A stretch of 64,000 nucleotides of DNA from Kastovskya adunca ATA6-11-RM4 (GTDB lineage: Bacteria > Cyanobacteriota > Cyanobacteriia > Cyanobacteriales > Coleofasciculaceae). Below are positions 1-64,000 of the stretch, in pieces; within the stretch, counting starts at the first letter, position 1; the number at the start of each line of letters is the position of its first letter. Location: assembly GCA_019359445.1 (NCBI GenBank), contig JAHHHJ010000004.1, positions 124,001-188,000 on the forward strand. The letters are read 5' to 3'. Under the pieces are notes generated by a model that saw only the letters and a list, made by a program, of their open reading frames with translations, was not told the origin of the DNA and did not search any database. Position numbers and translations under genes: made by a program.

Positions 1-2
1 CA

Positions 3-281
3 AAAGAGGTACGAGTGTGCCAAAACCGCACTTGCAAAAAGCAGGGTGCCGCTAAGGTACTAGCTGCTTTCCAGGCATCTGCCATGGATGGTGTTAGTGT
101 GACGAGCAGTAGCTGCTTAGGTCAGTGCGGTAATGGCCCCATGGTGCTGGTGGAACCGGAGCAGATTTGGTACAGTGGCGTTCATCCTGATGAGGTGCCG
201 ATAGTGATCGCCCGACATCTACGGGGTGGGCATCCAGTCAAGGCGATGTTGTATCGCAAGTATCATCCCCATGTTCAGTAG
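3..281 (+). CDS. (2Fe-2S) ferredoxin domain protein, 5' end outside window
   Basis: This is the C-terminal part of a small thioredoxin-like [2Fe-2S] ferredoxin-type protein. Codons are open to the left edge, and the first visible residues read KEVRVCQNRTCKKQGAAKVL, so the GTG at 15 is probably an internal valine rather than the start. The cysteine pattern (CQNRTC near the start, then SSSCLGQCGNGP about 30 residues later) is the usual four-cysteine cluster ligand set of this family. The family is common in cyanobacteria, but its partner is not shown here. It ends in a TAG at 279-281, about 80 bases before the convergent ygfZ-like gene. Family assignment is fairly sure; the physiological role is unknown. 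Confidence 0.8.
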   Translation, partial: KEVRVCQNRTCKKQGAAKVLAAFQASAMDGVSVTSSSCLGQCGNGPMVLVEPEQIWYSGVHPDEVPIVIARHLRGGHPVKAMLYRKYHPHVQ

Positions 282-360
282 TGATCCAGTGACAGGTTGT
301 AGAGACGTTGCTGACACGTCTCTACGAGTTCAGATTATCTGCCGTGGGTAAATGATTGTG

Positions 361-1407
361 TTAGCGGTAGTCGTGGGTCAAAAACGGCACATCTACCAGT
401 TCCCCTTCGCTATCTCCCACTTGCACTTTTAACCCCGCACCACCAGCTTTTGTGCGGACATAAGCCAAGCCGAAAAGTCCTTTTTCTGTTTGGGTAAAGC
501 TGGTTAGCTTACCGACTTTTTCACCCTCGGCGGTAACGATGCTGCCAGGTTCAGCGGGGTTACTGAGACGAACTCCCCAAAGGTTCTGTTTGACGCCTTT
601 ATAGGTATTTAAGCGGGCAATGGTTTCCTGACCGATGTAGCAGCCTTTCTCAAAGGAAATGGTTTGCCACAGTCCCGCTTCTAAAGGATTGTAGTCTTCG
701 GTGAGTTCGCAGTCGGGAACGGGGCGTCCTTGCTCAATACGGAGTTGTTCCCAAACGCGATCGCCCATTGGCACGGCTCCGGCTGAAACTAACTGGTTCC
801 AAAGGGTTGCCGCCTGTTCCCTAGGGACAATCAGCGTGTATCCCAGGATCGCCAAACCATTACCCACAGCTAGCAGAACGTTTGCCTCTTTTAGCTGCAC
901 GAGTTGGTGAGTGCTGTAAGCCTCGCCTACCATTGGCTCTAACCCCAATTTTTGCAGGAGTGCGTCACTGTCTGGCCCAATTAGGCTGAAGGTGGCATAG
1001 TCTTTACTGATATCGTTCAATTCCACCCGATCCATCGGAAAGATGAACCGATCTAGCCATTGTCGGAGGTATTCCCGGCGATTGGGAGAAACGAGTAGCA
1101 CCACGGCATCTTCGGTAATGTAGGCTGTTGCTAAGTCAATGGTGCGAGCAGTGGAGGTGACAAAAACAGTGTCGCAGCCTTGTCCGGGTTGGAGTTTTTG
1201 GAAATCGTTAGTGCTTTGGTTATGCAGGTAGCGCAGTCGGTCGTCATCGGAAACTTTTAGTAATCCCCAATGGGAGCGATCGCATACCACAACTCCCTGC
1301 CGTGCTGCCTGCATCGCTGCGGCATCATTACCAAAACTGCTGGGAACACTCGTGTTCTCAAATGTTGCCCCAGCACTCTGCTGAATATCCTGTAAGTCTT
1401 GAATCAT
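361..1407 (-). CDS. ygfZ: YgfZ/GcvT-like folate-binding protein
   Basis: A 348-residue protein of the tetrahydrofolate-binding YgfZ family (related to aminomethyltransferase GcvT), which supports maintenance or repair of certain Fe-S cluster enzymes. The family signature KGCYIGQE is present at residues 254-261, holding the conserved cysteine, and is followed by the usual C-terminal beta-barrel segment. Length fits the family. The start is an ATG (MIQDLQDIQQ) with no strong ribosome site. It converges on the ferredoxin-like gene. The family is clear from the signature; its exact Fe-S client in this organism cannot be told from sequence. Confidence 0.88.
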   Translation of the reverse strand: MIQDLQDIQQSAGATFENTSVPSSFGNDAAAMQAARQGVVVCDRSHWGLLKVSDDDRLRYLHNQSTNDFQKLQPGQGCDTVFVTSTARTIDLATAYITEDAVVLLVSPNRREYLRQWLDRFIFPMDRVELNDISKDYATFSLIGPDSDALLQKLGLEPMVGEAYSTHQLVQLKEANVLLAVGNGLAILGYTLIVPREQAATLWNQLVSAGAVPMGDRVWEQLRIEQGRPVPDCELTEDYNPLEAGLWQTISFEKGCYIGQETIARLNTYKGVKQNLWGVRLSNPAEPGSIVTAEGEKVGKLTSFTQTEKGLFGLAYVRTKAGGAGLKVQVGDSEGELVDVPFLTHDYR

Positions 1408-1563
1408 TGCCTAATCTTTTACTTTTATTCCCTTATTTAAACGCTACCAGCTTTCAGTTTTTGCTTCTTCCGGCGTTAAGTCAGTAGACAGGGAAAAATT
1501 GCTGCGCTTCTTTCCTGGGGAATCCTTCGTTAGGATGACGACTTATGGATAATCTTGTCCATC

Positions 1564-1950
1564 TTATAAAGGCAAATTAGCAAACACTTGCTGTACTAAC
1601 TGTCTTGTCTTCGCCTCCAAACACTGCCAGTCTACGTCTCCCGTTTCATCAAGCAAGCTCGTATCAATCTCCACTGTCTGACTCTCTGTTTCAGTAGAGT
1701 TGAGTTGATAGTTGCGAAAACAAACCTGATAACAAAGCTCCCAAATATCCACATTTACGGTGGCGTTTTGGCGCTGTAAGCACAGTTGGTAGCCTGGTAT
1801 AGGTGATTGAATATCCTGGTAAGTGCCTTTCCAGTCTGATGTTTCTAGCTGCTTGCGAATATTATCGATGACGCGCAGGAAAGCTGGTTGCATCAATAAC
1901 TCCGCTTGGTTCCAGGCAGTCATATTCTTGAATTCAGGTTTCATAGACAT
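1564..1950 (-). CDS. conserved hypothetical protein
   Basis: A 128-residue soluble protein without membrane segments or a signal peptide. It begins MSMKPEFKNMTAWNQAELLMQP and ends in an acidic helical stretch (residues about 95-128) with WQCLEAKTRQLVQQVFANLPL-like spacing. I recognise no catalytic motif; its composition resembles short conserved cyanobacterial proteins of unknown function. It is transcribed toward ygfZ and ends about 155 bases from that gene's start, so the two could share a transcript. Function not assigned. Confidence 0.65.
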   Translation of the reverse strand: MSMKPEFKNMTAWNQAELLMQPAFLRVIDNIRKQLETSDWKGTYQDIQSPIPGYQLCLQRQNATVNVDIWELCYQVCFRNYQLNSTETESQTVEIDTSLLDETGDVDWQCLEAKTRQLVQQVFANLPL

Positions 1951-2132
1951 ATGTACCCATCCTGATTTGGCATTTTCGGCATGAGCAAGTAGACATGGAA
2001 CAAAGCCAAAATCTTGTCATCTTGAAGCGATCGCGTTCCGCTCACAATGACATTTTCTGTTTAATTTGTCTATCTACTCAGAGACTGTTTCTAAGGTAGT
2101 GTTAACTGGCTAGGTTGCCTAACGGTTGGATA

Positions 2133-2166
2133 GTTCCCCCCTAGCCAGGGTTAAAAAGGGGGGAAC
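2133..2166. repeat. inverted repeat, 9-bp G/C-run stem
   Basis: GTTCCCCCC at 2133-2141 pairs perfectly with GGGGGGAAC at 2158-2166 across a 16-base loop. It lies between convergent-looking units and resembles interspersed cyanobacterial intergenic palindromes rather than a classic terminator, since no U-run follows. Confidence 0.6.
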
Positions 2167-2218
2167 AAAATCTCTTGAAAGTCCCCTGTGATATCAAAGG
2201 CGAAGCCTCTTCTGGCTT

Positions 2219-2235
2219 CCCCCTTTTTAAGGGGG
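2219..2235. repeat. short palindrome CCCCCTT/AAGGGGG
   Basis: CCCCCTT and AAGGGGG face each other over three bases. The same motif style (cttccccctttttaaggggg) is common in cyanobacterial intergenic regions, and it sits about 50 bases right of the first palindrome, suggesting one composite repeat unit. Confidence 0.55.
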
Positions 2236-2523
2236 ACGGGAGGGGGATCTCCAGGGATTTCTAATTCTTTAGAGACAGCCTCTCAACAGGTGAAATATTA
2301 GTAGATTCAGCTCTTGCACCACCCCCCGACCCTCCTGTTCATGGGATGAATAGGAATAAAAAATCAACTTTTTCCCATAAATCAGGAGGAAGAAGAGGGG
2401 AAGGGACGACGAGGGAGAAATTTAGGTGCAAGAGGTGATTATGCTGAAAAAATTGCTCCCTTATTCTCCTTTTGAAAACCAACTTAATTAGATAACGCTT
2501 CTGGAAATATAGAGCGGAATTAA

Positions 2524-2706
2524 CTAAGTTGTTTTACCCAAAAAGAACTGCGCGAGCTTGATAATTTCAAAAGCAACAAACGTTGCTAAAACAGCAGTAA
2601 CAGAATAAGTTAAGATGGGATTATTGCCATAGCCAAATAACGAAGCCACTAACTTAATCAACAAAATAGAGGCACCAATGGCAAAGGCAATTTGTATAGG
2701 TGTCAT
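2524..2706 (-). CDS. small two-helix membrane protein
   Basis: A 60-residue protein beginning MTPIQIAFAIGASILLIKLV. The start at 2706 is chosen because GGGAG lies six bases upstream on the minus strand; a longer frame to 2793 lacks this and adds an unlikely basic extension. Two hydrophobic helices are visible (residues about 4-24 and 33-52), separated by a glycine/asparagine turn, with a short lysine-rich tail. No known family is recognised. It is divergent from the nuclease gene at 2810, with only about 100 bases between the starts. Confidence 0.6.
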   Translation of the reverse strand: MTPIQIAFAIGASILLIKLVASLFGYGNNPILTYSVTAVLATFVAFEIIKLAQFFLGKTT

Positions 2707-2809
2707 GTTTTGCTCCCGATTGCTATAAAAAATTAAACCGCTCTTTCTCAATCTTAGTAAAGAATTGCATAAATCAAGAGCAAATTGAACCACTCAAAAA
2801 ATTGTATCA

Positions 2810-3487
2810 ATGTCGCCCAATATCCAGTTGTTACCCAATTACCAGGCAAAATCATTACGGGAGCAAGGGAAACGCTACTACGTTGATGAAGGCGGGATTC
2901 GCTTCCCTAGCGTTACAACCATTCTCAATGCTACTAAGCCTCAAGCCGCCAAAGAAGCCTTAATGAACTGGCGCGATCGCGTGGGAACTGTAGAAGCCAA
3001 CAAAATTTCCAGTGCGGCTAGTCGCCGGGGAACGTCCACCCATAAGCACATTCAGCGCTATCTTCTAGGAAAAAATGTTTCCGTACCAGAGGTGGCTCGT
3101 CCCTACTGGGAGAGTGTTGAGCCAGTCTTGCAAGATATCCAAGACGTACGATTAGTTGAAGGCTCAGTATTTCACTATGGTCTTAATTATGCAGGTCGAG
3201 TTGACTGTGTCGCCAGTTACAAGGGTGTCCCTTGCGTTTGTGACTGGAAAACAGCGGATCGACCAAAAGCCTCAGTTGCCCGTCTGTATGATGGCCCATT
3301 GCAACTAGCCGCCTACAGTGGTGCAGTTAATCAATTTTACCAGGATTATGGCATCAAAATTGATTGCGCCTTGCTGGTGGTAGCTCTGCCAGAAATGCCA
3401 GCCGAAGTATTTTGGTTTGAACCGGAGCAAATGGCAAACTATTGGCGAGAGTGGGAGCAGAGAGTTGCCGAATTTGCCAAAAAGTAA
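2810..3487 (+). CDS. PD-(D/E)XK exonuclease, MGME1-like
   Basis: A 225-residue nuclease of the PD-(D/E)XK superfamily, RecB-like branch, resembling the single-strand exonuclease MGME1. Visible active-site elements in order are RGTSTH (residues 73-78), a glutamate in LVEGSV (E117), GRVDCV (D132), the DWK triad segment (D145, K147) and QLAAY (Q165). FPSVTTIL near residue 32 is the conserved N-terminal element of this branch. It likely trims single-stranded DNA, but the pathway (repair, replication or phage-derived) is inferred only from the fold. No recB or helicase partner is adjacent. All key residues are present, so it should be active. Confidence 0.8.
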   Translation: MSPNIQLLPNYQAKSLREQGKRYYVDEGGIRFPSVTTILNATKPQAAKEALMNWRDRVGTVEANKISSAASRRGTSTHKHIQRYLLGKNVSVPEVARPYWESVEPVLQDIQDVRLVEGSVFHYGLNYAGRVDCVASYKGVPCVCDWKTADRPKASVARLYDGPLQLAAYSGAVNQFYQDYGIKIDCALLVVALPEMPAEVFWFEPEQMANYWREWEQRVAEFAKK

Positions 3488-3723
3488 GTTGTTAAATCAT
3501 CAAAAAAGTTCTTGCTTAGGGACGCTTTTTTATAAAGAATTTCTATTTAAGTAAAAAACAATTTGCTAAACTTGCCTCGTTCATCCCACAATACATCTAT
3601 GTTTAAAAAGTCTTCAAATTGACATCTGGCAATAAAACCGAAGATTGTTCCTTGGTGTAAAAAAATTGTTGAGAACCTGGCAAAATCTAAATCAAACCTA
3701 TTCAAAGTAAATCGATATAACTG

Positions 3724-4302
3724 ATGAAGCCTTCAAATTTATTGCAGGGCGATCGCGTTCGTCTTGATGCGTTAAAGCGAGGCGACTTGCTACTAATGGG
3801 TAAATGGTATCAGCAAGCTGATTTCCTGCGGTTACTTGATGCACGCCCAGCCATTCCCCAATCTGAGACTATTCTCGCGGCTTGGTTAGAGGAACGCCAT
3901 AGAGCAACCGACGGCTTTATATTTGGCATTCGGTTAGTAGAAACGGAGGAGTTGCTGGGATGGGTGGAACTAGAAAATATTCTCTGGACGCATCAAGTCG
4001 CCTGGGTGAGTGTTTGCATTGGTAACTCTCAGCATCGGGGTAAAGGCTATGGTTATGAAGCCATGCAACTAATCTTGCAATTTGCTTTTGATGAGTTGAA
4101 TTTGTATCGATTGCAACTAACGGTGTTTGCCTATAATGATCGCGCGATCGCACTTTACAAAAAACTCGGTTTTCAACAAGAAGGTACGTACCGGGAATTC
4201 TTACAGCGCGACGGTAAGCGGCATGATATGTACTTATACGGTCTTTTGCGTCCTGAATGGAACCCACCATCAGCGATCGCCCTTTCTCCGGAAAATTCCT
4301 AG
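3724..4302 (+). CDS. GNAT family N-acetyltransferase
   Basis: A 192-residue GNAT acetyltransferase of the RimJ/RimL type. The acetyl-CoA binding loop is visible as HRGKGYG near residue 105, followed by the helix EAMQLILQFAFDEL and the beta strand LQLTVFAYNDRAIALYKKLGF, the typical motif A/B arrangement ending in GF. Substrates of this class are N-terminal or side-chain amines of proteins or small metabolites; nothing here narrows that. The ATG at 3724 is the only plausible start. It is followed after about 125 bases by the antiporter gene on the same strand, probably as an independent unit. Confidence 0.85.
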   Translation: MKPSNLLQGDRVRLDALKRGDLLLMGKWYQQADFLRLLDARPAIPQSETILAAWLEERHRATDGFIFGIRLVETEELLGWVELENILWTHQVAWVSVCIGNSQHRGKGYGYEAMQLILQFAFDELNLYRLQLTVFAYNDRAIALYKKLGFQQEGTYREFLQRDGKRHDMYLYGLLRPEWNPPSAIALSPENS

Positions 4303-4428
4303 TTTAATCATCAAAAACTGCCTCAGGCGCGAAAGTTACAACTACAGAGCAATTTACTCTCAGTGAGCTGACGGTGTAAAAGTAACATTGTTTGACTGAC
4401 TGCTAACTTTCCTTGGAGTTTCTTGCCC

Positions 4429-6006
4429 ATGACCTTAGAGTCCACCCTTGGTGACGCTGCAATTGAGCAAAATTTAGAACAATTCCTCTTAGTCCTCTCA
4501 GTTTCTTTGAGTGTCGCCACAATATCGCGGATTTTCGCCTGGTTTCGCAAAATTCCTTATACATTACTCTTAGTAATTGCCGGGTTGATTTTATCGATTG
4601 TCAATGTTCGGCTAGTGAACTTATCCCCAGAACTAATTCTGGAGATTTTTTTGCCACCGTTGCTGTTTGAAGCGGCGTGGAATATCCGCTGGCGAAATCT
4701 CAGACGCGATTTAGCGCCAGTGACATTATTTGCAGTGGTGGGTGTGATCATCTCGATTGGTGGGATTGCGATCGCCATTAACCAACTAGCTGGTATTCCT
4801 CTACCAATCGCTTTGTTAGTAGGCGCAAGTCTTTCTGCTACCGATCCAGTCTCAGTCATTGCCTTGTTCCGGGAATTAGGGGCAAGTAAGCGTCTGACGA
4901 TGTTGATGGAGGGAGAAAGTTTATTTAATGACGGGGTAGCGGTAGTTGCCTTTAGCTTGCTAGTCGGAATCCCTCTCGGAACGGCTGAATTTTCAATGTC
5001 TACTACTCTGGCAACCTTTTTTGTCTTTGTTGGCATTGGTATAGGAGTTGGCAGCTTAATCGGATTTGGGATTTCTTTCCTTACCCAACGCTTTGATTTG
5101 CCGTTGGTAGAGCAATCACTGACTTTGGTTTCCGCTTACGGTACTTATCTGATTACTGAGGAATTGGGTGGTTCTGGAGTGATCAGCGTTGTCACGGTGG
5201 GGATCATTTTGGGCAATTTTGGCTCCCGGATTGGGATGAACCCGCGCACCCGGTTAATTGTTTCTGAGTTTTGGGATTTTCTGGCGTTTTTTGTCAATTC
5301 AATTGTTTTTCTGCTGATTGGCGACCAAATCGACTTCTCCAGCCTCGCTAATAATTTAGACCTGATTGCGGTGACAATTGCAGCAGTACTCCTAACCAGA
5401 GCGATCGCCATCTATGGTTTAGCCGCGATCAGTAATTGGGTAGCCAAGTCTGATATTGGTTGGCGAGACCAAACCGTCCTCTGGTGGGGAGGTTTGCGGG
5501 GTTCGGTTTCGATTGCGATCGCTTTAAGTGTGCCCGTCATTCTCCCAGATCGACAAGATATCATCGACACCGTGTTTGGTGTTGTCTTATTCACTCTGTT
5601 AGTTCAAGGCTTATCTACACAGTTTTTACTCTCTAAGCTCAACTTAGTTGGCGATCAACCCCTACGTCAGCAGTACTCTGAAGCAAATGCTCGTCGGGTG
5701 GCGCTTAATCGGGTGCTGCACGCGCTGTCTGATCCCAGCCGATACCCAGGCATCGATTCCGAGTTTTTCCGTTATCAACAAGGACTAGTAAAAGGGCAAC
5801 TCAATGGTATTGAGGATGAAATGGCTAAGTTACAAAGGGAGCATCCTCAGTTGCGCGAACTCAATGTTGAACAAATGCGGGAAGAACTCTTAGATATTGA
5901 AGCAGATACCTATGCAGAGTTTATCCGCGCTGGGCGTCTAAATAATCAACTCTCGCCCCTATTGCAAGAAGTATTGATTGAAGCCGATGAGAAACTGCTT
6001 GAATAG
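4429..6006 (+). CDS. CPA1 family Na+/H+ antiporter
   Basis: A cation:proton antiporter of the NhaP/CPA1 family with about twelve membrane segments. Family marks include LSATDPVSVIALF around residue 140, GESLFNDGVAVV near 165 (the ion-site ND pair) and the arginine-containing GGLRGSVSIAIAL segment near 360. A cytosolic, charged C-terminal tail of roughly 110 residues follows the last helix. The ATG at 4429 is preferred over the in-frame TTG at 4423, because GGAG at 4415 is 10 bases from the ATG and only 4 from the TTG. It exchanges Na+ or another cation for protons at the plasma or thylakoid membrane. Confidence 0.85.
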   Translation: MTLESTLGDAAIEQNLEQFLLVLSVSLSVATISRIFAWFRKIPYTLLLVIAGLILSIVNVRLVNLSPELILEIFLPPLLFEAAWNIRWRNLRRDLAPVTLFAVVGVIISIGGIAIAINQLAGIPLPIALLVGASLSATDPVSVIALFRELGASKRLTMLMEGESLFNDGVAVVAFSLLVGIPLGTAEFSMSTTLATFFVFVGIGIGVGSLIGFGISFLTQRFDLPLVEQSLTLVSAYGTYLITEELGGSGVISVVTVGIILGNFGSRIGMNPRTRLIVSEFWDFLAFFVNSIVFLLIGDQIDFSSLANNLDLIAVTIAAVLLTRAIAIYGLAAISNWVAKSDIGWRDQTVLWWGGLRGSVSIAIALSVPVILPDRQDIIDTVFGVVLFTLLVQGLSTQFLLSKLNLVGDQPLRQQYSEANARRVALNRVLHALSDPSRYPGIDSEFFRYQQGLVKGQLNGIEDEMAKLQREHPQLRELNVEQMREELLDIEADTYAEFIRAGRLNNQLSPLLQEVLIEADEKLLE

Positions 6007-6109
6007 CCGCTTAATGCCTATACACAAGGATAAATAATGGGTAACTCAGGCTAAGTTTGCAAAGGGAACGAACAACGATGCATTGGTGTCATTGTGTCTC
6101 AATTCCTCT

Positions 6110-8125
6110 ATGAGCTTGAAGGCAATGGCTTGGAAAACGGTAACATTGTTGGCGATCGCGATCGCAATTCCCTTTACTACAGTCAACTGCTCCCAACCCT
6201 CTACCGAGCTAACGGCACAAGAGACAACCAAGCCACCCTCCTCTCAAGCAGAAGAGCCATCTAACCCCCTTATCCGCACCCTTTCCAGTACTTCAGAAGC
6301 TACCGGGGTGATTGCAACAGCTCAATCCGGGAAGTTACTAGCAAGTGCCAATCGCACCAAGCCGGAAATTAGACTCTGGGATGTTACAGCAGGGCAGATT
6401 AAAACCACCCTAGCCGGACATACGGGAGGAGTGCGATCGCTCTTTATCAGTCCAGATGGCAATATCCTAATTAGTGCTGGTGAAGACAAAACCATCAAGC
6501 TGTGGAATGCCAACACGGGGCAGTTAATCCGTACCCTAACAGGGCATTCCCAGGGGGTTAATACCGTTGCCATGAGTCAAGACGGAACCCTTCTCGCCAG
6601 CGGTAGCCAAGACAAAACCATCAAGTTATGGAATGCCAAAACTGGGGCATTAATTCGTACCCTAACAGGGCATACTGACTCAGTTTTATCCCTTGCCATT
6701 AGTCCAGATCGGACAACCCTTGCCAGTACTAGCCAGGATGAGACACTACGAATCTGGAATCTGGGTACTGGAAAGTTAGAGCAAACCTACAAAGATGGTG
6801 GTTCCCCCTATCCACCAGGCTTTATTACCTACACCGTCAGCGCCGTTGCCATTAGTCCTGATGGCAAGTTGGTTGCCAGTGCTTCTGTTGATGATGTGTC
6901 AAAAGGACATATCGAGGGCAACACGATTAGGATTCGCAATCTACAAACAGGGGAGGTAGTACGCAGCATTGCAGCGGGTTCCGGTGATGTGGTGAATGCG
7001 ATCGCCTTTGCCCCGGATGGCGAGACATTAATTGCCAGTGTGGGAGAGGTGAAGCTGTGGAACCTAAAGACAGGAGAGTTGCTGCGTACCCTGACAACGT
7101 TTTCTGACGCGATCGCCCTTAGCGATGATGGGCAAATCCTCTTTAGTGCTGATAATCCTTATGGTCAAGACAGCCAGATTAGGGTCTGGGATACGTCGGC
7201 TTTAACCGCCTCTTCCTTAAACAACGCCCAACTCCTAGGCACCATCGACAGCGAAACCACACCCGCAAGAGACGATTCCCTTGCTATCAGTCCCAAAGGG
7301 CAACCTGTAGTAACTTGTGGCGGTAGCCAAGTTAAGGCATGGAACCCTTGGAATCGCAGCAGCAAACACTTACTTTATAGCGTCAGTCTCGATTCGTTTG
7401 GTTGCGCGATCGCCATTAGTCCCGATGGCAAAACTCTCGCCGTTAGCAGTCGCACTCAGGAGGCAAGTGACGTTGTTAAGCTACTGGATATTAATACAGG
7501 GCGAGTCAAAACTACCCTAAGCAAACATAACGATACCATCACAGCTCTTGCCTTTAGCCCGGATGGAAATACCCTCGTTAGCAGTGGCGGTGGCCAAATT
7601 AAAGTCTGGAATCTCCCTACCGGAGACTTACGCTATGCCCTCACCGAAGGCATCAGTTGGGGCGATCGCTACTCTGTCGCCGTCACCCCCAATGGACAAA
7701 CGCTGTATGTTGGGTATCAGCAGCAAGATTTAGCCTTGTATGACTTACAAACCGGAAAGCCGCAAAACACCCTACCTATCCAGATCGGTGGGAAACTACA
7801 TTTCACCCCCGATGGAAAGGCTCTAGTTGGTCAAGATATGACAGGTAAAGTTGTGCTGCTCAATGCTCAAACGGGAGAACTCTTGAGTACCTTACTTGTC
7901 GATAGAGTGAACGCTCTTGCCTTAAGTGAAGATGGGAAAATAGCAACTGACACTGAAAGCGGTCTGATTAAACTGTGGGATGTGTCAACGGGGAACCTGC
8001 TGCACACTTTCGGAGGGCATTCCGGCCCAGTGGATAGTCTCGCCTTCAGTGAAAATGGTAAAGTTCTCACCAGTTTCGGCAGTGAAGGGATGCTGAAATT
8101 TTGGAGTATCCCTGAGAAAGGATGA
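6110..8125 (+). CDS. exported WD40-repeat protein
   Basis: A protein of about 670 residues made almost wholly of WD40 repeats, visible as recurring LAFSPDG...LVSSGGG..IKVWNL..G units; I count roughly ten or more, enough for one or two propellers. An N-terminal hydrophobic segment (VTLLAIAIAIPFTTVNC) suggests export; the cysteine after it could be a lipidation site, but the residues before it are not a canonical lipobox. The ATG at 6110 is preferred to the upstream TTG at 6083; neither has a good ribosome site. It probably acts as a periplasmic or membrane-bound scaffold. No enzymatic domain is seen. Confidence 0.8.
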   Translation: MSLKAMAWKTVTLLAIAIAIPFTTVNCSQPSTELTAQETTKPPSSQAEEPSNPLIRTLSSTSEATGVIATAQSGKLLASANRTKPEIRLWDVTAGQIKTTLAGHTGGVRSLFISPDGNILISAGEDKTIKLWNANTGQLIRTLTGHSQGVNTVAMSQDGTLLASGSQDKTIKLWNAKTGALIRTLTGHTDSVLSLAISPDRTTLASTSQDETLRIWNLGTGKLEQTYKDGGSPYPPGFITYTVSAVAISPDGKLVASASVDDVSKGHIEGNTIRIRNLQTGEVVRSIAAGSGDVVNAIAFAPDGETLIASVGEVKLWNLKTGELLRTLTTFSDAIALSDDGQILFSADNPYGQDSQIRVWDTSALTASSLNNAQLLGTIDSETTPARDDSLAISPKGQPVVTCGGSQVKAWNPWNRSSKHLLYSVSLDSFGCAIAISPDGKTLAVSSRTQEASDVVKLLDINTGRVKTTLSKHNDTITALAFSPDGNTLVSSGGGQIKVWNLPTGDLRYALTEGISWGDRYSVAVTPNGQTLYVGYQQQDLALYDLQTGKPQNTLPIQIGGKLHFTPDGKALVGQDMTGKVVLLNAQTGELLSTLLVDRVNALALSEDGKIATDTESGLIKLWDVSTGNLLHTFGGHSGPVDSLAFSENGKVLTSFGSEGMLKFWSIPEKG

Positions 8126-8736
8126 AGCCAAAGCGTAGCAACAATTTCTGACAACCCCCACTGTGTTGAAGCCTAGGGCTACAGGTGCCAAAAAGGCTTT
8201 GTGACTTTGGGCTGCAGTTGACAGGTAGGAACAGCCGTTCGCCGCTACCTGGGGTCTATTTTTTGAAAAATTGCGATGATTCGTAGTGCTGCATTTTAAA
8301 TACAGCGCCCACTTTTGCCGAGCTAGATAAAACTTGCTTGCATCCTGCCTCACTGTTGCTGCAACTGACTAGGCAAACAGCGGTAACAAGCACTACAGAG
8401 GGCTGCTCGTTAGTATACCATGGATGAGGAAATACGCAGAGAACTCGCTCCAAAATCTTGGAGCTTTAAAGCAAATATAATCTTCTAACCTAGATTTAAC
8501 CTAATGTTTACCTAAATGTCAAGGCTTCGGGTTACAACACTCACAGGTGCTTAGAAGTTCCACAAACATCTACAACTCTTTATGGCTCCAGATGGAGCGG
8601 GGTTAAGGGTTTCTACCCAAATGAATGCCGTTTAGAGTGCTTGTGCCTTTCCCCGCACAACAGGTTCCTTCCTTGAGAAACTGTACCCTTAGTGCATTTT
8701 TTGAAGTTGTCACGAATTATCTAGAAAAAGAAAAGT
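8126..8736. other. pstS upstream intergenic region
   Basis: About 610 bases separate the WD40 gene from pstS. The only element I can support is the Pho box at 8484-8513. Short frames on the minus strand (for example 8256-8453) lack ribosome sites and recognisable products and are not called. Confidence 0.5.
8484..8513 (+). promoter_or_regulatory. Pho box (PhoB/SphR-type operator)
   Basis: Three octamers spaced exactly 11 bases apart, TCTAACCT, TTTAACCT and GTTTACCT, separated by three-base spacers, match the cyanobacterial Pho box pattern YTTAAYYW with one, zero and two mismatches. They lie about 220 bases upstream of pstS, the expected place for phosphate-starvation activation of the pst operon by the SphS/SphR (PhoR/PhoB-type) system. 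Confidence 0.7.
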
Positions 8737-9837
8737 ATGCTGTTTCAGTTATTCTCCAAGCCACAAGCATTGCTCACCCCCTTAGTCGTTCTGGCACTTG
8801 GTGTCTCAGCCTGTCAACCGGAGGCTCAAGAGCCTAATGCTACTGGTACTACGGGCAGTGACATTAGCGCCAATTTAAGTGGTGCGGGTGCAAGCTTCCC
8901 TGCCCCTCTTTATCAGCGTTGGTTCTCTGAGTACAACAAAAGCGTCAACCCCGGTGTGCAGGTTAGCTATCAGTCTGTTGGTAGTGGCGCAGGCATAGAA
9001 CAGTACATCAGTGGAACTGTAGACTTTGGAGCCAGTGACGCACCTATCCAGGGCGAGCGCTTAGAGTCCTTCCGCCAAAAGTACAACGCTGAACCGATTC
9101 AGGTTCCCATGGCGGCGGGTGCAGTTCCACTTGCCTACAATCTTCCAGAACTTGAAGGTCAAGAACTCAGGCTGTCCCGCGAAGCTTATTGCGGTATCGT
9201 TGAAGGTGAGGTGACTCGGTGGAACGATCCGCTAATTGCAGCTGCCAATCCTAACCTCACTCTACCCGACAGACCAGTGGTCTTTGCCCACCGTTCCGAT
9301 GGTAGCGGTACCACCTTCATTTTTACTAACCACATCAAGGAAGCTTGTCCCGGTTGGACTGGTGGAGTTGGAACCTCCGTCAACTGGCCTACAGGGGTTG
9401 GCGCTCAAGGAAACGAGGGAGTTGCTGCCCAAATTCAGCAGAACGAAGGCACCATCGGTTACATTGAGTATGCCTATGCAAAGCTCAATAATATTCCCGC
9501 TGCTCTTTTGGAAAATGCCTCCGGTGAATTTGTTGCTCCCACCCCTGAGAGTGCGTCTGCCGTATTTGATGGTGTGGATGTTCCGGAAGACTACGCCTTA
9601 TTGGTTCCCGACTCGGAAAACCCAGCGGCTTTCCCGATTGCTGGTTTAACCTGGGTGCTAGTTTATCCCCAATACCAGGATGCAGAAAAGTATCAAGCAT
9701 TGCAAAATGTGCTTGAATGGTCTCTTACTGAGGGCAGACCGATTGCTGAAGAGTTGGGTTATATCCCCATTCCAGAAAGCCTGGCTCAGCGAGTTGTAAC
9801 AACACTCGAAGAGAAAGTCACAACGGCTTCAAATTAG
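8737..9837 (+). CDS. pstS: phosphate ABC transporter substrate-binding lipoprotein PstS
   Basis: A 366-residue periplasmic phosphate-binding lipoprotein. The signal peptide ends in a lipobox (VSAC, lipidated Cys26). The mature protein begins with the family signature SGAGASFPAPLYQRWF and contains the phosphate-contact loops GSGAGIEQY and RSDGSGTTFIFT. It captures inorganic phosphate and delivers it to PstC/PstA. It is the first gene of pstS-pstC-pstA-pstB, behind a Pho box, so it should be induced by phosphate limitation. Length and motifs are normal. Confidence 0.96.
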   Translation: MLFQLFSKPQALLTPLVVLALGVSACQPEAQEPNATGTTGSDISANLSGAGASFPAPLYQRWFSEYNKSVNPGVQVSYQSVGSGAGIEQYISGTVDFGASDAPIQGERLESFRQKYNAEPIQVPMAAGAVPLAYNLPELEGQELRLSREAYCGIVEGEVTRWNDPLIAAANPNLTLPDRPVVFAHRSDGSGTTFIFTNHIKEACPGWTGGVGTSVNWPTGVGAQGNEGVAAQIQQNEGTIGYIEYAYAKLNNIPAALLENASGEFVAPTPESASAVFDGVDVPEDYALLVPDSENPAAFPIAGLTWVLVYPQYQDAEKYQALQNVLEWSLTEGRPIAEELGYIPIPESLAQRVVTTLEEKVTTASN

Positions 9838-9879
9838 GTTAAAACTTCTGTAAACGACAGCTTGTCTAGAGGGTAAATC

Positions 9880-10845
9880 ATGAGTTCGCTGGCTGGAGAG
9901 TCTTCTATGGTTGATCGGCAGTCCCTTGAGAAGAAACCTACCGCAGCGCGGATACTCGACCGGGGTTTTTACTGGTTAACGTTGTTCTTCGCGCTCGGTG
10001 TGGGGGCCGTTCTATTTTGGATTGCTTTCCAAATTGGGAGAACGGCTTGGCCCGCTATCCAGGCTTTTGGGGTTGAGTTTTTGACCAACACAACCTGGGA
10101 CCCTGTTAATGATATATACGGGGCACTGCCGCAAATCTACGGCACTCTGGTCACAGCTCTGATTGCCCTTGTTATTGCTGTTCCTGTAGGGGTTGGTGTT
10201 GCCATCTTTTTGAGCGAAGACTTTCTGCCCAACTCGATCCGGACTCCTATTGCCATAGCGGTGGAACTAATCGCGGCAATTCCTAGTGTCGTGATTGGAC
10301 TGTGGGGCATCTTCGTCCTCATCCCCTTTTTACGACCTTTCTACAACTTTCTCCACGGAAATTTTGCGTGGATTCCACTATTTAGTACGCCTCCTCGAGG
10401 AAACAGTTTTCTCACCCTCGGACTTGTCTTAGCACTGATGATTTCTCCCACAATCATTGCGATCTCGCGAGGAACCCTGCTCTCTGTACCTCGGGAACTC
10501 CGTCAGGGTGCGATGGCGTTAGGAGCAACCCGCTGGGAAACGATCTTGGGAGTTTTGGTTCCGGCTGGATTTTCGGGTATTGTCGGTTCAATTATGCTGG
10601 CTCTGGGTCGAGCGATGGGGGAAACAATGGCAGCAGCCATGCTAGTAGGTAATTCCAACCGGATTACAGCTTCCCTTCTCGCTCCTGGATCTACTATTGC
10701 TTCTTTGATTGCCTCTCAGTTTGGGGAAGCAGCTCGGCTACAGGTGGCGGCTCTTTTGTATGCTGGTTTAGTCCTGATGATTTTGACATTCATTGTCAAC
10801 ATCTTTGCTGAAATAATTATCAGGAAATTCCAAAACGTAGAGTAG
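9880..10845 (+). CDS. pstC: phosphate ABC transporter permease PstC
   Basis: A 321-residue integral membrane permease with six predicted helices. It carries the ABC permease coupling segment (ELRQGAMALGATRWETI, then PAGFSGIVGSIMLALGRAMGET) that docks on PstB. It forms the phosphate channel with PstA in the plasma membrane. It starts 42 bases after pstS at an ATG preceded by GAGGG; a second ATG at 9907 is possible. Order and spacing indicate co-transcription with the rest of the pst operon. Confidence 0.95.
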   Translation: MSSLAGESSMVDRQSLEKKPTAARILDRGFYWLTLFFALGVGAVLFWIAFQIGRTAWPAIQAFGVEFLTNTTWDPVNDIYGALPQIYGTLVTALIALVIAVPVGVGVAIFLSEDFLPNSIRTPIAIAVELIAAIPSVVIGLWGIFVLIPFLRPFYNFLHGNFAWIPLFSTPPRGNSFLTLGLVLALMISPTIIAISRGTLLSVPRELRQGAMALGATRWETILGVLVPAGFSGIVGSIMLALGRAMGETMAAAMLVGNSNRITASLLAPGSTIASLIASQFGEAARLQVAALLYAGLVLMILTFIVNIFAEIIIRKFQNVE

Positions 10846-10884
10846 TCAAGCTTCAGGTATTTCGTAAGGAGAAAGGAAACACTC

Positions 10885-11781
10885 ATGGCTAGCACTCAAG
10901 ACCAGATGAATGCCAGCTCCGAACAGATGAATTTAACTCGCTCGGCTCGGTCTCCGTTTAGGAAAAGCTTTGACACTTTCATGACCGTTTTGGTGAGTGT
11001 TTTTGCGGCTTTGATTCTATTTGCTTTAGCGATCATTGTTTTCGATGTCGCTCAAGAAGGGATAAAGCAGCTTAGTTTGAATTCCTTTACCGAATTACCG
11101 CCACCACCGGGGTTAAGTGAGGGGGGCTTTGGTAATGCGATTCTCGGCACCGTGATTACCTTGGCGATCGCGGCGGCTTTTAGCGTTCCCTTTGGAATTT
11201 TAGGAGCTATTTATCTCTCCGAGTTTGGACGGGGGACTCGCATTGCCTACGCAGTAAAATTTACTGCCAATGTCCTCAGCGGAGTGCCAGCGATTTTATG
11301 CGGTCTGTTTGCCTATAGCCTGGTAGTGCTGACAACAGGTACCTTCTCTGCCTTTGCGGGGGGTGTGGCGCTGTCAGTGCTGATGCTGCCCATTGTGATG
11401 CGTACCACGGAAGAAGGGTTATTATTAGTTCCTCGTGACGTGCGACAAGCAGCGATTGGGGTCGGAGCGACGAATTTTCAAACAATTGTGTATATTGTCT
11501 TGCCTTCTGCACTGCCAGCGATCGCGACTGCTGTCACCTTGTCTTTAGCCCGTGCTGGAGGTGAAGCGGCTCCTCTACTGTTCACGGCATTGAATAATAA
11601 CTTTTGGAACAGTGACCCATCTGAGCCAATCGCCACCTTACCCGTTCTCATTTACTTCTTTGCAATTATCCCTTATGAACCCCAACGAGAAATTGCTTGG
11701 GCGGCGGCATTAGTTTTACTTTCAATCATTCTTGTTGTCAGCATTTCCTCTCGTTTGCTGACGCGGAAGAAAATCTATTAA
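10885..11781 (+). CDS. pstA: phosphate ABC transporter permease PstA
   Basis: A 298-residue permease with six membrane segments, the partner of PstC. The ATP-ase coupling loop reads VPRDVRQAAIGVGATNFQTI followed by LPSALPAIATAVTLSLARAGGEAAPL, typical for PstA. The ATG is preceded by AAGGAG in a good position. It lies 39 bases after pstC and about 85 bases before pstB. Function: second half of the transmembrane path for phosphate. Confidence 0.95.
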   Translation: MASTQDQMNASSEQMNLTRSARSPFRKSFDTFMTVLVSVFAALILFALAIIVFDVAQEGIKQLSLNSFTELPPPPGLSEGGFGNAILGTVITLAIAAAFSVPFGILGAIYLSEFGRGTRIAYAVKFTANVLSGVPAILCGLFAYSLVVLTTGTFSAFAGGVALSVLMLPIVMRTTEEGLLLVPRDVRQAAIGVGATNFQTIVYIVLPSALPAIATAVTLSLARAGGEAAPLLFTALNNNFWNSDPSEPIATLPVLIYFFAIIPYEPQREIAWAAALVLLSIILVVSISSRLLTRKKIY

Positions 11782-11865
11782 TTTGCTTCTCGAACGAGGT
11801 TTTGTAGCTTTTTAGTGAAAGTACAGCCCAATTTTCGTTAAAATTCTCCATATCTGCTTTTTTTT

Positions 11866-12693
11866 ATGAACTTTAACACCTCCAATCAGTCGAAGTCTCC
11901 CACAGCAACCGTCGCCCAAGAAGTCGTTTTACGAGCTAAGAAGGTTTCGATCTTCTACGGCTCCTCTTTAGCCGTTCGTGAGGTCTCCCTAGACATCCCC
12001 AGAAATCAAATTACGGCTTTTATTGGCCCTTCGGGTTGCGGTAAAAGTACGCTGCTGAGATGTTTCAACCGCTTGAATGATTTGATTCCTGGAGCACGGG
12101 TTGAAGGAGACGTTACCTTCAATGGGATCAATCTGTATAACGATAAGGTTGACCCCGTACAAGTACGCCGCCGGATTGGTATGGTGTTCCAAAAACCCAA
12201 TCCCTTTCCTAAGTCTATTTACGACAACATTACCTTCGGAGCAAAACTCAACGGTTACCGGGATAACTTAGACGAGTTGGTAGAGAAATCGCTCCGTCGA
12301 GCCGCCTTGTGGGACGAAGTCAAGGATAAACTCAAGGAAAGCGGTCTGTCGCTCTCTGGCGGTCAGCAACAGCGTCTGTGTATTGCTCGTGCTATAGCAA
12401 TTGAACCACAGGTGGTGTTGATGGACGAACCCGCCTCAGCCCTTGATCCGATCTCGACCCAGAAGATTGAAGAGCTGCTGCGCGAACTCAGAGAGAACTA
12501 TACAATCGTGATTGTTACTCATAATATGCAGCAGGCTTCACGCGTCTCTGACATGACAGCGTTCTTCAACGCGGAAGCGACAGAAAAAGGCGCTCGAGTT
12601 GGCTATCTCGTCGAGTATGACGAAACCGAAAAAATCTTCAGCAATCCCGCGCAGGAATATACCAAAGACTATGTGACTGGTCGCTTTGGTTAA
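11866..12693 (+). CDS. pstB: phosphate ABC transporter ATP-binding protein PstB
   Basis: A 275-residue ATPase that powers phosphate import. Walker A is GPSGCGKST (residues 54-62), the ABC signature is LSGGQQQR (163-170) and Walker B is VVLMDEP (183-189), followed by the SALDPIST D-loop and the switch histidine in VTHNMQQ. All are intact. It is the last gene of the operon; no phoU follows. The next gene is convergent. Confidence 0.97.
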
Positions 12694-12714
12694 CAAATAG
12701 ACTGAAGTCTTTTA

Positions 12715-12776
12715 TAGGGTGGGTTAGGCAAAGTCTGAAAGCCTCATGCGATCGCGATATTAAGCGTACCCCACCC
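12715..12776. repeat. imperfect inverted repeat between convergent genes
   Basis: TAGGGTGGGTTAGGC at 12715 is mirrored imperfectly by GCGTACCCCACCC ending at 12776. It sits between the 3' ends of pstB and the bluB-like gene and may end both transcripts, but there is no U-run. GGGTGGGTT elements of this kind are common cyanobacterial intergenic repeats. Confidence 0.4.
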
Positions 12777-12822
12777 CATGACTAATTAGGAAACGGCTGC
12801 AAACCCTTATAGCCTTTTCGAT

Positions 12823-13437
12823 TCATCGCTTCAAGACAATAGGCTCAGGCGTTCTTTGTTTCCATCCTTGATTTTGCAGCATGGGCTTTTTGTCATAATC
12901 TGTTGCTGGTTTACCAATGCACAGATACCCTAAGGGCAGCCAAGCCTCTGGAACGTCTAATTCTTTTTTTAGTTGCTCAAAATCTAAAATCGACACCCAG
13001 CCAGCCCCATAGCCTTGATCCGTTAAGGAGAGCCACAAATTTTGAATGGCACAGGCAACACTCCACATTAGGGTTTGAGGTGTTCCAATCACACCAATTG
13101 TATAGTTTTCACTGGGTAGCTCACAAAAAACAGCAAGTCCTACAGGTGCATCCAAGATGGCTTCCAGTTTCAAAGATTGGTGTAAGTCGGAACGCGCTTC
13201 ATCTTGTTCATCGGCAACCTGCTTTTGAGCTTTTTGGCGAGCTTCATTAAACAATTTTTTGATAAACGTCCTATTTTCTGCAGACTCAACAGAAACAAAT
13301 CGCCAAGGTTCACTCAATCCAACGGAAGGTGCCATGTGAGCCGCCGCCAACGCTTTATTTAATACCTGCTGTGGGACGGGATCGGGGAGAAAGTGGCGAG
13401 TATCTCGACGAGCTTTTAAGCATTCCTCAAGTTCCAT
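12823..13437 (-). CDS. bluB: BluB-type 5,6-dimethylbenzimidazole synthase / nitroreductase family
   Basis: A 204-residue flavin-dependent nitroreductase-fold protein. The features fit the BluB branch, which cleaves reduced FMN to 5,6-dimethylbenzimidazole, the lower ligand of cobalamin: RRDTRHFLPDPVP (residues about 10-22), AAHMAPSVGLSEPWRF (32-47), and GYGAGWVSILDF followed by PLGYLCIGKP near the C-terminus. No other cobalamin gene and no cobalamin riboswitch is seen nearby, so assignment rests on motifs alone; another nitroreductase-family oxidoreductase is possible. It converges with pstB. Confidence 0.7.
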   Translation of the reverse strand: MELEECLKARRDTRHFLPDPVPQQVLNKALAAAHMAPSVGLSEPWRFVSVESAENRTFIKKLFNEARQKAQKQVADEQDEARSDLHQSLKLEAILDAPVGLAVFCELPSENYTIGVIGTPQTLMWSVACAIQNLWLSLTDQGYGAGWVSILDFEQLKKELDVPEAWLPLGYLCIGKPATDYDKKPMLQNQGWKQRTPEPIVLKR

Positions 13438-13564
13438 ATTGCTCCGTTGCTATCAGTATTAAAATCCTGTCGGATGCGTTAAAAAAAGACAAAACAACTA
13501 TAAACTTCCCTTGCCCCTGTTTCCTGTTTTTAGGTGAAATTTTTTCTGCCCGAGCTACCAAGGA

Positions 13565-13912
13565 TTACCAATCAGGGTAAAAGCACTCCAATAATAGGGA
13601 TGAGTGAACATACAAGCGCACAAGCAAGAGAGTTTGGGTATTCATCGGCGCAAAGACGAGTTCAGACAGGCGCGACCCAAAGCTTGGTCGGTACACCCGT
13701 TCCCCTAACTTGGTGCCCAAAATAATCCGAATCGACTCTTCGATACCCGGTTCGGCGGTACTGAGTTGCAGGTTGCCCTGCAAGTTCATACGTAAAGGAA
13801 AAGAGCAGCCTGTACCCAGGTGAGATTTCAAGGACAGATTGTTGGCAGTTTCAGGCATTTTCAATAAACTCAGTTGCCTTGTCTTGCTGCCACTGTACTT
13901 AAGTGCAGTCAT
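13565..13912 (-). pseudogene. truncated GPW/gp25-family baseplate protein
   Basis: A 115-residue frame whose middle matches the GPW/gp25 family of contractile-tail baseplate proteins: LGTGCSFPLR, then ESIRIILGTKLGERVYRPSFGSRL and LVFAPMNTQTLLLVRLYV. In intact members the last helix continues to a WEPR-like segment; here the frame turns into an unrelated end (HSSLLLECFYPDW), so the C-terminal part appears lost through mutation. The true start may be the ATG at 13858. No other tail, sheath or spike gene lies next to it. It is probably a relic of a phage tail or contractile injection system. Confidence 0.55.
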
Positions 13913-14095
13913 CCCAGACTACTCGCCAAAAGTCGAGTCTGGCAAAGAATATATTGTCAAGAAATTCTCAGGATGCCCTACCAGAGTCACTGCAAGGCTG
14001 GCGCTAACGTGCCTTTCCCCTAATTGATTCGTGAAGGTGAAATCCCCGACTCTCTAAGAAACAGGGATCTGAGGCGCTCTCACATATCACTTGCA

Positions 14096-14123
14096 CAAAA
14101 AAAGCCCCAGCTATAGCCAGGGC
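14096..14123 (-). terminator. intrinsic terminator of the PEP-CTERM gene
   Basis: On the minus strand an 8-bp stem (GCCCTGGC / GCTGGGGC, with two G-T pairs) closes over a TATA loop and is followed by seven T residues. It lies about 70 bases after the stop of the PEP-CTERM gene. Confidence 0.75.
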
Positions 14124-14194
14124 ATTATTTTTGACTGTCGTAAATCGGAGCAGTTCTACACTACGCGAATGTCAAAGCCTTCGTCAGGTCAACA

Positions 14195-15106
14195 CTATGC
14201 CTTGTTAGACTTGCGACGGCGCGATGCCGCGAAGGCTCCAGCCACCAAGCCCAAACCTGCCAACGTTGCTGGCTCTGGTACTTTTTCGGCTTCAACAGAC
14301 GGTTTCTCAACTACAGGTGGCTGCTCAACTACAGGTGGCTGCTCAACTATAGGCGGCTGCTCAACTACAGGTGGCTGCTCAACTACAGGTGGCTGCTCAA
14401 CTATAGGCGGCTGCTCAACTACAGGTGGCTGCTCAACTACAGGTGGCTTTTCGTCAACAGGCGGCTTTTCGTCAACAGGCGGCTTTTCGTCAACAGGCGG
14501 TTTCTCAATCACTGGAGGAGTCCAGCCTGGGGCTGCCCCTGTTAGCTTGAGGCTGCCTGCGCGCGTACTGTCAGGCGTTCCTACACTCATGAGACGCATG
14601 CCGAAGGATGCCTCAGAAAACTGAGCAAGTGTCAACGCAACGGAGCTGTGAGACAGGGTAAAGACAGTGGATTGAATATCATCTTTACCGCCTTTTAAAC
14701 CTTCCTGACCAATTTCTACCCCAGCATCGAAGGCGTACCCACTACCATTGAGATTATTGTTATTACTACCGACACTACTAACACTTCCAGCGCTAAATGC
14801 AGAAGCCGTAACATTTGAACCAATTATGCTGAGTCCGCTAAGAAGCGAGTCATCCGCAAGATTGAAGAAGATACCTCGAAGATCGGCAACGTTAGGGTTT
14901 TGCGCGTCAGTGACAACATTCACTCTAAACTGAACTTTACCTTCTCCTGCGGCTGTGTCATCTAAAGTGATATTGACCTTAGTTCCACTTCCTGTAACAT
15001 CAAACGCCATAGAAGCGGCATCTGCTGAGGAAAAGGCAGAAGATGCAAGGGCGAGACCAGCTGCTAGTAACGAAGATCCCAATAAAGTCGAAAAAGCTGT
15101 TTTCAT
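14195..15106 (-). CDS. PEP-CTERM sorting-domain protein with proline-rich repeats
   Basis: A secreted protein of about 303 residues. The start at 15106 (MKTAFSTLLGSSLLAAGLALA) is preferred over TTG at 15115 because GGAGAG is 10 bases upstream of the ATG. Parts in order: signal peptide (1-28); a beta-rich domain of about 160 residues; a tract of repeated (V/I)(D/V)E(K/Q)PPV units; and a PEP-CTERM tail with VPEPATLAGLGLVAGAFAA and a basic end (SRRRKSNKA). The tail directs exosortase-dependent processing at the outer surface. The globular domain is not recognised. The signal, tail and terminator are all in order, so the gene looks intact. Confidence 0.85.
   Translation of the reverse strand: MKTAFSTLLGSSLLAAGLALASSAFSSADAASMAFDVTGSGTKVNITLDDTAAGEGKVQFRVNVVTDAQNPNVADLRGIFFNLADDSLLSGLSIIGSNVTASAFSAGSVSSVGSNNNNLNGSGYAFDAGVEIGQEGLKGGKDDIQSTVFTLSHSSVALTLAQFSEASFGMRLMSVGTPDSTRAGSLKLTGAAPGWTPPVIEKPPVDEKPPVDEKPPVDEKPPVVEQPPVVEQPPIVEQPPVVEQPPVVEQPPIVEQPPVVEQPPVVEKPSVEAEKVPEPATLAGLGLVAGAFAASRRRKSNKA
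14301..14515 (-). repeat. in-frame tandem repeat coding PPV(V/D)E units
   Basis: A 15-bp to 18-bp unit (plus strand CAACTACAGGTGGCTGCT and the variant TCGTCAACAGGCGGCTTT) is repeated about twelve times inside the PEP-CTERM gene and encodes the proline-rich spacer. Neighbouring copies are nearly identical at the DNA level, with a higher-order pattern (an ATAGGC variant every third copy), so expansion is recent. Confidence 0.85.
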
Positions 15107-15584
15107 ATCAATCAAACTCTCCGGATAGACAGACTAGATGTAGTCCTCACAAGTTCTGTCATCCAAAAACTGCTTTTTTGAGAGGACGAACTTTTAGGGG
15201 GTGAACTTTTTAAAGAATACTTTTCAAGAAACTATTTGTCCTTAAAAAAGTCACGTTCTTACTGAATCTTTATTAAATTCAATTGGAGTGTGTTTTGTTT
15301 AAAAAGTTGGTGGTTTCACTCTTGTTTAAAATATTAATCTCTAAGTCTTAAGTATTATCCGCAAAAATATGTAATTCCACTGATATTAACGAAGGATTTC
15401 TTCTTTTCTAAAAGCAGTTTCAAGAACGTGGGTGAGGTTGAAAGCCCCTTAAAGTTATCCAGTGGGTTACGCTTTCCTTGCGGAACGCTAGGCGATCGCT
15501 AACCCGCCCTACGCCTTGAGACTGGCTGAAAGACTGTTGCGCTCGTCTAGTAAGATTTTCTTGAGTCTTGCAAGGTTAAGTAAT
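15107..15584. other. intergenic region between divergent genes
   Basis: About 480 AT-rich bases hold the promoters of the PEP-CTERM gene (left) and the methyltransferase (right). At 15450-15510 there is a GC-rich segment with a HIP1 octamer that looks like a fragment of an interspersed repeat. No ORF or structured RNA is supported. Confidence 0.4.
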
Positions 15585-16208
15585 GTGGAACAGCACGAAC
15601 AAGTAACGATCACCCAATATCAAGCAGAGGCAGATGCCTTCCGTGAAGGTACGTGGGATCACGATGTCTCCCAAAATCGCGATGCCTTGGTAGCGGCAAT
15701 GCCCCACAATCCCGGTAAAATCCTCGATCTTGGTTGCGGGCCGGGGCGGGACTTGGTGGCGTTTAAGAGTCAAGGGCATACGGCAATCGGGCTAGATGCC
15801 ACACCTGCTTTTGTGGAGATGGCGAAACAGGTGTCAGGCTGCGAGGTTTGGCAACAGTCGTTTTTCAACCTGGACTTACCGCCGGAAACCTTTGACGGTA
15901 TTTTTGCCAATGCTTCGTTGCTGCATGTCCCCCAGGCTGACATGGTGAAGGTCTTAAAGGATTTATGGCGATCGCTAGTTTCTCAGGGTGCGATCGCCAT
16001 CTCTATCTGTCGTGGTAATAGCGAAGGCTATATCGTGCGAGGTTCAGGATACCGCTTTGTTTCAGGCTGGGAGTATGAAACCTTAAGTTCCTGTCTAGAA
16101 GTAGCAGGTTTTGAAATTCTCCATCACTACTATCGCCCTCCCGGTTTACCCCGTAAGGAACAACCCTGGCTACTCATTGTCGGACGGAAGCACCTCCCCA
16201 TAGTATGA
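15585..16208 (+). CDS. class I SAM-dependent methyltransferase
   Basis: About 207 residues from the GTG at 15585 (VEQHEQVTITQYQAEADAF), which has AAGG upstream; the frame stays open to a TTG at 15516, but that extension does not look like this family. Motif I for S-adenosylmethionine binding is ILDLGCGPGRD, followed by the acidic GLDATPAF and the motif IV-like FDGIFANASLLHV. The substrate is unknown. It ends 22 bases before the SDR gene on the same strand, so the two probably form a transcript. Confidence 0.8.
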   Translation: MEQHEQVTITQYQAEADAFREGTWDHDVSQNRDALVAAMPHNPGKILDLGCGPGRDLVAFKSQGHTAIGLDATPAFVEMAKQVSGCEVWQQSFFNLDLPPETFDGIFANASLLHVPQADMVKVLKDLWRSLVSQGAIAISICRGNSEGYIVRGSGYRFVSGWEYETLSSCLEVAGFEILHHYYRPPGLPRKEQPWLLIVGRKHLPIV

Positions 16209-16230
16209 GTAGGTTGGTAAGGAATTAAAA

Positions 16231-16926
16231 ATGACTATTGAAGGACATATTTTTCTGGCTGGGGCAAGTCGGGGTGTGGGGCGAGAAATTGCGAAATGCC
16301 TAACTGCCCAAAACCAAAAGGTCAAAGCCCTACTGCGTTCAGAAGAAACTCGCCCAGAACTAGAGGCGATGGGAATTACTGTGGTAATGGGAGATGCCCT
16401 GGATGCGGCGGCTGTTGAACAGGCAATGCAAAACGACGAACCGATCTATGCCGTTATCAGTACAATTGGCGGTTTACCCAAGGAGGGTGAACGGGCAGAC
16501 TATCTGGGAAATAAGTATCTTATCGACGCAGCGGTAAAGGCAGGAGTGCAAAAATTTATCCTGATTTCGTCCATTGGTGCAGGGGAGAGTGAAGTTGCCC
16601 TACCACCCCAAGCCAAAGAAACCTTGGGGCCCGTTTTAGTGGAAAAAGAGCAGGCAGAACAACACTTGATAGACAGTAGGCTGACTTATACAGTAATTCG
16701 CCCTGGTGGACTAAAATCAGAACCCGCCACAGGCAATGGCGTTGTTACAGAGGACTACCGAGTGGCGGGAACGATTCATCGTGCTGATGTTGCCCAGTTA
16801 GCTTGTCTGTGCTTGGCTTCTGATGCGGCGAATAACAAAATTCTCTCAGCAGTCGATCGCGAGATGACTTACGGACAGAGTGGTTTTGAGGAACTGAAGC
16901 TGAGTGGGAGCATATCACCTTTGTGA
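16231..16926 (+). CDS. atypical SDR / NAD(P)-binding protein
   Basis: A 231-residue Rossmann protein of the atypical short-chain dehydrogenase (NmrA-like, epimerase-like) group. The nucleotide loop is GASRGVGREIA at residues about 9-19, and the central strand FILISSIGAGESE and LTYTVIRPGGL are typical. The classic YxxxK pair is not evident, which is usual in this group and may mean a regulatory or assembly role. AAGGA precedes the ATG. It follows the methyltransferase closely. Confidence 0.82.
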   Translation: MTIEGHIFLAGASRGVGREIAKCLTAQNQKVKALLRSEETRPELEAMGITVVMGDALDAAAVEQAMQNDEPIYAVISTIGGLPKEGERADYLGNKYLIDAAVKAGVQKFILISSIGAGESEVALPPQAKETLGPVLVEKEQAEQHLIDSRLTYTVIRPGGLKSEPATGNGVVTEDYRVAGTIHRADVAQLACLCLASDAANNKILSAVDREMTYGQSGFEELKLSGSISPL

Positions 16927-17048
16927 GCCTTCATCTCCTACCCGGAGTCTTGCTTCCCTCTCCAAGCTTGGGAGAGGGGCTAGGGGTAAGGGCAAAGAAT
17001 TGCTGTGCAAAACTCACATAGTAAGGGCATGGCTTACAGCCTTTGGGC

Positions 17049-17504
17049 TTAAGTTGACTTAAAGGCTTTCACCCAATGGTGGTGGATTGCCCAGTCGAGA
17101 GTAAAGCGGGCAATGGCAAAACAGATAATACTCTCGATTCCCAAAACCCCTAATGCCCAGAACTGGCTTAATATATCTCCGGCAATCTCTAGGGGGGCGA
17201 CTCCCCGCACCAACCCAAACGCTAGTACTGCCCCAGATTTGAGGTGAGAGTTTTCATCAGTGCGAATCACGTAGCGGTACGTGACACCAAACAAAAAACC
17301 ACTCAACCAAGCAACAGCAACTCTCAGCAGCAGGTCAAAGCCTGTGGTGATTTGCAGCCTGATCAGGACGGAAACTTCTGCCAGTACTAGAGAGTTAGCC
17401 AACGCGATCGCGCTGTAGGCGAGGGAAAAGGTAAAAGCTGACAGCGTACCTGCTTTCAGGGACTCAATGCGTTCGGCGGCGTTCATAGGAGACGATTGCT
17501 TCAC
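17049..17504 (-). CDS. hypothetical membrane protein
   Basis: A 151-residue integral membrane protein with about four hydrophobic segments (residues roughly 20-40, 48-75, 88-105 and 112-135). The start is a GTG (MKQSSPMNAAERIESLKAG); an internal ATG seven codons on is equally possible. It is rich in small residues and lacks motifs I can name. It is divergent from petN, with about 135 bases between. Confidence 0.65.
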   Translation of the reverse strand: MKQSSPMNAAERIESLKAGTLSAFTFSLAYSAIALANSLVLAEVSVLIRLQITTGFDLLLRVAVAWLSGFLFGVTYRYVIRTDENSHLKSGAVLAFGLVRGVAPLEIAGDILSQFWALGVLGIESIICFAIARFTLDWAIHHHWVKAFKST

Positions 17505-17640
17505 CGTTGTTTTAAAAGAAGTGCGATCGCTTTATACCTCAATTGCTGCACAATATCTCTCATTAGCCAATCTCCTCCACAGCTATACAGTCCAGAATTG
17601 AACTATCATTTTCTTTAGAATCATTCCTTAATGTAAAACT

Positions 17641-17730
17641 ATGGATATTTTGTCGTTGGGTTGGGTTTCTGTCTTAGTTTTGTTCACTTGGTCAATTTCT
17701 ATGGTCGTCTGGGGTCGTAACGGTTTTTAG
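17641..17730 (+). CDS. petN: cytochrome b6f complex subunit PetN
   Basis: A 29-residue, single-helix thylakoid protein beginning [19 protein letters not shown] and ending VVWGRNGF, which is the nearly invariant PetN (cytochrome b6f subunit VIII) sequence. It stabilises the dimeric b6f complex in photosynthetic electron transport. Length is exactly the family norm. It is easily overlooked because it is so short. Confidence 0.95.
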
Positions 17731-17732
17731 AG

Positions 17733-17873
17733 ATGGCTGCGGAAATTTCTCCGGTTACAATTTTATTTCTTATTGCCTTGGGGTTACTCGTTGTTGTCAG
17801 TGGAGGCATCTTTTATCTGACAGTACTGGAGTGGCGCGATCGCCGTCGCCGCGATCGAGATAAGAAACTGTAG
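17733..17873 (+). CDS. 46-residue single-pass membrane protein after petN
   Basis: An ATG two bases after the petN stop opens a 46-residue frame: a short N-terminus (MAAEISP), one hydrophobic helix (VTILFLIALGLLVVVSGGIF) and a strongly charged tail (EWRDRRRRDRDKKL). The tight spacing indicates co-translation with petN. I do not recognise a named subunit. Its size and charged tail resemble small thylakoid membrane accessory proteins, but that is inference. Confidence 0.7.
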   Translation: MAAEISPVTILFLIALGLLVVVSGGIFYLTVLEWRDRRRRDRDKKL

Positions 17874-17890
17874 ATTACTTCTACATCAGG

Positions 17891-19213
17891 TTATTTCTGG
17901 TGTCGGGCACAATTATCGCAAGTGCCACACTCAAGCCCCGCCGCTTCCTGGGTAAAGCCAAAGGCACCCAGTAAAAATTGCCAGCGGCATTTGCGAGTTG
18001 TCAGGTACTGAGTCATCTGCGACTGCACTTGCTGCTGGCTACTACTAATTTGAGCAAATCCCTGGGATGATTTTGAGGGATGTTTGCGGTAGTGAAAAGG
18101 GTCAAGCCATTGTAACTGACCTGCACTATGTAACAAAGCCAGCGCGATCGCCCCTTCACGAAATTGCTTAGACACGGTTGCCACTTCCCCTTGGTTGGGA
18201 AGTTGTTTCGCTAGCCGTTGGGCGTCCTGATACTGCTTTTGCAACTTCTCGCTAAAAAACTGCTGTCGCTGCTTATCTTCCGGATTTAACCATCCTGTCG
18301 GTTCGCTTACCAAGGTCAACGCGTCCGAAGGCTTCCCATCTCGTCCGCCGCGTCCGACTTCCTGGATATACTCAGATAGCAGATGAGGCGCTTGGAAATG
18401 TACTACCCAACGGACATCGGATTTGTTAATCCCCATGCCAAAGGCGCAGGTACAAATCGCAAACTCAGTCTTCCCACCTAACCAATTGGCTTCAATTTGC
18501 CGCCGTTCCTCCGCACTCAAGCCTGCATGGTAAGCAACAGTTGCATGACCCAACTTTTGCAACCACTGGGCTAACTCCTCGCTATCGCGGCGCGTGCGGA
18601 CGTAAACTAATCCCGTTTGTTGGGGTCTAGCTTGAATAAACTTTAATAACTGCTGGCGGCGTCCTCTAGGCGTCCACACAGTTTGCACCTTGAGATTGAG
18701 GTTTTGCCGCAAGGGGCTGATCAGGAAGGTATTGGGGTGTTGCAGTTGCAGGACATGGCGAATCGTTTGCTGGGCGGTGGGATCGGCAGTGGCGGTAAAG
18801 GCAGCGATCGCGATTTTTGTCCCGACTGGCTTACACTTCAGTAAAGCAGGTCGTACCGCCCCCAAACGCCGATAAGCAGGACGAAAGGTATCGCCCCACT
18901 GCACCAAACAATGCGCCTCATCCAAAATCAAGCCGTTAATCTTCAACTGCGGCTGACACAATCGTTCCCATACAGGCGGACTGAGTAAGGTTTCCGGCGA
19001 TAGATACAGCAATCGTAATCGCTGCTGTTCCAAAGCCTGTAGCGTCCGCTTCCGTTCCCACGTTGGCAGTTCGCTATGCAACAGTGCCGCTGGCAACCTT
19101 AACTGGCGCAACTCCTGCACTTGATTTTCCATCAACGCCACCAAGGGCGAAACCACCAGCGTCAGCCCCGTTTGCAGCAGGGCAGGTAGTTGAAAGCAAA
19201 CCGACTTTCCCCC
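17891..19213 (-). pseudogene. recQ: RecQ DNA helicase, C-terminal part of split gene
   Basis: This is the larger part of a RecQ-family ATP-dependent 3'-5' DNA helicase. The frame opens upstream of the ATG at 19156, running back through LVVSPLVALMEN, QLPALLQTG and GGKSVCF to 19213, inside motif I (Walker A). Present are DEAH (motif II), AFTATAD (III), QEVGRGGRDG (VI) and a C-terminal zinc-binding C...CGTCDNC set. The missing first 50 residues lie at 30,247-30,400 on the same strand. An ATG-started product would lack the Walker A lysine and could not hydrolyse ATP. It is therefore called disrupted. Confidence 0.88.
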
Positions 19214-19218
19214 AGCAC

Positions 19219-19230
19219 TTATCTATAGCG
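19219..19230 (+). repeat. direct repeat copy 1 (TTATCTATAGCG)
   Basis: TTATCTATAGCG, five bases inside the island's left boundary, is repeated exactly at 20856-20867 in the same orientation, and similar bases (GAAATC) follow both copies. It may mark the ends of a nested insertion carrying the methyltransferase and the two following small frames. Confidence 0.5.
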
Positions 19231-19301
19231 GAAATCCTAAAACCCATTTGGGGCAAGACTTTTACTTTGTAGAGATATAAACAAAGAAAAGGTGCGTCAC
19301 C

Positions 19302-19454
19302 ATGGTGTTTGGCTCAGATAGTGCAGAGTATCAGCTCAGTAGCAGCGCTTTAGGACCTATTGGAGGTAAGCTCTCCTACTATCAAGAACTACCAACAGGA
19401 AAGTTATTGGATTTTTGGTATATTTATTTAAAACCTCAGACAAAAAAGAGGTGA
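19302..19454 (+). CDS. small hypothetical ORF near island end
   Basis: A 50-residue frame, MVFGSDSAEYQLSSSALGPI..., ending LKPQTKKR. No family is recognised. Its stop codon overlaps a GTG (sequence AGGTGA), which opens the next frame, so the two may be translationally coupled or may be one gene broken by a frameshift. Evidence is limited to the open frame and the overlap. Confidence 0.3.
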   Translation: MVFGSDSAEYQLSSSALGPIGGKLSYYQELPTGKLLDFWYIYLKPQTKKR

Positions 19455-19588
19455 GAAAGAAGCTAAACAAATGGTTATACACAAAAACTAGACCAAGATT
19501 TTATGTTGAGCTAAAACCAGATTTACACTTAGCCTATGCCGAGCAGCGAGGAGACATGGTAGTCAGCATTGGTGGCAATCATTTTTAA
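19451..19588 (+). CDS. small hypothetical ORF, coupled to preceding frame
   Basis: A 45-residue basic frame from GTG at 19451 (VRKKLNKWLYTKTRPRFYVEL) to TAA at 19586. It overlaps the preceding stop by four bases. It could be a separate small protein or the shifted second half of one roughly 95-residue protein. No known domain is visible. Confidence 0.3.
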   Translation: MRKKLNKWLYTKTRPRFYVELKPDLHLAYAEQRGDMVVSIGGNHF

Positions 19589-19620
19589 ATGAAAGATGGA
19601 AAGCAAGGGTAGGTCTAGGT

Positions 19621-20382
19621 ATGGCAGCAGAAAGCTACATCTCTGAAAATTCCTACAAAGCTTCCTTGTTTGCCCAGTTCTATGATTGGATCGTTGAACG
19701 GCTAGGCAGAGGAGATGCGTATTCAGAGATAGTAAAATTTTATGCGGAGCAGTTCGGCGATCCAATCTTGGAACTGGGGTGTGGCACTGGGCGTCAGATT
19801 CTTCCATTGGCAGAGAGAGGTTACTCGGTAACAGGTGTAGACTACTCCCCAGCAATGTTAAGCGTCTTTGAGCAGAAGCTTGGCAACGCTGTGCCAGAAG
19901 TGAGGGAGAAGGTTCAATTAATGCTTGGCGACATGACAAACCCGCCTATCAACCAAGGTAATTTTCGCCTAATCATCTTCATTGCTAGTCAGCTTTTGCA
20001 TCTCAATAATGATGAACAGCGACTTGCTTGCCTAAAAAATAGCTGCAACCTGCTTGCTGAAGGCGGGGTTATATTTATAGGTAATTCAAAGCTTGAAAGA
20101 GAATCTCGCTCTTGGGAAGACTACTCCCAGCCTGACGATACATGGACACTTCAAGTGCGTCTCAAGAGAGAAGATGGCGTTCATCAAGAAGATTTTAAGC
20201 TTACTCCAAAATCTCAAGAGCAACAAGAAGTTTTATTTGAACCTGGATGGTGTCTCTACTCTATTGAAGACATCCACATGAGGGAATTGATAGAACGGGC
20301 TGGTCTAAGATGTATCCCTCTGCTGCCAAATTGTCCTACGATATCGACTTCCAATTTTTATTTGTGTGAAAAAAAAGCTTGA
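19621..20382 (+). CDS. class I SAM-dependent methyltransferase (island cargo)
   Basis: A 253-residue methyltransferase. The SAM-binding motif I is ILELGCGTGRQIL (residues about 49-61), followed by VTGVDYSPAML and a FRLIIFIASQLLHL segment in the place of motif IV. The C-terminal part holds a beta-rich region (TLQVRLKREDGVHQEDFKL) common in small-molecule methyltransferases. The substrate is unknown. It lies near the left end of the recQ island and is not similar by eye to the methyltransferases at 15.6 or 31 kb. Confidence 0.8.
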   Translation: MAAESYISENSYKASLFAQFYDWIVERLGRGDAYSEIVKFYAEQFGDPILELGCGTGRQILPLAERGYSVTGVDYSPAMLSVFEQKLGNAVPEVREKVQLMLGDMTNPPINQGNFRLIIFIASQLLHLNNDEQRLACLKNSCNLLAEGGVIFIGNSKLERESRSWEDYSQPDDTWTLQVRLKREDGVHQEDFKLTPKSQEQQEVLFEPGWCLYSIEDIHMRELIERAGLRCIPLLPNCPTISTSNFYLCEKKA

Positions 20383-20532
20383 GACAGCAGCTTTGGTTCA
20401 GTCGCTAGCCTTAGTTAGCTTTCCAATGTTGTTTGGTTACATAGCTTGGACGGTTCATAGCTTATTTCAGCAAATTTTATCTTTGGGGCAAGTAAATCGC
20501 TAGATTGAGAAGCAAACTTTATTTACATATTT

Positions 20533-20838
20533 ATGGGCATAGGTAACACCACTCAAATACTGTTATGCCAGTTGCAAGTGCAACTGCTCCACATTTCGCT
20601 TCTCAGTGCATCCGCAAAAGACCCGCGACTTGAACAGGTAAAGGCTCCTTACCCAGAAGGCTCTGCTGAAGCGAAAGATTATGCTCAGGGATGGATTGAC
20701 CTTATAGATTTCTATGACCCAGATAAGGAGCGCGATCGCCCTGAATACAATTCTGATGCCAGCTACCACTATAAAGAAGGTTGGAGAGATGCTGCTGTAG
20801 TTTGGAATAAAGACTGTTTTTATTGCCCTCCGCTGTAG
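20533..20838 (+). CDS. hypothetical protein (island cargo)
   Basis: A 101-residue protein with a hydrophobic N-terminal third (ILLCQLQVQLLHISLLSAS) and a hydrophilic, aromatic-rich remainder (YAQGWIDLIDFYDPDKERD, YHYKEGWRDAAVVW). The repeated YxxGWxD pattern (residues about 51-56 and 82-88) suggests a small repeat fold. No family recognised. A HIP1 octamer lies within it, unlike most of the island to the right. Confidence 0.45.
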   Translation: MGIGNTTQILLCQLQVQLLHISLLSASAKDPRLEQVKAPYPEGSAEAKDYAQGWIDLIDFYDPDKERDRPEYNSDASYHYKEGWRDAAVVWNKDCFYCPPL

Positions 20839-20855
20839 GGGCAAGATAACGAAAA

Positions 20856-20867
20856 TTATCTATAGCG
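20856..20867 (+). repeat. direct repeat copy 2 (TTATCTATAGCG)
   Basis: Exact second copy of the 12-bp sequence at 19219-19230, 1.64 kb apart and in the same orientation, just after the stop of the hypothetical gene at 20838. Confidence 0.5.
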
Positions 20868-21036
20868 AAATCGATGTAACCCTTACTGAATAATCATTCT
20901 ACCTTATGGATATTTATTTAACGGTAGTGAACTATAGTAGCAGATGGAGGAAGAGGGGAAATTTGTTTAGTACAGCTAGCATCTCATTGTAGGAGAGGCG
21001 ATCATACCCACTCCGCCGCCAGTAAGGAGGTTTGCC

Positions 21037-22011
21037 ACGAAACGCGCTTGGTTAGAGATTGTTGAAAATGCTGCTCTGGTTGGCTCTGCATTAGGAACTG
21101 TCGCGGCGGCAGTCTCACAGCAAGCGGTCTATGCAGCTGCTCCCCTCACGTTAGCTCTCTGGCTCAATGCAATCAATCGGCACCGATCAGGACAACAGAT
21201 GCGGCAATATACTAAAAGCGCGATCACTGACGTGCATCAGGTTGTTCAATCCCTGCATCACCAAATCCATACGCTACCCCCAGCTGAAACCGTAGACCTC
21301 GACCCAATCAACCAGTCCCTGGAAAAGCTGGTGCAGCAGTTTGACAACCGACCAGAATTAGAGCAGATTCAAAAGTTGCAAGAAGCAATCGCATCTCTTC
21401 CCCATTCCCTAGAACTAGAGAGAGCAATCACTTGTCAGATCGAGAAATCAGTACAAGCCTTAACACTTGAGATTAATCGGCAGCTTGCAGCCATCAAGCC
21501 TTATGAGTATCGACTGGCGATTGACCGCCCTGGCAGCCGTGCTGTGTTGATGGAAGCCCTCGCTCTTGCTCAGGAACGGTTAATTTTAGTTTGTCCGTGG
21601 CCCAATCGTTATGGCATTAATTCTGAAGTGATTCAGAAGCTTGAGGAACTACTTAAGCGCAAAGTTCGCGTCGCCATCGGCTGGGGACATCTAAGGGATA
21701 TTGACCAGGCAAGTTCTAATTTTGGTTCAATCCGCCAGCGGCTTCAAGTTTCTTCCTATCTCTATAGCGCCCTGCCAAAACTGGAAAATTTAGAGCAGAA
21801 ATATCCAGACCAATTCAAACTAAAACTACTAGGTACGCATGAGAAGTTTATCGTATGCGATCACTCATGGACTATGCTGGGAAGTCATAACTTTTTGACT
21901 TCAGATACCAAAAGCACAGAGCGAGAGGTGGGTTTGAGGACTAATGACCCACGCATTATTACAGATTTGATTAAACGGTTTGACAGTGCTAAGGATCTGG
22001 AGAAGCAGTAG
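21037..22011 (+). CDS. PLD-like domain protein, apparent non-AUG start
   Basis: The first ATG is at 21199, but the frame continues coherently upstream and adds a membrane-like segment (ENAALVGSALGTVAAAVSQQA, then APLTLALWLNAI). A strong Shine-Dalgarno sequence, TAAGGAGG, ends at 21030, six bases before an in-frame ACG at 21037; no ATG, GTG or TTG occurs in frame between the stop at 20977 and 21199. From ACG the protein has 324 residues: N-terminal hydrophobic part, a coiled-coil middle, and a C-terminal phospholipase-D-like domain with one HxKxxxxD motif (HEKFIVCD). The first HKD of a full pair is not evident, so it may be catalytically altered or act as a dimer. Confidence 0.7.
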   Translation, partial: TKRAWLEIVENAALVGSALGTVAAAVSQQAVYAAAPLTLALWLNAINRHRSGQQMRQYTKSAITDVHQVVQSLHHQIHTLPPAETVDLDPINQSLEKLVQQFDNRPELEQIQKLQEAIASLPHSLELERAITCQIEKSVQALTLEINRQLAAIKPYEYRLAIDRPGSRAVLMEALALAQERLILVCPWPNRYGINSEVIQKLEELLKRKVRVAIGWGHLRDIDQASSNFGSIRQRLQVSSYLYSALPKLENLEQKYPDQFKLKLLGTHEKFIVCDHSWTMLGSHNFLTSDTKSTEREVGLRTNDPRIITDLIKRFDSAKDLEKQ

Positions 22012-22055
22012 TCCGTTAGGTTTTAGGGGAAAAGTAATCAACTAACTGCAAAAGT

Positions 22056-22430
22056 ATGCCAAAAATTCCAGAATGCGATCGCTGCCAGTTGAATCCTCGC
22101 AATCCTTCTATCGTGTGTGCCGTGCATCCCGTAGGGCCAGATAGCGATCGCTGCCTCGACTTCCGCCCCGCTGCCGAACCTCCTAAGCTGTGGGCACCAG
22201 AGGAAACGAGGTTTGTTAATGACGAACTTGTGCTGGAGCAACCAACCTATGATGGCGAACCAGTACCTGTGCCGAGGCAGCGATTCACGCTAGAGGAAAA
22301 GTTAGAGCTACTGAATTATCACCCGCTGTTTACGGGTCGGTGTCCCCACTGCGAGATGCCCTATTCAGATACTGAAACCCTAGTGCATTGGGATTGCTCT
22401 CATTGCGGCTGGATTGGCGATACGATTTAA
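22056..22430 (+). CDS. zinc-ribbon hypothetical protein
   Basis: A 124-residue soluble protein with two cysteine clusters: an N-terminal CDRC...C...C set (residues 7-33) and a C-terminal zinc ribbon CPHC ... CSHCGW (about 95-120). The middle is proline-rich and acidic. The layout is typical of short conserved cyanobacterial proteins of unknown role. It starts 45 bases after the PLD-like gene on the same strand and carries two HIP1 octamers near its 5' end, so it looks host-lineage in origin although it lies inside the island. Confidence 0.65.
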   Translation: MPKIPECDRCQLNPRNPSIVCAVHPVGPDSDRCLDFRPAAEPPKLWAPEETRFVNDELVLEQPTYDGEPVPVPRQRFTLEEKLELLNYHPLFTGRCPHCEMPYSDTETLVHWDCSHCGWIGDTI

Positions 22431-22663
22431 AATTTCAATTGTCGCTATCTGCGCCGTATCTCAGCTACATTGAAGATTTTTGATTAGGCATAAGAGAAAC
22501 AGACAAAAAAATACTTTTGGTGGGTTTTAATAGTTGAGAGCAAATGCTTCCCTCCTCAGATTTGGCACTAACACCGTTAGACAAGCAAAGATTTGGTGAA
22601 GTTTCTGTTTTTTTGGCTTGGGAAGGGACACATTAATTAAGTAAGCCCAACTACGAAAGAAGA

Positions 22664-22897
22664 ATGAAAATTATCTACGGTTTACTAGCGGTATTGATTA
22701 CCGTTTTGGCGATCGCCTTCCATCCACAGGTAACAAATGCCCAAAGTAAATGCGATCCAGCCTACCCAGACGTATGTATCCCATCGCCACCCCCGGATTT
22801 AGACTGCGGTGACATTAGCCATCGGAATTTCAAAGTACTACCCCCTGACCCTCACAGATTCGATCGAGATAAAGATGGGATTGGTTGCGAGGCTTAG
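22664..22897 (+). CDS. secreted excalibur-like small protein
   Basis: A 77-residue exported protein: signal peptide (MKIIYGLLAVLITVLAIAF...TNAQS) and a short mature part with four cysteines ending in DPHRFDRDKDGIGCEA. That end matches the excalibur calcium-binding motif (DxDxDGxGCE), an EF-hand-like loop found in extracellular bacterial proteins. The mature part is only about 50 residues and has no other domain, so it probably acts as a binding module rather than a nuclease. Confidence 0.7.
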   Translation: MKIIYGLLAVLITVLAIAFHPQVTNAQSKCDPAYPDVCIPSPPPDLDCGDISHRNFKVLPPDPHRFDRDKDGIGCEA

Positions 22898-23015
22898 AGC
22901 GCTAGCACTTAAAAGCGACATTAAGCCCTGCCTAGCTAGCTGGGCTTTCCTTCTCAGAAATGTTCATATTAGGGTGACGGTGGGGAAAACTAAACTCATC
23001 TTTACTGGGTGCATC

Positions 23016-23204
23016 ATGACAAAGGAACTCTCAGGCGTGCGCTGGAAACGAGTAACATTGACCACTCTCGCTGGACTACTGATAGTTTTGGCGGCAACGA
23101 CTGCCTACCATCAATGGAGAAAGCAAAATGGCTGGTGCGTGCAATTTTCGCCAGACGGCAGCCAAAAGGTGCTTTATGGAAGTGATTGTGGTTTTTCTAA
23201 GTAA
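23016..23204 (+). CDS. small single-pass membrane protein
   Basis: A 62-residue protein from the ATG at 23016 (MTKELSGVRWKRVTLTTLAG): one hydrophobic helix (about residues 14-32) and a short exterior part with two cysteines (WCVQFSPDGSQKVLYGSDCGFSK). The longer frame from 22809 overlaps the excalibur gene and is less likely. No family recognised. Confidence 0.5.
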   Translation: MTKELSGVRWKRVTLTTLAGLLIVLAATTAYHQWRKQNGWCVQFSPDGSQKVLYGSDCGFSK

Positions 23205-23445
23205 AGACTGCTAACTACTTGTTCACATATCTACAAAGTCACAAAATGTGGTAAGTATATCAAAATCGTTTGGGTTAAGACGTTTTAAATACTGAAAAGC
23301 CGAAAAAGCCTATGGTGTAATCGTTTGAGCGTTTGCTTGAGTTTAAACTCGCTTAAATAAACACTACAATACGAATATATTAATCAAATCCATCGTAGAT
23401 TTGGCTAAGGTCAGTTAAAGTTACACTGTTTAAGTCTTAGTAGAG

Positions 23446-24438
23446 ATGAATCTTCCTGATATCCCCTCTCCGTTCAAGCAATGTATTCAAGATGTATCAG
23501 AAAACTTGAGAGCTGATGTACTGCTCTTCAGTGCTGATATTGATTATGAAAGCGCTGATGTATTAATTGAGCTTATTAGAGGGGTTAAGAATAGAAGAGA
23601 AAATGTTGCTTTAGTACTATCAACATATGGGGGAGATCCAGATGCCGCTTACAGAATAACTAGAATTTTACAAGATAAGTATAAAAAATTCTTTCTTTTA
23701 GTTTTTGGATTTTGTAAAAGTGCGGGAACATTAATTGCTCTAGGGGCAGACGAAATAGTAATGTCTGACTTTGCTGAACTTGGACCTCTTGATGTTCAAG
23801 TCTATAGAGATGATGATTTTAGAAGAAGCTCAGGACTTGATATTCAACAAGCATTGAATGTGCTTAGTATTCAAGTTTTTGAAGTTTTTGAAACCAGTTT
23901 TCTAAGCACAATTAACAGAGGTAGTGGAGTAATTACTACTAAGACAGCGGCTGATATTGCAAGTTCTATGGCTGTTGGATTACTTGCTCCAATTTCTAGT
24001 CAAATAGATCCTCTCCGATTAGGAGAGATGAATAGAGTCATGAGTATCGCTCATGAATATGGGAAAAGGTTGAACCCTACAAAACCAGAGACTATAAATA
24101 AACTTGTTTCCGGCTATCCATCACATAGTTTTGTGATTGATTATGAAGAAGCAAAAGAACTTTTTGAGGTAGTTAGACGACCCAACGATTGCGAGCAACA
24201 ACTGGAAAGATTTTTTTCAAAAGCCACTCGTGCATCTGGATCGCAGATGTTGATAAGCGATTTGACAGCTTGGTTAGACCCAGCTTTTGACGAAGGATTA
24301 GAGGGAGAGAATCATGGAAGCGAGAATACTGGCATCGAAAATCCGTCAGGAACAGATCAAGGAAACAGCAGAGAGAATGGCGAAGTTCAAAGAAATAGCA
24401 TACTCACAGGAGCTGATAACGAAGCCCAAGAAGAATAA
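23446..24438 (+). CDS. SppA/ClpP-fold serine protease (SDH type)
   Basis: A 330-residue protein with the crotonase/ClpP-like protease fold of the SppA and serine-dehydrogenase-proteinase group. STYGGDPDAAYRI (residues 59-71) is the oxyanion-side loop, and FCKSAGTLIALGADEIVMSD (89-108) carries the probable nucleophile Ser92, followed by AELGPLDVQ. The first 290 residues are the catalytic and helical part; the last 40 are a low-complexity Glu/Asn/Gly tail. It has no signal peptide, so it is likely cytosolic. The gene is AT-rich with no HIP1 sites, unlike flanking host genes, consistent with transfer. Its 3' end overlaps a second frame (24314-24487). Confidence 0.8.
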   Translation: MNLPDIPSPFKQCIQDVSENLRADVLLFSADIDYESADVLIELIRGVKNRRENVALVLSTYGGDPDAAYRITRILQDKYKKFFLLVFGFCKSAGTLIALGADEIVMSDFAELGPLDVQVYRDDDFRRSSGLDIQQALNVLSIQVFEVFETSFLSTINRGSGVITTKTAADIASSMAVGLLAPISSQIDPLRLGEMNRVMSIAHEYGKRLNPTKPETINKLVSGYPSHSFVIDYEEAKELFEVVRRPNDCEQQLERFFSKATRASGSQMLISDLTAWLDPAFDEGLEGENHGSENTGIENPSGTDQGNSRENGEVQRNSILTGADNEAQEE

Positions 24439-24487
24439 AATTTCAGACAAAACACTTTTGCAAATACTAATTCAATCTCAACAGTAA
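24314..24487 (+). CDS. small basic protein overlapping the protease gene
   Basis: A 57-residue frame (MEARILASKIRQEQIKETAE...) starts at an ATG preceded by GGGAGAGA, a strong ribosome site, and overlaps the last 125 bases of the protease gene in another frame. The product is helical and basic at its C-terminal half (KPKKNKISDKTLLQILIQSQQ). The good start signal and the low-complexity nature of the overlapped protease tail suggest that this frame is translated. It may be a partner of the protease. No known family. Confidence 0.5.
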   Translation: MEARILASKIRQEQIKETAERMAKFKEIAYSQELITKPKKNKISDKTLLQILIQSQQ

Positions 24488-24613
24488 CTAGTGGACTAGA
24501 TAAAGCAGAGGGCTGAGAAATTCCAACTTTGAAGAAATCAACTGTTAGCTTTCTTGACATATTGATGCTTATGTTAAGGAACGAAAGTTGTATTACTATG
24601 GATGTGCAATCTG

Positions 24614-24680
24614 TGGACGGCAGGGGAATCGAACCCCTCAGACCGGGATTAGGAGTCGCCACTGGCACCATGCGCCGCCC
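24614..24680 (-). tRNA. degenerate tRNA-like gene (Arg-CCU-like or armless)
   Basis: A 67-base sequence with a full 7-bp acceptor stem (GGGCGGC with GCCGTCC, one G-U), discriminator A, and a perfect T arm (AGGGG-TTCGATT-CCCCT). Between them there are only 35 bases, too few for normal D and anticodon arms. One reading gives an anticodon loop CTCCTAA (CCU, arginine) on a poorly paired stem. Another aligns AGTGGCGACTCCTA with the variable arm of the tRNA-like gene at 25550, which would mean no anticodon arm at all. No CCA is encoded. It is probably a tRNA relic or tRNA-like RNA of the island. Confidence 0.55.
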
Positions 24681-24733
24681 ATGAGAAGCTAGACGATAAA
24701 CAAAATGTTTTCGTCTAGCTTCTATCTTTGGTT

Positions 24734-25537
24734 TTAAGCTCTAAGAATCTCTTTGGTGAAGCTTGCAACCTTTACTGCTACAGAAGAACATACATCTGAA
24801 CACTCAGAGTTGCCTTGAGCGTTTACACCATTGATTTTTTGACCTGACAAATCTTCAGTGAAGGCAATCTTATTAAGTTCGCTGATAGAAGCATAGTCAC
24901 GAAAATTTTCTTTCTCTGACAAACCTTTTTGTTTCCTCAAGCCTTGGGCTGTAGTACCAAACAGCCCAATATAGGTTTTATTGGTGCAGACTGCATAGCC
25001 CTTACCAAAGACCTTATGAAATTTAAGAATGCCAGTAAATTTTCGTCGTGTAATTTTTCCTCGCACTCTAGCATCAAGCCATTCCAGTTCTTGTTGGTTG
25101 TCGTTACGCTCTACGAGGTCGGCGGCTAAGGTAATATCAGCATCCAAATAGCGTAAAACCAGTTTGGCTGCGGACTCTCGGTATTTGCGCCCCATAACGC
25201 CAGGGAGCAAACCGATGATATATGCCCAACCTTCACGATCTGTAACGGGCGTTTTTCGTTGACGCTTGCCAGTAAATTTGAAGTTCTGACATTTTGTCAG
25301 AACTTCAGGAAACTGCTTGGACAGGCGCTTCCAGACATTGTAAGGGTCTTTTTGTTGACCAATTACCTTAATCAAATCATAAACACTGCTCCGTCCGTCA
25401 GGAGTACGGCGGATGCCTGCGTTGTCTAGTTCAGGAATCACAGTCTTTAATGTATGTGCCACTTTAGCACCTCCAGAGTAGCTTGATATTTGACCACGTT
25501 GAGCTAAGATGGAGGTGTTGAACCTTAACCCCTCCAT
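24734..25537 (-). CDS. phage antirepressor-like (BRO/KilA-N type) protein
   Basis: A 267-residue protein placed between the two tRNA-like genes on the same strand. The N-terminal half resembles BRO/KilA-N-type DNA-binding domains of phage antirepressors: RSSVYDLIKVIGQQKDPYNVWKRL, then REGWAYIIGLLPGVMGRKYRESAAKLVLRYLDAD. The C-terminal half has YIGLFGTTAQGLRKQKGLSEKENFRDYASISELNKI, similar in style to the C-terminal part of such regulators. No enzymatic motif is seen. It probably regulates island genes. The family call is from pattern only, without a search. Confidence 0.5.
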   Translation of the reverse strand: MEGLRFNTSILAQRGQISSYSGGAKVAHTLKTVIPELDNAGIRRTPDGRSSVYDLIKVIGQQKDPYNVWKRLSKQFPEVLTKCQNFKFTGKRQRKTPVTDREGWAYIIGLLPGVMGRKYRESAAKLVLRYLDADITLAADLVERNDNQQELEWLDARVRGKITRRKFTGILKFHKVFGKGYAVCTNKTYIGLFGTTAQGLRKQKGLSEKENFRDYASISELNKIAFTEDLSGQKINGVNAQGNSECSDVCSSVAVKVASFTKEILRA

Positions 25538-25549
25538 CTCAAAGATGTG

Positions 25550-25645
25550 TCCGAGTTACGGGAATCGAACCCGTAGGGCTAGGAGTTGCCACTCCATTGC
25601 CGCCTAGCTTGTAACTAGGTGCGCCTACCATTACGCTCAACTCGG
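25550..25645 (-). tRNA. class II tRNA-like gene with ACA anticodon loop
   Basis: A 96-base gene that folds into a full cloverleaf: acceptor stem CCGAGTT/AACTCGG (7 of 7), a 3-bp D stem GCG/CGC with a GG-containing loop, anticodon stem CCTAG/CTAGG (5 of 5) with loop TTACAAG, a 28-base variable arm with stem GGAGT/ACTCC, T arm ACGGG-TTCGATT-CCCGT, and discriminator A. No CCA is encoded. By position the anticodon is ACA (cysteine codon UGU), which is odd for a long-variable-arm tRNA; A73 and the long arm are instead leucine-like. It lies just upstream of the antirepressor-like gene. Confidence 0.75.
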
Positions 25646-25705
25646 ATGTTAATAAGAAAAATTTTTATTCAGCTAGGCGGAGGTCTAGCTGTTTTTGCTT
25701 TTAAA

Positions 25706-26359
25706 CTACCCATCCCACTCCTCTTGAATATCAGAAGCAACACGATGGGAGGCGAAAATACCTCTTCCTACTTTTTTCCACTTTCCTTGTTCTGCTCCTA
25801 CCCTTAGCGCAACTGCGATAGAAGATCTGGCACGCTTAAAGTCTTCTCCGGATGTAGTTTCGTACAGAGATTCTGCCACTTCCGTGCTCGTTCTTGGCTC
25901 ATCATAGGACTCTAGAAGTTTCAGCAGCGCAGTTTCCTGAGTCATTTCTTTAAATTCTGGTTTTATAAAGTCTCTTGGGACAAGTTTTTCTTCGTCCTCG
26001 AAGAGCTTTATTTCTTTTTCATCATTCTCTTCATCCAACTCGTCATCTTCATCCAACTCGTCGTGGCCAAACAAGAAATTGAATGTCGATGAAAAATCGC
26101 TATTTTCTCTAGACTCAGGAATGTATTCTCTAAACTGAGGTTCTGGCGGGGTGTCTCTAGTGACAGTTTTCACTAGATTTAGGAGGAATGTGTAGTAACC
26201 CACGCTTTTCTTCAATCGCATCACAAGTGCTTTAGCTTCATCAATCTTGGGATTTCTCTTTAAAAAATCTTCTGCTTCACTAAGGTCGGCTTTTTTCTCG
26301 TTATGCTTTGTAGCGAGCCACTCGATCACTTCTGAGTGTTCTGGTTGCAAAATCTCCAT
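25706..26359 (-). CDS. winged-helix domain protein (island cargo)
   Basis: A 217-residue protein in three parts: a charged helical N-terminus (residues 1-70), an acidic linker (about 95-125, with DELDEDDELDEENDEKE), and a C-terminal winged helix (about 140-205) read from ALLKLLESYDEPRTSTEVAESLYE, RARSSIAVALRVG and GKWKKVGRGIFAS. Such a domain usually binds DNA. The acidic middle suggests protein contacts or nucleic-acid mimicry. It lies downstream of the transposition genes on the same strand and is a candidate regulator. No named family. Confidence 0.6.
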   Translation of the reverse strand: MEILQPEHSEVIEWLATKHNEKKADLSEAEDFLKRNPKIDEAKALVMRLKKSVGYYTFLLNLVKTVTRDTPPEPQFREYIPESRENSDFSSTFNFLFGHDELDEDDELDEENDEKEIKLFEDEEKLVPRDFIKPEFKEMTQETALLKLLESYDEPRTSTEVAESLYETTSGEDFKRARSSIAVALRVGAEQGKWKKVGRGIFASHRVASDIQEEWDG

Positions 26360-26478
26360 CTAGGGCATTCCACGTCAAGTTGAACGTTGATCCGGGCAAC
26401 GATTAGATGCTATAATCCTTACAAATAAAGAATCGTGCCTCTCTTTGAATAAAAGAGAAGTCGATTTTAAATATAAGA

Positions 26479-26540
26479 AAGAGGAGTCGGCGGTCACGTC
26501 TCGGGTGTGCAAAATCAGAGAGGATGCCGATTCCTTCTTT
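26479..26540. repeat. hairpin-forming inverted repeat
   Basis: GGAGTCGGC (26483-26491) pairs with GCCGATTCC (26526-26534), one G-T, and flanking purine/pyrimidine tracts (AAGAAAGA and TTCTTT) extend the stem. The loop is about 34 bases. It lies between the tnpC-like stop and the winged-helix gene and may end or process the transposition transcript. Confidence 0.5.
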
Positions 26541-26613
26541 TAGGATAGCTGATGGAAAGAAGGATGGTCAATTTTACATTGAAGAAATTTCCCAATTTAG
26601 AGAACTTCCTTCT

Positions 26614-27459
26614 TTACTCTAATTTCTCCAAAGGATATTCAGCCAACATCTCCTCAAAGGGTATCCATCCGTCATCGGCCGTTAAAACGCATTGAACTCC
26701 GTCAATGAACATTGAAGCTTCTACTATCTTTTTGGATTTAGCTAGGGGATACCAATCATTGAAGAGATCCAGCTCTACTTTCTGCTCGTAAACTTCGTTT
26801 GGCTTCCAGTGATCGCTAACGGCACTGACAAAAAAACCAGACGGGTTATTAGCTCTGTTCTTTAACACAGCTTCTCTTAGAGACTCAAGAGCGATCGCGA
26901 CGACATCAGAGGGCGCGTCTCGAAGTAGCCGTCTGATGGTTGAATTGAGTTCAACTCCGAGACCTCGAACCTCTGCCTCAAGGTCTGAAATATCTGATGA
27001 GAAAATCTGACTAGTATTGCTTGCTGAAACCTGCTGCTTTAGACGGTCGTTCTCAGCCTGTAATCTCCCGATCTGTTGTCGCAGTGAATTGACCTCAATC
27101 ACCTGCCCATAAGCGACTTCATTCTGCTTTCTCAACATCTTGACTTCAGACTCTAGCTGCTTGATGCGTTCCCGCAAAGTGCGAATTAGTGTGTCTTTAG
27201 AGGCATCAGATGCTCGTTGCTTTGGTTCTGGCTTTTGCTTTGTTCTTTGCTGCCGTAACTGCTCAATCCGTTCTTTAATCTCTAATTCCTTGTATAAAAA
27301 GGCTTTACTAACATCTGCTGTTTGAGCAACTGTGTTGAAGTTGATAGGCTTACCATCCTTTAGTAATTCCCGGATGCCTTTCTCAACTTTTTCTAGAGCT
27401 TCCTGGCGCTTCTTTTGAGCATTTTGGCGTAGACCGTTAACATTACGACTTATTGCCAT
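26614..27459 (-). CDS. tnpC: TnpC-like coiled-coil protein (DUF6262 type)
   Basis: About 281 residues from the ATG at 27459 (MAISRNVNGLRQNAQKKRQEA), which overlaps the end of the tnpB-like gene by 17 bases. The N-terminal 70 residues have a helix-turn-helix (INFNTVAQTADVSKAFLYKE) typical of TnpC/DUF6262 accessory proteins of Tn554-family elements. A long coiled coil (about 70-160) follows, then a C-terminal domain of about 120 residues not seen in the short TnpC of Tn554. It is expected to assist the two recombinases. Confidence 0.75.
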   Translation of the reverse strand: MAISRNVNGLRQNAQKKRQEALEKVEKGIRELLKDGKPINFNTVAQTADVSKAFLYKELEIKERIEQLRQQRTKQKPEPKQRASDASKDTLIRTLRERIKQLESEVKMLRKQNEVAYGQVIEVNSLRQQIGRLQAENDRLKQQVSASNTSQIFSSDISDLEAEVRGLGVELNSTIRRLLRDAPSDVVAIALESLREAVLKNRANNPSGFFVSAVSDHWKPNEVYEQKVELDLFNDWYPLAKSKKIVEASMFIDGVQCVLTADDGWIPFEEMLAEYPLEKLE

Positions 27460-29038
27460 CAACCTTACCCTCCAGTCCTGCAATTATTTTCTTCAAATTG
27501 TTTTTGACGGTTTCGTTCATCTCAACCTGCCGAACCCAACCGTTAGCTTGTGCTTTTTCAATGAGCCTTTCTATTTGCCCAAGTTGCTTCTTGTGTTCTG
27601 ATAAATACTCTGAGGTCGTCCGAAAATGGGTACAAGTTAGACAGGCATTAGCATGAGGGCACCCCTGAGAAATAGTGGGTAGGGCACAAGAACCATTAGG
27701 CAGGGCTTGAGCTTGGATATTGCGTTTAAACCATTGCAAGTCAGCAACCTCAACTTCGGGCGCAATCGACTCAACAATCTGGCCAGCAATGTTAATGACC
27801 TTGCCTTGGAACTTGGCGATCTCAGCTTTCATCGTTTTGTCATGAATGAAAGCATAAGTTGCTGTCATTTCAGGTGACTCGTGCCCCAAATAGCGCTGGA
27901 TGATGTGCTGTGGAACCCCATTGTTGATCATCCGAGTCCCTACTGTATGTCTAAATTGGTGCATCTGAAATCGCCACAACTTGCCACTTTCGTCGCAGAT
28001 ATTATGCTTTTTAGCTAAATTATTAAGGAATCGTGCAAAAGATTCACGAATCATCGGTTTTGGTCTTGGTCGAAACCCTGAAGGGCCACTAAAACTTGAG
28101 CAGAATAGATACTCATAGGAATCGCCTAAATGCTCTTGAATATAGCAGCGTTGCTCCTGAATAACTCGAACAACTTCTCGACTAACAGGAATGGTAAGTT
28201 CCTTTTTCATCTTGAATTGGTAGTACCGTAGGAACCAGTCACCCGCTTTGTCTTGCAGCAGGCAATCAGGCTTTAAGTACAGTAGTTCAGAGACCCGCAT
28301 TCCACATTCAATAATGACCAATGTCATACGCATGACGGGTTCTGGCAGGTCATCAATATAGGCGGTGAGCTGAGCCATGACACCTTCTGGAATGTATCTA
28401 GGTAAGGCTTTAGGTCGCTTGGGGTAATCCTCTTTGCGAATCAAATACCTTATGACAGGCAACCATTCGTTTTGATAGCAAAGGTCTAAGAAATCCCGCA
28501 TATTACATAGGAAATGCGATATAGTGGTTGGCTTTGAATGTTTAGCTGCCAAGTAAGCCAGAAAATCAATAATGACAGCTCGGTCTAGTTGCGTTGGTTC
28601 AAGCGATGGGTATTGTTCGCTCAAGAAATCGGAAAACTTTTTGAGTGATCCTAGTTTGTTCAGGGCAGAACTAAAGCTTTGCGTACTTAGTGTCAACTTG
28701 ATATACGCCTTTGCTGGCTTAAGCAACCAAGACTGGGAAATACCCTTGAAATTCAAGGTGTAGGCTTGCTTTCCCTTGCCTGGATCAATACCCAATCTTC
28801 GACAATCCCAAATTTCCTTTTGGTATTCATCTTCAGGATTAATGTCGAATAACTTAACTATTTGGGGAATAAAAACACGATTACAACTTTTGCAACGATA
28901 TTGTTGGTTGCCAGAGCTGCGATGCTTGCCCCCTTTAATGCAATTTTTGCTACCGCAATGAATACATAGGACTGAACCTTCTATTGATTTTTGCCTATGT
29001 GGATAAGCTCTCTTCTGAATCTTTTGTTGTGTTGACAT
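27443..29038 (-). CDS. tnpB: tyrosine recombinase, TnpB-like
   Basis: A 531-residue site-specific recombinase. The N-terminus has a zinc ribbon (CIHC at 25-28 and CKSC at 49-52), then a SAM-like core-binding domain, then the catalytic domain with Arg248 (ECGMRVSELL), His360-x-x-Arg363 (HQFRHTVGTRM), His386 (YLGHESPEM) and Tyr395. A cysteine-rich C-terminal segment (CPHANACLTC) follows. All catalytic residues are present. It overlaps the tnpA-like gene by 44 bases and the tnpC-like gene by 17, so the three are co-translated, as in Tn554. Confidence 0.85.
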   Translation of the reverse strand: MSTQQKIQKRAYPHRQKSIEGSVLCIHCGSKNCIKGGKHRSSGNQQYRCKSCNRVFIPQIVKLFDINPEDEYQKEIWDCRRLGIDPGKGKQAYTLNFKGISQSWLLKPAKAYIKLTLSTQSFSSALNKLGSLKKFSDFLSEQYPSLEPTQLDRAVIIDFLAYLAAKHSKPTTISHFLCNMRDFLDLCYQNEWLPVIRYLIRKEDYPKRPKALPRYIPEGVMAQLTAYIDDLPEPVMRMTLVIIECGMRVSELLYLKPDCLLQDKAGDWFLRYYQFKMKKELTIPVSREVVRVIQEQRCYIQEHLGDSYEYLFCSSFSGPSGFRPRPKPMIRESFARFLNNLAKKHNICDESGKLWRFQMHQFRHTVGTRMINNGVPQHIIQRYLGHESPEMTATYAFIHDKTMKAEIAKFQGKVINIAGQIVESIAPEVEVADLQWFKRNIQAQALPNGSCALPTISQGCPHANACLTCTHFRTTSEYLSEHKKQLGQIERLIEKAQANGWVRQVEMNETVKNNLKKIIAGLEGKVDGNKS

Positions 29039-30128
29039 CTGTTCGGCTCTCTAAATATTTTTGATACTCGTGTTTCATGTCTTCGTTGGTGACATGAACG
29101 TAGGTGTCTATAGTCGTCTGGATGCTGGCGTGCCCCAGTCGCTTCTGGACATATGCCATTTCCACTCCCTCACGGATCAACTCGGTCGCGTGAGTATGTC
29201 TGAGCATGTGAGGGTGAATCGCGATGCCAGTCTTCCTCTTGAGCCGATTGAATAAGTCCATGGCAGTGCCGTAGGTCATTGGGGCACCAATCCTGCCTTC
29301 CCAAAGGTTTACAAACACGTAGTCGCTTAGATCGTCGCCCAGTATTTCCATAAACTCTTCTTGCAAGTACTGACTGTAAAGCCCCATCAACTCTTTTGTG
29401 ACGTGAATTGTATTCGGATCTTTGCTTTTTGAGCGAACCCCGTTTGCGTTATTGGCTCTTGGCACAATTTGAATCTGATTGTCCCAAGACTGAATGTCTT
29501 CGTGGCGAAGTCCTAATGCTTGCCCTATACGTATTCCGCTTTCGTGAAGCAAGCACAGCAAAAACTTATCTCTAACTCGGTGACAGGCATCAAAAAGCTG
29601 CTGTACCTGTTCTTGAGAAACTGTTTTTGGTGTGCGTCTTGGAACCTTAAGTTTTAGTAGTCTTGCTTGGGTAGGTTTGCCTTTCGTAATGTGATGCAAG
29701 AAGCCTTTGTATCTTCGACCTGGCATGACGCGAGATCTATAAAGAGGGATATGAGGCACCTTGCCAGCCTTTTCGTGGAAGTCGTAGAGCATACAGACTG
29801 AAGTCAAAATCGCGTTGACAGTTGATTCGGTTCTTTTTGCTTCTTGCTCATGAATCGAAAGCACGTCTTTAGGTGCTGGGATTCTAAGCCACGACATGAA
29901 GTCGGCAAGTTCAACTACATTGATCGCTGCCCAATCTAAATCCCTGCTTTGCAAATATTCCCAATACAGCTTGAGATGAAATGCATAAGCTTTGACGGTG
30001 TTAGGGGAACGCTCAATATTTCGCAAGTAAGTCAGATACTCTTCAACTGGCTCAACTGGCAAAAAGTCATCTCCTAGCACCGTCCAAGTTACTTGCTCAG
30101 ATGGAAGTCTAACTCTCTGTACCTTCAC
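28995..30128 (-). CDS. tnpA: tyrosine recombinase, TnpA-like
   Basis: A 377-residue tyrosine recombinase with an N-terminal core-binding domain (residues about 25-125) and a catalytic domain with Arg200 (HESGIRIGQALGL), His307-x-x-Arg310 (HPHMLRHTHAT), His333 (RLGHASIQTT) and Tyr343. All are intact. It is the first gene of the trio and starts only about 120 bases from the junction with the recQ N-terminal fragment, the position tnpA takes in Tn554. Together with the TnpB-like and TnpC-like proteins it probably inserted the island. Confidence 0.87.
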   Translation of the reverse strand: MKVQRVRLPSEQVTWTVLGDDFLPVEPVEEYLTYLRNIERSPNTVKAYAFHLKLYWEYLQSRDLDWAAINVVELADFMSWLRIPAPKDVLSIHEQEAKRTESTVNAILTSVCMLYDFHEKAGKVPHIPLYRSRVMPGRRYKGFLHHITKGKPTQARLLKLKVPRRTPKTVSQEQVQQLFDACHRVRDKFLLCLLHESGIRIGQALGLRHEDIQSWDNQIQIVPRANNANGVRSKSKDPNTIHVTKELMGLYSQYLQEEFMEILGDDLSDYVFVNLWEGRIGAPMTYGTAMDLFNRLKRKTGIAIHPHMLRHTHATELIREGVEMAYVQKRLGHASIQTTIDTYVHVTNEDMKHEYQKYLESRTDVNTTKDSEESLST

Positions 30129-30246
30129 TTTGTAGACGTTGATTACTTTAAAGAAGGGCTTTTAAATATTGTTCCACAAAGAAGTGATTTAAATTATAAT
30201 TTGTTGTTGTTTACTATAAAGATTTTAGAAAGAAGGCTGTTGTTAA

Positions 30247-30400
30247 CACCCGTCGGCAGCACAATCAAGGCATCTTGCTGATCTAGGAGACTGCGAACAA
30301 TCTCTCCCTGCGGTGAACGAAAGCTGTCATAGCCCCAGATTCTTTTAAACTCCGCAAGAACAGCATCCCACGACGTTTTTTCAGAATTATTAGCAATCAT
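30247..30400 (-). pseudogene. recQ: RecQ helicase, N-terminal fragment of split gene
   Basis: The minus-strand frame from the ATG at 30400 reads the start of a RecQ helicase: WDAVLAEFKRIWGYDSFRSP, then QGEIVRSLLDQQDALIVLPTG, with the RecQ-specific F..FR..Q element. At PTG (motif I) it changes into unrelated residues and stops at 30194. The remainder of the helicase begins GGKSVCFQLPAL at 19213. The combined protein would have about 490 residues, normal for short bacterial RecQ. The original promoter and start lie to the right of 30400. Confidence 0.88.
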
Positions 30401-30583
30401 TAGTAGGCACCTGCTTTAAGGTTTTCGCACTTCAATGTTTGGCGACGATCTAAAACAGTTATAACCTCAAGTTTTCGGGGTGGGGTTTTGTGACAGCCTA
30501 CTAATTTACTACAAGATGGAAGTCAAAAACAGGAGAAGCTAAGAAGTAGCGATCGCGGCTTATCAATTCTAAAACTTTCCGTT

Positions 30584-30620
30584 TTAGATCCCCGACTTCT
30601 TGAAGAAGTTGGGGATCTAA
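30584..30620. terminator. 18-bp near-perfect hairpin after methyltransferase gene
   Basis: TTAGATCCCCGACTTCTT is mirrored by AAGAAGTTGGGGATCTAA with one G-T pair and a single-base loop. It lies just after the stop of the methyltransferase gene (minus strand) and before the recQ promoter, so it may act as a terminator. No U-run follows; hairpins with this GATCCCCGACTTCTT core are also common interspersed repeats in cyanobacteria. Confidence 0.55.
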
Positions 30621-30634
30621 GCAACCAACTTATT

Positions 30635-31435
30635 TTACTTCGTCGCTACCACGGCAATATTCCAACTCATCCGCTTCATCAAGGGTAGCTTTTTCAGAAA
30701 ACCATCTATTTTTTCTAATCGCCGATAATTTGGCTTCAGCCTTTCCTGTTCAATAATAATTTTTTTCCAGTAACGCTCCTTATTTGGATTGACTTTTTCT
30801 ATCAAATAAAAGCGCAGGAAAATCCATAATGTTGCTATCCAAAAGGTATCATAGTCTGTCTTTGTAAAAAGGGTTTTAATGTAGTTAACGATATTAATAT
30901 CTAGTGGCGTTTCATCTTCCGTTCGCACTTCCGTTGCCATGCGTCGGTAGACATTAATTACAGGATTGTGCTTTAAAGGGTCCCAAAAACAAGCTTTTCC
31001 ACCGGGTTTGAGAACGCGGTGCATTTCTTTTAAGGCGATTTTGGGGTCGGGGATGTGGTGTAGTAAGTTTGAGGCGTAGACGATGTCAAAGGTGTTGTCG
31101 GGAAAGTCTAACGCCATCGCGTTTGCCGTGCGTCCTTCAATTTGCACCCCGTTGGCGGCAGCGAGTTGCAATGCCACTTCCACCATGCCAGGGGAGTAGT
31201 CTGTTGCTACGCAACGCGCTCCTTTTTTGGCAAAATAGACGCTATTTTCCCCCGCACCACAACCCAAGTCTAGAAGTAATTTCCCTTGAATATTCCCTAG
31301 TTTGCGGAGGATAAAGCGATTTTCTGGGGCTGTGCAGGCTTCAAAGTAGTCGGCGACTCGAATACCATCGATATCAATAGCCGCCGCCCAGGCATCGTGA
31401 AAGCGTCGCTCTTTTTCTAGGGTGTCGTCTTGCAT
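30635..31435 (-). CDS. class I SAM-dependent methyltransferase
   Basis: A 266-residue methyltransferase of the UbiE-like methyltransf_11 type. Motif I is LLDLGCGAGENSVYFA (residues about 53-68), then CVATDYSPGMVEVAL, and motif IV FDIVYASNLLHHIPD; KEMHRVLKPGGKACFWDPL is the typical post-I/VI block. The C-terminal 90 residues hold aromatic, hydrophobic helices (FWIATLWIFLRFYLI) that may bind a membrane-associated or lipid-like substrate. It lies 37 bases after the end of the membrane-protein gene's start region on the same strand, suggesting co-expression with glycosylation genes. Confidence 0.82.
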   Translation of the reverse strand: MQDDTLEKERRFHDAWAAAIDIDGIRVADYFEACTAPENRFILRKLGNIQGKLLLDLGCGAGENSVYFAKKGARCVATDYSPGMVEVALQLAAANGVQIEGRTANAMALDFPDNTFDIVYASNLLHHIPDPKIALKEMHRVLKPGGKACFWDPLKHNPVINVYRRMATEVRTEDETPLDINIVNYIKTLFTKTDYDTFWIATLWIFLRFYLIEKVNPNKERYWKKIIIEQERLKPNYRRLEKIDGFLKKLPLMKRMSWNIAVVATK

Positions 31436-31472
31436 TGGTGTTTCTTGCTAATTTGTTTAATCTAAAGCGATA

Positions 31473-33635
31473 TTATTGATTATTTTGAGTTAATACGGCA
31501 AGGGAATTAATCTCCAGCGCACAATCATCAATTAAATCATTTTTGTTGTCTCTTAAAACTTCAAGCAGTAAGTATGCGGGGTTTTGACCGCGAATGGCTA
31601 GCTTAAAACGGGATGAATTATCCGGAGAATATTGGTTTTCTAGGGAGCTAATTGTATCGGCGCGTTGGTTGAGGAGTGTCAACCTGAGAGAGCTTTTTTG
31701 AGCGCAGTTATTCCGAAACATAACTGTACCAGTAACTTCAACATTTTCTGGCAGCGAACCCAGATACAGGAAGGATATTGTATCTTGTTGATCGAAGGGT
31801 AAAGAATCGCGATCGCCAGGAGAAATTACTACCCTGTAGGTGTTGTCTGGATTTTTGCTAATGGAAGTCTTATCCAACGGCTGACTCAAAAGCATCCAGT
31901 CTATCTGTAGACCGGGTTGTTCACCAATTTGCTGCTGCATGGCGTCGAAGGTTCGCACGGCTGTTTCCAGCACAGTTGGATGGGTGCGCTGATAAAGGTT
32001 TACTGTGACATTGTTTGAGAGGGTAAACTCTACAGGTAGTGGCTTAAAATCCTGGGCAATTTCCCAATTTTGGGTAAAGGCATCAAACACGACCTTAACA
32101 ACATCTTGTTCTCCACTCCGCACAACTTGTTCGTCGGTGGGCAAAATTTGTTGAAAAGGAATAGGAACTACCACATATTTTGCCTGTAATAGTTGTTCTA
32201 GGGGATAAAAATCGCGAGAATCAATTTCTGGAATTCTCAAAATATTTAATCTACTTTCCTCTCGCCCGTACAGTGTCTGTTCAGCCGTAGTTACAACACT
32301 GGGATTAAGGAAGCTGGAAGCCGCTACAACAGAAATAGGTTCTCGATTTGGGGCTAATTGACGCAGGTAATTAACGAGTTGCAGGACTTCATCGTAGTCT
32401 TGGCGCACGAGAGGTGAGAAATTAGCGGCAAATAGGGGACGCACAGAATTGGTGAATGTCCCCATTGGAGTCAGTCCCATAATGACATTGCAGACCAGAT
32501 AAAGACTCGCCGCACCTAATATCAAGGTGCGTGTTTTACCTGGGAACATACGACCGATTGTCCAGATAAAGCAGGCAATCCCCAGCACTACAAAGGGCGT
32601 GATATGTAAGGTGTAGTGTATGTAGCCATAACGAAGTAGGACTAGCCACTCAATCAACCCCAGACTGCCAAACAGTACGATAAACGTCGTGGCGGGAAGG
32701 TTGACTCGACGGGTAAGGATACCCGCAGAAAATCCCAAAATTACGAGCATCCAGACTACCCAGCCATAGAAGGAGGCGTAACGTTGTACAACGTCGCTAA
32801 AGGTTAGGCTCCAAGCAGCGTGGAGAGTGCCATAATCAACGGTCAGGGCACGGTAGGTAAATTTCCAGGCAAAAGTGATTAAAGTGGCGAAGCTAATTGC
32901 CGCGATTAGACTAATTTGGACAATACTTTTCAGCAAATGCTGCCAAGCTCTACGCAGATTTAGCTGCACCTCGGCAGAAAAAACCAGCAAGTACTGTAGA
33001 GTCATGGCACCAAAAAAGGCAATGGCGCTGTAGGCAAAATGGCGGCGAAATAGGGCGGATGCGCCCAGCAAAAATCCAATTAGGGGAATTTGCCACCAAT
33101 GCTTGAGTTTGACATCCTGTAGGTACGCTAAAACGGCAAGGGAAATCAGGAGAATGCCGCCGATGTCAGGGTAGCCACGAAGCAATGGTGCCCAAACGGC
33201 TGGGACTAATAAGGTCAGGAATGCTGTTGACCAAAAAACTGCCCGTGGATGTATCGGTATTAGCTTAGTGGCGATCGCTCCCATGACTAAGCTAAAGGGT
33301 AGCAGATAAACTAAGGCGAGGCTGACGATAAAGACGAGACGGGACTCGCCAAAGGCTAAGAGGAACGGCAGCAACGGAACAGCATAAAGCAAGTTGTAGT
33401 TGGTAGCAAGAGACGCTTGTAGTTGCTGTATTGCCTCAGTTGGGGATTGTCGCCAAGAGCTGACAAATGATGTGGCTTTGTTTTGATAGGCTACCCAGTC
33501 CCAAAAATAGAAGTAATGCTCATGGGATACATACAGAACTGGGAGGATTACGACAATCAGCGCCAGTGCCGTAAAAAAGACGATGCTGGCAGGAAATTTC
33601 GGGAGAAACGTCCGCCAGCGTCGAGAACGTGACAT
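31473..33635 (-). CDS. large membrane protein, GT39-like
   Basis: A 720-residue integral membrane protein with about eleven to twelve hydrophobic segments in the first 400 residues and a soluble C-terminal domain of about 300. The layout resembles lipid-linked-sugar glycosyltransferases of the GT-C/PMT kind: an acidic motif near the first external loop (FYFWDWVAYQNKA) and a large exterior domain. The C-terminal part contains beta-rich stretches. No family signature is decisive. It ends 10 bases from leuA on the same strand, so it may be transcribed from the leuA promoter. Confidence 0.65.
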   Translation of the reverse strand: MSRSRRWRTFLPKFPASIVFFTALALIVVILPVLYVSHEHYFYFWDWVAYQNKATSFVSSWRQSPTEAIQQLQASLATNYNLLYAVPLLPFLLAFGESRLVFIVSLALVYLLPFSLVMGAIATKLIPIHPRAVFWSTAFLTLLVPAVWAPLLRGYPDIGGILLISLAVLAYLQDVKLKHWWQIPLIGFLLGASALFRRHFAYSAIAFFGAMTLQYLLVFSAEVQLNLRRAWQHLLKSIVQISLIAAISFATLITFAWKFTYRALTVDYGTLHAAWSLTFSDVVQRYASFYGWVVWMLVILGFSAGILTRRVNLPATTFIVLFGSLGLIEWLVLLRYGYIHYTLHITPFVVLGIACFIWTIGRMFPGKTRTLILGAASLYLVCNVIMGLTPMGTFTNSVRPLFAANFSPLVRQDYDEVLQLVNYLRQLAPNREPISVVAASSFLNPSVVTTAEQTLYGREESRLNILRIPEIDSRDFYPLEQLLQAKYVVVPIPFQQILPTDEQVVRSGEQDVVKVVFDAFTQNWEIAQDFKPLPVEFTLSNNVTVNLYQRTHPTVLETAVRTFDAMQQQIGEQPGLQIDWMLLSQPLDKTSISKNPDNTYRVVISPGDRDSLPFDQQDTISFLYLGSLPENVEVTGTVMFRNNCAQKSSLRLTLLNQRADTISSLENQYSPDNSSRFKLAIRGQNPAYLLLEVLRDNKNDLIDDCALEINSLAVLTQNNQ

Positions 33636-33645
33636 AGAGTCAAGC

Positions 33646-35319
33646 TTATTCTACAGAGGTCTGAGCAACGGCTGGTTCGGCTACGCTTGATTTGTTGCCT
33701 TGGGGATTATCCTTTTGTAATTCAGCGCCCTTCTGTAACGCGGCATACAAGCGGTTCAAGGCGTTCACATAGGCTTGAGCAGAGGCGACGATAATGTCCG
33801 TATTCGCCGCATGACCGGAATATACCCGCTCGTTGTGCCGCAGGCGAATCGTGACTTCCCCAAGGGCATCAATACCAGCTGTGACTGACTGTACGGAAAA
33901 CTCAATCAGTTCATTCGGCACATTTACCACTCGGTTGATTGCCTTGTAGACGGCATCCACCGGGCCCGTACCAATCGCCGCATCCATCAACTCTTCGCCT
34001 GTAGGGGTTCTCAGGGTGACGGTGGCGGTAGGACGGGCTTTGTCGCCGCAGGACACTTGCACTAACTCTAAGTGGAACAGTTCCGGGGCTTGGCGGATTT
34101 CGTCGTTAACGATCGCCTCTAAGTCCCAATCGGTAATTTCCTTCTTCTTATCCGCAACGTCTTTGAAACGCAAAAAGGCTTTATTCAATTCATTTTCAGT
34201 TAGCTCAAAGCCCAACTCTTTCAAGCGAGTACGGAAGGCGTTACGCCCGGAGTGCTTGCCCAAGACAATCAGATTGTCATTCAAGCCAATCGACTGCGCG
34301 TCCATAATCTCGTAGGTGAGCTTATTTTTGAGGACGCCATCTTGGTGAATACCCGACTCGTGAGCAAAGGCATTTGCCCCAACAATTGCTTTATTGGGCT
34401 GGACTAACATCCCGGTGAGGTTAGATACCAAGCGGGAGGTTTTGTAAATCTGGCGGGTGTCGATGTTGGTTAGCGGTTCCTCCGACTCTGCCGGAAGTCC
34501 CAAGAAGGGGCTGTAGTATTGCCGACGGACGTGCAACGCCATTACCAACTCTTCTAGGGCAGCATTCCCTGCCCGTTCGCCAATGCCGTTGATGGTGCAT
34601 TCGAGTTGTCGTGCGCCATTCTTAACGGCTTCTAGGAAGTTCGCCACCGCTAGGCCCAAGTCATTATGACCGTGGACGGAAATAATTGCTTCGTCGATGT
34701 TGGGGACGTTCTCTTTGATGCCGCGAATTAAATCTCCGAACTCGCTGGGAGTCAGGTAGCCCACGGTATCGGGAATATTGATGGTTTTGGCACCCGCTGC
34801 GATCGCTCGTTCTACTACTTGGTATAAATACTGTGGGTCAGAACGCGCCGCATCCATCGGAGAGAATTCTATATCGTCCATAAAGGTTTTGGCATAGGCG
34901 ACCATTTCTTCGGCGATCGCTAATACCTCAGCTCTGGATTTTTTGAGTTGATACTCCAGGTGAATATCTGAAGTGGAAATAAATGTATGAATGCGACCAT
35001 GAACGGCTGGCTTCAGCGCTTGGGCGGCGGCTTCAATATCGGCTTTGATTGCTCTTGCCAAACTACAGATGACCGGGCCTGTCTCGGTTCCCACGGTCTT
35101 GGCGATCTTTTGTACCGCCTCAAAATCTCCGGGGCTAGCAAACGCAAAACCTGCCTCAATCACATCCACTCCCAGTCGCGCCAGTTGCCGCGCGATGATA
35201 AGTTTCTCCTCGACATTCAGGGTGGCTCCTGGGCATTGTTCGCCATCGCGGAGGGTGGTGTCGAAAATAATGATGCGGTCTGGTGGGAATTGCTTATTCA
35301 TCGCAGGTTTAACCGACAT
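33646..35319 (-). CDS. leuA: 2-isopropylmalate synthase LeuA
   Basis: A 557-residue enzyme that condenses acetyl-CoA with 2-oxoisovalerate, the first committed step of leucine synthesis. The catalytic TIM barrel opens with [18 protein letters not shown] and has the metal-binding [12 protein letters not shown]; the C-terminal regulatory (LeuA allosteric) domain is present from about residue 400, so feedback inhibition by leucine is expected. An internal ATG six codons in (35301, MNKQFPPDR) is an alternative start; neither has a clear ribosome site. Confidence 0.95.
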
Positions 35320-35380
35320 TGAGGAAATTACAGTCCTTGGTTAACAACAATAACTTATCTCTTAACTAATTCACTACAAC

Positions 35381-35887
35381 CTAGTACTCAGTTTTTTCGA
35401 TCTCTTGGCGCATATCATTTAAATCAATATAGCGGTCGGTCGCATTTCGCAGCTCTCTGGCGATCATCCCTTCTGTAGAAACTACTGTAATGTGAGTATT
35501 TTTTGACCGTAATAATTCTATTGCTCGTTCAAAATCACCATCACCACTAAATAAAATTACTTTGTCATATTGCTCAACTGTATTAAACATATCAACAACA
35601 ATTTCTATATCTAAGTTAGCTTTTTGAGAATAACGTCCAGAATTATCGTCATAATATTCTTTAAGAATTTTTGTACGTACTGTATAACCCAGGCTAATTA
35701 AAGCATCTCTAAATCCTCGTTGATCTTGGGGGTCTTTTAAGCCTGTGTACCAAAATGCGTTGACTAGCGTGATATGAGGTTCTTTTTTGAAATAGTCTAA
35801 AACCCGTCGGGGATCGAAAAACCAGCCGTTTTTTTGCTGTGCATAGAACATATTGTTCCCGTCTACAAAAATAGACAGGCGGTTCAT
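35381..35887 (-). CDS. NYN domain protein (LabA/DUF88 family)
   Basis: About 168 residues from MNRLSIFVDGNNMFYAQQ. The fold is the NYN (PIN-like) ribonuclease domain of the LabA/DUF88 family: acidic residues in FVDGNN, VDMFN and LFSGDGDFERAI form the metal site. LabA itself affects circadian output in Synechococcus, but this family has many paralogs, so the role here is open. The ATG at 35887 is preferred to 35899 because it starts directly at the conserved strand. Confidence 0.8.
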   Translation of the reverse strand: MNRLSIFVDGNNMFYAQQKNGWFFDPRRVLDYFKKEPHITLVNAFWYTGLKDPQDQRGFRDALISLGYTVRTKILKEYYDDNSGRYSQKANLDIEIVVDMFNTVEQYDKVILFSGDGDFERAIELLRSKNTHITVVSTEGMIARELRNATDRYIDLNDMRQEIEKTEY

Positions 35888-36191
35888 TGGACAAGGCATA
35901 CAACTAAGACCTAAAATATGTTAAATTTAACGTAATCCCTTATTTTAGCAACTTTTATCTAAGCAGTTAGTAATAGTTATTCATTCATAAAATATTCTGG
36001 ATTTTGCTTAGATTTTTGAGTTTATCTCCCTTTCTCCTTTAGTTAATCTGCTCGAATAACCTTAATTGATTTTGTATAGCTCGATCAACACCGTGAGTAA
36101 CACAGCCGCGTCACTATATGTTCTCTATTCACTCTACATTTAATCTGTAGCTTTAGGTTAGACCCAACAGATCAGCAGAGGACACACCTCC
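35888..36191. other. AT-rich intergenic region
   Basis: About 300 bases upstream of the NYN gene and downstream of the sulfurtransferase gene. A small palindrome GTTAAATTTAAC is present near 35920. I see no ORF or tRNA. Confidence 0.4.
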
Positions 36192-37010
36192 TCAACTGAA
36201 GTAGGAACACCAGTCACTCCAACTACCTGCGTAGAGCTTGCCCTTATCAATTCCTGCCAGTTCCAGGGAAAGGAGATTGACACAAGCCGTTACGCCAGAG
36301 CCGCAGTAGACGAGAATTTCTGCTTTTGAGTCAATGTAAGCCCAGCGTTGTTTTTGCAAAGCGATCGCCTGCAAATAACCTTGCTCATCTGTAACTTCCT
36401 TCCAAGGATAGTTGACGGCTCCCGGAATATGACCTGCCATCGGATCAATCGGTTCGCGCTCTCCCAGGTAGCGATCGCGTTCCCGTGAATCTACCAAAGC
36501 CACCGTCGGTAAGTCTTTTCGTGCCTTTACAGTTTCCATATCCACCACATGTTCTGCTCGCAGTTGCGGCACAAACTGTCCGGGTTGTGGTGGAGTTGGC
36601 TGCTCCGTTACCGGATATCCTGCTCCCAGCCAAGCCCCCCAACCGCCATCAAGCAACGCCACCTTGTCATGTCCCAGGTAACGGAGTAGCCACCAAAGAC
36701 GCGCCGCAAAGGCAAAGCGAGCATCATCGTAGGCAACCACCAAGGTTTCCCCAAAATTCACGCCCATTGCTGCCAACTTGATTGCCAACTGCTCGGTATC
36801 TGGCAAGGGATGACGACCCCCATGTTGCTCAACCGGGCGAGAAAGGTCTTGATTGAGATCGAGGTAATAGGCACCAGGAATGTGGCTCGTTAGATACTGT
36901 TGCCGTCCCCATTCTGAATCGGCAAGAGCAAAGCGACAATCTACAATCACCACTTGCGGATCGTCCAAATGTTCCCTGAGCCATTGAGCAGAAATCACAA
37001 AATTTGTCAT
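36192..37010 (-). CDS. sulfurtransferase, tandem rhodanese (SseA-like)
   Basis: A 272-residue protein of two rhodanese domains. The first (residues about 1-135) is inactive-type and contains HIPGAYYLDLNQDLS. The second ends in the active loop CGSGVTA with catalytic Cys236. The CG(S/T)GVT loop is the mark of 3-mercaptopyruvate sulfurtransferases rather than thiosulfate ones (CRKGVT), so mercaptopyruvate is the likely sulfur donor. It is cytosolic, with no signal peptide. Length is normal. Confidence 0.85.
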   Translation of the reverse strand: MTNFVISAQWLREHLDDPQVVIVDCRFALADSEWGRQQYLTSHIPGAYYLDLNQDLSRPVEQHGGRHPLPDTEQLAIKLAAMGVNFGETLVVAYDDARFAFAARLWWLLRYLGHDKVALLDGGWGAWLGAGYPVTEQPTPPQPGQFVPQLRAEHVVDMETVKARKDLPTVALVDSRERDRYLGEREPIDPMAGHIPGAVNYPWKEVTDEQGYLQAIALQKQRWAYIDSKAEILVYCGSGVTACVNLLSLELAGIDKGKLYAGSWSDWCSYFS

Positions 37011-37251
37011 TTAGTTATTAGTTATAGAAGTTGATTGCCCGCTCTGTAATTTTTTAGTTAATTGTAATTTTATTTGGTAGCTATATTACAAATTTTAACT
37101 GGCTATAGCAGTCTGATATGAGTTATCAGATGATATCACCTCAGATACCCAATTTCTTAGAAGGAACGCACCTTCACGAAGTAAATTATTAAATGATAGA
37201 AGACTAATCCTTGGTATAAAACCCGGCAAATCCACTGTAAAACGTAGCGGC

Positions 37252-38688
37252 TTATGGTGATTGTTCTTTCACAAATAAATAGACTTCAGAGCGCTGATAG
37301 CGCAGTTGAAAAGATTTGTTCTGAGTGAGTTGTTCGATCAAGTCGTCGGTGAACTCTGGGGTATTTAGCCAGCCGGGGTAACGGCGATTGAGCAATACAT
37401 AATCAATCTTGGCAAGGTCAACAGATGCGGCGGCTGTGACATCGGCTGTTGGTGTATCTTGGAAAGTTAGCTTAAGAGTTGGGCGGTGGCTTAAGTGGGG
37501 AGCAATATTGTTGGTGGTGAGAACGCCGCCGGGGGTTTGAATGTGGGCGATCGCTTCCCGTGTCGCTTGCCAGGTATCGAAAGTTTTGGGGTAACTTGAC
37601 CAAAAATAATGTTGGTTGCCCATGTATAAAAGCGCTAAAAAAGACCAGATAATGGGGAGCGATCGCGTTTTTACCCATCCTTTATTCAGCCATCCTTCAC
37701 CCGCCGCCAGCGTCGATATAACTGACAAAAACAAAAACGGCACCACCGGGATAGAGTACTGAAATCCCAAATCTCTTTGATAGGGAACATCCGACAAAAT
37801 ATTCAGCCCCAGCATGGGTAGGGCACTGAACAACGGTGCTAGATGCCGAGGCGAGAGTCCCCAAATCACCGGGAAGATTAATTTAATCAGATATTTAAAG
37901 CTATCCCAGATATCAATCCGCTCCCAGACTAGCCACGGCTGCAACACCAGGTTTTTCGCCATCTCTGGAACCGAGTCTCCCAAATAGCTGTAACGATGAA
38001 CCGCTGCTGGTTCGCTACCGCTAAAGGTGGGAATCATCCACTGCATCACAACCAAAAACCAGGCAACACCTAAAAATAAAGCGATCGCTCCACAACGACG
38101 CCGCCTTTCAAACAGCAGCAGCCACACTCCCATTGCCATGATCGTCAGAGAGAGAACCGCCTTACAGCCCAAGACAAAGATTACTCCCAAAGTAAACCAC
38201 CCCAACTGATTGCGTCGGGCTGCCAACAGGGTAGCCAACAGCACCGGGAGTGCCATCACCTCTGGGTGAAAATCAAATAAATTGACATTGAAAACGACTG
38301 GATACAACAGATAAACAGCGGCAAGCATGACCGCTTGTTGCTCTTTAAGTCCCGCCTGACGTGCCAGTCCCCAAATCGGTAAAGCCCCCAAGCTCAGAGC
38401 GATCGCTTGTACCGCCAACAGCCAATGCACATTAGGAGAAATTTTGTATAGCAACCCTAAGGGATAAACCGCCCAAGCTGCATGATTGCCCAGATGATGA
38501 AACCCTAAGATCGAAGAAATGGGGGACTGTCCTTGAGCGATCAGATAAACAACCTGGTCATAAATCCCCAAATCAAACGCCCCAGAGTGAAATAGCGCAT
38601 GTCTCAGACTACTACAGGCAAAATAAATCAAGGTACTGACACCGATCATCAATGGCAAGGTATCTGGCTTCAAGATTTTGTCTTTCAT
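37252..38688 (-). CDS. DUF2079 membrane protein
   Basis: A 478-residue membrane protein of the DUF2079 family, with about ten to eleven hydrophobic segments. The family start is clear: SSLRHALFHSGAFDLGIYDQVVY, then LGFHHLGNHAAWAVYPLG. The acidic and histidine residues in these first exterior loops resemble GT-C glycosyltransferase active sites, so a sugar-transfer role is inferred but unproven. It is flanked by short AT-rich spacers and seems to be transcribed alone. Confidence 0.8.
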   Translation of the reverse strand: MKDKILKPDTLPLMIGVSTLIYFACSSLRHALFHSGAFDLGIYDQVVYLIAQGQSPISSILGFHHLGNHAAWAVYPLGLLYKISPNVHWLLAVQAIALSLGALPIWGLARQAGLKEQQAVMLAAVYLLYPVVFNVNLFDFHPEVMALPVLLATLLAARRNQLGWFTLGVIFVLGCKAVLSLTIMAMGVWLLLFERRRRCGAIALFLGVAWFLVVMQWMIPTFSGSEPAAVHRYSYLGDSVPEMAKNLVLQPWLVWERIDIWDSFKYLIKLIFPVIWGLSPRHLAPLFSALPMLGLNILSDVPYQRDLGFQYSIPVVPFLFLSVISTLAAGEGWLNKGWVKTRSLPIIWSFLALLYMGNQHYFWSSYPKTFDTWQATREAIAHIQTPGGVLTTNNIAPHLSHRPTLKLTFQDTPTADVTAAASVDLAKIDYVLLNRRYPGWLNTPEFTDDLIEQLTQNKSFQLRYQRSEVYLFVKEQSP

Positions 38689-38839
38689 TGTCTTCGACCT
38701 GATCTAATGGAGCTGTATGGAACACACCAATGAGCTGGCGATCGCAAATGAGGAAGTGTTGACGCCAGTTATCTTGGATGAAACTCTATTCTTCAGCACT
38801 CAGGACAGCTTGTTAAGACCGAGGCAAAAATCCTGACTC

Positions 38840-39397
38840 TCAGGTCGAGGAGGGTGGATCTTGAATCTCATTTGTTGTGACTTTGGATAGAGAAATGTCC
38901 TTACTGGTGGTGAGAAAAGACGCATCTAAACCTTTGTCATAGAGAGGGTTATTTTCTAGCACCGTTGGCACAGGGACTGGAAACGCCAATGATTCGTTGG
39001 GAGTATTTTTTGCCTCCAGTGCTGTTAGGCGGTAGGCGAGATGCTGGATAATTTGGCTAACTTCACCCAAGGTTTGGGTAAGACTTTTCACCTTTTCTTG
39101 CAAATGGAGCACGGCGGCGGGGTTGGTGGCTAAATCCTCTAAGGGTGATGATGTCTCGTCTATACCCATTGCCTGCTCGTTCAATGCGTCCAACTTTGTC
39201 TCTAGCTGCTGCACCCGTAGGGCTAAGTTTTTGTCTTCACTAGTTGGATCGCTCTTGATGCCTAGCGCTGACTTCAGCAAGGTCAAGCCATACTCACTGC
39301 TGCTGATGCCCTGCACTTTAGCTTCCTCCTCAATCCTTTGAAGAAGTTCTGAGGATAGACGGATCGTCATCGTTTTATCCAGATTTTTTTTAGCCAT
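38840..39397 (-). CDS. ribbon-helix-helix protein with coiled coil
   Basis: A 185-residue protein. Residues about 8-48 (KTMTIRLSSELLQRIEEEAK, then ISSSEYGLTLLKSAL) fit a ribbon-helix-helix (CopG/Arc-like) DNA-binding fold. A helical coiled-coil region follows (about 60-135), then a disordered, proline/threonine-rich tail. This architecture suggests a DNA-binding protein with an oligomerising stalk, possibly autoregulated. No partner toxin lies next to it. Confidence 0.65.
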   Translation of the reverse strand: MAKKNLDKTMTIRLSSELLQRIEEEAKVQGISSSEYGLTLLKSALGIKSDPTSEDKNLALRVQQLETKLDALNEQAMGIDETSSPLEDLATNPAAVLHLQEKVKSLTQTLGEVSQIIQHLAYRLTALEAKNTPNESLAFPVPVPTVLENNPLYDKGLDASFLTTSKDISLSKVTTNEIQDPPSST

Positions 39398-39678
39398 ATC
39401 TAGCTTTATCCGTTTTGCACACTGAATTGTAGTGAAATTGGGGATGTCATCAGCACCGAGCGAGTTCGCCTCTGTACAAAATAACTGTTTTTTGGGGAGC
39501 AGTGACTCTTAGAGAAGCCATCTCGCCTATTTATCACTTCATAGCTCTGCAATAGAAAAAACCCTGGTGAAGGTACACTAGGGCATCAAGTAGTGAAGCA
39601 GTTGAGTTAATCCACAGAACTTCTAAGCGGTGTTGGTAATGACGCGATCGCCGCGTCACCTCTTTTTAAAACGATGCT

Positions 39679-39924
39679 TTAAGCACCAGGCATAGTGCCA
39701 GTTGAGCTATTACCAGCACCTCCTTCTGGCTTGCGATGCCATTGACCGCCCTCGCCTTCGGAATAGCTATTTTTCACCGAGTTCCAGGCGACTTGGGAGG
39801 CAGCTTCCTCACTCATGCCATCAGAAGACGCCGCATTAAAGGCTGCCATGAAAATCTGTTGAGCACCTTGAGGCAGCTTTTCTTTTACTTCATTTGGCAA
39901 CTCTTCAGCTTGTTTGTAGGGCAT
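39679..39924 (-). CDS. chaB: ChaB family protein
   Basis: An 81-residue protein that matches the ChaB family: MPYKQAEELPNEVKEKLPQG at the start, then AFNAASS and AWNSVKNSY, and a glycine-rich C-terminal tail. ChaB was named from association with the ChaA cation antiporter, but its function is poorly defined. The ATG at 39924 is chosen because GGAG lies seven bases upstream; the in-frame GTG at 39930 is too close to it. Confidence 0.85.
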   Translation of the reverse strand: MPYKQAEELPNEVKEKLPQGAQQIFMAAFNAASSDGMSEEAASQVAWNSVKNSYSEGEGGQWHRKPEGGAGNSSTGTMPGA

Positions 39925-40149
39925 ATTCACGCTCCATCCGATTACTAACGTTATATATCAATCAAATAGTGCAAGAAAAGTCATAAAAACATCTCTCTAT
40001 GGGTGCAACAAGTGTTATTTCCTCATTTTTGGCTATTAAGAAGGCAGCAGGATGTTTCGGTTTTCCAAAATTTTGCCATAGCCCCCAACCTACAAGTCAG
40101 CAACACCGAAAAACTTAAACCCACCATAAACATCTCCTAACCGGGGTCA

Positions 40150-40282
40150 GAGAAAATAACACTAGGGGAGCTTGCTTTTGTCAACTAATTCTGGCGTTCA
40201 TGCTCCTCTGACACCTTTGTTCCGGATACTGACAGGACCAACAAAGAACCCAATGCAGACTACATCTGGGTTCTTTTTTTTA
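40150..40282 (+). ncRNA. candidate small structured RNA with own terminator
   Basis: Between chaB and pip (both minus strand), the plus strand carries three consecutive hairpins: AGGGGAGC with GCTCCTCT, CTTTGTTCC with GG..AACAAAG, and a terminator AGAACCCA/TGGGTTCT followed by eight T. Complementary arms, a strong terminator and no downstream plus-strand gene for 1.1 kb suggest a free-standing sRNA. The 5' end is estimated. It does not match a known cyanobacterial RNA that I can recall. Confidence 0.5.
40245..40282 (+). terminator. intrinsic terminator (candidate sRNA)
   Basis: AGAACCCA (40245-40252) pairs fully with TGGGTTCT (40267-40274) and is followed by a T-run at 40275-40281. It is the clearest intrinsic terminator in the window, and it is on the plus strand where no annotated gene ends. 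Confidence 0.8.
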
Positions 40283-40330
40283 TCCCCCGCTCCTGTCAAA
40301 ACCGAGCAACTAAGTGCCTAGCCGCTGATC

Positions 40331-41314
40331 TCACCCCAATGCGGCGGCAAACTTGTCTGTCGCTTCAATTAGACAGGAGCGAATACCCGGTTCGCTCATC
40401 GAGTGTCCTGCATCTGGAACGATAATTAATTCTGTTTCTGACCAAACCTGATGTAGTTCCCAGGCTGATATTGTCGGACAGACCACATCGTAGCGTCCCT
40501 GAATGATGGTTGCCGGAAGGTGACGGATGCGATTGACGTTATCTAGTAGTTGGGTTTCTGGCTCAAAAAACCCCTTGTTGACGAAGTAGTGGCATTCTAT
40601 GCGAGCAAAGGCATCGGCAAACTGACTCTCCCCAAACCTATGCATCAAATCAGGACTGGGTAGAAGTTTACTGGTGCTGGCTTCCCAAATGGACCAAGCA
40701 CGAGCGGCTTCTAGTCGAGTTTGAGGATCTGGGCTAGTCAAGCGTTTGTAGTAGGCACTCAGGAAGTCAGAACGTTCGGTGATAGGAATCGGTTTAACAT
40801 AATCCTCCCAAGCATCTGGAAACAGGTAACTCGCCCCTTCTTGATAAAACCAATGCAATTCTTTTTGTCTGAGCATAAAAATGCCGCGTAGGATTAGTCC
40901 CAGACAAGGTTGAGGGTGGGTTTGGCTATAGGCAAGGGATAGGGTACTTCCCCAACTGCCGCCAAAAACGACCCATTGCTCGATGTTTAAATGCTGTCGC
41001 AGTTTTTCAATATCGCTTACTAAATCCCAGGTGGTATTTTCCCGTAGTTCTGTATGGGGGGTACTGCGACCGCAGCCTCGTTGGTCAAACAGGATAATGC
41101 GCCACTTTTCTGGGTCAAAGTATTGGCGAAAAAATCCTTGACTACCGCCACCGGGCCCGCCGTGGAGAACGACGACAGGTAGACCCTGAGGATTGCCAGA
41201 TTGTTCAAAGTAGAGCCGATGCAGTTCAGAAACTTGTAAGGTTCCTTCTTGATACGGTTCGATGGCTGGGTACAGTTCTCGCATGGCGGTAGTGTTTTGT
41301 GTTGCTTGTGTCAT
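40331..41314 (-). CDS. pip: proline iminopeptidase
   Basis: A 327-residue alpha/beta hydrolase of the prolyl aminopeptidase (S33) family, which removes N-terminal proline from peptides. HGGPGGG (51-57) is the oxyanion loop, GGSWGS holds nucleophile Ser120, and the C-terminal VPDAGHSM supplies the histidine. Length is normal. MRELYPAIEPY at residue 11 (41284) may be the real start, but no ribosome site decides between the two. Confidence 0.93.
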   Translation of the reverse strand: MTQATQNTTAMRELYPAIEPYQEGTLQVSELHRLYFEQSGNPQGLPVVVLHGGPGGGSQGFFRQYFDPEKWRIILFDQRGCGRSTPHTELRENTTWDLVSDIEKLRQHLNIEQWVVFGGSWGSTLSLAYSQTHPQPCLGLILRGIFMLRQKELHWFYQEGASYLFPDAWEDYVKPIPITERSDFLSAYYKRLTSPDPQTRLEAARAWSIWEASTSKLLPSPDLMHRFGESQFADAFARIECHYFVNKGFFEPETQLLDNVNRIRHLPATIIQGRYDVVCPTISAWELHQVWSETELIIVPDAGHSMSEPGIRSCLIEATDKFAAALG

Positions 41315-41405
41315 CGGTCATTAGTGTCTTGACCAATAACTTTAGCAACGAGTACGGATGGGATTGGAAAATTAGGTGTTTTCAGGTTTGGAATCAAAAC
41401 TTCAG

Positions 41406-42869
41406 ATGACTCGCCAGCGTTATTTTTTTCTTTTCCTTGCCTTATTGGCGATCGCGCTTTCTTGGTGGGGCATTTTTACAGGACGGGCGGGGTTAGTGGT
41501 GCGTTCTTTAGAACGAGAGGGTGTACCGCTGCTCTACATGGCACCCCAGGCTCCTGTAGAAAAGGTGCCGGGGGTGCTTGTCGCCCATGGCTTTGCGGGG
41601 TCAAAGCAATTAATGCAGGGCTACGGGCAGGTTTTGGCACAAGCGGGTTACGCGGTGATGTTGTGGGATTTTAGCGGTCATGGGGCGAATGGAACCCCCC
41701 TGGGTGAGTGGTCGTCCCTCCAGGGTGACTTGGAGGTGGCAAGGGCAGGGTTGCTAGAACAACCAGAGGTTGATGCGACTCGCTTGGCACTGCTGGGTCA
41801 CTCGATGGGAGGTGGGGCGGTGATGAGTGCAGCTATTGAGGATGTTGAGCAGTTTGCCGCTACGGTGGCAATTTCAGCGACAACGGCGGCAGTGACGCCG
41901 ACTGCGCCCCGTAACCTGATGTTACAAATCGGCGCTTGGGAAGGGCGTTTGCTCCCGTATACGAAGGAACTATTGGCGAAAGCGGGGGGAGAAAGCGATC
42001 GCTTGGCGCAGGGACGGGGGCGATCGCTTGTTGTGGTTCCGAATGCGGAACACATTACGATTTTGTTTCGCGATCGCTCGCACCAAGCGGCGAAAAGTTG
42101 GCTCAATGGGACGTTTAATCTCTCTCCTAGCAGCAAGTATGCAGACCGTCGTCTTGTTTGGTATGCCTTGCACCTAATGGCTTGGCTAGCTACCGGAGTT
42201 ATCGTTGCCCCAGTTTTGATTAAATCTGAGGGGGCTGGCGATCGCCTCAATGGATTTCGACGCTGGGGCGGTTTAATTATTTCGCCGCTTTTAGGGAGTG
42301 GTGTCTTGGCGTTAATCACGGGTGTTGTGGAACTGCCAAATTTGGGTGGCTTGCTTGTTGGGAGTACGGTGGGGGTGTGGTTCCTCATTGCTGGGAGCAT
42401 TTGGTTGGCTATCCTCTGGAAACTGCCGCGCCCGACGCTTCGGGGTGTGGGGTTAGGGGTGCTATTGTTTGCGCTGCTTTGGGTGGCTTTTGGGCTGATG
42501 GGGCAGGTGGTCTGGTTGCAATGGTTGCTGATTCCACAGCGCTTGCAGCTTTGGCTCGTCTTGTCTGCGATGTGTTTTCCCTGGTTTCTGGCGGCGGGGG
42601 TGGCGCAACCGCAGCAGAGGTTTGGCAGCCGTTTAGGTTGGTGGTTTATGGAAAGTCTGGCGCTAGTTGTGGGGCTGGTTTTGGCGCTATTTTGGGTGCC
42701 GGGGTTGGGTTTTGTGTTTTTGTTGCTTCCGGTTTTTCCGGTACTGATGGGGATTCTTTCGGTGGCGGCGGCTTTTTTGGGGGAGGCTTGGGGTTATGGG
42801 GTGGGGAGTGCGCTGTTTTTTGGTTGGATACTGGCGGCGGTTTTTCCTTTGGTGGGATCGGGGTTTTAA
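41406..42869 (+). CDS. alpha/beta hydrolase fused to membrane domain
   Basis: About 487 residues: an N-terminal anchor helix (YFFLFLALLAIALSWWGIF), an alpha/beta hydrolase domain (about 40-250) with HGFAGSK, nucleophile elbow GHSMGGG and a late PNAEHITI histidine, then a C-terminal half of about seven hydrophobic segments. The hydrolase catalytic elements are intact. A soluble-type hydrolase joined to a multi-pass membrane domain suggests a membrane lipid or cell-wall ester as substrate, but this is inference. The ATG at 41406 is preferred over the GTG at 41376. Confidence 0.75.
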   Translation: MTRQRYFFLFLALLAIALSWWGIFTGRAGLVVRSLEREGVPLLYMAPQAPVEKVPGVLVAHGFAGSKQLMQGYGQVLAQAGYAVMLWDFSGHGANGTPLGEWSSLQGDLEVARAGLLEQPEVDATRLALLGHSMGGGAVMSAAIEDVEQFAATVAISATTAAVTPTAPRNLMLQIGAWEGRLLPYTKELLAKAGGESDRLAQGRGRSLVVVPNAEHITILFRDRSHQAAKSWLNGTFNLSPSSKYADRRLVWYALHLMAWLATGVIVAPVLIKSEGAGDRLNGFRRWGGLIISPLLGSGVLALITGVVELPNLGGLLVGSTVGVWFLIAGSIWLAILWKLPRPTLRGVGLGVLLFALLWVAFGLMGQVVWLQWLLIPQRLQLWLVLSAMCFPWFLAAGVAQPQQRFGSRLGWWFMESLALVVGLVLALFWVPGLGFVFLLLPVFPVLMGILSVAAAFLGEAWGYGVGSALFFGWILAAVFPLVGSGF

Positions 42870-43276
42870 ACGGGATGGGGAAGCAGGGGGTGGGGTATTT
42901 AACTGAAGGGTGAGAAGATTCTCTCTTCATCAGTCTCTATTAGAAAGTTATGGGTGTGACGGCTTGTTTCTATGCTTGGGGAAAAACCCGGATTGGGGGG
43001 ACTTGCCCCCCCAGACCCCCCCATTGGGAGCGCAGCGCCGCCCCCAAGCCCCCCGCGCAAGGGTTGATCGCTGAATGGCTATAGGAATGGTGAAATGGTG
43101 AAGCTTGAGTTGGCGGGGGGTTTTGGTTCGGTTTTGGGAGGTTTACAAGCTTACGGAATCTTTGTGACTCTTTTTTTGAGGGTTGGGGGAGCGATGTAGG
43201 GGGGCTGTTAGATGAATGTTGGTGTCAGGTGTGGGAAATCGCTCAGAAAGTTGATGTTTGGGAGATTGAAGGGGCG
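42870..43276. other. G/C-run intergenic region
   Basis: About 400 bases with long C-runs and G-runs (42990-43070), including a tract built of CCCCCCCAGACCCCCCC-like units and an imperfect inverted arrangement around GGAGCGCAGCGCCGCC. A 34-codon frame at 43097 is not convincing. Probably an interspersed repeat. Confidence 0.4.
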
Positions 43277-44143
43277 ATGGTGTATTTGAAGCTGGCGTTG
43301 ACGGCGGTGATTTGGGGGGGGACGTTTATTGCAGGGCGGGTGGTGATGCAAAGTATGGAACCGTTTTCGGCGGCGTTTTGTCGGTTTGCGATCGCCTCTT
43401 TTTGCTTGTTTTTCCTGACTCGTCAATTGGAAGGGGGTTTACCGAAGCTGAAGCTATATCAATTTGTGCAGGTGACGCTTTTGGGATTGACGGGGATTTT
43501 TATCTACAATGTCTGCTTTTTTTGGGGGTTGAAGTTGATTACGGCTAGTCGGGCGGCGTTGATTATTGCCCTCAATCCGATCGCGATCGCTATTGGTTCG
43601 GCGGTGGTGTTTGGAGAAAGACTCACACCGTTAAAGTTACTGGGAATCGTTACGTCTTTGCTGGGTGTGGTGGTGGTGATTGCTAGGGGCAGTTTGACGG
43701 TCTTATTTGCTAGCGGTTTGGGTTGGGGTGAAGTGTTTTTGTTTGGCTGTGTCCTCAGTTGGTGCGCTTTTACTTTAATTGGCAAACAAACGATGCAAGT
43801 CCTCTCTCCTTTGGCAACAACGACCTATGCCTGTTTAATTGGTGGCATCGCGTTGTTATTTCCGGCTTTGGGAGAAGGGTTAATGGGTGAGTTGACGCAG
43901 TTTTCTCTTGTAGCTTGGTTGGGAATACTGTATTTGGGGTTTTTCGGCTCGGCGGTGGGCTTTAGCTGGTACTACGAAGGGTTAAAGGCAATTGGGCCGG
44001 CAAGAGCTTCCATTTTCATTAATTTAGTACCTGTATCGGCGGTTCTTCTAGCCGCTTTGTTATTGGATGAGGAACTAACGCCGACGTTAATCGCGGGAGG
44101 TGCTTTAGTGGTGACGGGGGTTTTTCTGACGAACAGGAAATAA
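43277..44143 (+). CDS. DMT superfamily (EamA) transporter
   Basis: About 288 residues from the ATG at 43277 (MVYLKLALTAVIWGGTFIAG), with AGGGGCG just upstream. Ten hydrophobic segments in two repeats of five are visible, each starting with a W-G-x-x-F type helix (IWGGTFIAGR and LSWCAFTLIGK), the mark of EamA drug/metabolite transporters. FINLVPVSAVLLAALLLDEE is the conserved last block. Substrate unknown; export of a metabolite across the plasma membrane is likely. Confidence 0.85.
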   Translation: MVYLKLALTAVIWGGTFIAGRVVMQSMEPFSAAFCRFAIASFCLFFLTRQLEGGLPKLKLYQFVQVTLLGLTGIFIYNVCFFWGLKLITASRAALIIALNPIAIAIGSAVVFGERLTPLKLLGIVTSLLGVVVVIARGSLTVLFASGLGWGEVFLFGCVLSWCAFTLIGKQTMQVLSPLATTTYACLIGGIALLFPALGEGLMGELTQFSLVAWLGILYLGFFGSAVGFSWYYEGLKAIGPARASIFINLVPVSAVLLAALLLDEELTPTLIAGGALVVTGVFLTNRK

Positions 44144-44158
44144 GCTGATCCAGGTCTT

Positions 44159-44407
44159 TTACTCGTTCTGTTTGGCAAACTCAGAAGGGGGGCGATCGTT
44201 ACTCCACGCCCACCACACGTAACCACATTGACACTGATAAAACTCTTGCCATTTTTTGCGATACTCTTCTGTCATCACTGGGCTACGGCGGTTAATCCAA
44301 ACTTTCTCTTGCTCGGCAGAAGACGCTCGACAACTGGGACAACAAAACGTTAAGGCGTGAGTGGCTGGCTCGATCCATTTTGGGGGAACGGGGGAAAACG
44401 CATCCAT
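44159..44407 (-). CDS. zinc-ribbon hypothetical protein
   Basis: An 82-residue protein with two cysteine pairs, FCCPSC (residues about 21-26) and CQCG (about 59-62), likely one zinc ribbon, and tryptophan-rich ends (WWAWSNDRP). It resembles short conserved proteins of unknown function. It converges with the EamA gene, 15 bases from that gene's end. Confidence 0.55.
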   Translation of the reverse strand: MDAFSPVPPKWIEPATHALTFCCPSCRASSAEQEKVWINRRSPVMTEEYRKKWQEFYQCQCGYVWWAWSNDRPPSEFAKQNE

Positions 44408-44756
44408 TGGAAAAACCTTTTAGTTAGTCATTGGCTAAAACTGTTGACAAATCAAATCCGCAAGCTGTCTAGTGCTTATTCTAGGGTGCTTACACAGGAT
44501 CTAGCATTTCTGATTCAAGAGGTGGGAGGCTTTGTTTTGCATCAACCACACCAGGGTAAAGAGGCGCAGGCTTCGACGTGAGACTTCGGCGTGAACTTAG
44601 TCGAACGCTCAGTCGAACGCTCAGCCGAACGGGGGAGGGGAGGTTATCCTGGGTTTTGGTGCGATGGCTTTTGACTCAGTAGTATGATTCCTCTTGAGGG
44701 AATGCTTTACTTTTGAGAGATTGGCATTTCTTCATTAACTAGAGTTGACGCTGACG
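44408..44756. other. intergenic region upstream of DUF3318 gene
   Basis: About 350 bases. At 44580-44635 there is a run of GTCGAACGCTCA-like direct repeats (GACTTCGGCGTGAAC, AGTCGAACGCTC twice, AGCCGAACG) that recurs in variant form at 53767-53815. No coding frame with a convincing start. Confidence 0.4.
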
Positions 44757-45365
44757 ATGAATCCCGATCCTGAAATTCGCCGCCTCCTTGATCTCATGCC
44801 TGCTTCGGGTCGAATGTTGACTAAGATAATCAGCAAACCGCAGCAGCCGACGGTGATTGAAAGTCCGTTTCCGCTACCCTGGAACCCGGAACGACCGATT
44901 TATATCAATTTTGACTTATGGCGTCAGTTATCTAAGCCGCAACGAGACATGCTGCTGTTACATGCTGTGAGTTGGTTGATTGGAATTAAGTGGTTTAAGC
45001 CAGATTTGTATCAAGGCGTTGTTCTGGCGGGGTTAGTAGGGGGAGTGGTGGAACTGGTGCAGGGGGATGCGGTAGGAGTTGTGGTAGCGACGGGATTGAG
45101 TGCGGTAGCAGGGACGCAACTCTGGCGTTCTACTCGTAGTTCTCAAAAATATTTAGAGGCGGATGCGGCGGCGATTAAGGTAGCTGTGCGGCGCGGCTAC
45201 AGGGAAACAGAGGCGGCGACTGGTCTTTTGTCTGGTATTGAAGCGGTAGCACAAATTGAAGGGCGTCCGGGCTTGAATTTTATTGAGTTAATCCGTTGTC
45301 AAAATCTCCGGGCGATCGCAGGTCTTTCTCCTCTCAGTGTCCCCGAAACCATCAAGCAAGAGTAG
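44757..45365 (+). CDS. DUF3318 protein
   Basis: About 202 residues from the ATG at 44757 (MNPDPEIRRLLDLMPASGRM). The DUF3318 layout is clear: RRLLDLMPASGRM, then a W-P-rich strand (PFPLPWNPERPIYINFDLW), a membrane-like helix pair (VVLAGLVGGVVELVQGDAVGVVVATGLSAVAG) and a C-terminal helical region (EADAAAIKVAVRRGYRETEA). The family is cyanobacterial and its function is unknown. Probably membrane-attached. Confidence 0.8.
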   Translation: MNPDPEIRRLLDLMPASGRMLTKIISKPQQPTVIESPFPLPWNPERPIYINFDLWRQLSKPQRDMLLLHAVSWLIGIKWFKPDLYQGVVLAGLVGGVVELVQGDAVGVVVATGLSAVAGTQLWRSTRSSQKYLEADAAAIKVAVRRGYRETEAATGLLSGIEAVAQIEGRPGLNFIELIRCQNLRAIAGLSPLSVPETIKQE

Positions 45366-45719
45366 GACTTGTAGAGGCGGGTTTTGCCTATCTGATTTCG
45401 CTTTGAGAAAAAACCTTTCGCCAAGTCTTTTTAAGAGTTTAAATAAAGTTAATAAGTGTTTAATTTCTTTTCAAAAAACCCTTAAACTTCCAGTTTTGTC
45501 AATTAATTAATAAGGTGCCTGTAAACTATAGACGTGCTGCTGATAGAAATGTTCCTACGGAATCTCTATCCGTGTCTAAGTCTTACAGGTAGGTGATCCC
45601 TAGGTAGAGACAAACCTGATAAACATCTACCTAATGGTTCTAGATAAAAGAGGGACTCCTTCTATATCATGAACTTGCTGAGGGATAAAAACAGCATTTT
45701 AAAAAAGGTTGTGTAGTAT
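45366..45719. other. AT-rich intergenic region
   Basis: About 350 bases upstream of the 69-residue gene, with no frame or tRNA. It likely includes that gene's promoter; no operator is recognised. Confidence 0.4.
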
Positions 45720-45929
45720 ATGAAGAACCCAATTTCTTCCCAAAATTCTTTCATTCCGTCTCCTATTTACGAAATAGCCGCTAAGGTGGCTAAATCTCAT
45801 CAAATTACAGAAGCTGAAAAAAGCGTTTTAAGAAATAGCTTCTTAAAAAGTCCTTTGCATGAAGAAGAACATCGCCTGATCGACCGTTTATATCACTCCC
45901 TGCGCCGGGGAAAAATTACCCTGGTGTAG
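45720..45929 (+). CDS. small hypothetical protein
   Basis: A 69-residue soluble protein, MKNPISSQNSFIPSPIYEIA, then helical and basic to the end (LIDRLYHSLRRGKITLV). Helices SPIYEIAAKVAKSHQIT and EAEKSVLRNSFL look like a compact two- to three-helix bundle. It resembles short conserved cyanobacterial proteins; function unknown. It converges on the glycosyltransferase gene with four bases between. Confidence 0.6.
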   Translation: MKNPISSQNSFIPSPIYEIAAKVAKSHQITEAEKSVLRNSFLKSPLHEEEHRLIDRLYHSLRRGKITLV

Positions 45930-45933
45930 CGAC

Positions 45934-47739
45934 CTAAAGGCAACGGTAAAGCTGATAATCGTAACCATCAACTGGCGTTTTCAAGATACTTGCCTCTTCT
46001 GCAAAGCAATTGGGTGCTTCTACTACGGGGGCTTTGAAGTTTACTAACCACAAGTCTAGGGGTCGTGGCAGTTGGGCTAAGGTATCTTGAAGGATAGCTA
46101 CAGCCGGGCAGTTTGTCTCTTCACATCGCCCTTGCTTTTGATGAGCTAAGAGAAATTGCGGGTTCAGGAGTGCTTTCTGGGCGTTAGCAGCATGTTGCAG
46201 TTCCCAAGCGATCCCCATGATTTCTCCCGTCTGTACCAGGGTATTATGGGTTGTCGCAATCAAGACGGGATGGGATGAGGCGCGTTGCATGACTGACACG
46301 AGTAAGTCAGGACGATAGTATTTTTGATAACCAAGGTTAGAGACAACGGTAATGCCGCTGAGAAGTCCAACGAATCCAATCAGGGCGATCGCTTTTTTAC
46401 CGTTGAGTCCCCAGGTGAGTTGGGAGTGGGTAGCTTTCCAGCTTACGGCTAGGCTGGCTCCCAGGACGGCGATGACACCGGGGAAGTAGACGAAGTTATA
46501 CCGTGCCCCCCGTGTGAGGTCTGTCCCTAAAAAGTAGGTGATGGCGAAAAAAATCGCGATCGCCCCTAAAATAAATCCTCCCAAAACCCCCACACCGAGA
46601 CGAGTTGAGGGTTGCTGGAGTTGCACACGGATGCCGCGATAAAGCAGAGGGATTGCCCAGACAAAAAAGGCAATCATCAAGGCTCCGGAAACAATGACTA
46701 CGGGCAGCGAGGCAGCTTCAACAGGCAGTAATGCCAGCATCGTAATCCAGGCTGCTAAGGACTGAAAGAGGGGATTGAGCCATTCTAAAAAGTTGCGATC
46801 GCTACTTTGAATCCAAGCCGTCATCTGCGGGTCGTAACTGGACTGCAACACGGGAAACCAGATTAACCCACCAACCACGGTTCCCGCCACCGCTGCGTAA
46901 ATTCGCCACCAAGAGGATTGGCGATGGGAATTTCTTTTGACGGGGTATTTACTTGCAGGAACGTTGGAGTAAATTTGCTCTCCTGCTCCCCTGCTCCCCT
47001 GCTCCCTCGCTCCCTCGCTCCCCATCTCCCGACGCTGACGCCACCACAGGACGAGCAAAACGATGATCTCGGCACAAAGGGTAAGGGTGAAGAAGTAGTG
47101 GGTGGCGATGCCTAAGCTATTCACGACTACCCAACTCAGGACGATCCACATGGGTAAAGGGCGGCGGCGTTGCAGGTGCTGTGCGGCAACGACTAAGCAA
47201 CAGAGGGAAGCAATCACCCACAAAACCGCTAAGGTGTAATGACGGGCTTCTTGTGCCAAAAAGATGCCGTAGGGAGACACTGCCATCAGGGCGGCGGCAA
47301 GTTGAGCAACGAGCTGAGAGCGAAAGGCGAGCCAACTCAGTCCGTATAGGGCAGGGATTGAGATGACACCAAAAAGGGCAGGAAGCGATCGCGCTGCCCA
47401 AAGTGATACGTATCCCGATTGAGGAAAAAGTTGCATCCACCAGTGAACCAGCACAAAGTACAGGGGCGGATGGTGATCTTCGGCAAATAAATGACGCAAC
47501 ACTGCCGATGCTCCCGCCGCAGGGTCTGGTTGCAAGGGCTGCATAAGTAGATTTAACGGAATTGCCTCGTTAAGCGGTACCGTTTTAAAGCTATTGCCCA
47601 GGCTAAAGACTAAGGTGGCAAATTCATCAGTCCAGGGAGATTTTCCAGCTAGCTGCGTAAAGCGTAAACCTGCACCAATGGCGATCGACATCAATAGCAG
47701 CAGGGGAGGGAGCCAGCCTTTTGAAACAAGCGATTTCAA
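45934..47739 (-). CDS. GT39-like membrane glycosyltransferase with repeat insert
   Basis: A 601-residue membrane protein of the GT-C (PMT/ArnT-like, GT39/GT83) kind: WTDEFATL near residue 36 supplies the acidic residue of the first loop, and EDHHPPLYFVLVHWW near 92 is the second typical motif; about eleven hydrophobic segments follow. It likely transfers sugars from a lipid carrier at the plasma membrane. Around residue 240 it contains a Glu/Gly/Arg stretch (GSEGAREQGSRGAGEQ) encoded by heptamer repeats of a type otherwise intergenic. The frame stays open through it. It lies next to a GT2-GtrA gene on the same strand. Confidence 0.78.
   Translation of the reverse strand: MKSLVSKGWLPPLLLLMSIAIGAGLRFTQLAGKSPWTDEFATLVFSLGNSFKTVPLNEAIPLNLLMQPLQPDPAAGASAVLRHLFAEDHHPPLYFVLVHWWMQLFPQSGYVSLWAARSLPALFGVISIPALYGLSWLAFRSQLVAQLAAALMAVSPYGIFLAQEARHYTLAVLWVIASLCCLVVAAQHLQRRRPLPMWIVLSWVVVNSLGIATHYFFTLTLCAEIIVLLVLWWRQRREMGSEGAREQGSRGAGEQIYSNVPASKYPVKRNSHRQSSWWRIYAAVAGTVVGGLIWFPVLQSSYDPQMTAWIQSSDRNFLEWLNPLFQSLAAWITMLALLPVEAASLPVVIVSGALMIAFFVWAIPLLYRGIRVQLQQPSTRLGVGVLGGFILGAIAIFFAITYFLGTDLTRGARYNFVYFPGVIAVLGASLAVSWKATHSQLTWGLNGKKAIALIGFVGLLSGITVVSNLGYQKYYRPDLLVSVMQRASSHPVLIATTHNTLVQTGEIMGIAWELQHAANAQKALLNPQFLLAHQKQGRCEETNCPAVAILQDTLAQLPRPLDLWLVNFKAPVVEAPNCFAEEASILKTPVDGYDYQLYRCL
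46976..47030 (-). repeat. in-gene GGGAGCA/GGGAGCG heptamer tract
   Basis: Read on the minus strand, about seven copies of GGGAGCG, GGGAGCA or GGGGAGCA in tandem. The tract lies in frame within the glycosyltransferase gene and resembles the intergenic tracts at 53679-53735 and 57888-57992. Confidence 0.75.
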
Positions 47740-47751
47740 CCGATGCGACCT

Positions 47752-48987
47752 CTACTCAACGTCCGTTACTCGCCAACTGAGCTTCAGATTAACCCAAAAG
47801 TTCCAAAGCGTAACAATCGCGATCGCTAGCAGGTTCGCAACATAGCGGTTGATGCCAAAGATATTAAAGAACACATTCAACAGCAAGACGTTGAGAATTA
47901 ACCCACCCAGGCAGACAATATTAAACTTCAAGAATCGTTTCAACCGCTGACGTTTCCCCGGTTGCCGACGGGCAATATCGCCAAAAGTCCACATATCATT
48001 CCACAAAAAATTGTTAAGGATTGCGACCTCTGAGGCAATGATTTTACTGCGAGTCAAGGGCAATCCCAGAGTGCTAGGGTCACTGAGCAGGTAAAGCAGG
48101 ATCATATCCACAAACACGCCTGTTAACCCCACTGCACCAAAGCGGAACAACCGCGCTATCGGCCACAGGGACAGGCGCAACTTAATTAAGTGCTGGAGAT
48201 ACTCAATGTATTGTTTCCAGGTAACTTTACTTTCTCCCTCTAGGCGCTCCTGAAAGACATAGCCGGCTTCCGCAATCCAGCGTACCTGTCCCCGCCCAAT
48301 TACTTCAATCAAGATTTTGTAACCCACTGGACTCAGCGTCCGCCCGACAATGCAGCTACGGCGCACTAAAAAGTAGCCACTCATCGGGTCAGAGATGCGA
48401 CCAATCACCTCAGGCAAAATAATTAGTCCTAAGGTCTGTGCGCCACGGGATAAGAAGCGGCGGATGATACTCCATTCACTCACACCACCCCCTTCAACGT
48501 GGCGGCTGGCAACTGCTAAATCCGCACCCCGCTCAATTTCATTCCACAGTTGCAATAGCACTTCTGGAGGATGCTGGAGGTCAGCGTCAATCACTCCTAA
48601 GACTTCACCCTGTGCCGCTTGCCAGCCTCGGATAACGGCGGTGGACAGTCCCCGTTCTTCAACCCGCCGCATCACCCGCAGTTGAGGATACTCTGGCATC
48701 ATTGCCTGTGCCAGTTTCCAGGTTCCATCAGGGCTGTTGTCATCAACAACGATTAACTCGTAGGCTCCAGGAATCCGGCTATCGAGGAGCTGTGTTAGCT
48801 GCTGGACAATCTTTTGGACGTTTTTCCCTTCGTTGTAGGTGGGAATGACGAGAGAAAAACGAATCGGATTATGGGGACTAGGCTCAACCGCCGCATCAAT
48901 TGTGGCTTCTGGGGCAAGGGCTACTGGAGAAATCTGTAAGGAACCTGAGGGAACTGGCAAAAAGAAATCAGGTTGGCTGAAGCTCAT
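47752..48987 (-). CDS. glycosyltransferase GT2 fused to GtrA-like domain
   Basis: A 411-residue protein. Residues about 42-270 form a GT2 (dolichol-phosphate-mannose-synthase-like) catalytic domain with FSLVIPTYNEGKNV, IVVDDNSPDGTW and the DxD-type VIDADLQHPPE; residues about 280-405 form a four-helix GtrA-like membrane domain (FRFGAVGLTGVFVDMILLYLL, EVAILNNFLWNDMWTF). It probably makes a polyprenyl-phosphate-sugar used by the GT39-like enzyme encoded 12 bases downstream. The two are likely co-transcribed. Confidence 0.88.
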   Translation of the reverse strand: MSFSQPDFFLPVPSGSLQISPVALAPEATIDAAVEPSPHNPIRFSLVIPTYNEGKNVQKIVQQLTQLLDSRIPGAYELIVVDDNSPDGTWKLAQAMMPEYPQLRVMRRVEERGLSTAVIRGWQAAQGEVLGVIDADLQHPPEVLLQLWNEIERGADLAVASRHVEGGGVSEWSIIRRFLSRGAQTLGLIILPEVIGRISDPMSGYFLVRRSCIVGRTLSPVGYKILIEVIGRGQVRWIAEAGYVFQERLEGESKVTWKQYIEYLQHLIKLRLSLWPIARLFRFGAVGLTGVFVDMILLYLLSDPSTLGLPLTRSKIIASEVAILNNFLWNDMWTFGDIARRQPGKRQRLKRFLKFNIVCLGGLILNVLLLNVFFNIFGINRYVANLLAIAIVTLWNFWVNLKLSWRVTDVE

Positions 48988-49037
48988 TGAGTAAACCTCA
49001 AGTTTTTAAAGAGAGGAGGTATATAGTTGCAGCGTGA

Positions 49038-49262
49038 ATGGGTCAATTTCCATCGTTCCTGGCAACTGAACTGTCTGTTTCCGTTGCAGGCGATCGCTTA
49101 AGCGTTCAACAGCTTGTTGATGCTGCTGTTTTTCAGTGGCTGTTTCGAGCGTTCCCTAAATGGGACGAGCGCTATTTAACCAGAGAATACGCGAATATTG
49201 GGCAGATTCTGTCTTTAGCTTTGTTTGTAGATTGGGAGCTAGCTTATGCTCAAATACAATAG
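49038..49262 (+). CDS. hypothetical protein (low support)
   Basis: A 74-residue frame, MGQFPSFLATELSVSVAGDR, divergent from the GT2-GtrA gene. The second half (VFQWLFRAFPKWDERYLTREYA) reads like a folded protein, but there is no clear ribosome site and no recognised family. It overlaps by about 13 bases the 3' end of the frameshifted frame on the other strand. Confidence 0.35.
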   Translation: MGQFPSFLATELSVSVAGDRLSVQQLVDAAVFQWLFRAFPKWDERYLTREYANIGQILSLALFVDWELAYAQIQ

Positions 49263-49563
49263 CAACAATAGTGACGAGGGTCGAAAACTAGCATAATGGC
49301 ACTTAAGGCGATAATCCAGTAGGCAAATAGATAAAACGTCAACAATCCCGCCGCAACTGAGCCAATTAAGACCGAACTCCAGAGTCGAGAGAATCTTTGG
49401 GATTTTTGCTCAACAGCATAACTAAGCGCGATCGCAAATGCCGATAAGTTCCAACAGCGCCCAAGTACTCAGGGTTGTCTAGAGCGATCGCGATCGCTCC
49501 ACCAGCCACCATTGAAAGCGAAACCGCCACAGGGAATTTCAAAATAGAAAAGTCTCGGTTCAT
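49250..49563 (-). pseudogene. small membrane protein gene with probable frameshift
   Basis: The minus strand starts MNRDFSILKFPVAVSLSMVA and stays open 65 codons, but after about residue 42 the frame turns poor (RHLRSRLVMLLSKNP). The +1 frame over the same bases and beyond reads a clean membrane protein: LSAFAIALSYAVEQKSQRFS, then LIGSVAAGLLTFYLFAYWII and ALSAIMLVFDPRHY before the stop at 49250. Together they would give about 100 residues with three helices. A single-base frameshift near 49450 (real or a sequencing error) explains this best. Confidence 0.4.
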
Positions 49564-49754
49564 AGCATTGGTTAAGGGTAAGGAGAAAACTCTCTAGCCA
49601 GTCTAGTCAATCTTTTTTGTAAATCTTTGATTTATTGAGAAAGCTAACAGGTTGTGATTTGCTTCTAGAGAAGGTTATAACCAAAGACAATTCTGCTAAA
49701 GACTAGGGCGTGTTTGGCTTGGCGTTAAAAATGTAGAGGCATAGGAGTCTTGTC

Positions 49755-50465
49755 TTGAAATTTAAAAGTGGTATTTTTCTGCTCGCAATTATCTGTATCG
49801 TGGCAACAGGGCTGGCAATGTACTTGCTAGGCGGTATAGATCCTGCGGACTTAAACGCATGGCTGAAGCAGGCAGGAATTTGGGCACCCATCGTTTACCT
49901 CGTCCTCTATACCGTGGCAACGCTACTGGTATTGCCATCAACCGCATTGAACCTTACAGGCGGTGCGCTTTTTGGCCCTTGGTTGGGTACGTTTTGGACA
50001 AGTCTCGCCGCAATTGTGGCGGCGGTAGTGGCGTTTGCCTTTACGCGGACAATCGGACGAGACTTGATCGCCGGGCGGTTAGCAGGACGTTGGGAAGCCA
50101 TGGATGCGGAGATGCGTCAGGGGGGATTGTTTTATATGTTCGCCATCCGTCTGCTGCCAATTATTCCCTATGGTTTAGTCAACTTTGCTGCTGGTTTAAC
50201 GTCCATTCGCTTTCGTGACTACTTGCTAGGAACTATTCTCGGCACAATTCCTGGCGTACTGCCCTTTGTGATGATTGGCAGTTCTGGACTACAAGCCATG
50301 AAAACCGGAGATGTTCTGCCGTTGATGGGATCGTTATGTTTGATGGGGGTGCTCGTGGGGGGAGCTACTTGGTATCGCCGCCGCCGCCAGTCTCCGCAAA
50401 AAGCCTTGGAGAAAGCAGAGCGGGAGCGTTTTTCGGAATCTTCTGATGTTACAGAGCCGGATTAA
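49755..50465 (+). CDS. TVP38/TMEM64 (VTT domain) membrane protein
   Basis: A 236-residue DedA-superfamily membrane protein. The VTT-domain signatures are GGALFGPWLGTFWTS (about residue 70-85), FAFTRTIGRD, and FAIRLLPIIPYGLVNFAAGLTSIRFRDYLLG. Six or so helices and a basic C-terminal tail (RRRRQSPQKALEKAERERFS) are visible. The start is TTG at 49755, supported by AGGAG seven bases upstream. Homologs act in lipid scrambling or membrane homeostasis; the role here is inferred. Confidence 0.88.
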   Translation: MKFKSGIFLLAIICIVATGLAMYLLGGIDPADLNAWLKQAGIWAPIVYLVLYTVATLLVLPSTALNLTGGALFGPWLGTFWTSLAAIVAAVVAFAFTRTIGRDLIAGRLAGRWEAMDAEMRQGGLFYMFAIRLLPIIPYGLVNFAAGLTSIRFRDYLLGTILGTIPGVLPFVMIGSSGLQAMKTGDVLPLMGSLCLMGVLVGGATWYRRRRQSPQKALEKAERERFSESSDVTEPD

Positions 50466-50692
50466 CTCCTAAAACTTTGGCAAAACCTATTTTTAAAAAA
50501 TGATTGAATATTAAAGTTTCAATTAGGATTTGATTGCCGCTGTAAGTCTATTAGTTTTCCTAGAAAATTATCTTGCTTTGACGTCTTTAAACTTAGACAA
50601 AAGGTTTAATTGCATCTACAGGAGGCGAGATTCTGACTTCTATCTGAATATCAAATTATGATAGAAATGAGCGGATTAATTGTGAAGTTCCA

Positions 50693-51850
50693 GTGAAAAC
50701 AACGACAATTGACAGTATTATCTCTAACGCTTTAGAGGGAAAAGACCTTTGTCCCAGTGAGGGAGTATTTTTATTGCAGCAAACGGCACCGGAGGCGATC
50801 GCTACTATCCGCCAAGCAGCGGATATACTGCGTCAGCGACAAGCCGGGGACACCGTAACCTATGTAATTAACCGCAATATTAACTACACCAATATCTGTG
50901 AACAGCATTGTAGTTTCTGTGCCTTTCGGCGGGATGCCGGAGAATCAGGTGCCTACTGGCTAGACTGGGGGCAAATCTTGGAAAAGGCAACGGATGCTGT
51001 TGGGCGAGGGGCGACAGAAATTTGCATGCAGGGAGGGCTGAACCCCGACGCCAAGATTGATGGGGCGACGTTGCCTTATTACCGTAAGTTGGTGGAGACA
51101 ATAAGCGATGAGTTTCCCCAACTCCACATTCACGCCTTCTCTCCCCAGGAAGTACAGTTTATTGCTGATCAAGATGGCATCAGCTACAGCGAAGTTATTG
51201 CTTCCCTGCAAGAGGCGGGGGTGGACTCAATGCCGGGAACAGCAGCGGAAGTGTTGGATGATCGGGTGCGGCGCATTCTTTGCCCAGAAAAAACCGATAC
51301 GGCGACTTGGTTAGAGATTGTAGGGACAGCACTGCGCTTAGGAATGCCCATGACCAGCACAATGCTATCCGGGCATATTGAAACACAATCGCAGCAAATT
51401 GGGCATTTAGAAAAATTGCGATCGCTCCAACGTACTGCCAAAGAAAACGCCTATCCTGCCCACATTACCGAATTTATCCTGCTACCTTTTGTCGGGCAAG
51501 AAGCGCCCAAACCCTTACGAAACCGAGTAAAACGCGATCAACCTGTTCTAGAAGATGCCCTCTTGCTCACCGCCGTGGCACGGATTTTCTTAGGTAACGA
51601 CATTACCAACCATCAACCGAGTTGGGTAAAACTTGGTCTAGAGGGTGCCACAGAAGCTCTCAACTGGGGCTGTAATGACCTTGGCGGTACTTTGATGGAG
51701 GAACATATCACCACGATGGCAGGGGCAAAAGGCGGCACCTGTATGGCAGTGGAAACTTTGCAAGAGGCGATTCATTCGTTGGGGCGTCCTTACCAGCAAC
51801 GAGATACGCTTTATAAAAAGTTAAAGCAAACAGCCAACAGCACAACTTAG
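50693..51850 (+). CDS. cofH: 5-amino-6-(D-ribitylamino)uracil-L-tyrosine 4-hydroxyphenyl transferase CofH
   Basis: A 385-residue radical SAM enzyme of the CofH family, which joins tyrosine-derived hydroxybenzyl to the riboflavin precursor; with CofG it makes the deazaflavin F0, the antenna chromophore of some photolyases. The cluster motif [10 protein letters not shown] (Cys69, Cys73, Cys76) is intact, followed by [14 protein letters not shown], typical of this branch. The start is a GTG at 50693. No cofG lies in the window. Confidence 0.9.
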
Positions 51851-51980
51851 TGCTTGTTTTAATATCAACAAGTGTCGTTTCTTCCTCGGTTTTCCCCCTT
51901 GCCAAGAGTGGAAGATCGGTCAAAACTAATGTGTTGAGAAAACTCTAAGGCAAAAGAAACTTTCCTAGGTGACTGCATTA

Positions 51981-53678
51981 ATGCCTAAGCACAATAAATC
52001 TTTCTTGCTGCTCGCCTTGGGAGCGGCTGTTTTGTTGGTAGGTGGGGCAGGGGTGACTTACTGGTTGCTCGTGCAGCGGAATTTTCTCCAGGGGAATATC
52101 CCGAACGGGGCAACTCTAATTCCGCAAGATGCCTTGATGACGATATCGGTATCGACAGATACTAGGGCATGGCAGCAGGTAAAAAGCTACGGCACCCCCG
52201 AAACCCAAGCCGCGTTAGAAAACAAACTTGGGTCACTCGAAGAGTCTCTCCTAGACGCCAATGGCTACAACTACAGCCGTGATGTTGAGCCGTGGTTGGG
52301 AGACACGGTGATGCTGGCGTATGTCGCAACGGGGGTAGTATCAGTAGCAACCCCCCTGCAAACTAATGTAATGGTGCTGCCGATCAAGAATTGGGCACAG
52401 ATACGGGGACTGCTGGAAAAAACCCAGTCTCAACTTGGGGTAGTAGAGCGCACCTATAAGGGCATCCCTATTTATGAAAGCCGAAATAGCGAGGGGCAGC
52501 AATTTTCTGCTACCGTGCTGGAGCGCTTTTTGGTGGTGGCAGACACTCCCCAAGCGCTCGATCGCGTTATTGATACTTATAAAGGGGGGGCTTCCATTGC
52601 CACAACACCCGGTTATGCAGAGAATTTAGGAAAGATTAGAACGTTGGCACCCTTTGCTCAGATGTATTTTAATGTGCCCGCGATCGCGGCTACTGCTGCG
52701 GCTAATTCCACCCAATCCTTATCTGTGGAAAATGTCGCCCAAGCGCAACAAAAACAAGGCATCGCGACAAGCGTGATGTTAAAGCCAGAGGGGTTGCAAT
52801 TTCAAGGTATTTCCTGGCTTAAACCCGATAGCCGACAAACATTTGTTGTGGAGAATACTCCTGGTACCTTGCCGCGACTCCTTCCGGCAGACACCTTGGT
52901 AATGATGTCTGGCGGTCATTTAGTGCGGTGGTGGCAAGATTACGTTAAAGGAACTCAATCAAATCCCCTCTCATTTTTTCCCCCTGCAACCCTACGAGCA
53001 GGAGTTAAGGAAACAACGGGTTTGGAGTGGGAGCAGGATTTACTGCCCTGGATGAATGGGGAGTTTGTCTGGGGTCTAATTCCGGCTGCTGCTGACACGG
53101 ACTCGAACTTAGGGGCAGCAATGGTGTTTATGGTACAAGTTAGCGATCGCCGAGCGGCAGAACAGTCTTTCCAAAAACTCGATCAGGTAATGGCAAGTCG
53201 TTACCAATTCCAAGTTAATCAATCCCAACTAGGGGGACAAGCGGTTGTCAACTGGACATCGCCGTTGGGGGGAATTAGCGCCACCCATGGCTGGTTAGAT
53301 GACAACAAAATTGCCTTTTTAACGATCGGGGCACCCCTTGCCCAGACAATTGTCCTGCAACCGAAAACCACCCTGACACAAACACCTCTGTTTCAGCAAA
53401 TAGTACCGTCTCAACCAAAACCCAATAACGGTCAGTTTTTCCTAGATGTGGAACGTCTGCTGAGTGCGGAGAATTTGATGTTGCCCCAATTACCGCCGGA
53501 GCAAATAAAATTTGTCAAAGCGATTCGTACTATCGGCGTAACAGCCGCGATCGCTGATGAGCGCAGCAGCCGCTTTGATATTTTTGTGCAGCTCAAGTCT
53601 ACCCGCACTTCCAATCCCTCAACCAACAAAGCGCCTGCTTTGCCTCAGCCTTCTTTTATGCCCTCTCCAGGTAGTTGA
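51981..53678 (+). CDS. DUF3352 protein
   Basis: About 565 residues from the ATG at 51981, with AGGTGA eight bases upstream (an in-frame GTG at 51969 overlaps that site). A single N-terminal membrane helix (FLLLALGAAVLLVGGAGVTYWLL) is followed by the large DUF3352 domain (GATLIPQDALMTISVSTDTRAW...YNYSRDVEPWLGDTVMLAYV) and a proline/serine-rich tail. It is anchored with its bulk outside the cytoplasm (periplasm or thylakoid lumen). The function of this cyanobacterial family is unknown. Confidence 0.85.
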   Translation: MPKHNKSFLLLALGAAVLLVGGAGVTYWLLVQRNFLQGNIPNGATLIPQDALMTISVSTDTRAWQQVKSYGTPETQAALENKLGSLEESLLDANGYNYSRDVEPWLGDTVMLAYVATGVVSVATPLQTNVMVLPIKNWAQIRGLLEKTQSQLGVVERTYKGIPIYESRNSEGQQFSATVLERFLVVADTPQALDRVIDTYKGGASIATTPGYAENLGKIRTLAPFAQMYFNVPAIAATAAANSTQSLSVENVAQAQQKQGIATSVMLKPEGLQFQGISWLKPDSRQTFVVENTPGTLPRLLPADTLVMMSGGHLVRWWQDYVKGTQSNPLSFFPPATLRAGVKETTGLEWEQDLLPWMNGEFVWGLIPAAADTDSNLGAAMVFMVQVSDRRAAEQSFQKLDQVMASRYQFQVNQSQLGGQAVVNWTSPLGGISATHGWLDDNKIAFLTIGAPLAQTIVLQPKTTLTQTPLFQQIVPSQPKPNNGQFFLDVERLLSAENLMLPQLPPEQIKFVKAIRTIGVTAAIADERSSRFDIFVQLKSTRTSNPSTNKAPALPQPSFMPSPGS

Positions 53679-53735
53679 GGTGGGGAGCGGGGGAGCAGGG
53701 GTGCAGAGGAGCAGGGGTGCAGGGGAGCGGCAAAG
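53679..53735. repeat. heptamer tandem repeat (GGGGAGC/GGGGTGC)
   Basis: About seven imperfect copies of a 7-bp unit (GGAGCAGG, GGTGCAGG and variants) begin directly after the DUF3352 stop. This is the short tandem repeat (STRR) type known from filamentous cyanobacteria. Confidence 0.85.
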
Positions 53736-53754
53736 AAGCAATAATCAACCCTAT

Positions 53755-53880
53755 TCATACTTCACCCGTTCGGCTGAGCGTTCGACTGAGCGCTCACGCC
53801 GAAGTCTCACGGCCGAAGCCTTCATACTTCATACTTCATACTTTCTTCCCTACTCAGGACTCAGGACTCAAGACTCACCG
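53755..53880. repeat. composite intergenic repeat (TTCATAC / GACTCAG units)
   Basis: Contains CGTTCGGCTGAGCGTTCGAC and CACGCCGAAGTCTCAC segments, then three CTTCATA units and ACTCAGGACTCAG. The TTCATAC and GACTCAG part recurs almost exactly at 58010-58065, in the same position relative to a heptamer tract. It lies upstream of ccsA. Confidence 0.7.
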
Positions 53881-53982
53881 ACTCTCTTCACCCTTTAGCC
53901 ATGAACAATGAGCAATTAGCATTTAGGATAAGAGTGACGCTGCAAAAATTAGTCTTTGAAAACTCAGTAGAGAGAATACTTT

Positions 53983-55035
53983 ATGGATCTGGTTGTACTC
54001 CAGAACTCGCTGGATAACATTTCCTTTGCTGTCTTGTTTGTCACCATGCTGGTTTACTGGCTAGGGGCAGCTTTTCCAGGGATTCCCTTGTTGCCCACCT
54101 TAGGCACAACCGGAATGGCGATCGCTAACCTCTGCATTGCCGCCTTACTTGGCGCAAGATGGCTGGAAGCGGGCTACTTCCCGTTAAGTAATCTTTACGA
54201 ATCTTTATTTTTCTTGGTATGGGGAATTACCACGGTGCATTTGCTGGCAGAAAATATGAGCCGCAGCCGCCTAGTGGGTGTTGCTACCGCCCCGGTGGCG
54301 ATGGCAATTACCGCCTTTGCTGCCTTGACTCTGCCCTCGGAAATGCAAGCGGCTGAACCCTTAGTACCAGCCCTGAAGTCTAATTGGCTAATGATGCACG
54401 TCAGCGTGATGATGCTCAGTTACGCAGCGTTAATGGTCGGCTCCTTGTTGGCGATCGCTTTTTTAGTCGTCACTCGCGGTCAAAATGTCGAACTTCGGGG
54501 AAGTTCCGTGGGTACAGGAGCCTTCCGAACTAAAGATGGAACCTCTTACCAACTGCTCCGCAATGGTAATTCCAGCAACGAAGCTGCCCCCAATGGTTCG
54601 TCTCCTGTGACCTATTTGGCTCAGGACAACGGCGCGGCGGGCAACACCGCCACCCTAACCATGGTTGCGCCTGCTGGCTCCGGGACAGCAACTGTTCCCC
54701 TATCCCCTCAACGCCTGAGTCTGGCTGATACCCTCGATAACATTAGTTATCGCATTATTGGGCTAGGATTTCCGCTGCTCACGATTGGCATTATCGCCGG
54801 GGCAGTCTGGGCAAACGAAGCTTGGGGTTCCTACTGGAGCTGGGACCCGAAAGAAACTTGGGCGCTGATTACCTGGCTGGTGTTTGCCGCTTACCTGCAC
54901 GCGCGGATTACTCGCGGCTGGCAGGGGCGACGCCCAGCAATTTTGGCAGCCACTGGATTTGTCGTGGTCTGGATTTGCTATCTTGGGGTGAATTTGCTGG
55001 GTAAGGGGTTGCACTCCTACGGCTGGTTCTTCTAA
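53983..55035 (+). CDS. ccsA: cytochrome c biogenesis protein (Ycf5/CcsA; also annotated CcsB)
   Basis: A 350-residue thylakoid membrane protein of system II cytochrome c maturation, the homolog of plastid Ycf5/CcsA (often called CcsB in bacterial databases). The heme-handling WWD motif is [18 protein letters not shown] near residue 285-300, with flanking conserved histidines ([22 protein letters not shown]). About eight helices are present. It attaches heme to apocytochromes such as c6 and f on the lumenal side. A variable hydrophilic loop (about 170-240) is normal. Start ATG with TAGAGAG upstream. Confidence 0.93.
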
Positions 55036-55191
55036 GCTTTCCGGCTCATTGGTGCAGTGCTTAGTAAATTATTCCTACGAGCGTCAGTAATTAACCTAAA
55101 CCAAATTACTGACCAAGAAGTATCAAGGATGAAGGATGAAAAACCGGAGACAAGCCCTTAATTTTTCATTCTTTAGCCTTTAGTTGACTCT

Positions 55192-56517
55192 TTGAAAACA
55201 TCAATCGAATCGGGGGACAGAGGCGTGGAAAATCAGTTCAAGCCACTTGCTGTTGGTGAAGTTCTATCAGTTAACGAACTGAATTTGTTTTTGATTGGGC
55301 ACCGGACATTCCGAGTCGGTGAATTGTCCGAAGCCCTCCGCCAGCAGATGCAATATAACCTAGCCGAATGGAATGACGACAAGGATGGCTGGTTTAGTGA
55401 AGAGGGCATTGCTTGTGAAGTCTTGCAATTCACTGCCGGAGGCTGGCAAAAGGGTAAAGTCAGAATCAACCTGGAGTTTTGCCCGGATGAGCCGGGAACA
55501 GGCACGAATGTAGGTTCAGCGATCGCTGACGATGCGATCAAACAAGGCACTGCTAATACCACGGCTGATGACTTAGATCTAGACCTCGACGATTCCTCGT
55601 TCGGTATGGACAATGAACTAGTCGGCACCACCAGTGCTACAGCTAATGAACCAGACCTAGATATCTCTGACACCACAGACAATGAGTTAGACCTAGGTGA
55701 TGCCCAGTTCAGTATGGACGAGGCACTAGAAACTCCCACCACTAGTGAGGAGGATCTAAATCTAGACGACTCTTCCTTCAGCATGGGTGAAGAAGAGGAA
55801 TCGGAAGTTCTAATTATTACTGAAGAATTTGAACTGAATGAATCCCCCTTCAGCTTGGGTGAAGAAGAGGATTCGGAAGTTCTAATCATTACTGAAGAAT
55901 TTGAACTGAATGAATCCCCCTTCAGCTTGGGTGAGGAAGAGGAATCGGAAGTTCTAATTATTACTGAAGAATTTGAACTGAATGAATCCCCCTTCAGCTT
56001 GGGTGAGGAAGAGGATTCGGAATCTCCTGCCACTCTCTACGTTGAGATGGAGATGACGGAAGTGTCGGTACTAGCTGACGACGGGCTAGACCTGCCAGAC
56101 TCATCAATGGGCGAGGAAGAGGATTTTGGTCTGGGAGAACTCTCTCAAAGCATTGAGAATGAACTAGAACTCGCCGAGTCAGCCGTAAGCGACGATGACT
56201 CCCTAGATTTTGGAGGTCTATCAGATACGAATGAAGATGAGTTTAACCTCGAACAACTGTCTGATGACGACAATGACAATATAGACTTCGGAGATATCTC
56301 TGCCAATGGTGACGAAGATTTAAACTTCGGAGACATCTCTGCCAATGGTGACGAAGACTTGGATTTCGCCAACCTATCTACCAATGATGATGAGGACATG
56401 GATTTTGAAGGTATGGCTCAAAATAATGACCAAAACACCCAAGACGATCCCAGCTCATTGTTAGAAGATGTCTGGCAAGACATCAATGAAGCAAGCTGGC
56501 AGAACAATCAGTACTAA
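55192..56517 (+). CDS. KGK-domain acidic repeat protein
   Basis: A 441-residue protein. Residues about 18-100 form the KGK domain, a cyanobacterial family (VGEVLSVNELNLFLIGHRTF, then GGWQKGKVRINLEF). The remainder is extremely acidic and low complexity, with 24-residue repeats (GEEE[ED]SEVLIITEEFELNESP) in three near-identical copies at 55786-56010, and later DFGDISANGDED units. The start is uncertain: TTG at 55192, or GTG at 55225 (VENQFKPLAV), which may be better. Role unknown; the acidic tail suggests a scaffold. Confidence 0.75.
   Translation: MKTSIESGDRGVENQFKPLAVGEVLSVNELNLFLIGHRTFRVGELSEALRQQMQYNLAEWNDDKDGWFSEEGIACEVLQFTAGGWQKGKVRINLEFCPDEPGTGTNVGSAIADDAIKQGTANTTADDLDLDLDDSSFGMDNELVGTTSATANEPDLDISDTTDNELDLGDAQFSMDEALETPTTSEEDLNLDDSSFSMGEEEESEVLIITEEFELNESPFSLGEEEDSEVLIITEEFELNESPFSLGEEEESEVLIITEEFELNESPFSLGEEEDSESPATLYVEMEMTEVSVLADDGLDLPDSSMGEEEDFGLGELSQSIENELELAESAVSDDDSLDFGGLSDTNEDEFNLEQLSDDDNDNIDFGDISANGDEDLNFGDISANGDEDLDFANLSTNDDEDMDFEGMAQNNDQNTQDDPSSLLEDVWQDINEASWQNNQY
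55786..56025 (+). repeat. three 72-bp in-frame tandem repeats
   Basis: The unit GGTGAAGAAGAGGAATCGGA...TTCAGCTTG recurs at 72-base spacing (about 55786, 55858, 55930, with a partial copy at 56002). Copies differ by only a few bases, so the expansion is recent. It encodes the 24-residue acidic repeats of the KGK protein. Confidence 0.88.
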
Positions 56518-56897
56518 AGACATGGGCGATCGATTCGAGTCACTGCCAAGCGGCTGTTTTGTCCATTGAGATTACGACTGTTGTATTCTTTGAGAACATT
56601 TTACGGACGCTGGGACTAGCGTTTATTAGCTGTGGAGGATACTCGGTTACGAGTCCTGCGAAGCAGCAAACTCTCAATCGTGAGTTTGGGAAGCCCTTGG
56701 TACAATCTTTGATTTACTGAGGGAGGATGTCACAGAAAGCTCTTAGGCAAGAGTTTTAGACAAACAATGCAGTTTCAGGTGTTAGAAACTTCATCTTCTG
56801 AATGGGGCACTTCCCCTATCTGTTGGCGGATGATTTTTGGCTAATTGTTTTTAGCTATGAACAATTAGCCACGAACAATTAGCAAGTCAGTATTCCA
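56518..56897. other. intergenic region upstream of tilS
   Basis: About 380 bases. A direct repeat GAACAATTAGC occurs three times near 56860-56885, just before the tilS start. Nothing else is supported. Confidence 0.4.
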
Positions 56898-57887
56898 ATG
56901 CCCACCCGTCCCCTTTGGACGCCACTTCATTCCAAGCTGCATCAAACCCTGCGGCACAGGAAATTACTACCACCGCAGCAGCTTGTTCTAATTGCCGTCT
57001 CCGGTGGGCAAGATTCCCTTTGCTTGAGCAAACTGTTGCTAGACTTGCAGCCGAAATGGGGTTGGCAACTTGCGATCGCCCATTGCGATCACCGTTGGCA
57101 ACTTGATACCGGATTAGCCGCCCATGTTGAACAATTAGCTCAACGCTGGGCAGTACCCTTCTATCTGGCAACCGCTACCGAAGTCACCGAAACCGAAGCC
57201 GCCGCCAGAAAATGGCGCTATCAAGCCCTAAGCGCGATCGCCTCATCCCATGGCTATCTAGTAATTGTCACAGGACATACAAAAAGCGATCGCGCTGAAA
57301 CCCTCCTCTACAACCTCATACGCGGTGCTGGAGCCGATGGCTTACAAGCCCTTACCTGGCAACGGCAACTCGCCCCTAGAGTTCAACTCGTGCGCCCCCT
57401 CCTAGAAGTTAGCCGTCAGGAAACCTGGCAATTTTGCCAGGAATTGCAGCTTCCTATTTGGGAAGACGCCTACAACCAAAACCTCAAGTATGCTCGTAAC
57501 CGCATCCGCAACGAGTTACTGCCCTATCTTCAAACCCACTTCAACCCACAAGTAGAAACCGCCCTAGCTCAAACAGGGGAACTACTCCGGGCAGATGTCG
57601 AGTATCTTGAACAGGAAGCGCAAGTCCTAAGAGAGCAGGCAATGCCCCCCAATGCTCAACCAGGGCAAATCAATCGCCGCGTCTTACAAGGTGCTCCCCT
57701 TGCCCTAAAACGCCGCGCTATTCGCCAATTCCTTCAGGACACCCAAACCACCGCTCCTACCTACGAGCAAATCGAAGCCGTTACCGCTCTAATTGCCGCC
57801 CCTAATCGCTCTCAAACCTCATCCTTTCCAGGCGGAATGACAGTCATTGTCGAAGGCGACTGGCTCACCGTGAGGTCGGGGCAGTAG
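56898..57887 (+). CDS. tilS: tRNA(Ile)-lysidine synthase TilS
   Basis: A 329-residue N-type ATP pyrophosphatase. The PP-loop SGGQDS (residues 35-40) binds ATP. It modifies C34 of tRNA-Ile(CAU) to lysidine so that AUA codons are read; it is essential in most bacteria. TGHTKSDRAETLLYNLIRGAGADGLQAL and the tRNA-contacting YARNRIRNELLPYL block are present. The C-terminal part is short, as usual in cyanobacterial TilS. Confidence 0.93.
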   Translation: MPTRPLWTPLHSKLHQTLRHRKLLPPQQLVLIAVSGGQDSLCLSKLLLDLQPKWGWQLAIAHCDHRWQLDTGLAAHVEQLAQRWAVPFYLATATEVTETEAAARKWRYQALSAIASSHGYLVIVTGHTKSDRAETLLYNLIRGAGADGLQALTWQRQLAPRVQLVRPLLEVSRQETWQFCQELQLPIWEDAYNQNLKYARNRIRNELLPYLQTHFNPQVETALAQTGELLRADVEYLEQEAQVLREQAMPPNAQPGQINRRVLQGAPLALKRRAIRQFLQDTQTTAPTYEQIEAVTALIAAPNRSQTSSFPGGMTVIVEGDWLTVRSGQ

Positions 57888-57992
57888 GGGAGTAGGGGAG
57901 CGGGGGAGCGGGGGTGCAGGGGTGCAGGGGCGCAGGGGCGCAGGGGCGCAGGGGTGCAGGGGCGCAGGGGCGCAGGGGCGCGGGGGAGCAGG
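57888..57992. repeat. heptamer tandem repeat (GGGGAGC/GGGGTGC/GGGGCGC)
   Basis: About fourteen copies of a 7-bp GCAGGGG-type unit run without interruption directly from the tilS stop codon. This is the longest tract in the window and one of three with the same unit. Confidence 0.9.
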
Positions 57993-58009
57993 GGATAACT
58001 ACACTCACC

Positions 58010-58065
58010 CTTCATACTTCATACTTCATACTTTCTTGCCTACTCAGGACTCAGCACTCAGGACT
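58010..58065. repeat. TTCATAC / GACTCAG composite repeat, copy 2
   Basis: Carries the same CTTCATACTTCATAC and CTACTCAGGACTCAG string found at 53820-53870. It lies between the heptamer tract and the hmpF stop. Confidence 0.75.
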
Positions 58066-58074
58066 CAGCACTTT

Positions 58075-59841
58075 CTAAGAGGCGGCAAACTCTGGCGACT
58101 GGATCGCGCTGTTGATGGTTTGCCGCATTTCTGCGATCGCTGTTAACTGATAGTCACCCGTTTCTTGAATGCGATTGAGGGCTTCGGTGATCGCTTCTAG
58201 CTTCTGCTGCATCGCATTGAGGTGATCCTGCACGGGTTGGAGCATCTCTTGATAAAGATTGATCTTCCCCCAACGCTCCGCGATCGCGGTTCGCTGATTT
58301 TGCCACTCTTGCTCCAACGTTTGCAGTTCGTTGCGTTTTGTCTCCTGTTCAGCCGCTTGCTGATTAATCATCTCTTGGGCTTGTTGAATACTGGAGCGCA
58401 TTTGTTCAATTTCGCGTTCTAATGACCCAATATCCTCTATCTGCTGCTGTCGTTGAGCTTCTACCTGGCTCAAAACAGGTTCCAAATCAATACTTTTTTG
58501 GTTATTGGGAGCGCTACTCTCTGCTATCCCTTGCCGACGACGCAAAACATGCAGGTGTTGATTGAGAACTTCTTCTCGCTCCCGCAGGTTTCGCCGTTGA
58601 CCAACCAGGGTTTCATCTAGCATCTGGTAACAGTCTTGTTCTTCTGCGAATTCTGTTTCCAGGCTAATGCGGTCATACTCACTGGCTTGGTCGATCTTAG
58701 CTTGTATTTCTTCAACCGCCTGACGCTGGAAGGTTAACTCTTCTTCCTGGTCATTGACAAAGCGCACAACCTTTTCTAGATCTTGCTGCAAATTTTGGAC
58801 GAGTTCCTGTAACTCTCCCAGGGGCATTTTTTCTAGCGCTTCTAAGTCAACCTTCTGAGAAAGCCTGACATCGGCAGACGTCGTCGCTAAACGGGTGAGT
58901 TCCTGATACAGTTCCTCCTTATTCTGCAACTGAAGGTTGAGCAGATGCGCTGACTCTTGCTTCATCCCTAGGGCATTTTCCTGCACCCTTAGTTCTGTCT
59001 TCGCCTGCTCTAAGGAAGCCTGTGTCTGCTGCACCTCAGAGGAGCGCCTTTGTATCTCCTCGCCTTGTTGATCAACCGTTGCTTGCAACTGCGCCGCCTC
59101 ATTTTGCTGCTGCTCTAGCTGTTGCCAATGACCATTGAGCGTTGATTGCTGCTCATCGAGCGCGTTAAAGGCTAGGTTGAGTTGTTCGCGGACTGCATCT
59201 GTTGGCGCTACCGCCGACGAGAGGCGATCGAGCAGTTCCTGTATCTTTGTCGATTGTTCACCATTGAGTCCGGCGGAGGATTGAACGTCCTCTTTGAGTT
59301 CGTCAAAGCGTCGCTGCTCTCCTCTTAGGTGCTCCCAAGCCCCTTCTAGCTCCTGACGGTTGCGCTCAATCTCTTCGTGTAGTCGGGCAATTTCCTCTTG
59401 CGTACCATCTAGTTCTTGACGTTGCTGCTCGAGCCGCTCAAAGTCCTCCTCCATGGTTTGCATCTGTTCTAGACGCGCTTCCATTTCCATTTCGCGGCGG
59501 TTCAGCTCTTGACTTTGATACGTCAACGACTGCTTCCACTGTTCGATTTCTTCTTCTTGGGTTTTCGACTTTTCTAGCAGACGAGAGAAATTTTGTAACA
59601 TACTGACTAACCGTCCCCCGGCTAGCTCAATCTCTCCCTGAATTTGCCGATTCCCTCCCAGGTTGACCAAGACGAGCGACCCACCATTAAAGTTGTTGGC
59701 TTCGTCGGAGGCAACTATCTCGTCGCCCTGCACGGCACTCCAACTTTGGTCAGTTCGCTGACAAGCCAGCAGTTTGAGTTCGGCTTTACTGCTGCTCATA
59801 AACCCAGATTTCTGCTTTTGTACTTCTGCTAGATACAGCAC
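58075..59841 (-). CDS. hmpF: HmpF-like pilus motility protein
   Basis: A 588-residue, almost wholly coiled-coil protein. A short N-terminal globular part (LYLAEVQKQKSG...ELKLLACQRTDQSWSAVQGDE, then GSLVLVNLGGNRQIQGEIELAG) is the HmpF signature; the rest is Glu/Gln-rich heptads to the C-terminus. In Nostoc, HmpF is needed for type IV pilus function and phototaxis in hormogonia. The start is a GTG with GAGGA upstream. It is divergent from the hmpA-hmpD genes, and the 1-kb gap may hold shared control. Confidence 0.85.
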   Translation of the reverse strand: MLYLAEVQKQKSGFMSSSKAELKLLACQRTDQSWSAVQGDEIVASDEANNFNGGSLVLVNLGGNRQIQGEIELAGGRLVSMLQNFSRLLEKSKTQEEEIEQWKQSLTYQSQELNRREMEMEARLEQMQTMEEDFERLEQQRQELDGTQEEIARLHEEIERNRQELEGAWEHLRGEQRRFDELKEDVQSSAGLNGEQSTKIQELLDRLSSAVAPTDAVREQLNLAFNALDEQQSTLNGHWQQLEQQQNEAAQLQATVDQQGEEIQRRSSEVQQTQASLEQAKTELRVQENALGMKQESAHLLNLQLQNKEELYQELTRLATTSADVRLSQKVDLEALEKMPLGELQELVQNLQQDLEKVVRFVNDQEEELTFQRQAVEEIQAKIDQASEYDRISLETEFAEEQDCYQMLDETLVGQRRNLREREEVLNQHLHVLRRRQGIAESSAPNNQKSIDLEPVLSQVEAQRQQQIEDIGSLEREIEQMRSSIQQAQEMINQQAAEQETKRNELQTLEQEWQNQRTAIAERWGKINLYQEMLQPVQDHLNAMQQKLEAITEALNRIQETGDYQLTAIAEMRQTINSAIQSPEFAAS

Positions 59842-60064
59842 ACTGATGGTCCTCGCTTAGGTGTGACTTGCGGCTAATTTTTGGCTAAACCCATAGCTAG
59901 AGTTTAGTCGGTTTTAATAAATCCAGTTTAAAAAGACCGTTTTCACAAAACAAGAAAGCTGCTCATAATTTAACTAAGCAACGCTCGCTTCACGATTTCA
60001 TTACAATCAACGACAAACAGCGATCACTTGACAATGCTTTTAGCAAATACAAACATCCCCAGGA

Positions 60065-60091
60065 AGCTACCCCTCACCCTCAAGGGTAGCT
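60065..60091 (+). repeat. hairpin AGCTACCC/GGGTAGCT
   Basis: An 8-bp perfect stem with an 11-base loop in the hmpF-hmpA intergenic region. It is not followed by a U-run on either strand. Confidence 0.45.
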
Positions 60092-60208
60092 GTGCTTACC
60101 TAGCTGATAGCACCCCCCAAAGGACAAGCGCCAGTTGCTGCCCTTACAGATCGCACCCTGTTTGACTCGCTTCCCTACAACCCCTAATCTCTATGTTATT
60201 GCTGTCAT

Positions 60209-60233
60209 CCTAACCTGTGCATACCCGGTTAGG
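60209..60233 (+). repeat. hairpin CCTAACC/GGTTAGG
   Basis: A 7-bp perfect stem with an 11-base loop. It may be part of the structured leader of hmpA. Confidence 0.45.
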
Positions 60234-60641
60234 AAAGGGCAGGGCGACAGAGATTAGTCAGATGAGTATTTGCCCAGCCATAGGTTCAAAAGCTGTGATT
60301 GGGGGTAGCGGTCGCCTTCCTCAAACTTAGTGACTGATCAGGGGTTGAAGTGTGAAAGAAAAGACAGATACTAGCCACAAGTACCAAATCTTCATTTAAA
60401 CTACATAATATTGGAATTTCACACGTCAAATATTTCTGTGAAAACCTTGAGCCACTTAAAGCGTGCCTGTAACTCTTTCAACCATTGAGTTTGGCATTGT
60501 TTAAATCTTTAAGGATAGAGAATTAAGCAGGGTTGCCGTGAGTTGTGAAAGACATTTTTCGGCAATCAATGGGGGGTTTGACTGCGGATTTACCTCTTGT
60601 CAGTTAGAACCGGAAAGTCATTAATTATTCAGAGGAGCGAA

Positions 60642-60677
60642 ATGACGCCAAAACGCACTCTTAAAGATGATACTTGA
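60642..60677 (+). CDS. possible leader peptide (11 residues)
   Basis: ATG at 60642 is preceded by AGAGGAGCGAA, a strong ribosome site, and opens MTPKRTLKDDT then TGA. It lies 230 bases before hmpA. A start this good before so short a frame suggests a leader peptide, but chance is possible. Confidence 0.3.
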   Translation: MTPKRTLKDDT

Positions 60678-60907
60678 TTCCCTAAACCTCAAGTCAAGGT
60701 ACGCTTCAACTCGTTCTCTACCACAGCAAGGCATACAGTCTAGGAGGTTTAACCCTCACGAGCATCTAGTTTGATGAGTAATAAGCGCAAATTTTCTGGA
60801 AGAATTTTTATGTTAGCCAATTCTAGGCTAAAAATCTGAAGCCATTGACACCGCAGCCAAGGGCTGTGAGTTCAGTCAAATAATTTTGAGGAGCACGTTT
60901 TCTTGAC

Positions 60908-62164
60908 ATGCAGGGAACGTTAAACGAAATTGATATCCGCAGCATCTTGCAACTGATCGAGCTAGGTCAGAGGACAGGCGAGTTGCTGGTGGAGGCGTAT
61001 GGCTCCAACGCCCATAGCGCTCTGAGCGAGGTCAGCCTCCAATCAATAAGCCCCCACTCTCTAGCACGGGAGGGAAGCGATCGCCGTCCAGGGCCCTTTT
61101 GGTTGGTCTTCTTCCTGAATGGGCGAATTGCCTACGCTGCCGACAGCGAGAGCAGTTTGTCGCGATTGCAAGACCATTTGCGTCGTTACAAAGTGAATAC
61201 CGCCCTGAACAATCTAGAATTGTCAGCGATCGCCACAACCAACGCCCCAGAATACGGCTACCTCTGGGCACTCCTAGAAAAGCATATCCTCACCCCCGCC
61301 CAAGGACGCAGCATTATCGAAAGCATGGTGCGGGAAACCTTGTTTGACCTGCTCAGTCTGCACCAAGGAAATTTTGTATTTGAAGTCAGCCCCGCCCTAG
61401 AACCTCAGCTCACCACCCTAGAGATACCCTCCCTAGTCACCAAGATCATGAAACAAGTGCAGGAATGGAAACAACTCCATCCGCACATTCAGTCTCCCCA
61501 GCAGTGTCCCTTAATAACAGATGTACCGCAGCTTCAGGCTGCCTTACCGGAAAACATCTTTCGTCTACTCAATCGCTGGCTCAATGGGAAAACCTCTCTA
61601 CGTCAGCTTTCCCGCTACCTCAATCGTGACATTCTCACGGTAGCAAGGGCGATTTATCCTTATGTCAAACAGGGTTCGGTACAACTACTGAGTGAAACCT
61701 CCGACGACCCCCCTGACCTGCGTGGAAGATGGCAACTTACAAAAGCCACACAAGCCCCTCGCGTTGTCTGTATTGATGACGACCTAGCTATTGGCAAGAT
61801 GGTGGAGTGTATCCTGCAAGCCAAAGGCTACGAAGTGACCTCAATCCAGAATCCCCTCGAAGCCCTCAGCCGAGTCTTTCAACTCCAACCCGACTTGATC
61901 GTTTGTGACCTTGCCATGGCTAAATTAGATGGATACGAAATTTGTGGAATGCTGCGCCAGTCTACAGCGTTTCGGCAGACTCCGATTATCATGCTGACCG
62001 GGAAAGATGGCTTTATTGACCGAGTTAGAGCCCGGATGGTAGGGTCAACGGACTACTTAACAAAGCCCTTTGGAGAAAATGAGTTATTGATGCTACTAGA
62101 AAAATATATTGGTCTGGGCGCAAGCGCGATCGCTAATCCGAATGCCGAGGTGTTAAATCAATAA
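60908..62164 (+). CDS. hmpA: PatA-type response regulator HmpA
   Basis: A 418-residue protein with an N-terminal PATAN/DUF4388 domain (MQGTLNEIDIRSILQLIELGQRTGELLVEA) and a C-terminal receiver domain (from about residue 290) with phosphoacceptor Asp334 (CDLAMAKLDGYE), Thr364 (MLTGK) and Lys386 (LTKPFG). It is the PatA/PixG/HmpA kind of regulator that heads taxis gene clusters in cyanobacteria. No DNA-binding domain. It precedes hmpB, hmpC and hmpD. Confidence 0.9.
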   Translation: MQGTLNEIDIRSILQLIELGQRTGELLVEAYGSNAHSALSEVSLQSISPHSLAREGSDRRPGPFWLVFFLNGRIAYAADSESSLSRLQDHLRRYKVNTALNNLELSAIATTNAPEYGYLWALLEKHILTPAQGRSIIESMVRETLFDLLSLHQGNFVFEVSPALEPQLTTLEIPSLVTKIMKQVQEWKQLHPHIQSPQQCPLITDVPQLQAALPENIFRLLNRWLNGKTSLRQLSRYLNRDILTVARAIYPYVKQGSVQLLSETSDDPPDLRGRWQLTKATQAPRVVCIDDDLAIGKMVECILQAKGYEVTSIQNPLEALSRVFQLQPDLIVCDLAMAKLDGYEICGMLRQSTAFRQTPIIMLTGKDGFIDRVRARMVGSTDYLTKPFGENELLMLLEKYIGLGASAIANPNAEVLNQ

Positions 62165-62306
62165 ATTACAAACAGACAAGATCGCTAAGTCAACCCCGGC
62201 TTAGGGAAGGATAAGAGATACTTTAATCATTATCAGGTTGAAGCATGAACCCAGCAGGGATCGTTTCCATTCACACCGATCGGCCTTGCCACTCAAGTAA
62301 AAAGTT

Positions 62307-62672
62307 ATGAGTACAGTTTTGGTTGTAGAAGACAGCCTTGCACAACGACAGATGATCTCAGACCTCCTCAAAGGCAGCGGGTTGACAGTCACTGTCGCCA
62401 GTGATGGTGTGGAAGCCTTAGAACATATTCAACGTTCTAGCCCTGACGTTGTGGTTCTAGATATTGTGATGCCTCGAATGAATGGTTACGAGGTATGTCG
62501 GCGTCTTAAAGCTGACCCAAAAACTCAAAATGTCCCAGTCGTGATGTGTTCTTCCAAAGGGGAAGAATTTGACCGTTACTGGGGCATGAAGCAAGGTGCA
62601 GATGCTTACATCGCCAAGCCCTTTCAGCCTACCGAGCTGATTGGCACAGTAAAACAGTTACTACGGGGATAA
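62307..62672 (+). CDS. hmpB: CheY-like response regulator HmpB
   Basis: A 121-residue single receiver domain: acidic pair Glu8-Asp9, phosphoacceptor Asp52 (VVLDIVMPRMNG), Ser82 and Lys104 (IAKPFQP). It has no output domain, like PilH/PixH, and probably relays phosphate from an HmpE-type kinase to the pilus machinery. It starts about 140 bases after hmpA. Confidence 0.92.
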   Translation: MSTVLVVEDSLAQRQMISDLLKGSGLTVTVASDGVEALEHIQRSSPDVVVLDIVMPRMNGYEVCRRLKADPKTQNVPVVMCSSKGEEFDRYWGMKQGADAYIAKPFQPTELIGTVKQLLRG

Positions 62673-62726
62673 ACATTCGTCTTCGTTTCTAGTTTTAGCA
62701 ATAGACGAATGCCTGAAGGAGAAAAA

Positions 62727-63257
62727 ATGGTTGGTAACCCGGACTTCTTAACTGGTCGTGGTCAAGATCAAGCCCCAGAATTTCAGGAACTAGAAAGCCC
62801 TGAAGGTGAATTACACCTGCGCTTTTTTGTCCCTTCTGGTAACGAATTTGCTTTACCTGCGATTGGCATTCGAGAAGTCATTGCTCAACCCCCTGAACGA
62901 ATCACAGCCATTCCGAATGCATCCCCCTTGCTCTTGGGGACACTCAACATTCGCGGACGAGTGATTTGGGTTTCAGATCTTGGTCAGTTTTTAGGGGATA
63001 TGGCAGTGTTGAATACAGATAGACCCGACATTTGTATCATTGCCGTTGAAGACCAAGATACGATGCTGGGGTTAGCAATCGACCGAATTGTTGGGATGGA
63101 TTGGCTAGATGCCGATCAGGTGCAGGCATCAACTAATGTTCCAGACAGTATGGCTCCTTTTTTACGGGGCGAATGGATATTAGAGCCAGAAACCAATAAA
63201 TATCTACGATTACTCGATCATGTCGCAATTCTTCGGTCAGCGCGGTGGGCAGCATGA
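62727..63257 (+). CDS. hmpC: CheW-like coupling protein HmpC
   Basis: About 176 residues of CheW fold. The start at 62727 (MVGNPDFLTGRGQDQ) is chosen because GAAGGAG lies six bases upstream; the ATG at 62709 is less likely. The CheW core reads FALPAIGIREVI, then LLLGTLNIRGRVIWVSDLGQFLG. It links the methyl-accepting receptor HmpD to the kinase. It lies 68 bases before hmpD. Confidence 0.9.
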   Translation: MVGNPDFLTGRGQDQAPEFQELESPEGELHLRFFVPSGNEFALPAIGIREVIAQPPERITAIPNASPLLLGTLNIRGRVIWVSDLGQFLGDMAVLNTDRPDICIIAVEDQDTMLGLAIDRIVGMDWLDADQVQASTNVPDSMAPFLRGEWILEPETNKYLRLLDHVAILRSARWAA

Positions 63258-63324
63258 AAAATAGACAAAAGTAAAAGGGCAAGTATAGAGAACTTTTTAC
63301 GTTTGACTTTTTTGGGGAAGGCCA

Positions 63325-64000
63325 ATGGCATCAAGTACAGATTTTGCTCAGGAATACGGACAAGCCGAAAAGGCTTACATGCAGTGCAATTATGAACAAG
63401 CCGCCACAATTATCGATCGATTAATTGAGGATTACCCAGACGACCCTAGTGCGCGACTTTTGCGAGGGCACATTTACTGCTACGGACTTCAGCAGTACGA
63501 TGTGGCGCAAGAGCAGTACGAGTTGGTGCTGAATTTGACCTCTGATACCGAATTCATTAACTACGCCAACAATGGCCTAGAATATGCCCTGTCAAACCAG
63601 GGAGAAACTGGGGCTGGCAACGTAGTTGAGGAAGAGTATGCCGAGGCAGATGATTATGGGGATTATGGTAATTATGAGGAGGCGGCTCAGGAGACTGACG
63701 ACCCCTACGGGTTGAGTAACGATGCTAATTTGGAAGATTGGCAACAACTAGATGCCAATGACGCGGGCAATAATTTGGACTTGGGCAGTCTTGATTGGAA
63801 CGACAGTATAGAAGAGCCTGATTATACCGCCGGGTTTGAGGAGCCGCTTAACAATCCCTTTGGCACGGCAGCGGAAGACTATGGATTGGTAGAGGAAGAG
63901 TCAACCGAAAATCATGAAGACCCCTTTGTCTTAGGTGCAGAAACCGATTACGGGGACTACGAAAATTTAGAGGGAGATTCAGCTAATTTTCAGTTCTCTG
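63325..64000 (+). CDS. hmpD: methyl-accepting chemotaxis protein HmpD, 3' end outside window
   Basis: Only the N-terminal 225 residues are in the window, from MASSTDFAQEYGQAEKAYMQ. The first 95 are TPR-like helices (AEKAYMQCNYEQAATIIDRL, then ARLLRGHIYCYGLQQYDVAQEQYELVL), followed by a long acidic, low-complexity linker rich in Asp, Glu, Tyr and Asn. The receptor and signalling domains lie beyond 64,000. This TPR-then-acidic-linker front is usual for PilJ/HmpD-type receptors of cyanobacteria. Assignment rests on position after hmpC. Confidence 0.75.
   Translation, partial: MASSTDFAQEYGQAEKAYMQCNYEQAATIIDRLIEDYPDDPSARLLRGHIYCYGLQQYDVAQEQYELVLNLTSDTEFINYANNGLEYALSNQGETGAGNVVEEEYAEADDYGDYGNYEEAAQETDDPYGLSNDANLEDWQQLDANDAGNNLDLGSLDWNDSIEEPDYTAGFEEPLNNPFGTAAEDYGLVEEESTENHEDPFVLGAETDYGDYENLEGDSANFQFS

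Follow-up and report, generated by a model that had tools for sequence, protein, structure and literature searches.

A tRNA gene that combines the long variable arm of a leucine tRNA with an anticodon for a cysteine codon raises the question of what such a molecule is for, since it may misread the genetic code deliberately or work outside translation. The gene lies in a stretch of 64,000 nucleotides from the genome of the cyanobacterium Kastovskya adunca, which is referred to here as the window. Our best reading is that it belongs to a new family, whose members either mistranslate upon induction of an operon or act as structured regulatory RNAs. Between these possibilities we tentatively prefer the first, at a probability that we place a little short of even: the window tRNA would be a member of a small cyanobacterial family of dual-identity class II tRNAs, with a leucine body and a Cys, Gly or Ala anticodon, that mistranslate when the operon is on.

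A long-armed tRNA gene with the anticodon ACA

The gene and its distinguishing parts are the following:

25550–25645, minus strand: class II tRNA gene with leucine-type body, anticodon ACA and A73 (Rfam RF00005, relatives with covariation, fold z-score)
25610–25612, minus strand: anticodon ACA, which would read UGU (Rfam covariance model)
25575–25602, minus strand: variable region of 28 nt with a two-part stem, GGC...GCC and GGAGU...ACUCC (five-sequence alignment A6, pair counts)

The acceptor stem has 7 bp, the D stem 3 bp (or 4 if a G-U pair is counted), and the anticodon and T stems 5 bp each; the anticodon loop reads UUACAAG and the T loop UUCGAUU, position 73 is an A, and the 28-nt variable region forms an arm of 8 bp in two parts. 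The Rfam tRNA model (RF00005) matched the gene with 44.5 bits at E 3.3e-6 (gathering threshold 29); elsewhere among the Rfam families, none attained its gathering level in the window. Read on the minus strand, with this match and with four relatives that keep all pairs, the preliminary description of a full cloverleaf with paired stems of 7, 3, 5, 5 and 5 bp, a 28-base arm, ACA and A73 is confirmed. The covariance model set the anticodon to ACA with high posterior probability, indicating that no alternative register is favoured, and no ordinary isotype emerged in a different register. Together with the 28-nt region, this register bears out the cysteine-type anticodon on a long-arm tRNA. The 3-bp D stem had been regarded as an anomaly as well, but it is normal in leucine-type class II tRNAs, as the tRNA-Leu sequences of the same genome show.

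The fold of the tRNA was more stable than 200 of 200 shuffled sequences (z -3.95), and a scan for paired acceptor and T arms found two sites in the window and one in total across 20 base-shuffled windows (0.78 per Mb). ARAGORN made no tRNA call in the window. The tRNA carries G8 where U8, the partner of A14, is expected, and in the predicted fold the anticodon loop may close through U32-G38 and U33-A37, the G at position 38 enabling it to shrink to three bases.

At the tRNA loci examined with ARAGORN, the 5.09-Mb genome contains two ordinary tRNA-Cys(GCA) genes and tRNA-Leu genes with the anticodons UAG, GAG, CAG and CAA. That the window gene is itself an ordinary tRNA-Cys or tRNA-Leu that was misread would agree with the Rfam label, which is simply tRNA, but is scarcely credible in view of these genes elsewhere in the genome and of the register fixed by the covariance model. 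A73 and the long arm exclude an ordinary tRNA-Cys, in which U73, a GCA anticodon and a short variable loop are expected instead of A73, ACA and 28 nt. Since the ordinary tRNA-Cys(GCA) suffices to read UGU, the window tRNA is dispensable for decoding. Codon reassignment, one of the functions suggested previously, is unlikely because of the two tRNA-Cys(GCA) genes and because the anticodon varies among the relatives, which carry ACC, CGC and UGC. An att-site duplicate of a chromosomal tRNA was considered and rejected as well: the window contains a single copy of its 3' end, and the tRNA has no close copy among the 59 distinct tRNAs of the genome at the loci examined with ARAGORN. Contig C32 of the genome carries a tRNA array according to ARAGORN; among its approximately 20 genes (L032, G000:C32:36000-43200) are some with leucine anticodons (UAG, UAA) and short variable loops, possibly further conflicts between body and anticodon.

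A family of at least five members

DNA comparison with 97 genomes found no relative of the window tRNA, the only match being the sequence itself (1/97); plasmids gave no match, and phages gave only 20–24-base ends of tRNA-Gly and tRNA-Glu genes. A covariance model built from the window tRNA alone (R1) and run on 388 genomes of the class with E up to 1e-5 matched at least 24 of them. At least four of these matches have a long variable arm, namely the window (124 bits) and those in the genomes G165 (100.5 bits), G419 (58.7 bits) and G286 (55.4 bits). Among the matches listed, the next in rank was a sequence of 81 nt without a long arm in G172 (48.3 bits), and ARAGORN assigned the 20 lower matches to tRNA-Gly(UCC) (15) and tRNA-Leu (5). 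A second model (R2), built from the four long-arm sequences, exceeded 90 bits in at least one of 42 genomes of G165's order, at least two of 63 of G419's order and, for the order of the window, at least two of 388. The last two were the window (102.4 bits) and G545 (91.5 bits), a new member first found by R2, and the next score was 70.3 bits; in G545's family at least one of 14 genomes exceeded 90 bits. The genome sets searched with the two models overlap, and all counts are lower bounds, with 10 candidates scored per genome in the R1 search of the class and the R2 search of the window's order, 66–150 in the other searches, and stricter filters for sets above 40 genomes.

The family is known from at least five sequences in cyanobacterial genomes, those of the window, G165, G419, G286 and G545. 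ARAGORN called one of them, in G286, as tRNA-Ala(CGC) and missed the other four, indicating that such genes can stay unannotated or be labelled by their anticodon alone. Of 55 loci that matched the family model at 55–70 bits, ARAGORN assigned 50 at the match, all to tRNA-Leu, and left five unassigned; divergent family members are possible among these loci. The assignment of all 50 to tRNA-Leu, together with A15-U48, G18G19, A20a and A73 in the window tRNA, agrees with the earlier view that A73 and the long arm are leucine-like.

In the alignment of the five sequences (A6), for which a model of the window structure served as seed, all 140 of 140 cells (28 base pairs in five sequences) hold standard pairs, and 13 of the 28 pairs are altered on both sides. 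Control structures slid by 1–3 columns were 34–43% paired, with at most one pair changed on both sides. Four of five covariation measures lay above all 500 shuffles; the fifth, the number of pair types, was reached by 395 of 500 shuffles, a point against the dual-identity reading. We consider the evidence for covariation strong, yet not thirteen-fold independent, as the five sequences are in part related to one another and their alignment started from the window structure. The lone folds of the tRNAs from G419 (z -2.6), G286 (z -2.3) and G545 (z -2.4) were better than most shuffles, and the minimum-energy folds of those from G419 and G286 differ from the cloverleaf.

All five members have A14, A15, G18, G19, U20, A20a, U48 and A73 as well as a UUCRA T loop. 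Base 37 is A throughout, base 33 is U in four members and G in G545, and base 34 is A in two of the five. Four members have U8, and the window copy, with G8, lacks the U8-A14 pair. The variable region has 27–29 nt and a near-identical core, GGAGU...CUCC, and in its inner stem, GGAGU/RCUCC, four of the five pairs never vary. The anticodons are ACA, ACC, CGC, CGC and UGC, corresponding to Cys, Gly and Ala codons; a leucine anticodon (NAG or YAA, with A35 in common) occurs in none of the five. Between close relatives, the anticodon changes from ACA to ACC in an otherwise identical anticodon stem-loop, which suggests a fit to no particular codon and argues against a dual identity of these tRNAs.

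Neighbouring genes, hairpins and the mobile-type island

The tRNA is flanked by protein genes, hairpins and a second, shorter tRNA-like element:

24734–25462, minus strand: DdrC/KilA-N-type gene P0001, from Val26 (NCBIfam DdrC, PADLOC PDC-S13, homologues beside the tRNA)
25706–26359, minus strand: upstream gene P0002, 217 amino acids, no Pfam match
25670–25691, minus strand: upstream hairpin, 24 nt away from the tRNA
25504–25542, minus strand: hairpin AUGGAGG...CCUCCAU directly after the tRNA, with equivalents at five of five loci
24684–24723, minus strand: strong hairpin separating the DdrC-type gene from the second tRNA-like element
24614–24680, minus strand: second tRNA-like element, 67 nt, with a 7-bp acceptor stem and a 5-bp T arm and without an anticodon arm

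For P0001, whose longest open reading frame starts at 25537, we infer a GTG start from the sequence GGAGGU located 6 nt upstream and from the starts of homologues. The protein matched NCBIfam DdrC with E 2.9e-16, its 59.5 bits falling short of the cut-off of 150, and the PADLOC phage-defence candidate PDC-S13 with 51.5 bits; Pfam gave no match, and the structure model was poor (mean pLDDT 52.6). At all five loci, a gene on the same strand follows the tRNA at a distance of 83–110 nt (measured to the inferred GTG in the window). This gene is DdrC-like at four loci, with 82% (G165), 61% (G286) and 51% (G545) identity to P0001. In G419 it encodes a KilA-N protein, for which full-length homology to P0001 is not clear; both proteins match PDC-S22 of PADLOC weakly. 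DdrC-type genes are rare: a search of the class with E up to 1e-15 found them in five of 388 genomes. The tRNA stands in front of the gene in three of the five but not in G254 or G102 (broken copy), and it is also missing in front of the homologues in G095 and G084, indicating that the gene can live alone. Distant relatives of P0001 occur in two phage records and six plasmids; at three of the six plasmid sites no family tRNA was found (best score 9.0 bits), and a DdrC-type protein profile found no relative on viral contigs.

Upstream of the tRNA, a gene on the same strand lies at a distance of 35–118 nt at the four loci measured, the gene of G286 being cut by the end of the contig 243 nt upstream of the tRNA. 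A C-terminal stretch of P0002 is akin to the gene in the same position in G419 (score 74, compared with 59 for the best of 200 shuffles), and the upstream proteins of G165 and G545 showed no relation to this stretch or to each other (G286 was unscored). Pfam recognized a helix-turn-helix domain above the cut-off in G165 only (MarR) and below the threshold in G419, and P0002 appears HTH-like on reading of its sequence. The upstream hairpin is present at all five loci, although weak in G165 and overlapping the gene end in G545, and the downstream hairpin has the form AUGAAGG...CCUUCAU in G165. Within the upstream hairpin (25670–25691), the sequence CCGCCUAGC is perfectly complementary to GCUAGGCGG in the tRNA (25600–25608), which spans the end of the anticodon loop, the 3' arm of its stem and one base of the variable arm, so that an alternative fold is possible.

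This arrangement bears on the main rival explanation, according to which the tRNA-shaped domain does not decode and serves the operon in processing or regulation, a non-translational role of the kind suggested previously. RNase P and RNase Z would cut there and release the DdrC-type message from the upstream gene, and one of its two protein neighbours would bind to the variable arm and to the next hairpin. Such a role is suggested by the position between same-strand genes with the above gaps at all five loci, by the inner variable-arm stem, which is among the most conserved parts, and by the recurrence of the variable-arm motif AUGGAG...CUCC in the downstream hairpin (AUGGAG at four of five loci, AUGAAG in G165). 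The varying anticodon, G33 in G545 and the loss of U8 in the window point in the same direction. However, the tertiary core (A14, A15-U48, G18G19 and the UUCRA T loop) and A73, present in all five members, exceed the needs of a processing signal, and U33 in four and A37 in five members speak against a non-decoding role as well. We regard this explanation as a real possibility, albeit a doubtful one.

The second tRNA-like element, which comes after the DdrC-type gene, has a counterpart behind the corresponding gene of G165, with nearly identical acceptor and T arms and a changed middle part, and a third short element precedes the upstream gene of G165 (elements at L076 8975–9042 and 11159–11228, minus strand). 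The same strict scan for acceptor and T arms found none in G419, G286 and G545. Fold z-scores gave no support for the element in the window (-0.42) and weak support for those in G165 (-1.6 and -1.5). A tmRNA origin of the short elements was considered and rejected: there was no match in the window, one match in G165 was below threshold (17.6 bits, gathering threshold 47, E 2e-4), and ordinary tRNAs of the genome score equally or higher against tmRNA. Because the homology between the islands of the window and G165 stops two bases past the short element of the window, this element may mark a former element end.

The location on a mobile element that the preliminary description had assumed is supported in the sense of a mobile-type island with tyrosine recombinases and a split recQ gene:

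19213–30245, no strand assigned: island of about 11 kb, with approximate ends, that interrupts recQ at the Walker A motif
26614–27483, minus strand: DUF6262 protein (Pfam E 1.7e-16)
27443–29038, minus strand: tyrosine recombinase (Pfam Phage_integrase)
28995–30128, minus strand: tyrosine recombinase (Pfam Phage_integrase)

The N-terminal half of RecQ ends with ...ALIVLPTG near 30245 and the protein resumes with GGKSVCFQLPAL... near 19213, indicating that recQ is interrupted at Walker A by the roughly 11-kb island; the C-terminal half contains DEAD, Helicase_C and RecQ_Zn_bind domains, and the N-terminal half was recognized by reading, not by Pfam. A C-terminal recQ fragment is also located near the G165 copy (L076 7170–7718). 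Tn554-like elements consist of two tyrosine recombinases plus TnpC. We take the DUF6262 protein to be TnpC-like, and the recombinases at 27443–29038 and 28995–30128 are presumably TnpB-like and TnpA-like, respectively. Two tyrosine recombinases and a DUF6262 protein are found upstream of the tRNA in the window, by Pfam, and in G165, by homology at the DNA level and a match to DUF6262. The BLAST blocks common to both islands are 24612–25728, from the second tRNA-like element to the upstream hairpin, and the recombinase genes, and the intervening gene is unshared. A comparison of two places, the region of the second tRNA-like element and the recombinase-side end, gave no convincing repeat, and no such recombinases were seen around the tRNA in G419 and G545 in lists of open reading frames, with Pfam applied to some of them. 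The island also encodes a PLD-like protein (window 21199–22011), which matched PADLOC MkoB with 81 bits and DrmC weakly.

The mobile-type context, together with the rare and patchy occurrence (at least two of 388 genomes of the window's order) and the varying anticodon, might also fit a selfish or neutral passenger, i.e. a tRNA captured by mobile elements that is folded but functionless at present and drifting in its anticodon. We consider this improbable, as compensatory changes at 13 pairs, none of them broken, and the conserved flanking hairpins and neighbour indicate selection. The resemblance of the neighbouring proteins to the PADLOC candidates PDC-S13 and PDC-S22 could alternatively point to a counter-measure against tRNA-cutting defence or toxin enzymes, a function likewise suggested previously, with the tRNA acting as a decoy or being resistant to cutting. 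No anticodon-nuclease gene was recognized among the island genes scanned, which include one PLD-like gene from a superfamily that includes nucleases. The family tRNA was moreover not found in the searches made of phage records, plasmids and viral contigs. We consider a counter-measure very unlikely. On viral contigs, two sequence patterns returned no stretch and one stretch (L143), respectively, the latter being unrecognized by the model and without an ARAGORN tRNA.

Probable leucine identity, proposed mechanism and known systems

In E. coli, leucine identity depends on A73, the A15-U48 pair, G18G19, A20a and contacts between the D and T loops, and is independent of the anticodon and of the sequence of the variable arm, according to the part of the source available to us (PMC9976931). 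A73, A15-U48, G18G19, A20a and U54-A58 are present in all five members of the family, which are therefore probably charged with leucine, judging by identity rules that are those of E. coli and from which cyanobacterial LeuRS may differ. No synthetase gene adjoins the tRNA in any of the five genomes. In G545, the only full-length leuS of the genome is located 1.8 kb from the tRNA on the opposite strand (L137 11760–14327), probably by coincidence. LeuRS-like genes without the editing region, unlinked to the tRNA, were observed in G286 (L144 3301–5289, minus strand), where the gene adjoins the normal leuS and has an altered KMSKS motif, and in G419 (L145 3125–5036, minus strand), where it is broken into two frames. 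A dedicated LeuRS was rejected as a candidate: the G419-type gene occurs in three of 63 genomes, in two of which (G455 and G248) no family tRNA was found.

If the family consists of mistranslating tRNAs of dual identity, as we tentatively prefer, the tRNA would be an RNA cistron between the upstream gene and the DdrC/KilA-N-type gene and would be transcribed with them. RNase P and RNase Z would cut the operon transcript at the tRNA, CCA would then be added, and the LeuRS of the host would charge the tRNA with leucine, since bacterial LeuRS needs no anticodon. Induction of the operon would place leucine at UGU codons or, in the relatives, at GGU, GCG or GCA codons, and this conditional mistranslation would be governed by the neighbouring DNA-binding-type proteins. 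The lack of U8 and the closable anticodon loop in the window, G33 in G545 and the lack of a linked LeuRS argue against this reading. A more specific proposal, which we consider unlikely, is that the tRNA acts as the effector in a mobile module concerned with stress or phage defence. It would then be a leucine-charged mistranslator that, when induced, poisons translation by inserting leucine at Cys, Gly or Ala codons and is otherwise silenced by the flanking DNA-binding-type proteins, with lineages picking different codons and the variable arm doubling as a regulator site.

Compared with known tRNAs, the family shares the D arm, the tertiary core and A73 with bacterial class II tRNA-Leu and, by reading, the layout of base 44, stem, one base and U48 with tRNA-Leu(CAA). 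It differs from bacterial tRNA-Leu by the absence of a leucine anticodon from all five members and by a variable region of 27–29 nt instead of the 4–23 nt given in the accessible part of a survey that covers the tRNAs of 61 cyanobacteria (PMC5733544), from whose main text, to the same extent, ACA is absent. The selC* tRNA-Cys, which has cysteine identity, and allo-tRNAs are likewise unusual long-arm tRNAs, but their arrangement is 8/4 or their acceptor domain has 12 bp, whereas all five members of the family have 7 + 5 bp, neither 8/4 nor 9/3, together with A73; selC* carries U73 with GCA or UCA, in contrast to A73 with ACA in the window tRNA. Cyanobacterial tRNA arrays such as the Anabaena trn operon (PMC10272220, available in part) also provide extra tRNAs, and the C32 array is an example in the same genome, but the window tRNA is single, lies between protein genes and is located on a contig other than that of the array. 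In the accessible parts of open-licence papers on cyanobacterial mistranslating tRNAs, KilA-N with tRNA, tRNA-Leu with noncognate anticodons, class II tRNA-Cys and isotype mismatch, we found no account of the family.

The closest known system is tRNA-ProX of Streptomyces. In the sections of the reports that were available, tRNA-ProX (tRNA-ProA, -ProN and -ProT of Streptomyces and Kitasatospora) is described as combining a proline body with Ala, Asn or Thr anticodons (PMC11415595), as mistranslating and toxic in E. coli, and as carrying A34 and an odd base 33 (PMC11415595; PMC10365949). To that extent, both systems join a body of one isotype to several foreign anticodons across a bacterial tRNA family. 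The family described here differs by its leucine body, its class II structure and its Cys, Gly and Ala anticodons, and has A34 in only two and an odd base 33 in only one of five members. It also lacks a co-encoded synthetase variant and is paired in an operon-like manner with a DdrC/KilA-N-type gene. Mistranslation is known for tRNA-ProX and is a proposal for the present family. In the literature covered, natural bacterial tRNAs with mismatched body and anticodon are known chiefly from tRNA-ProX. If true, another such family, unrelated to tRNA-ProX and with a leucine body, several foreign anticodons and a conserved neighbour, would mean that mismatched tRNAs arise repeatedly and can belong to mobile, regulated modules.
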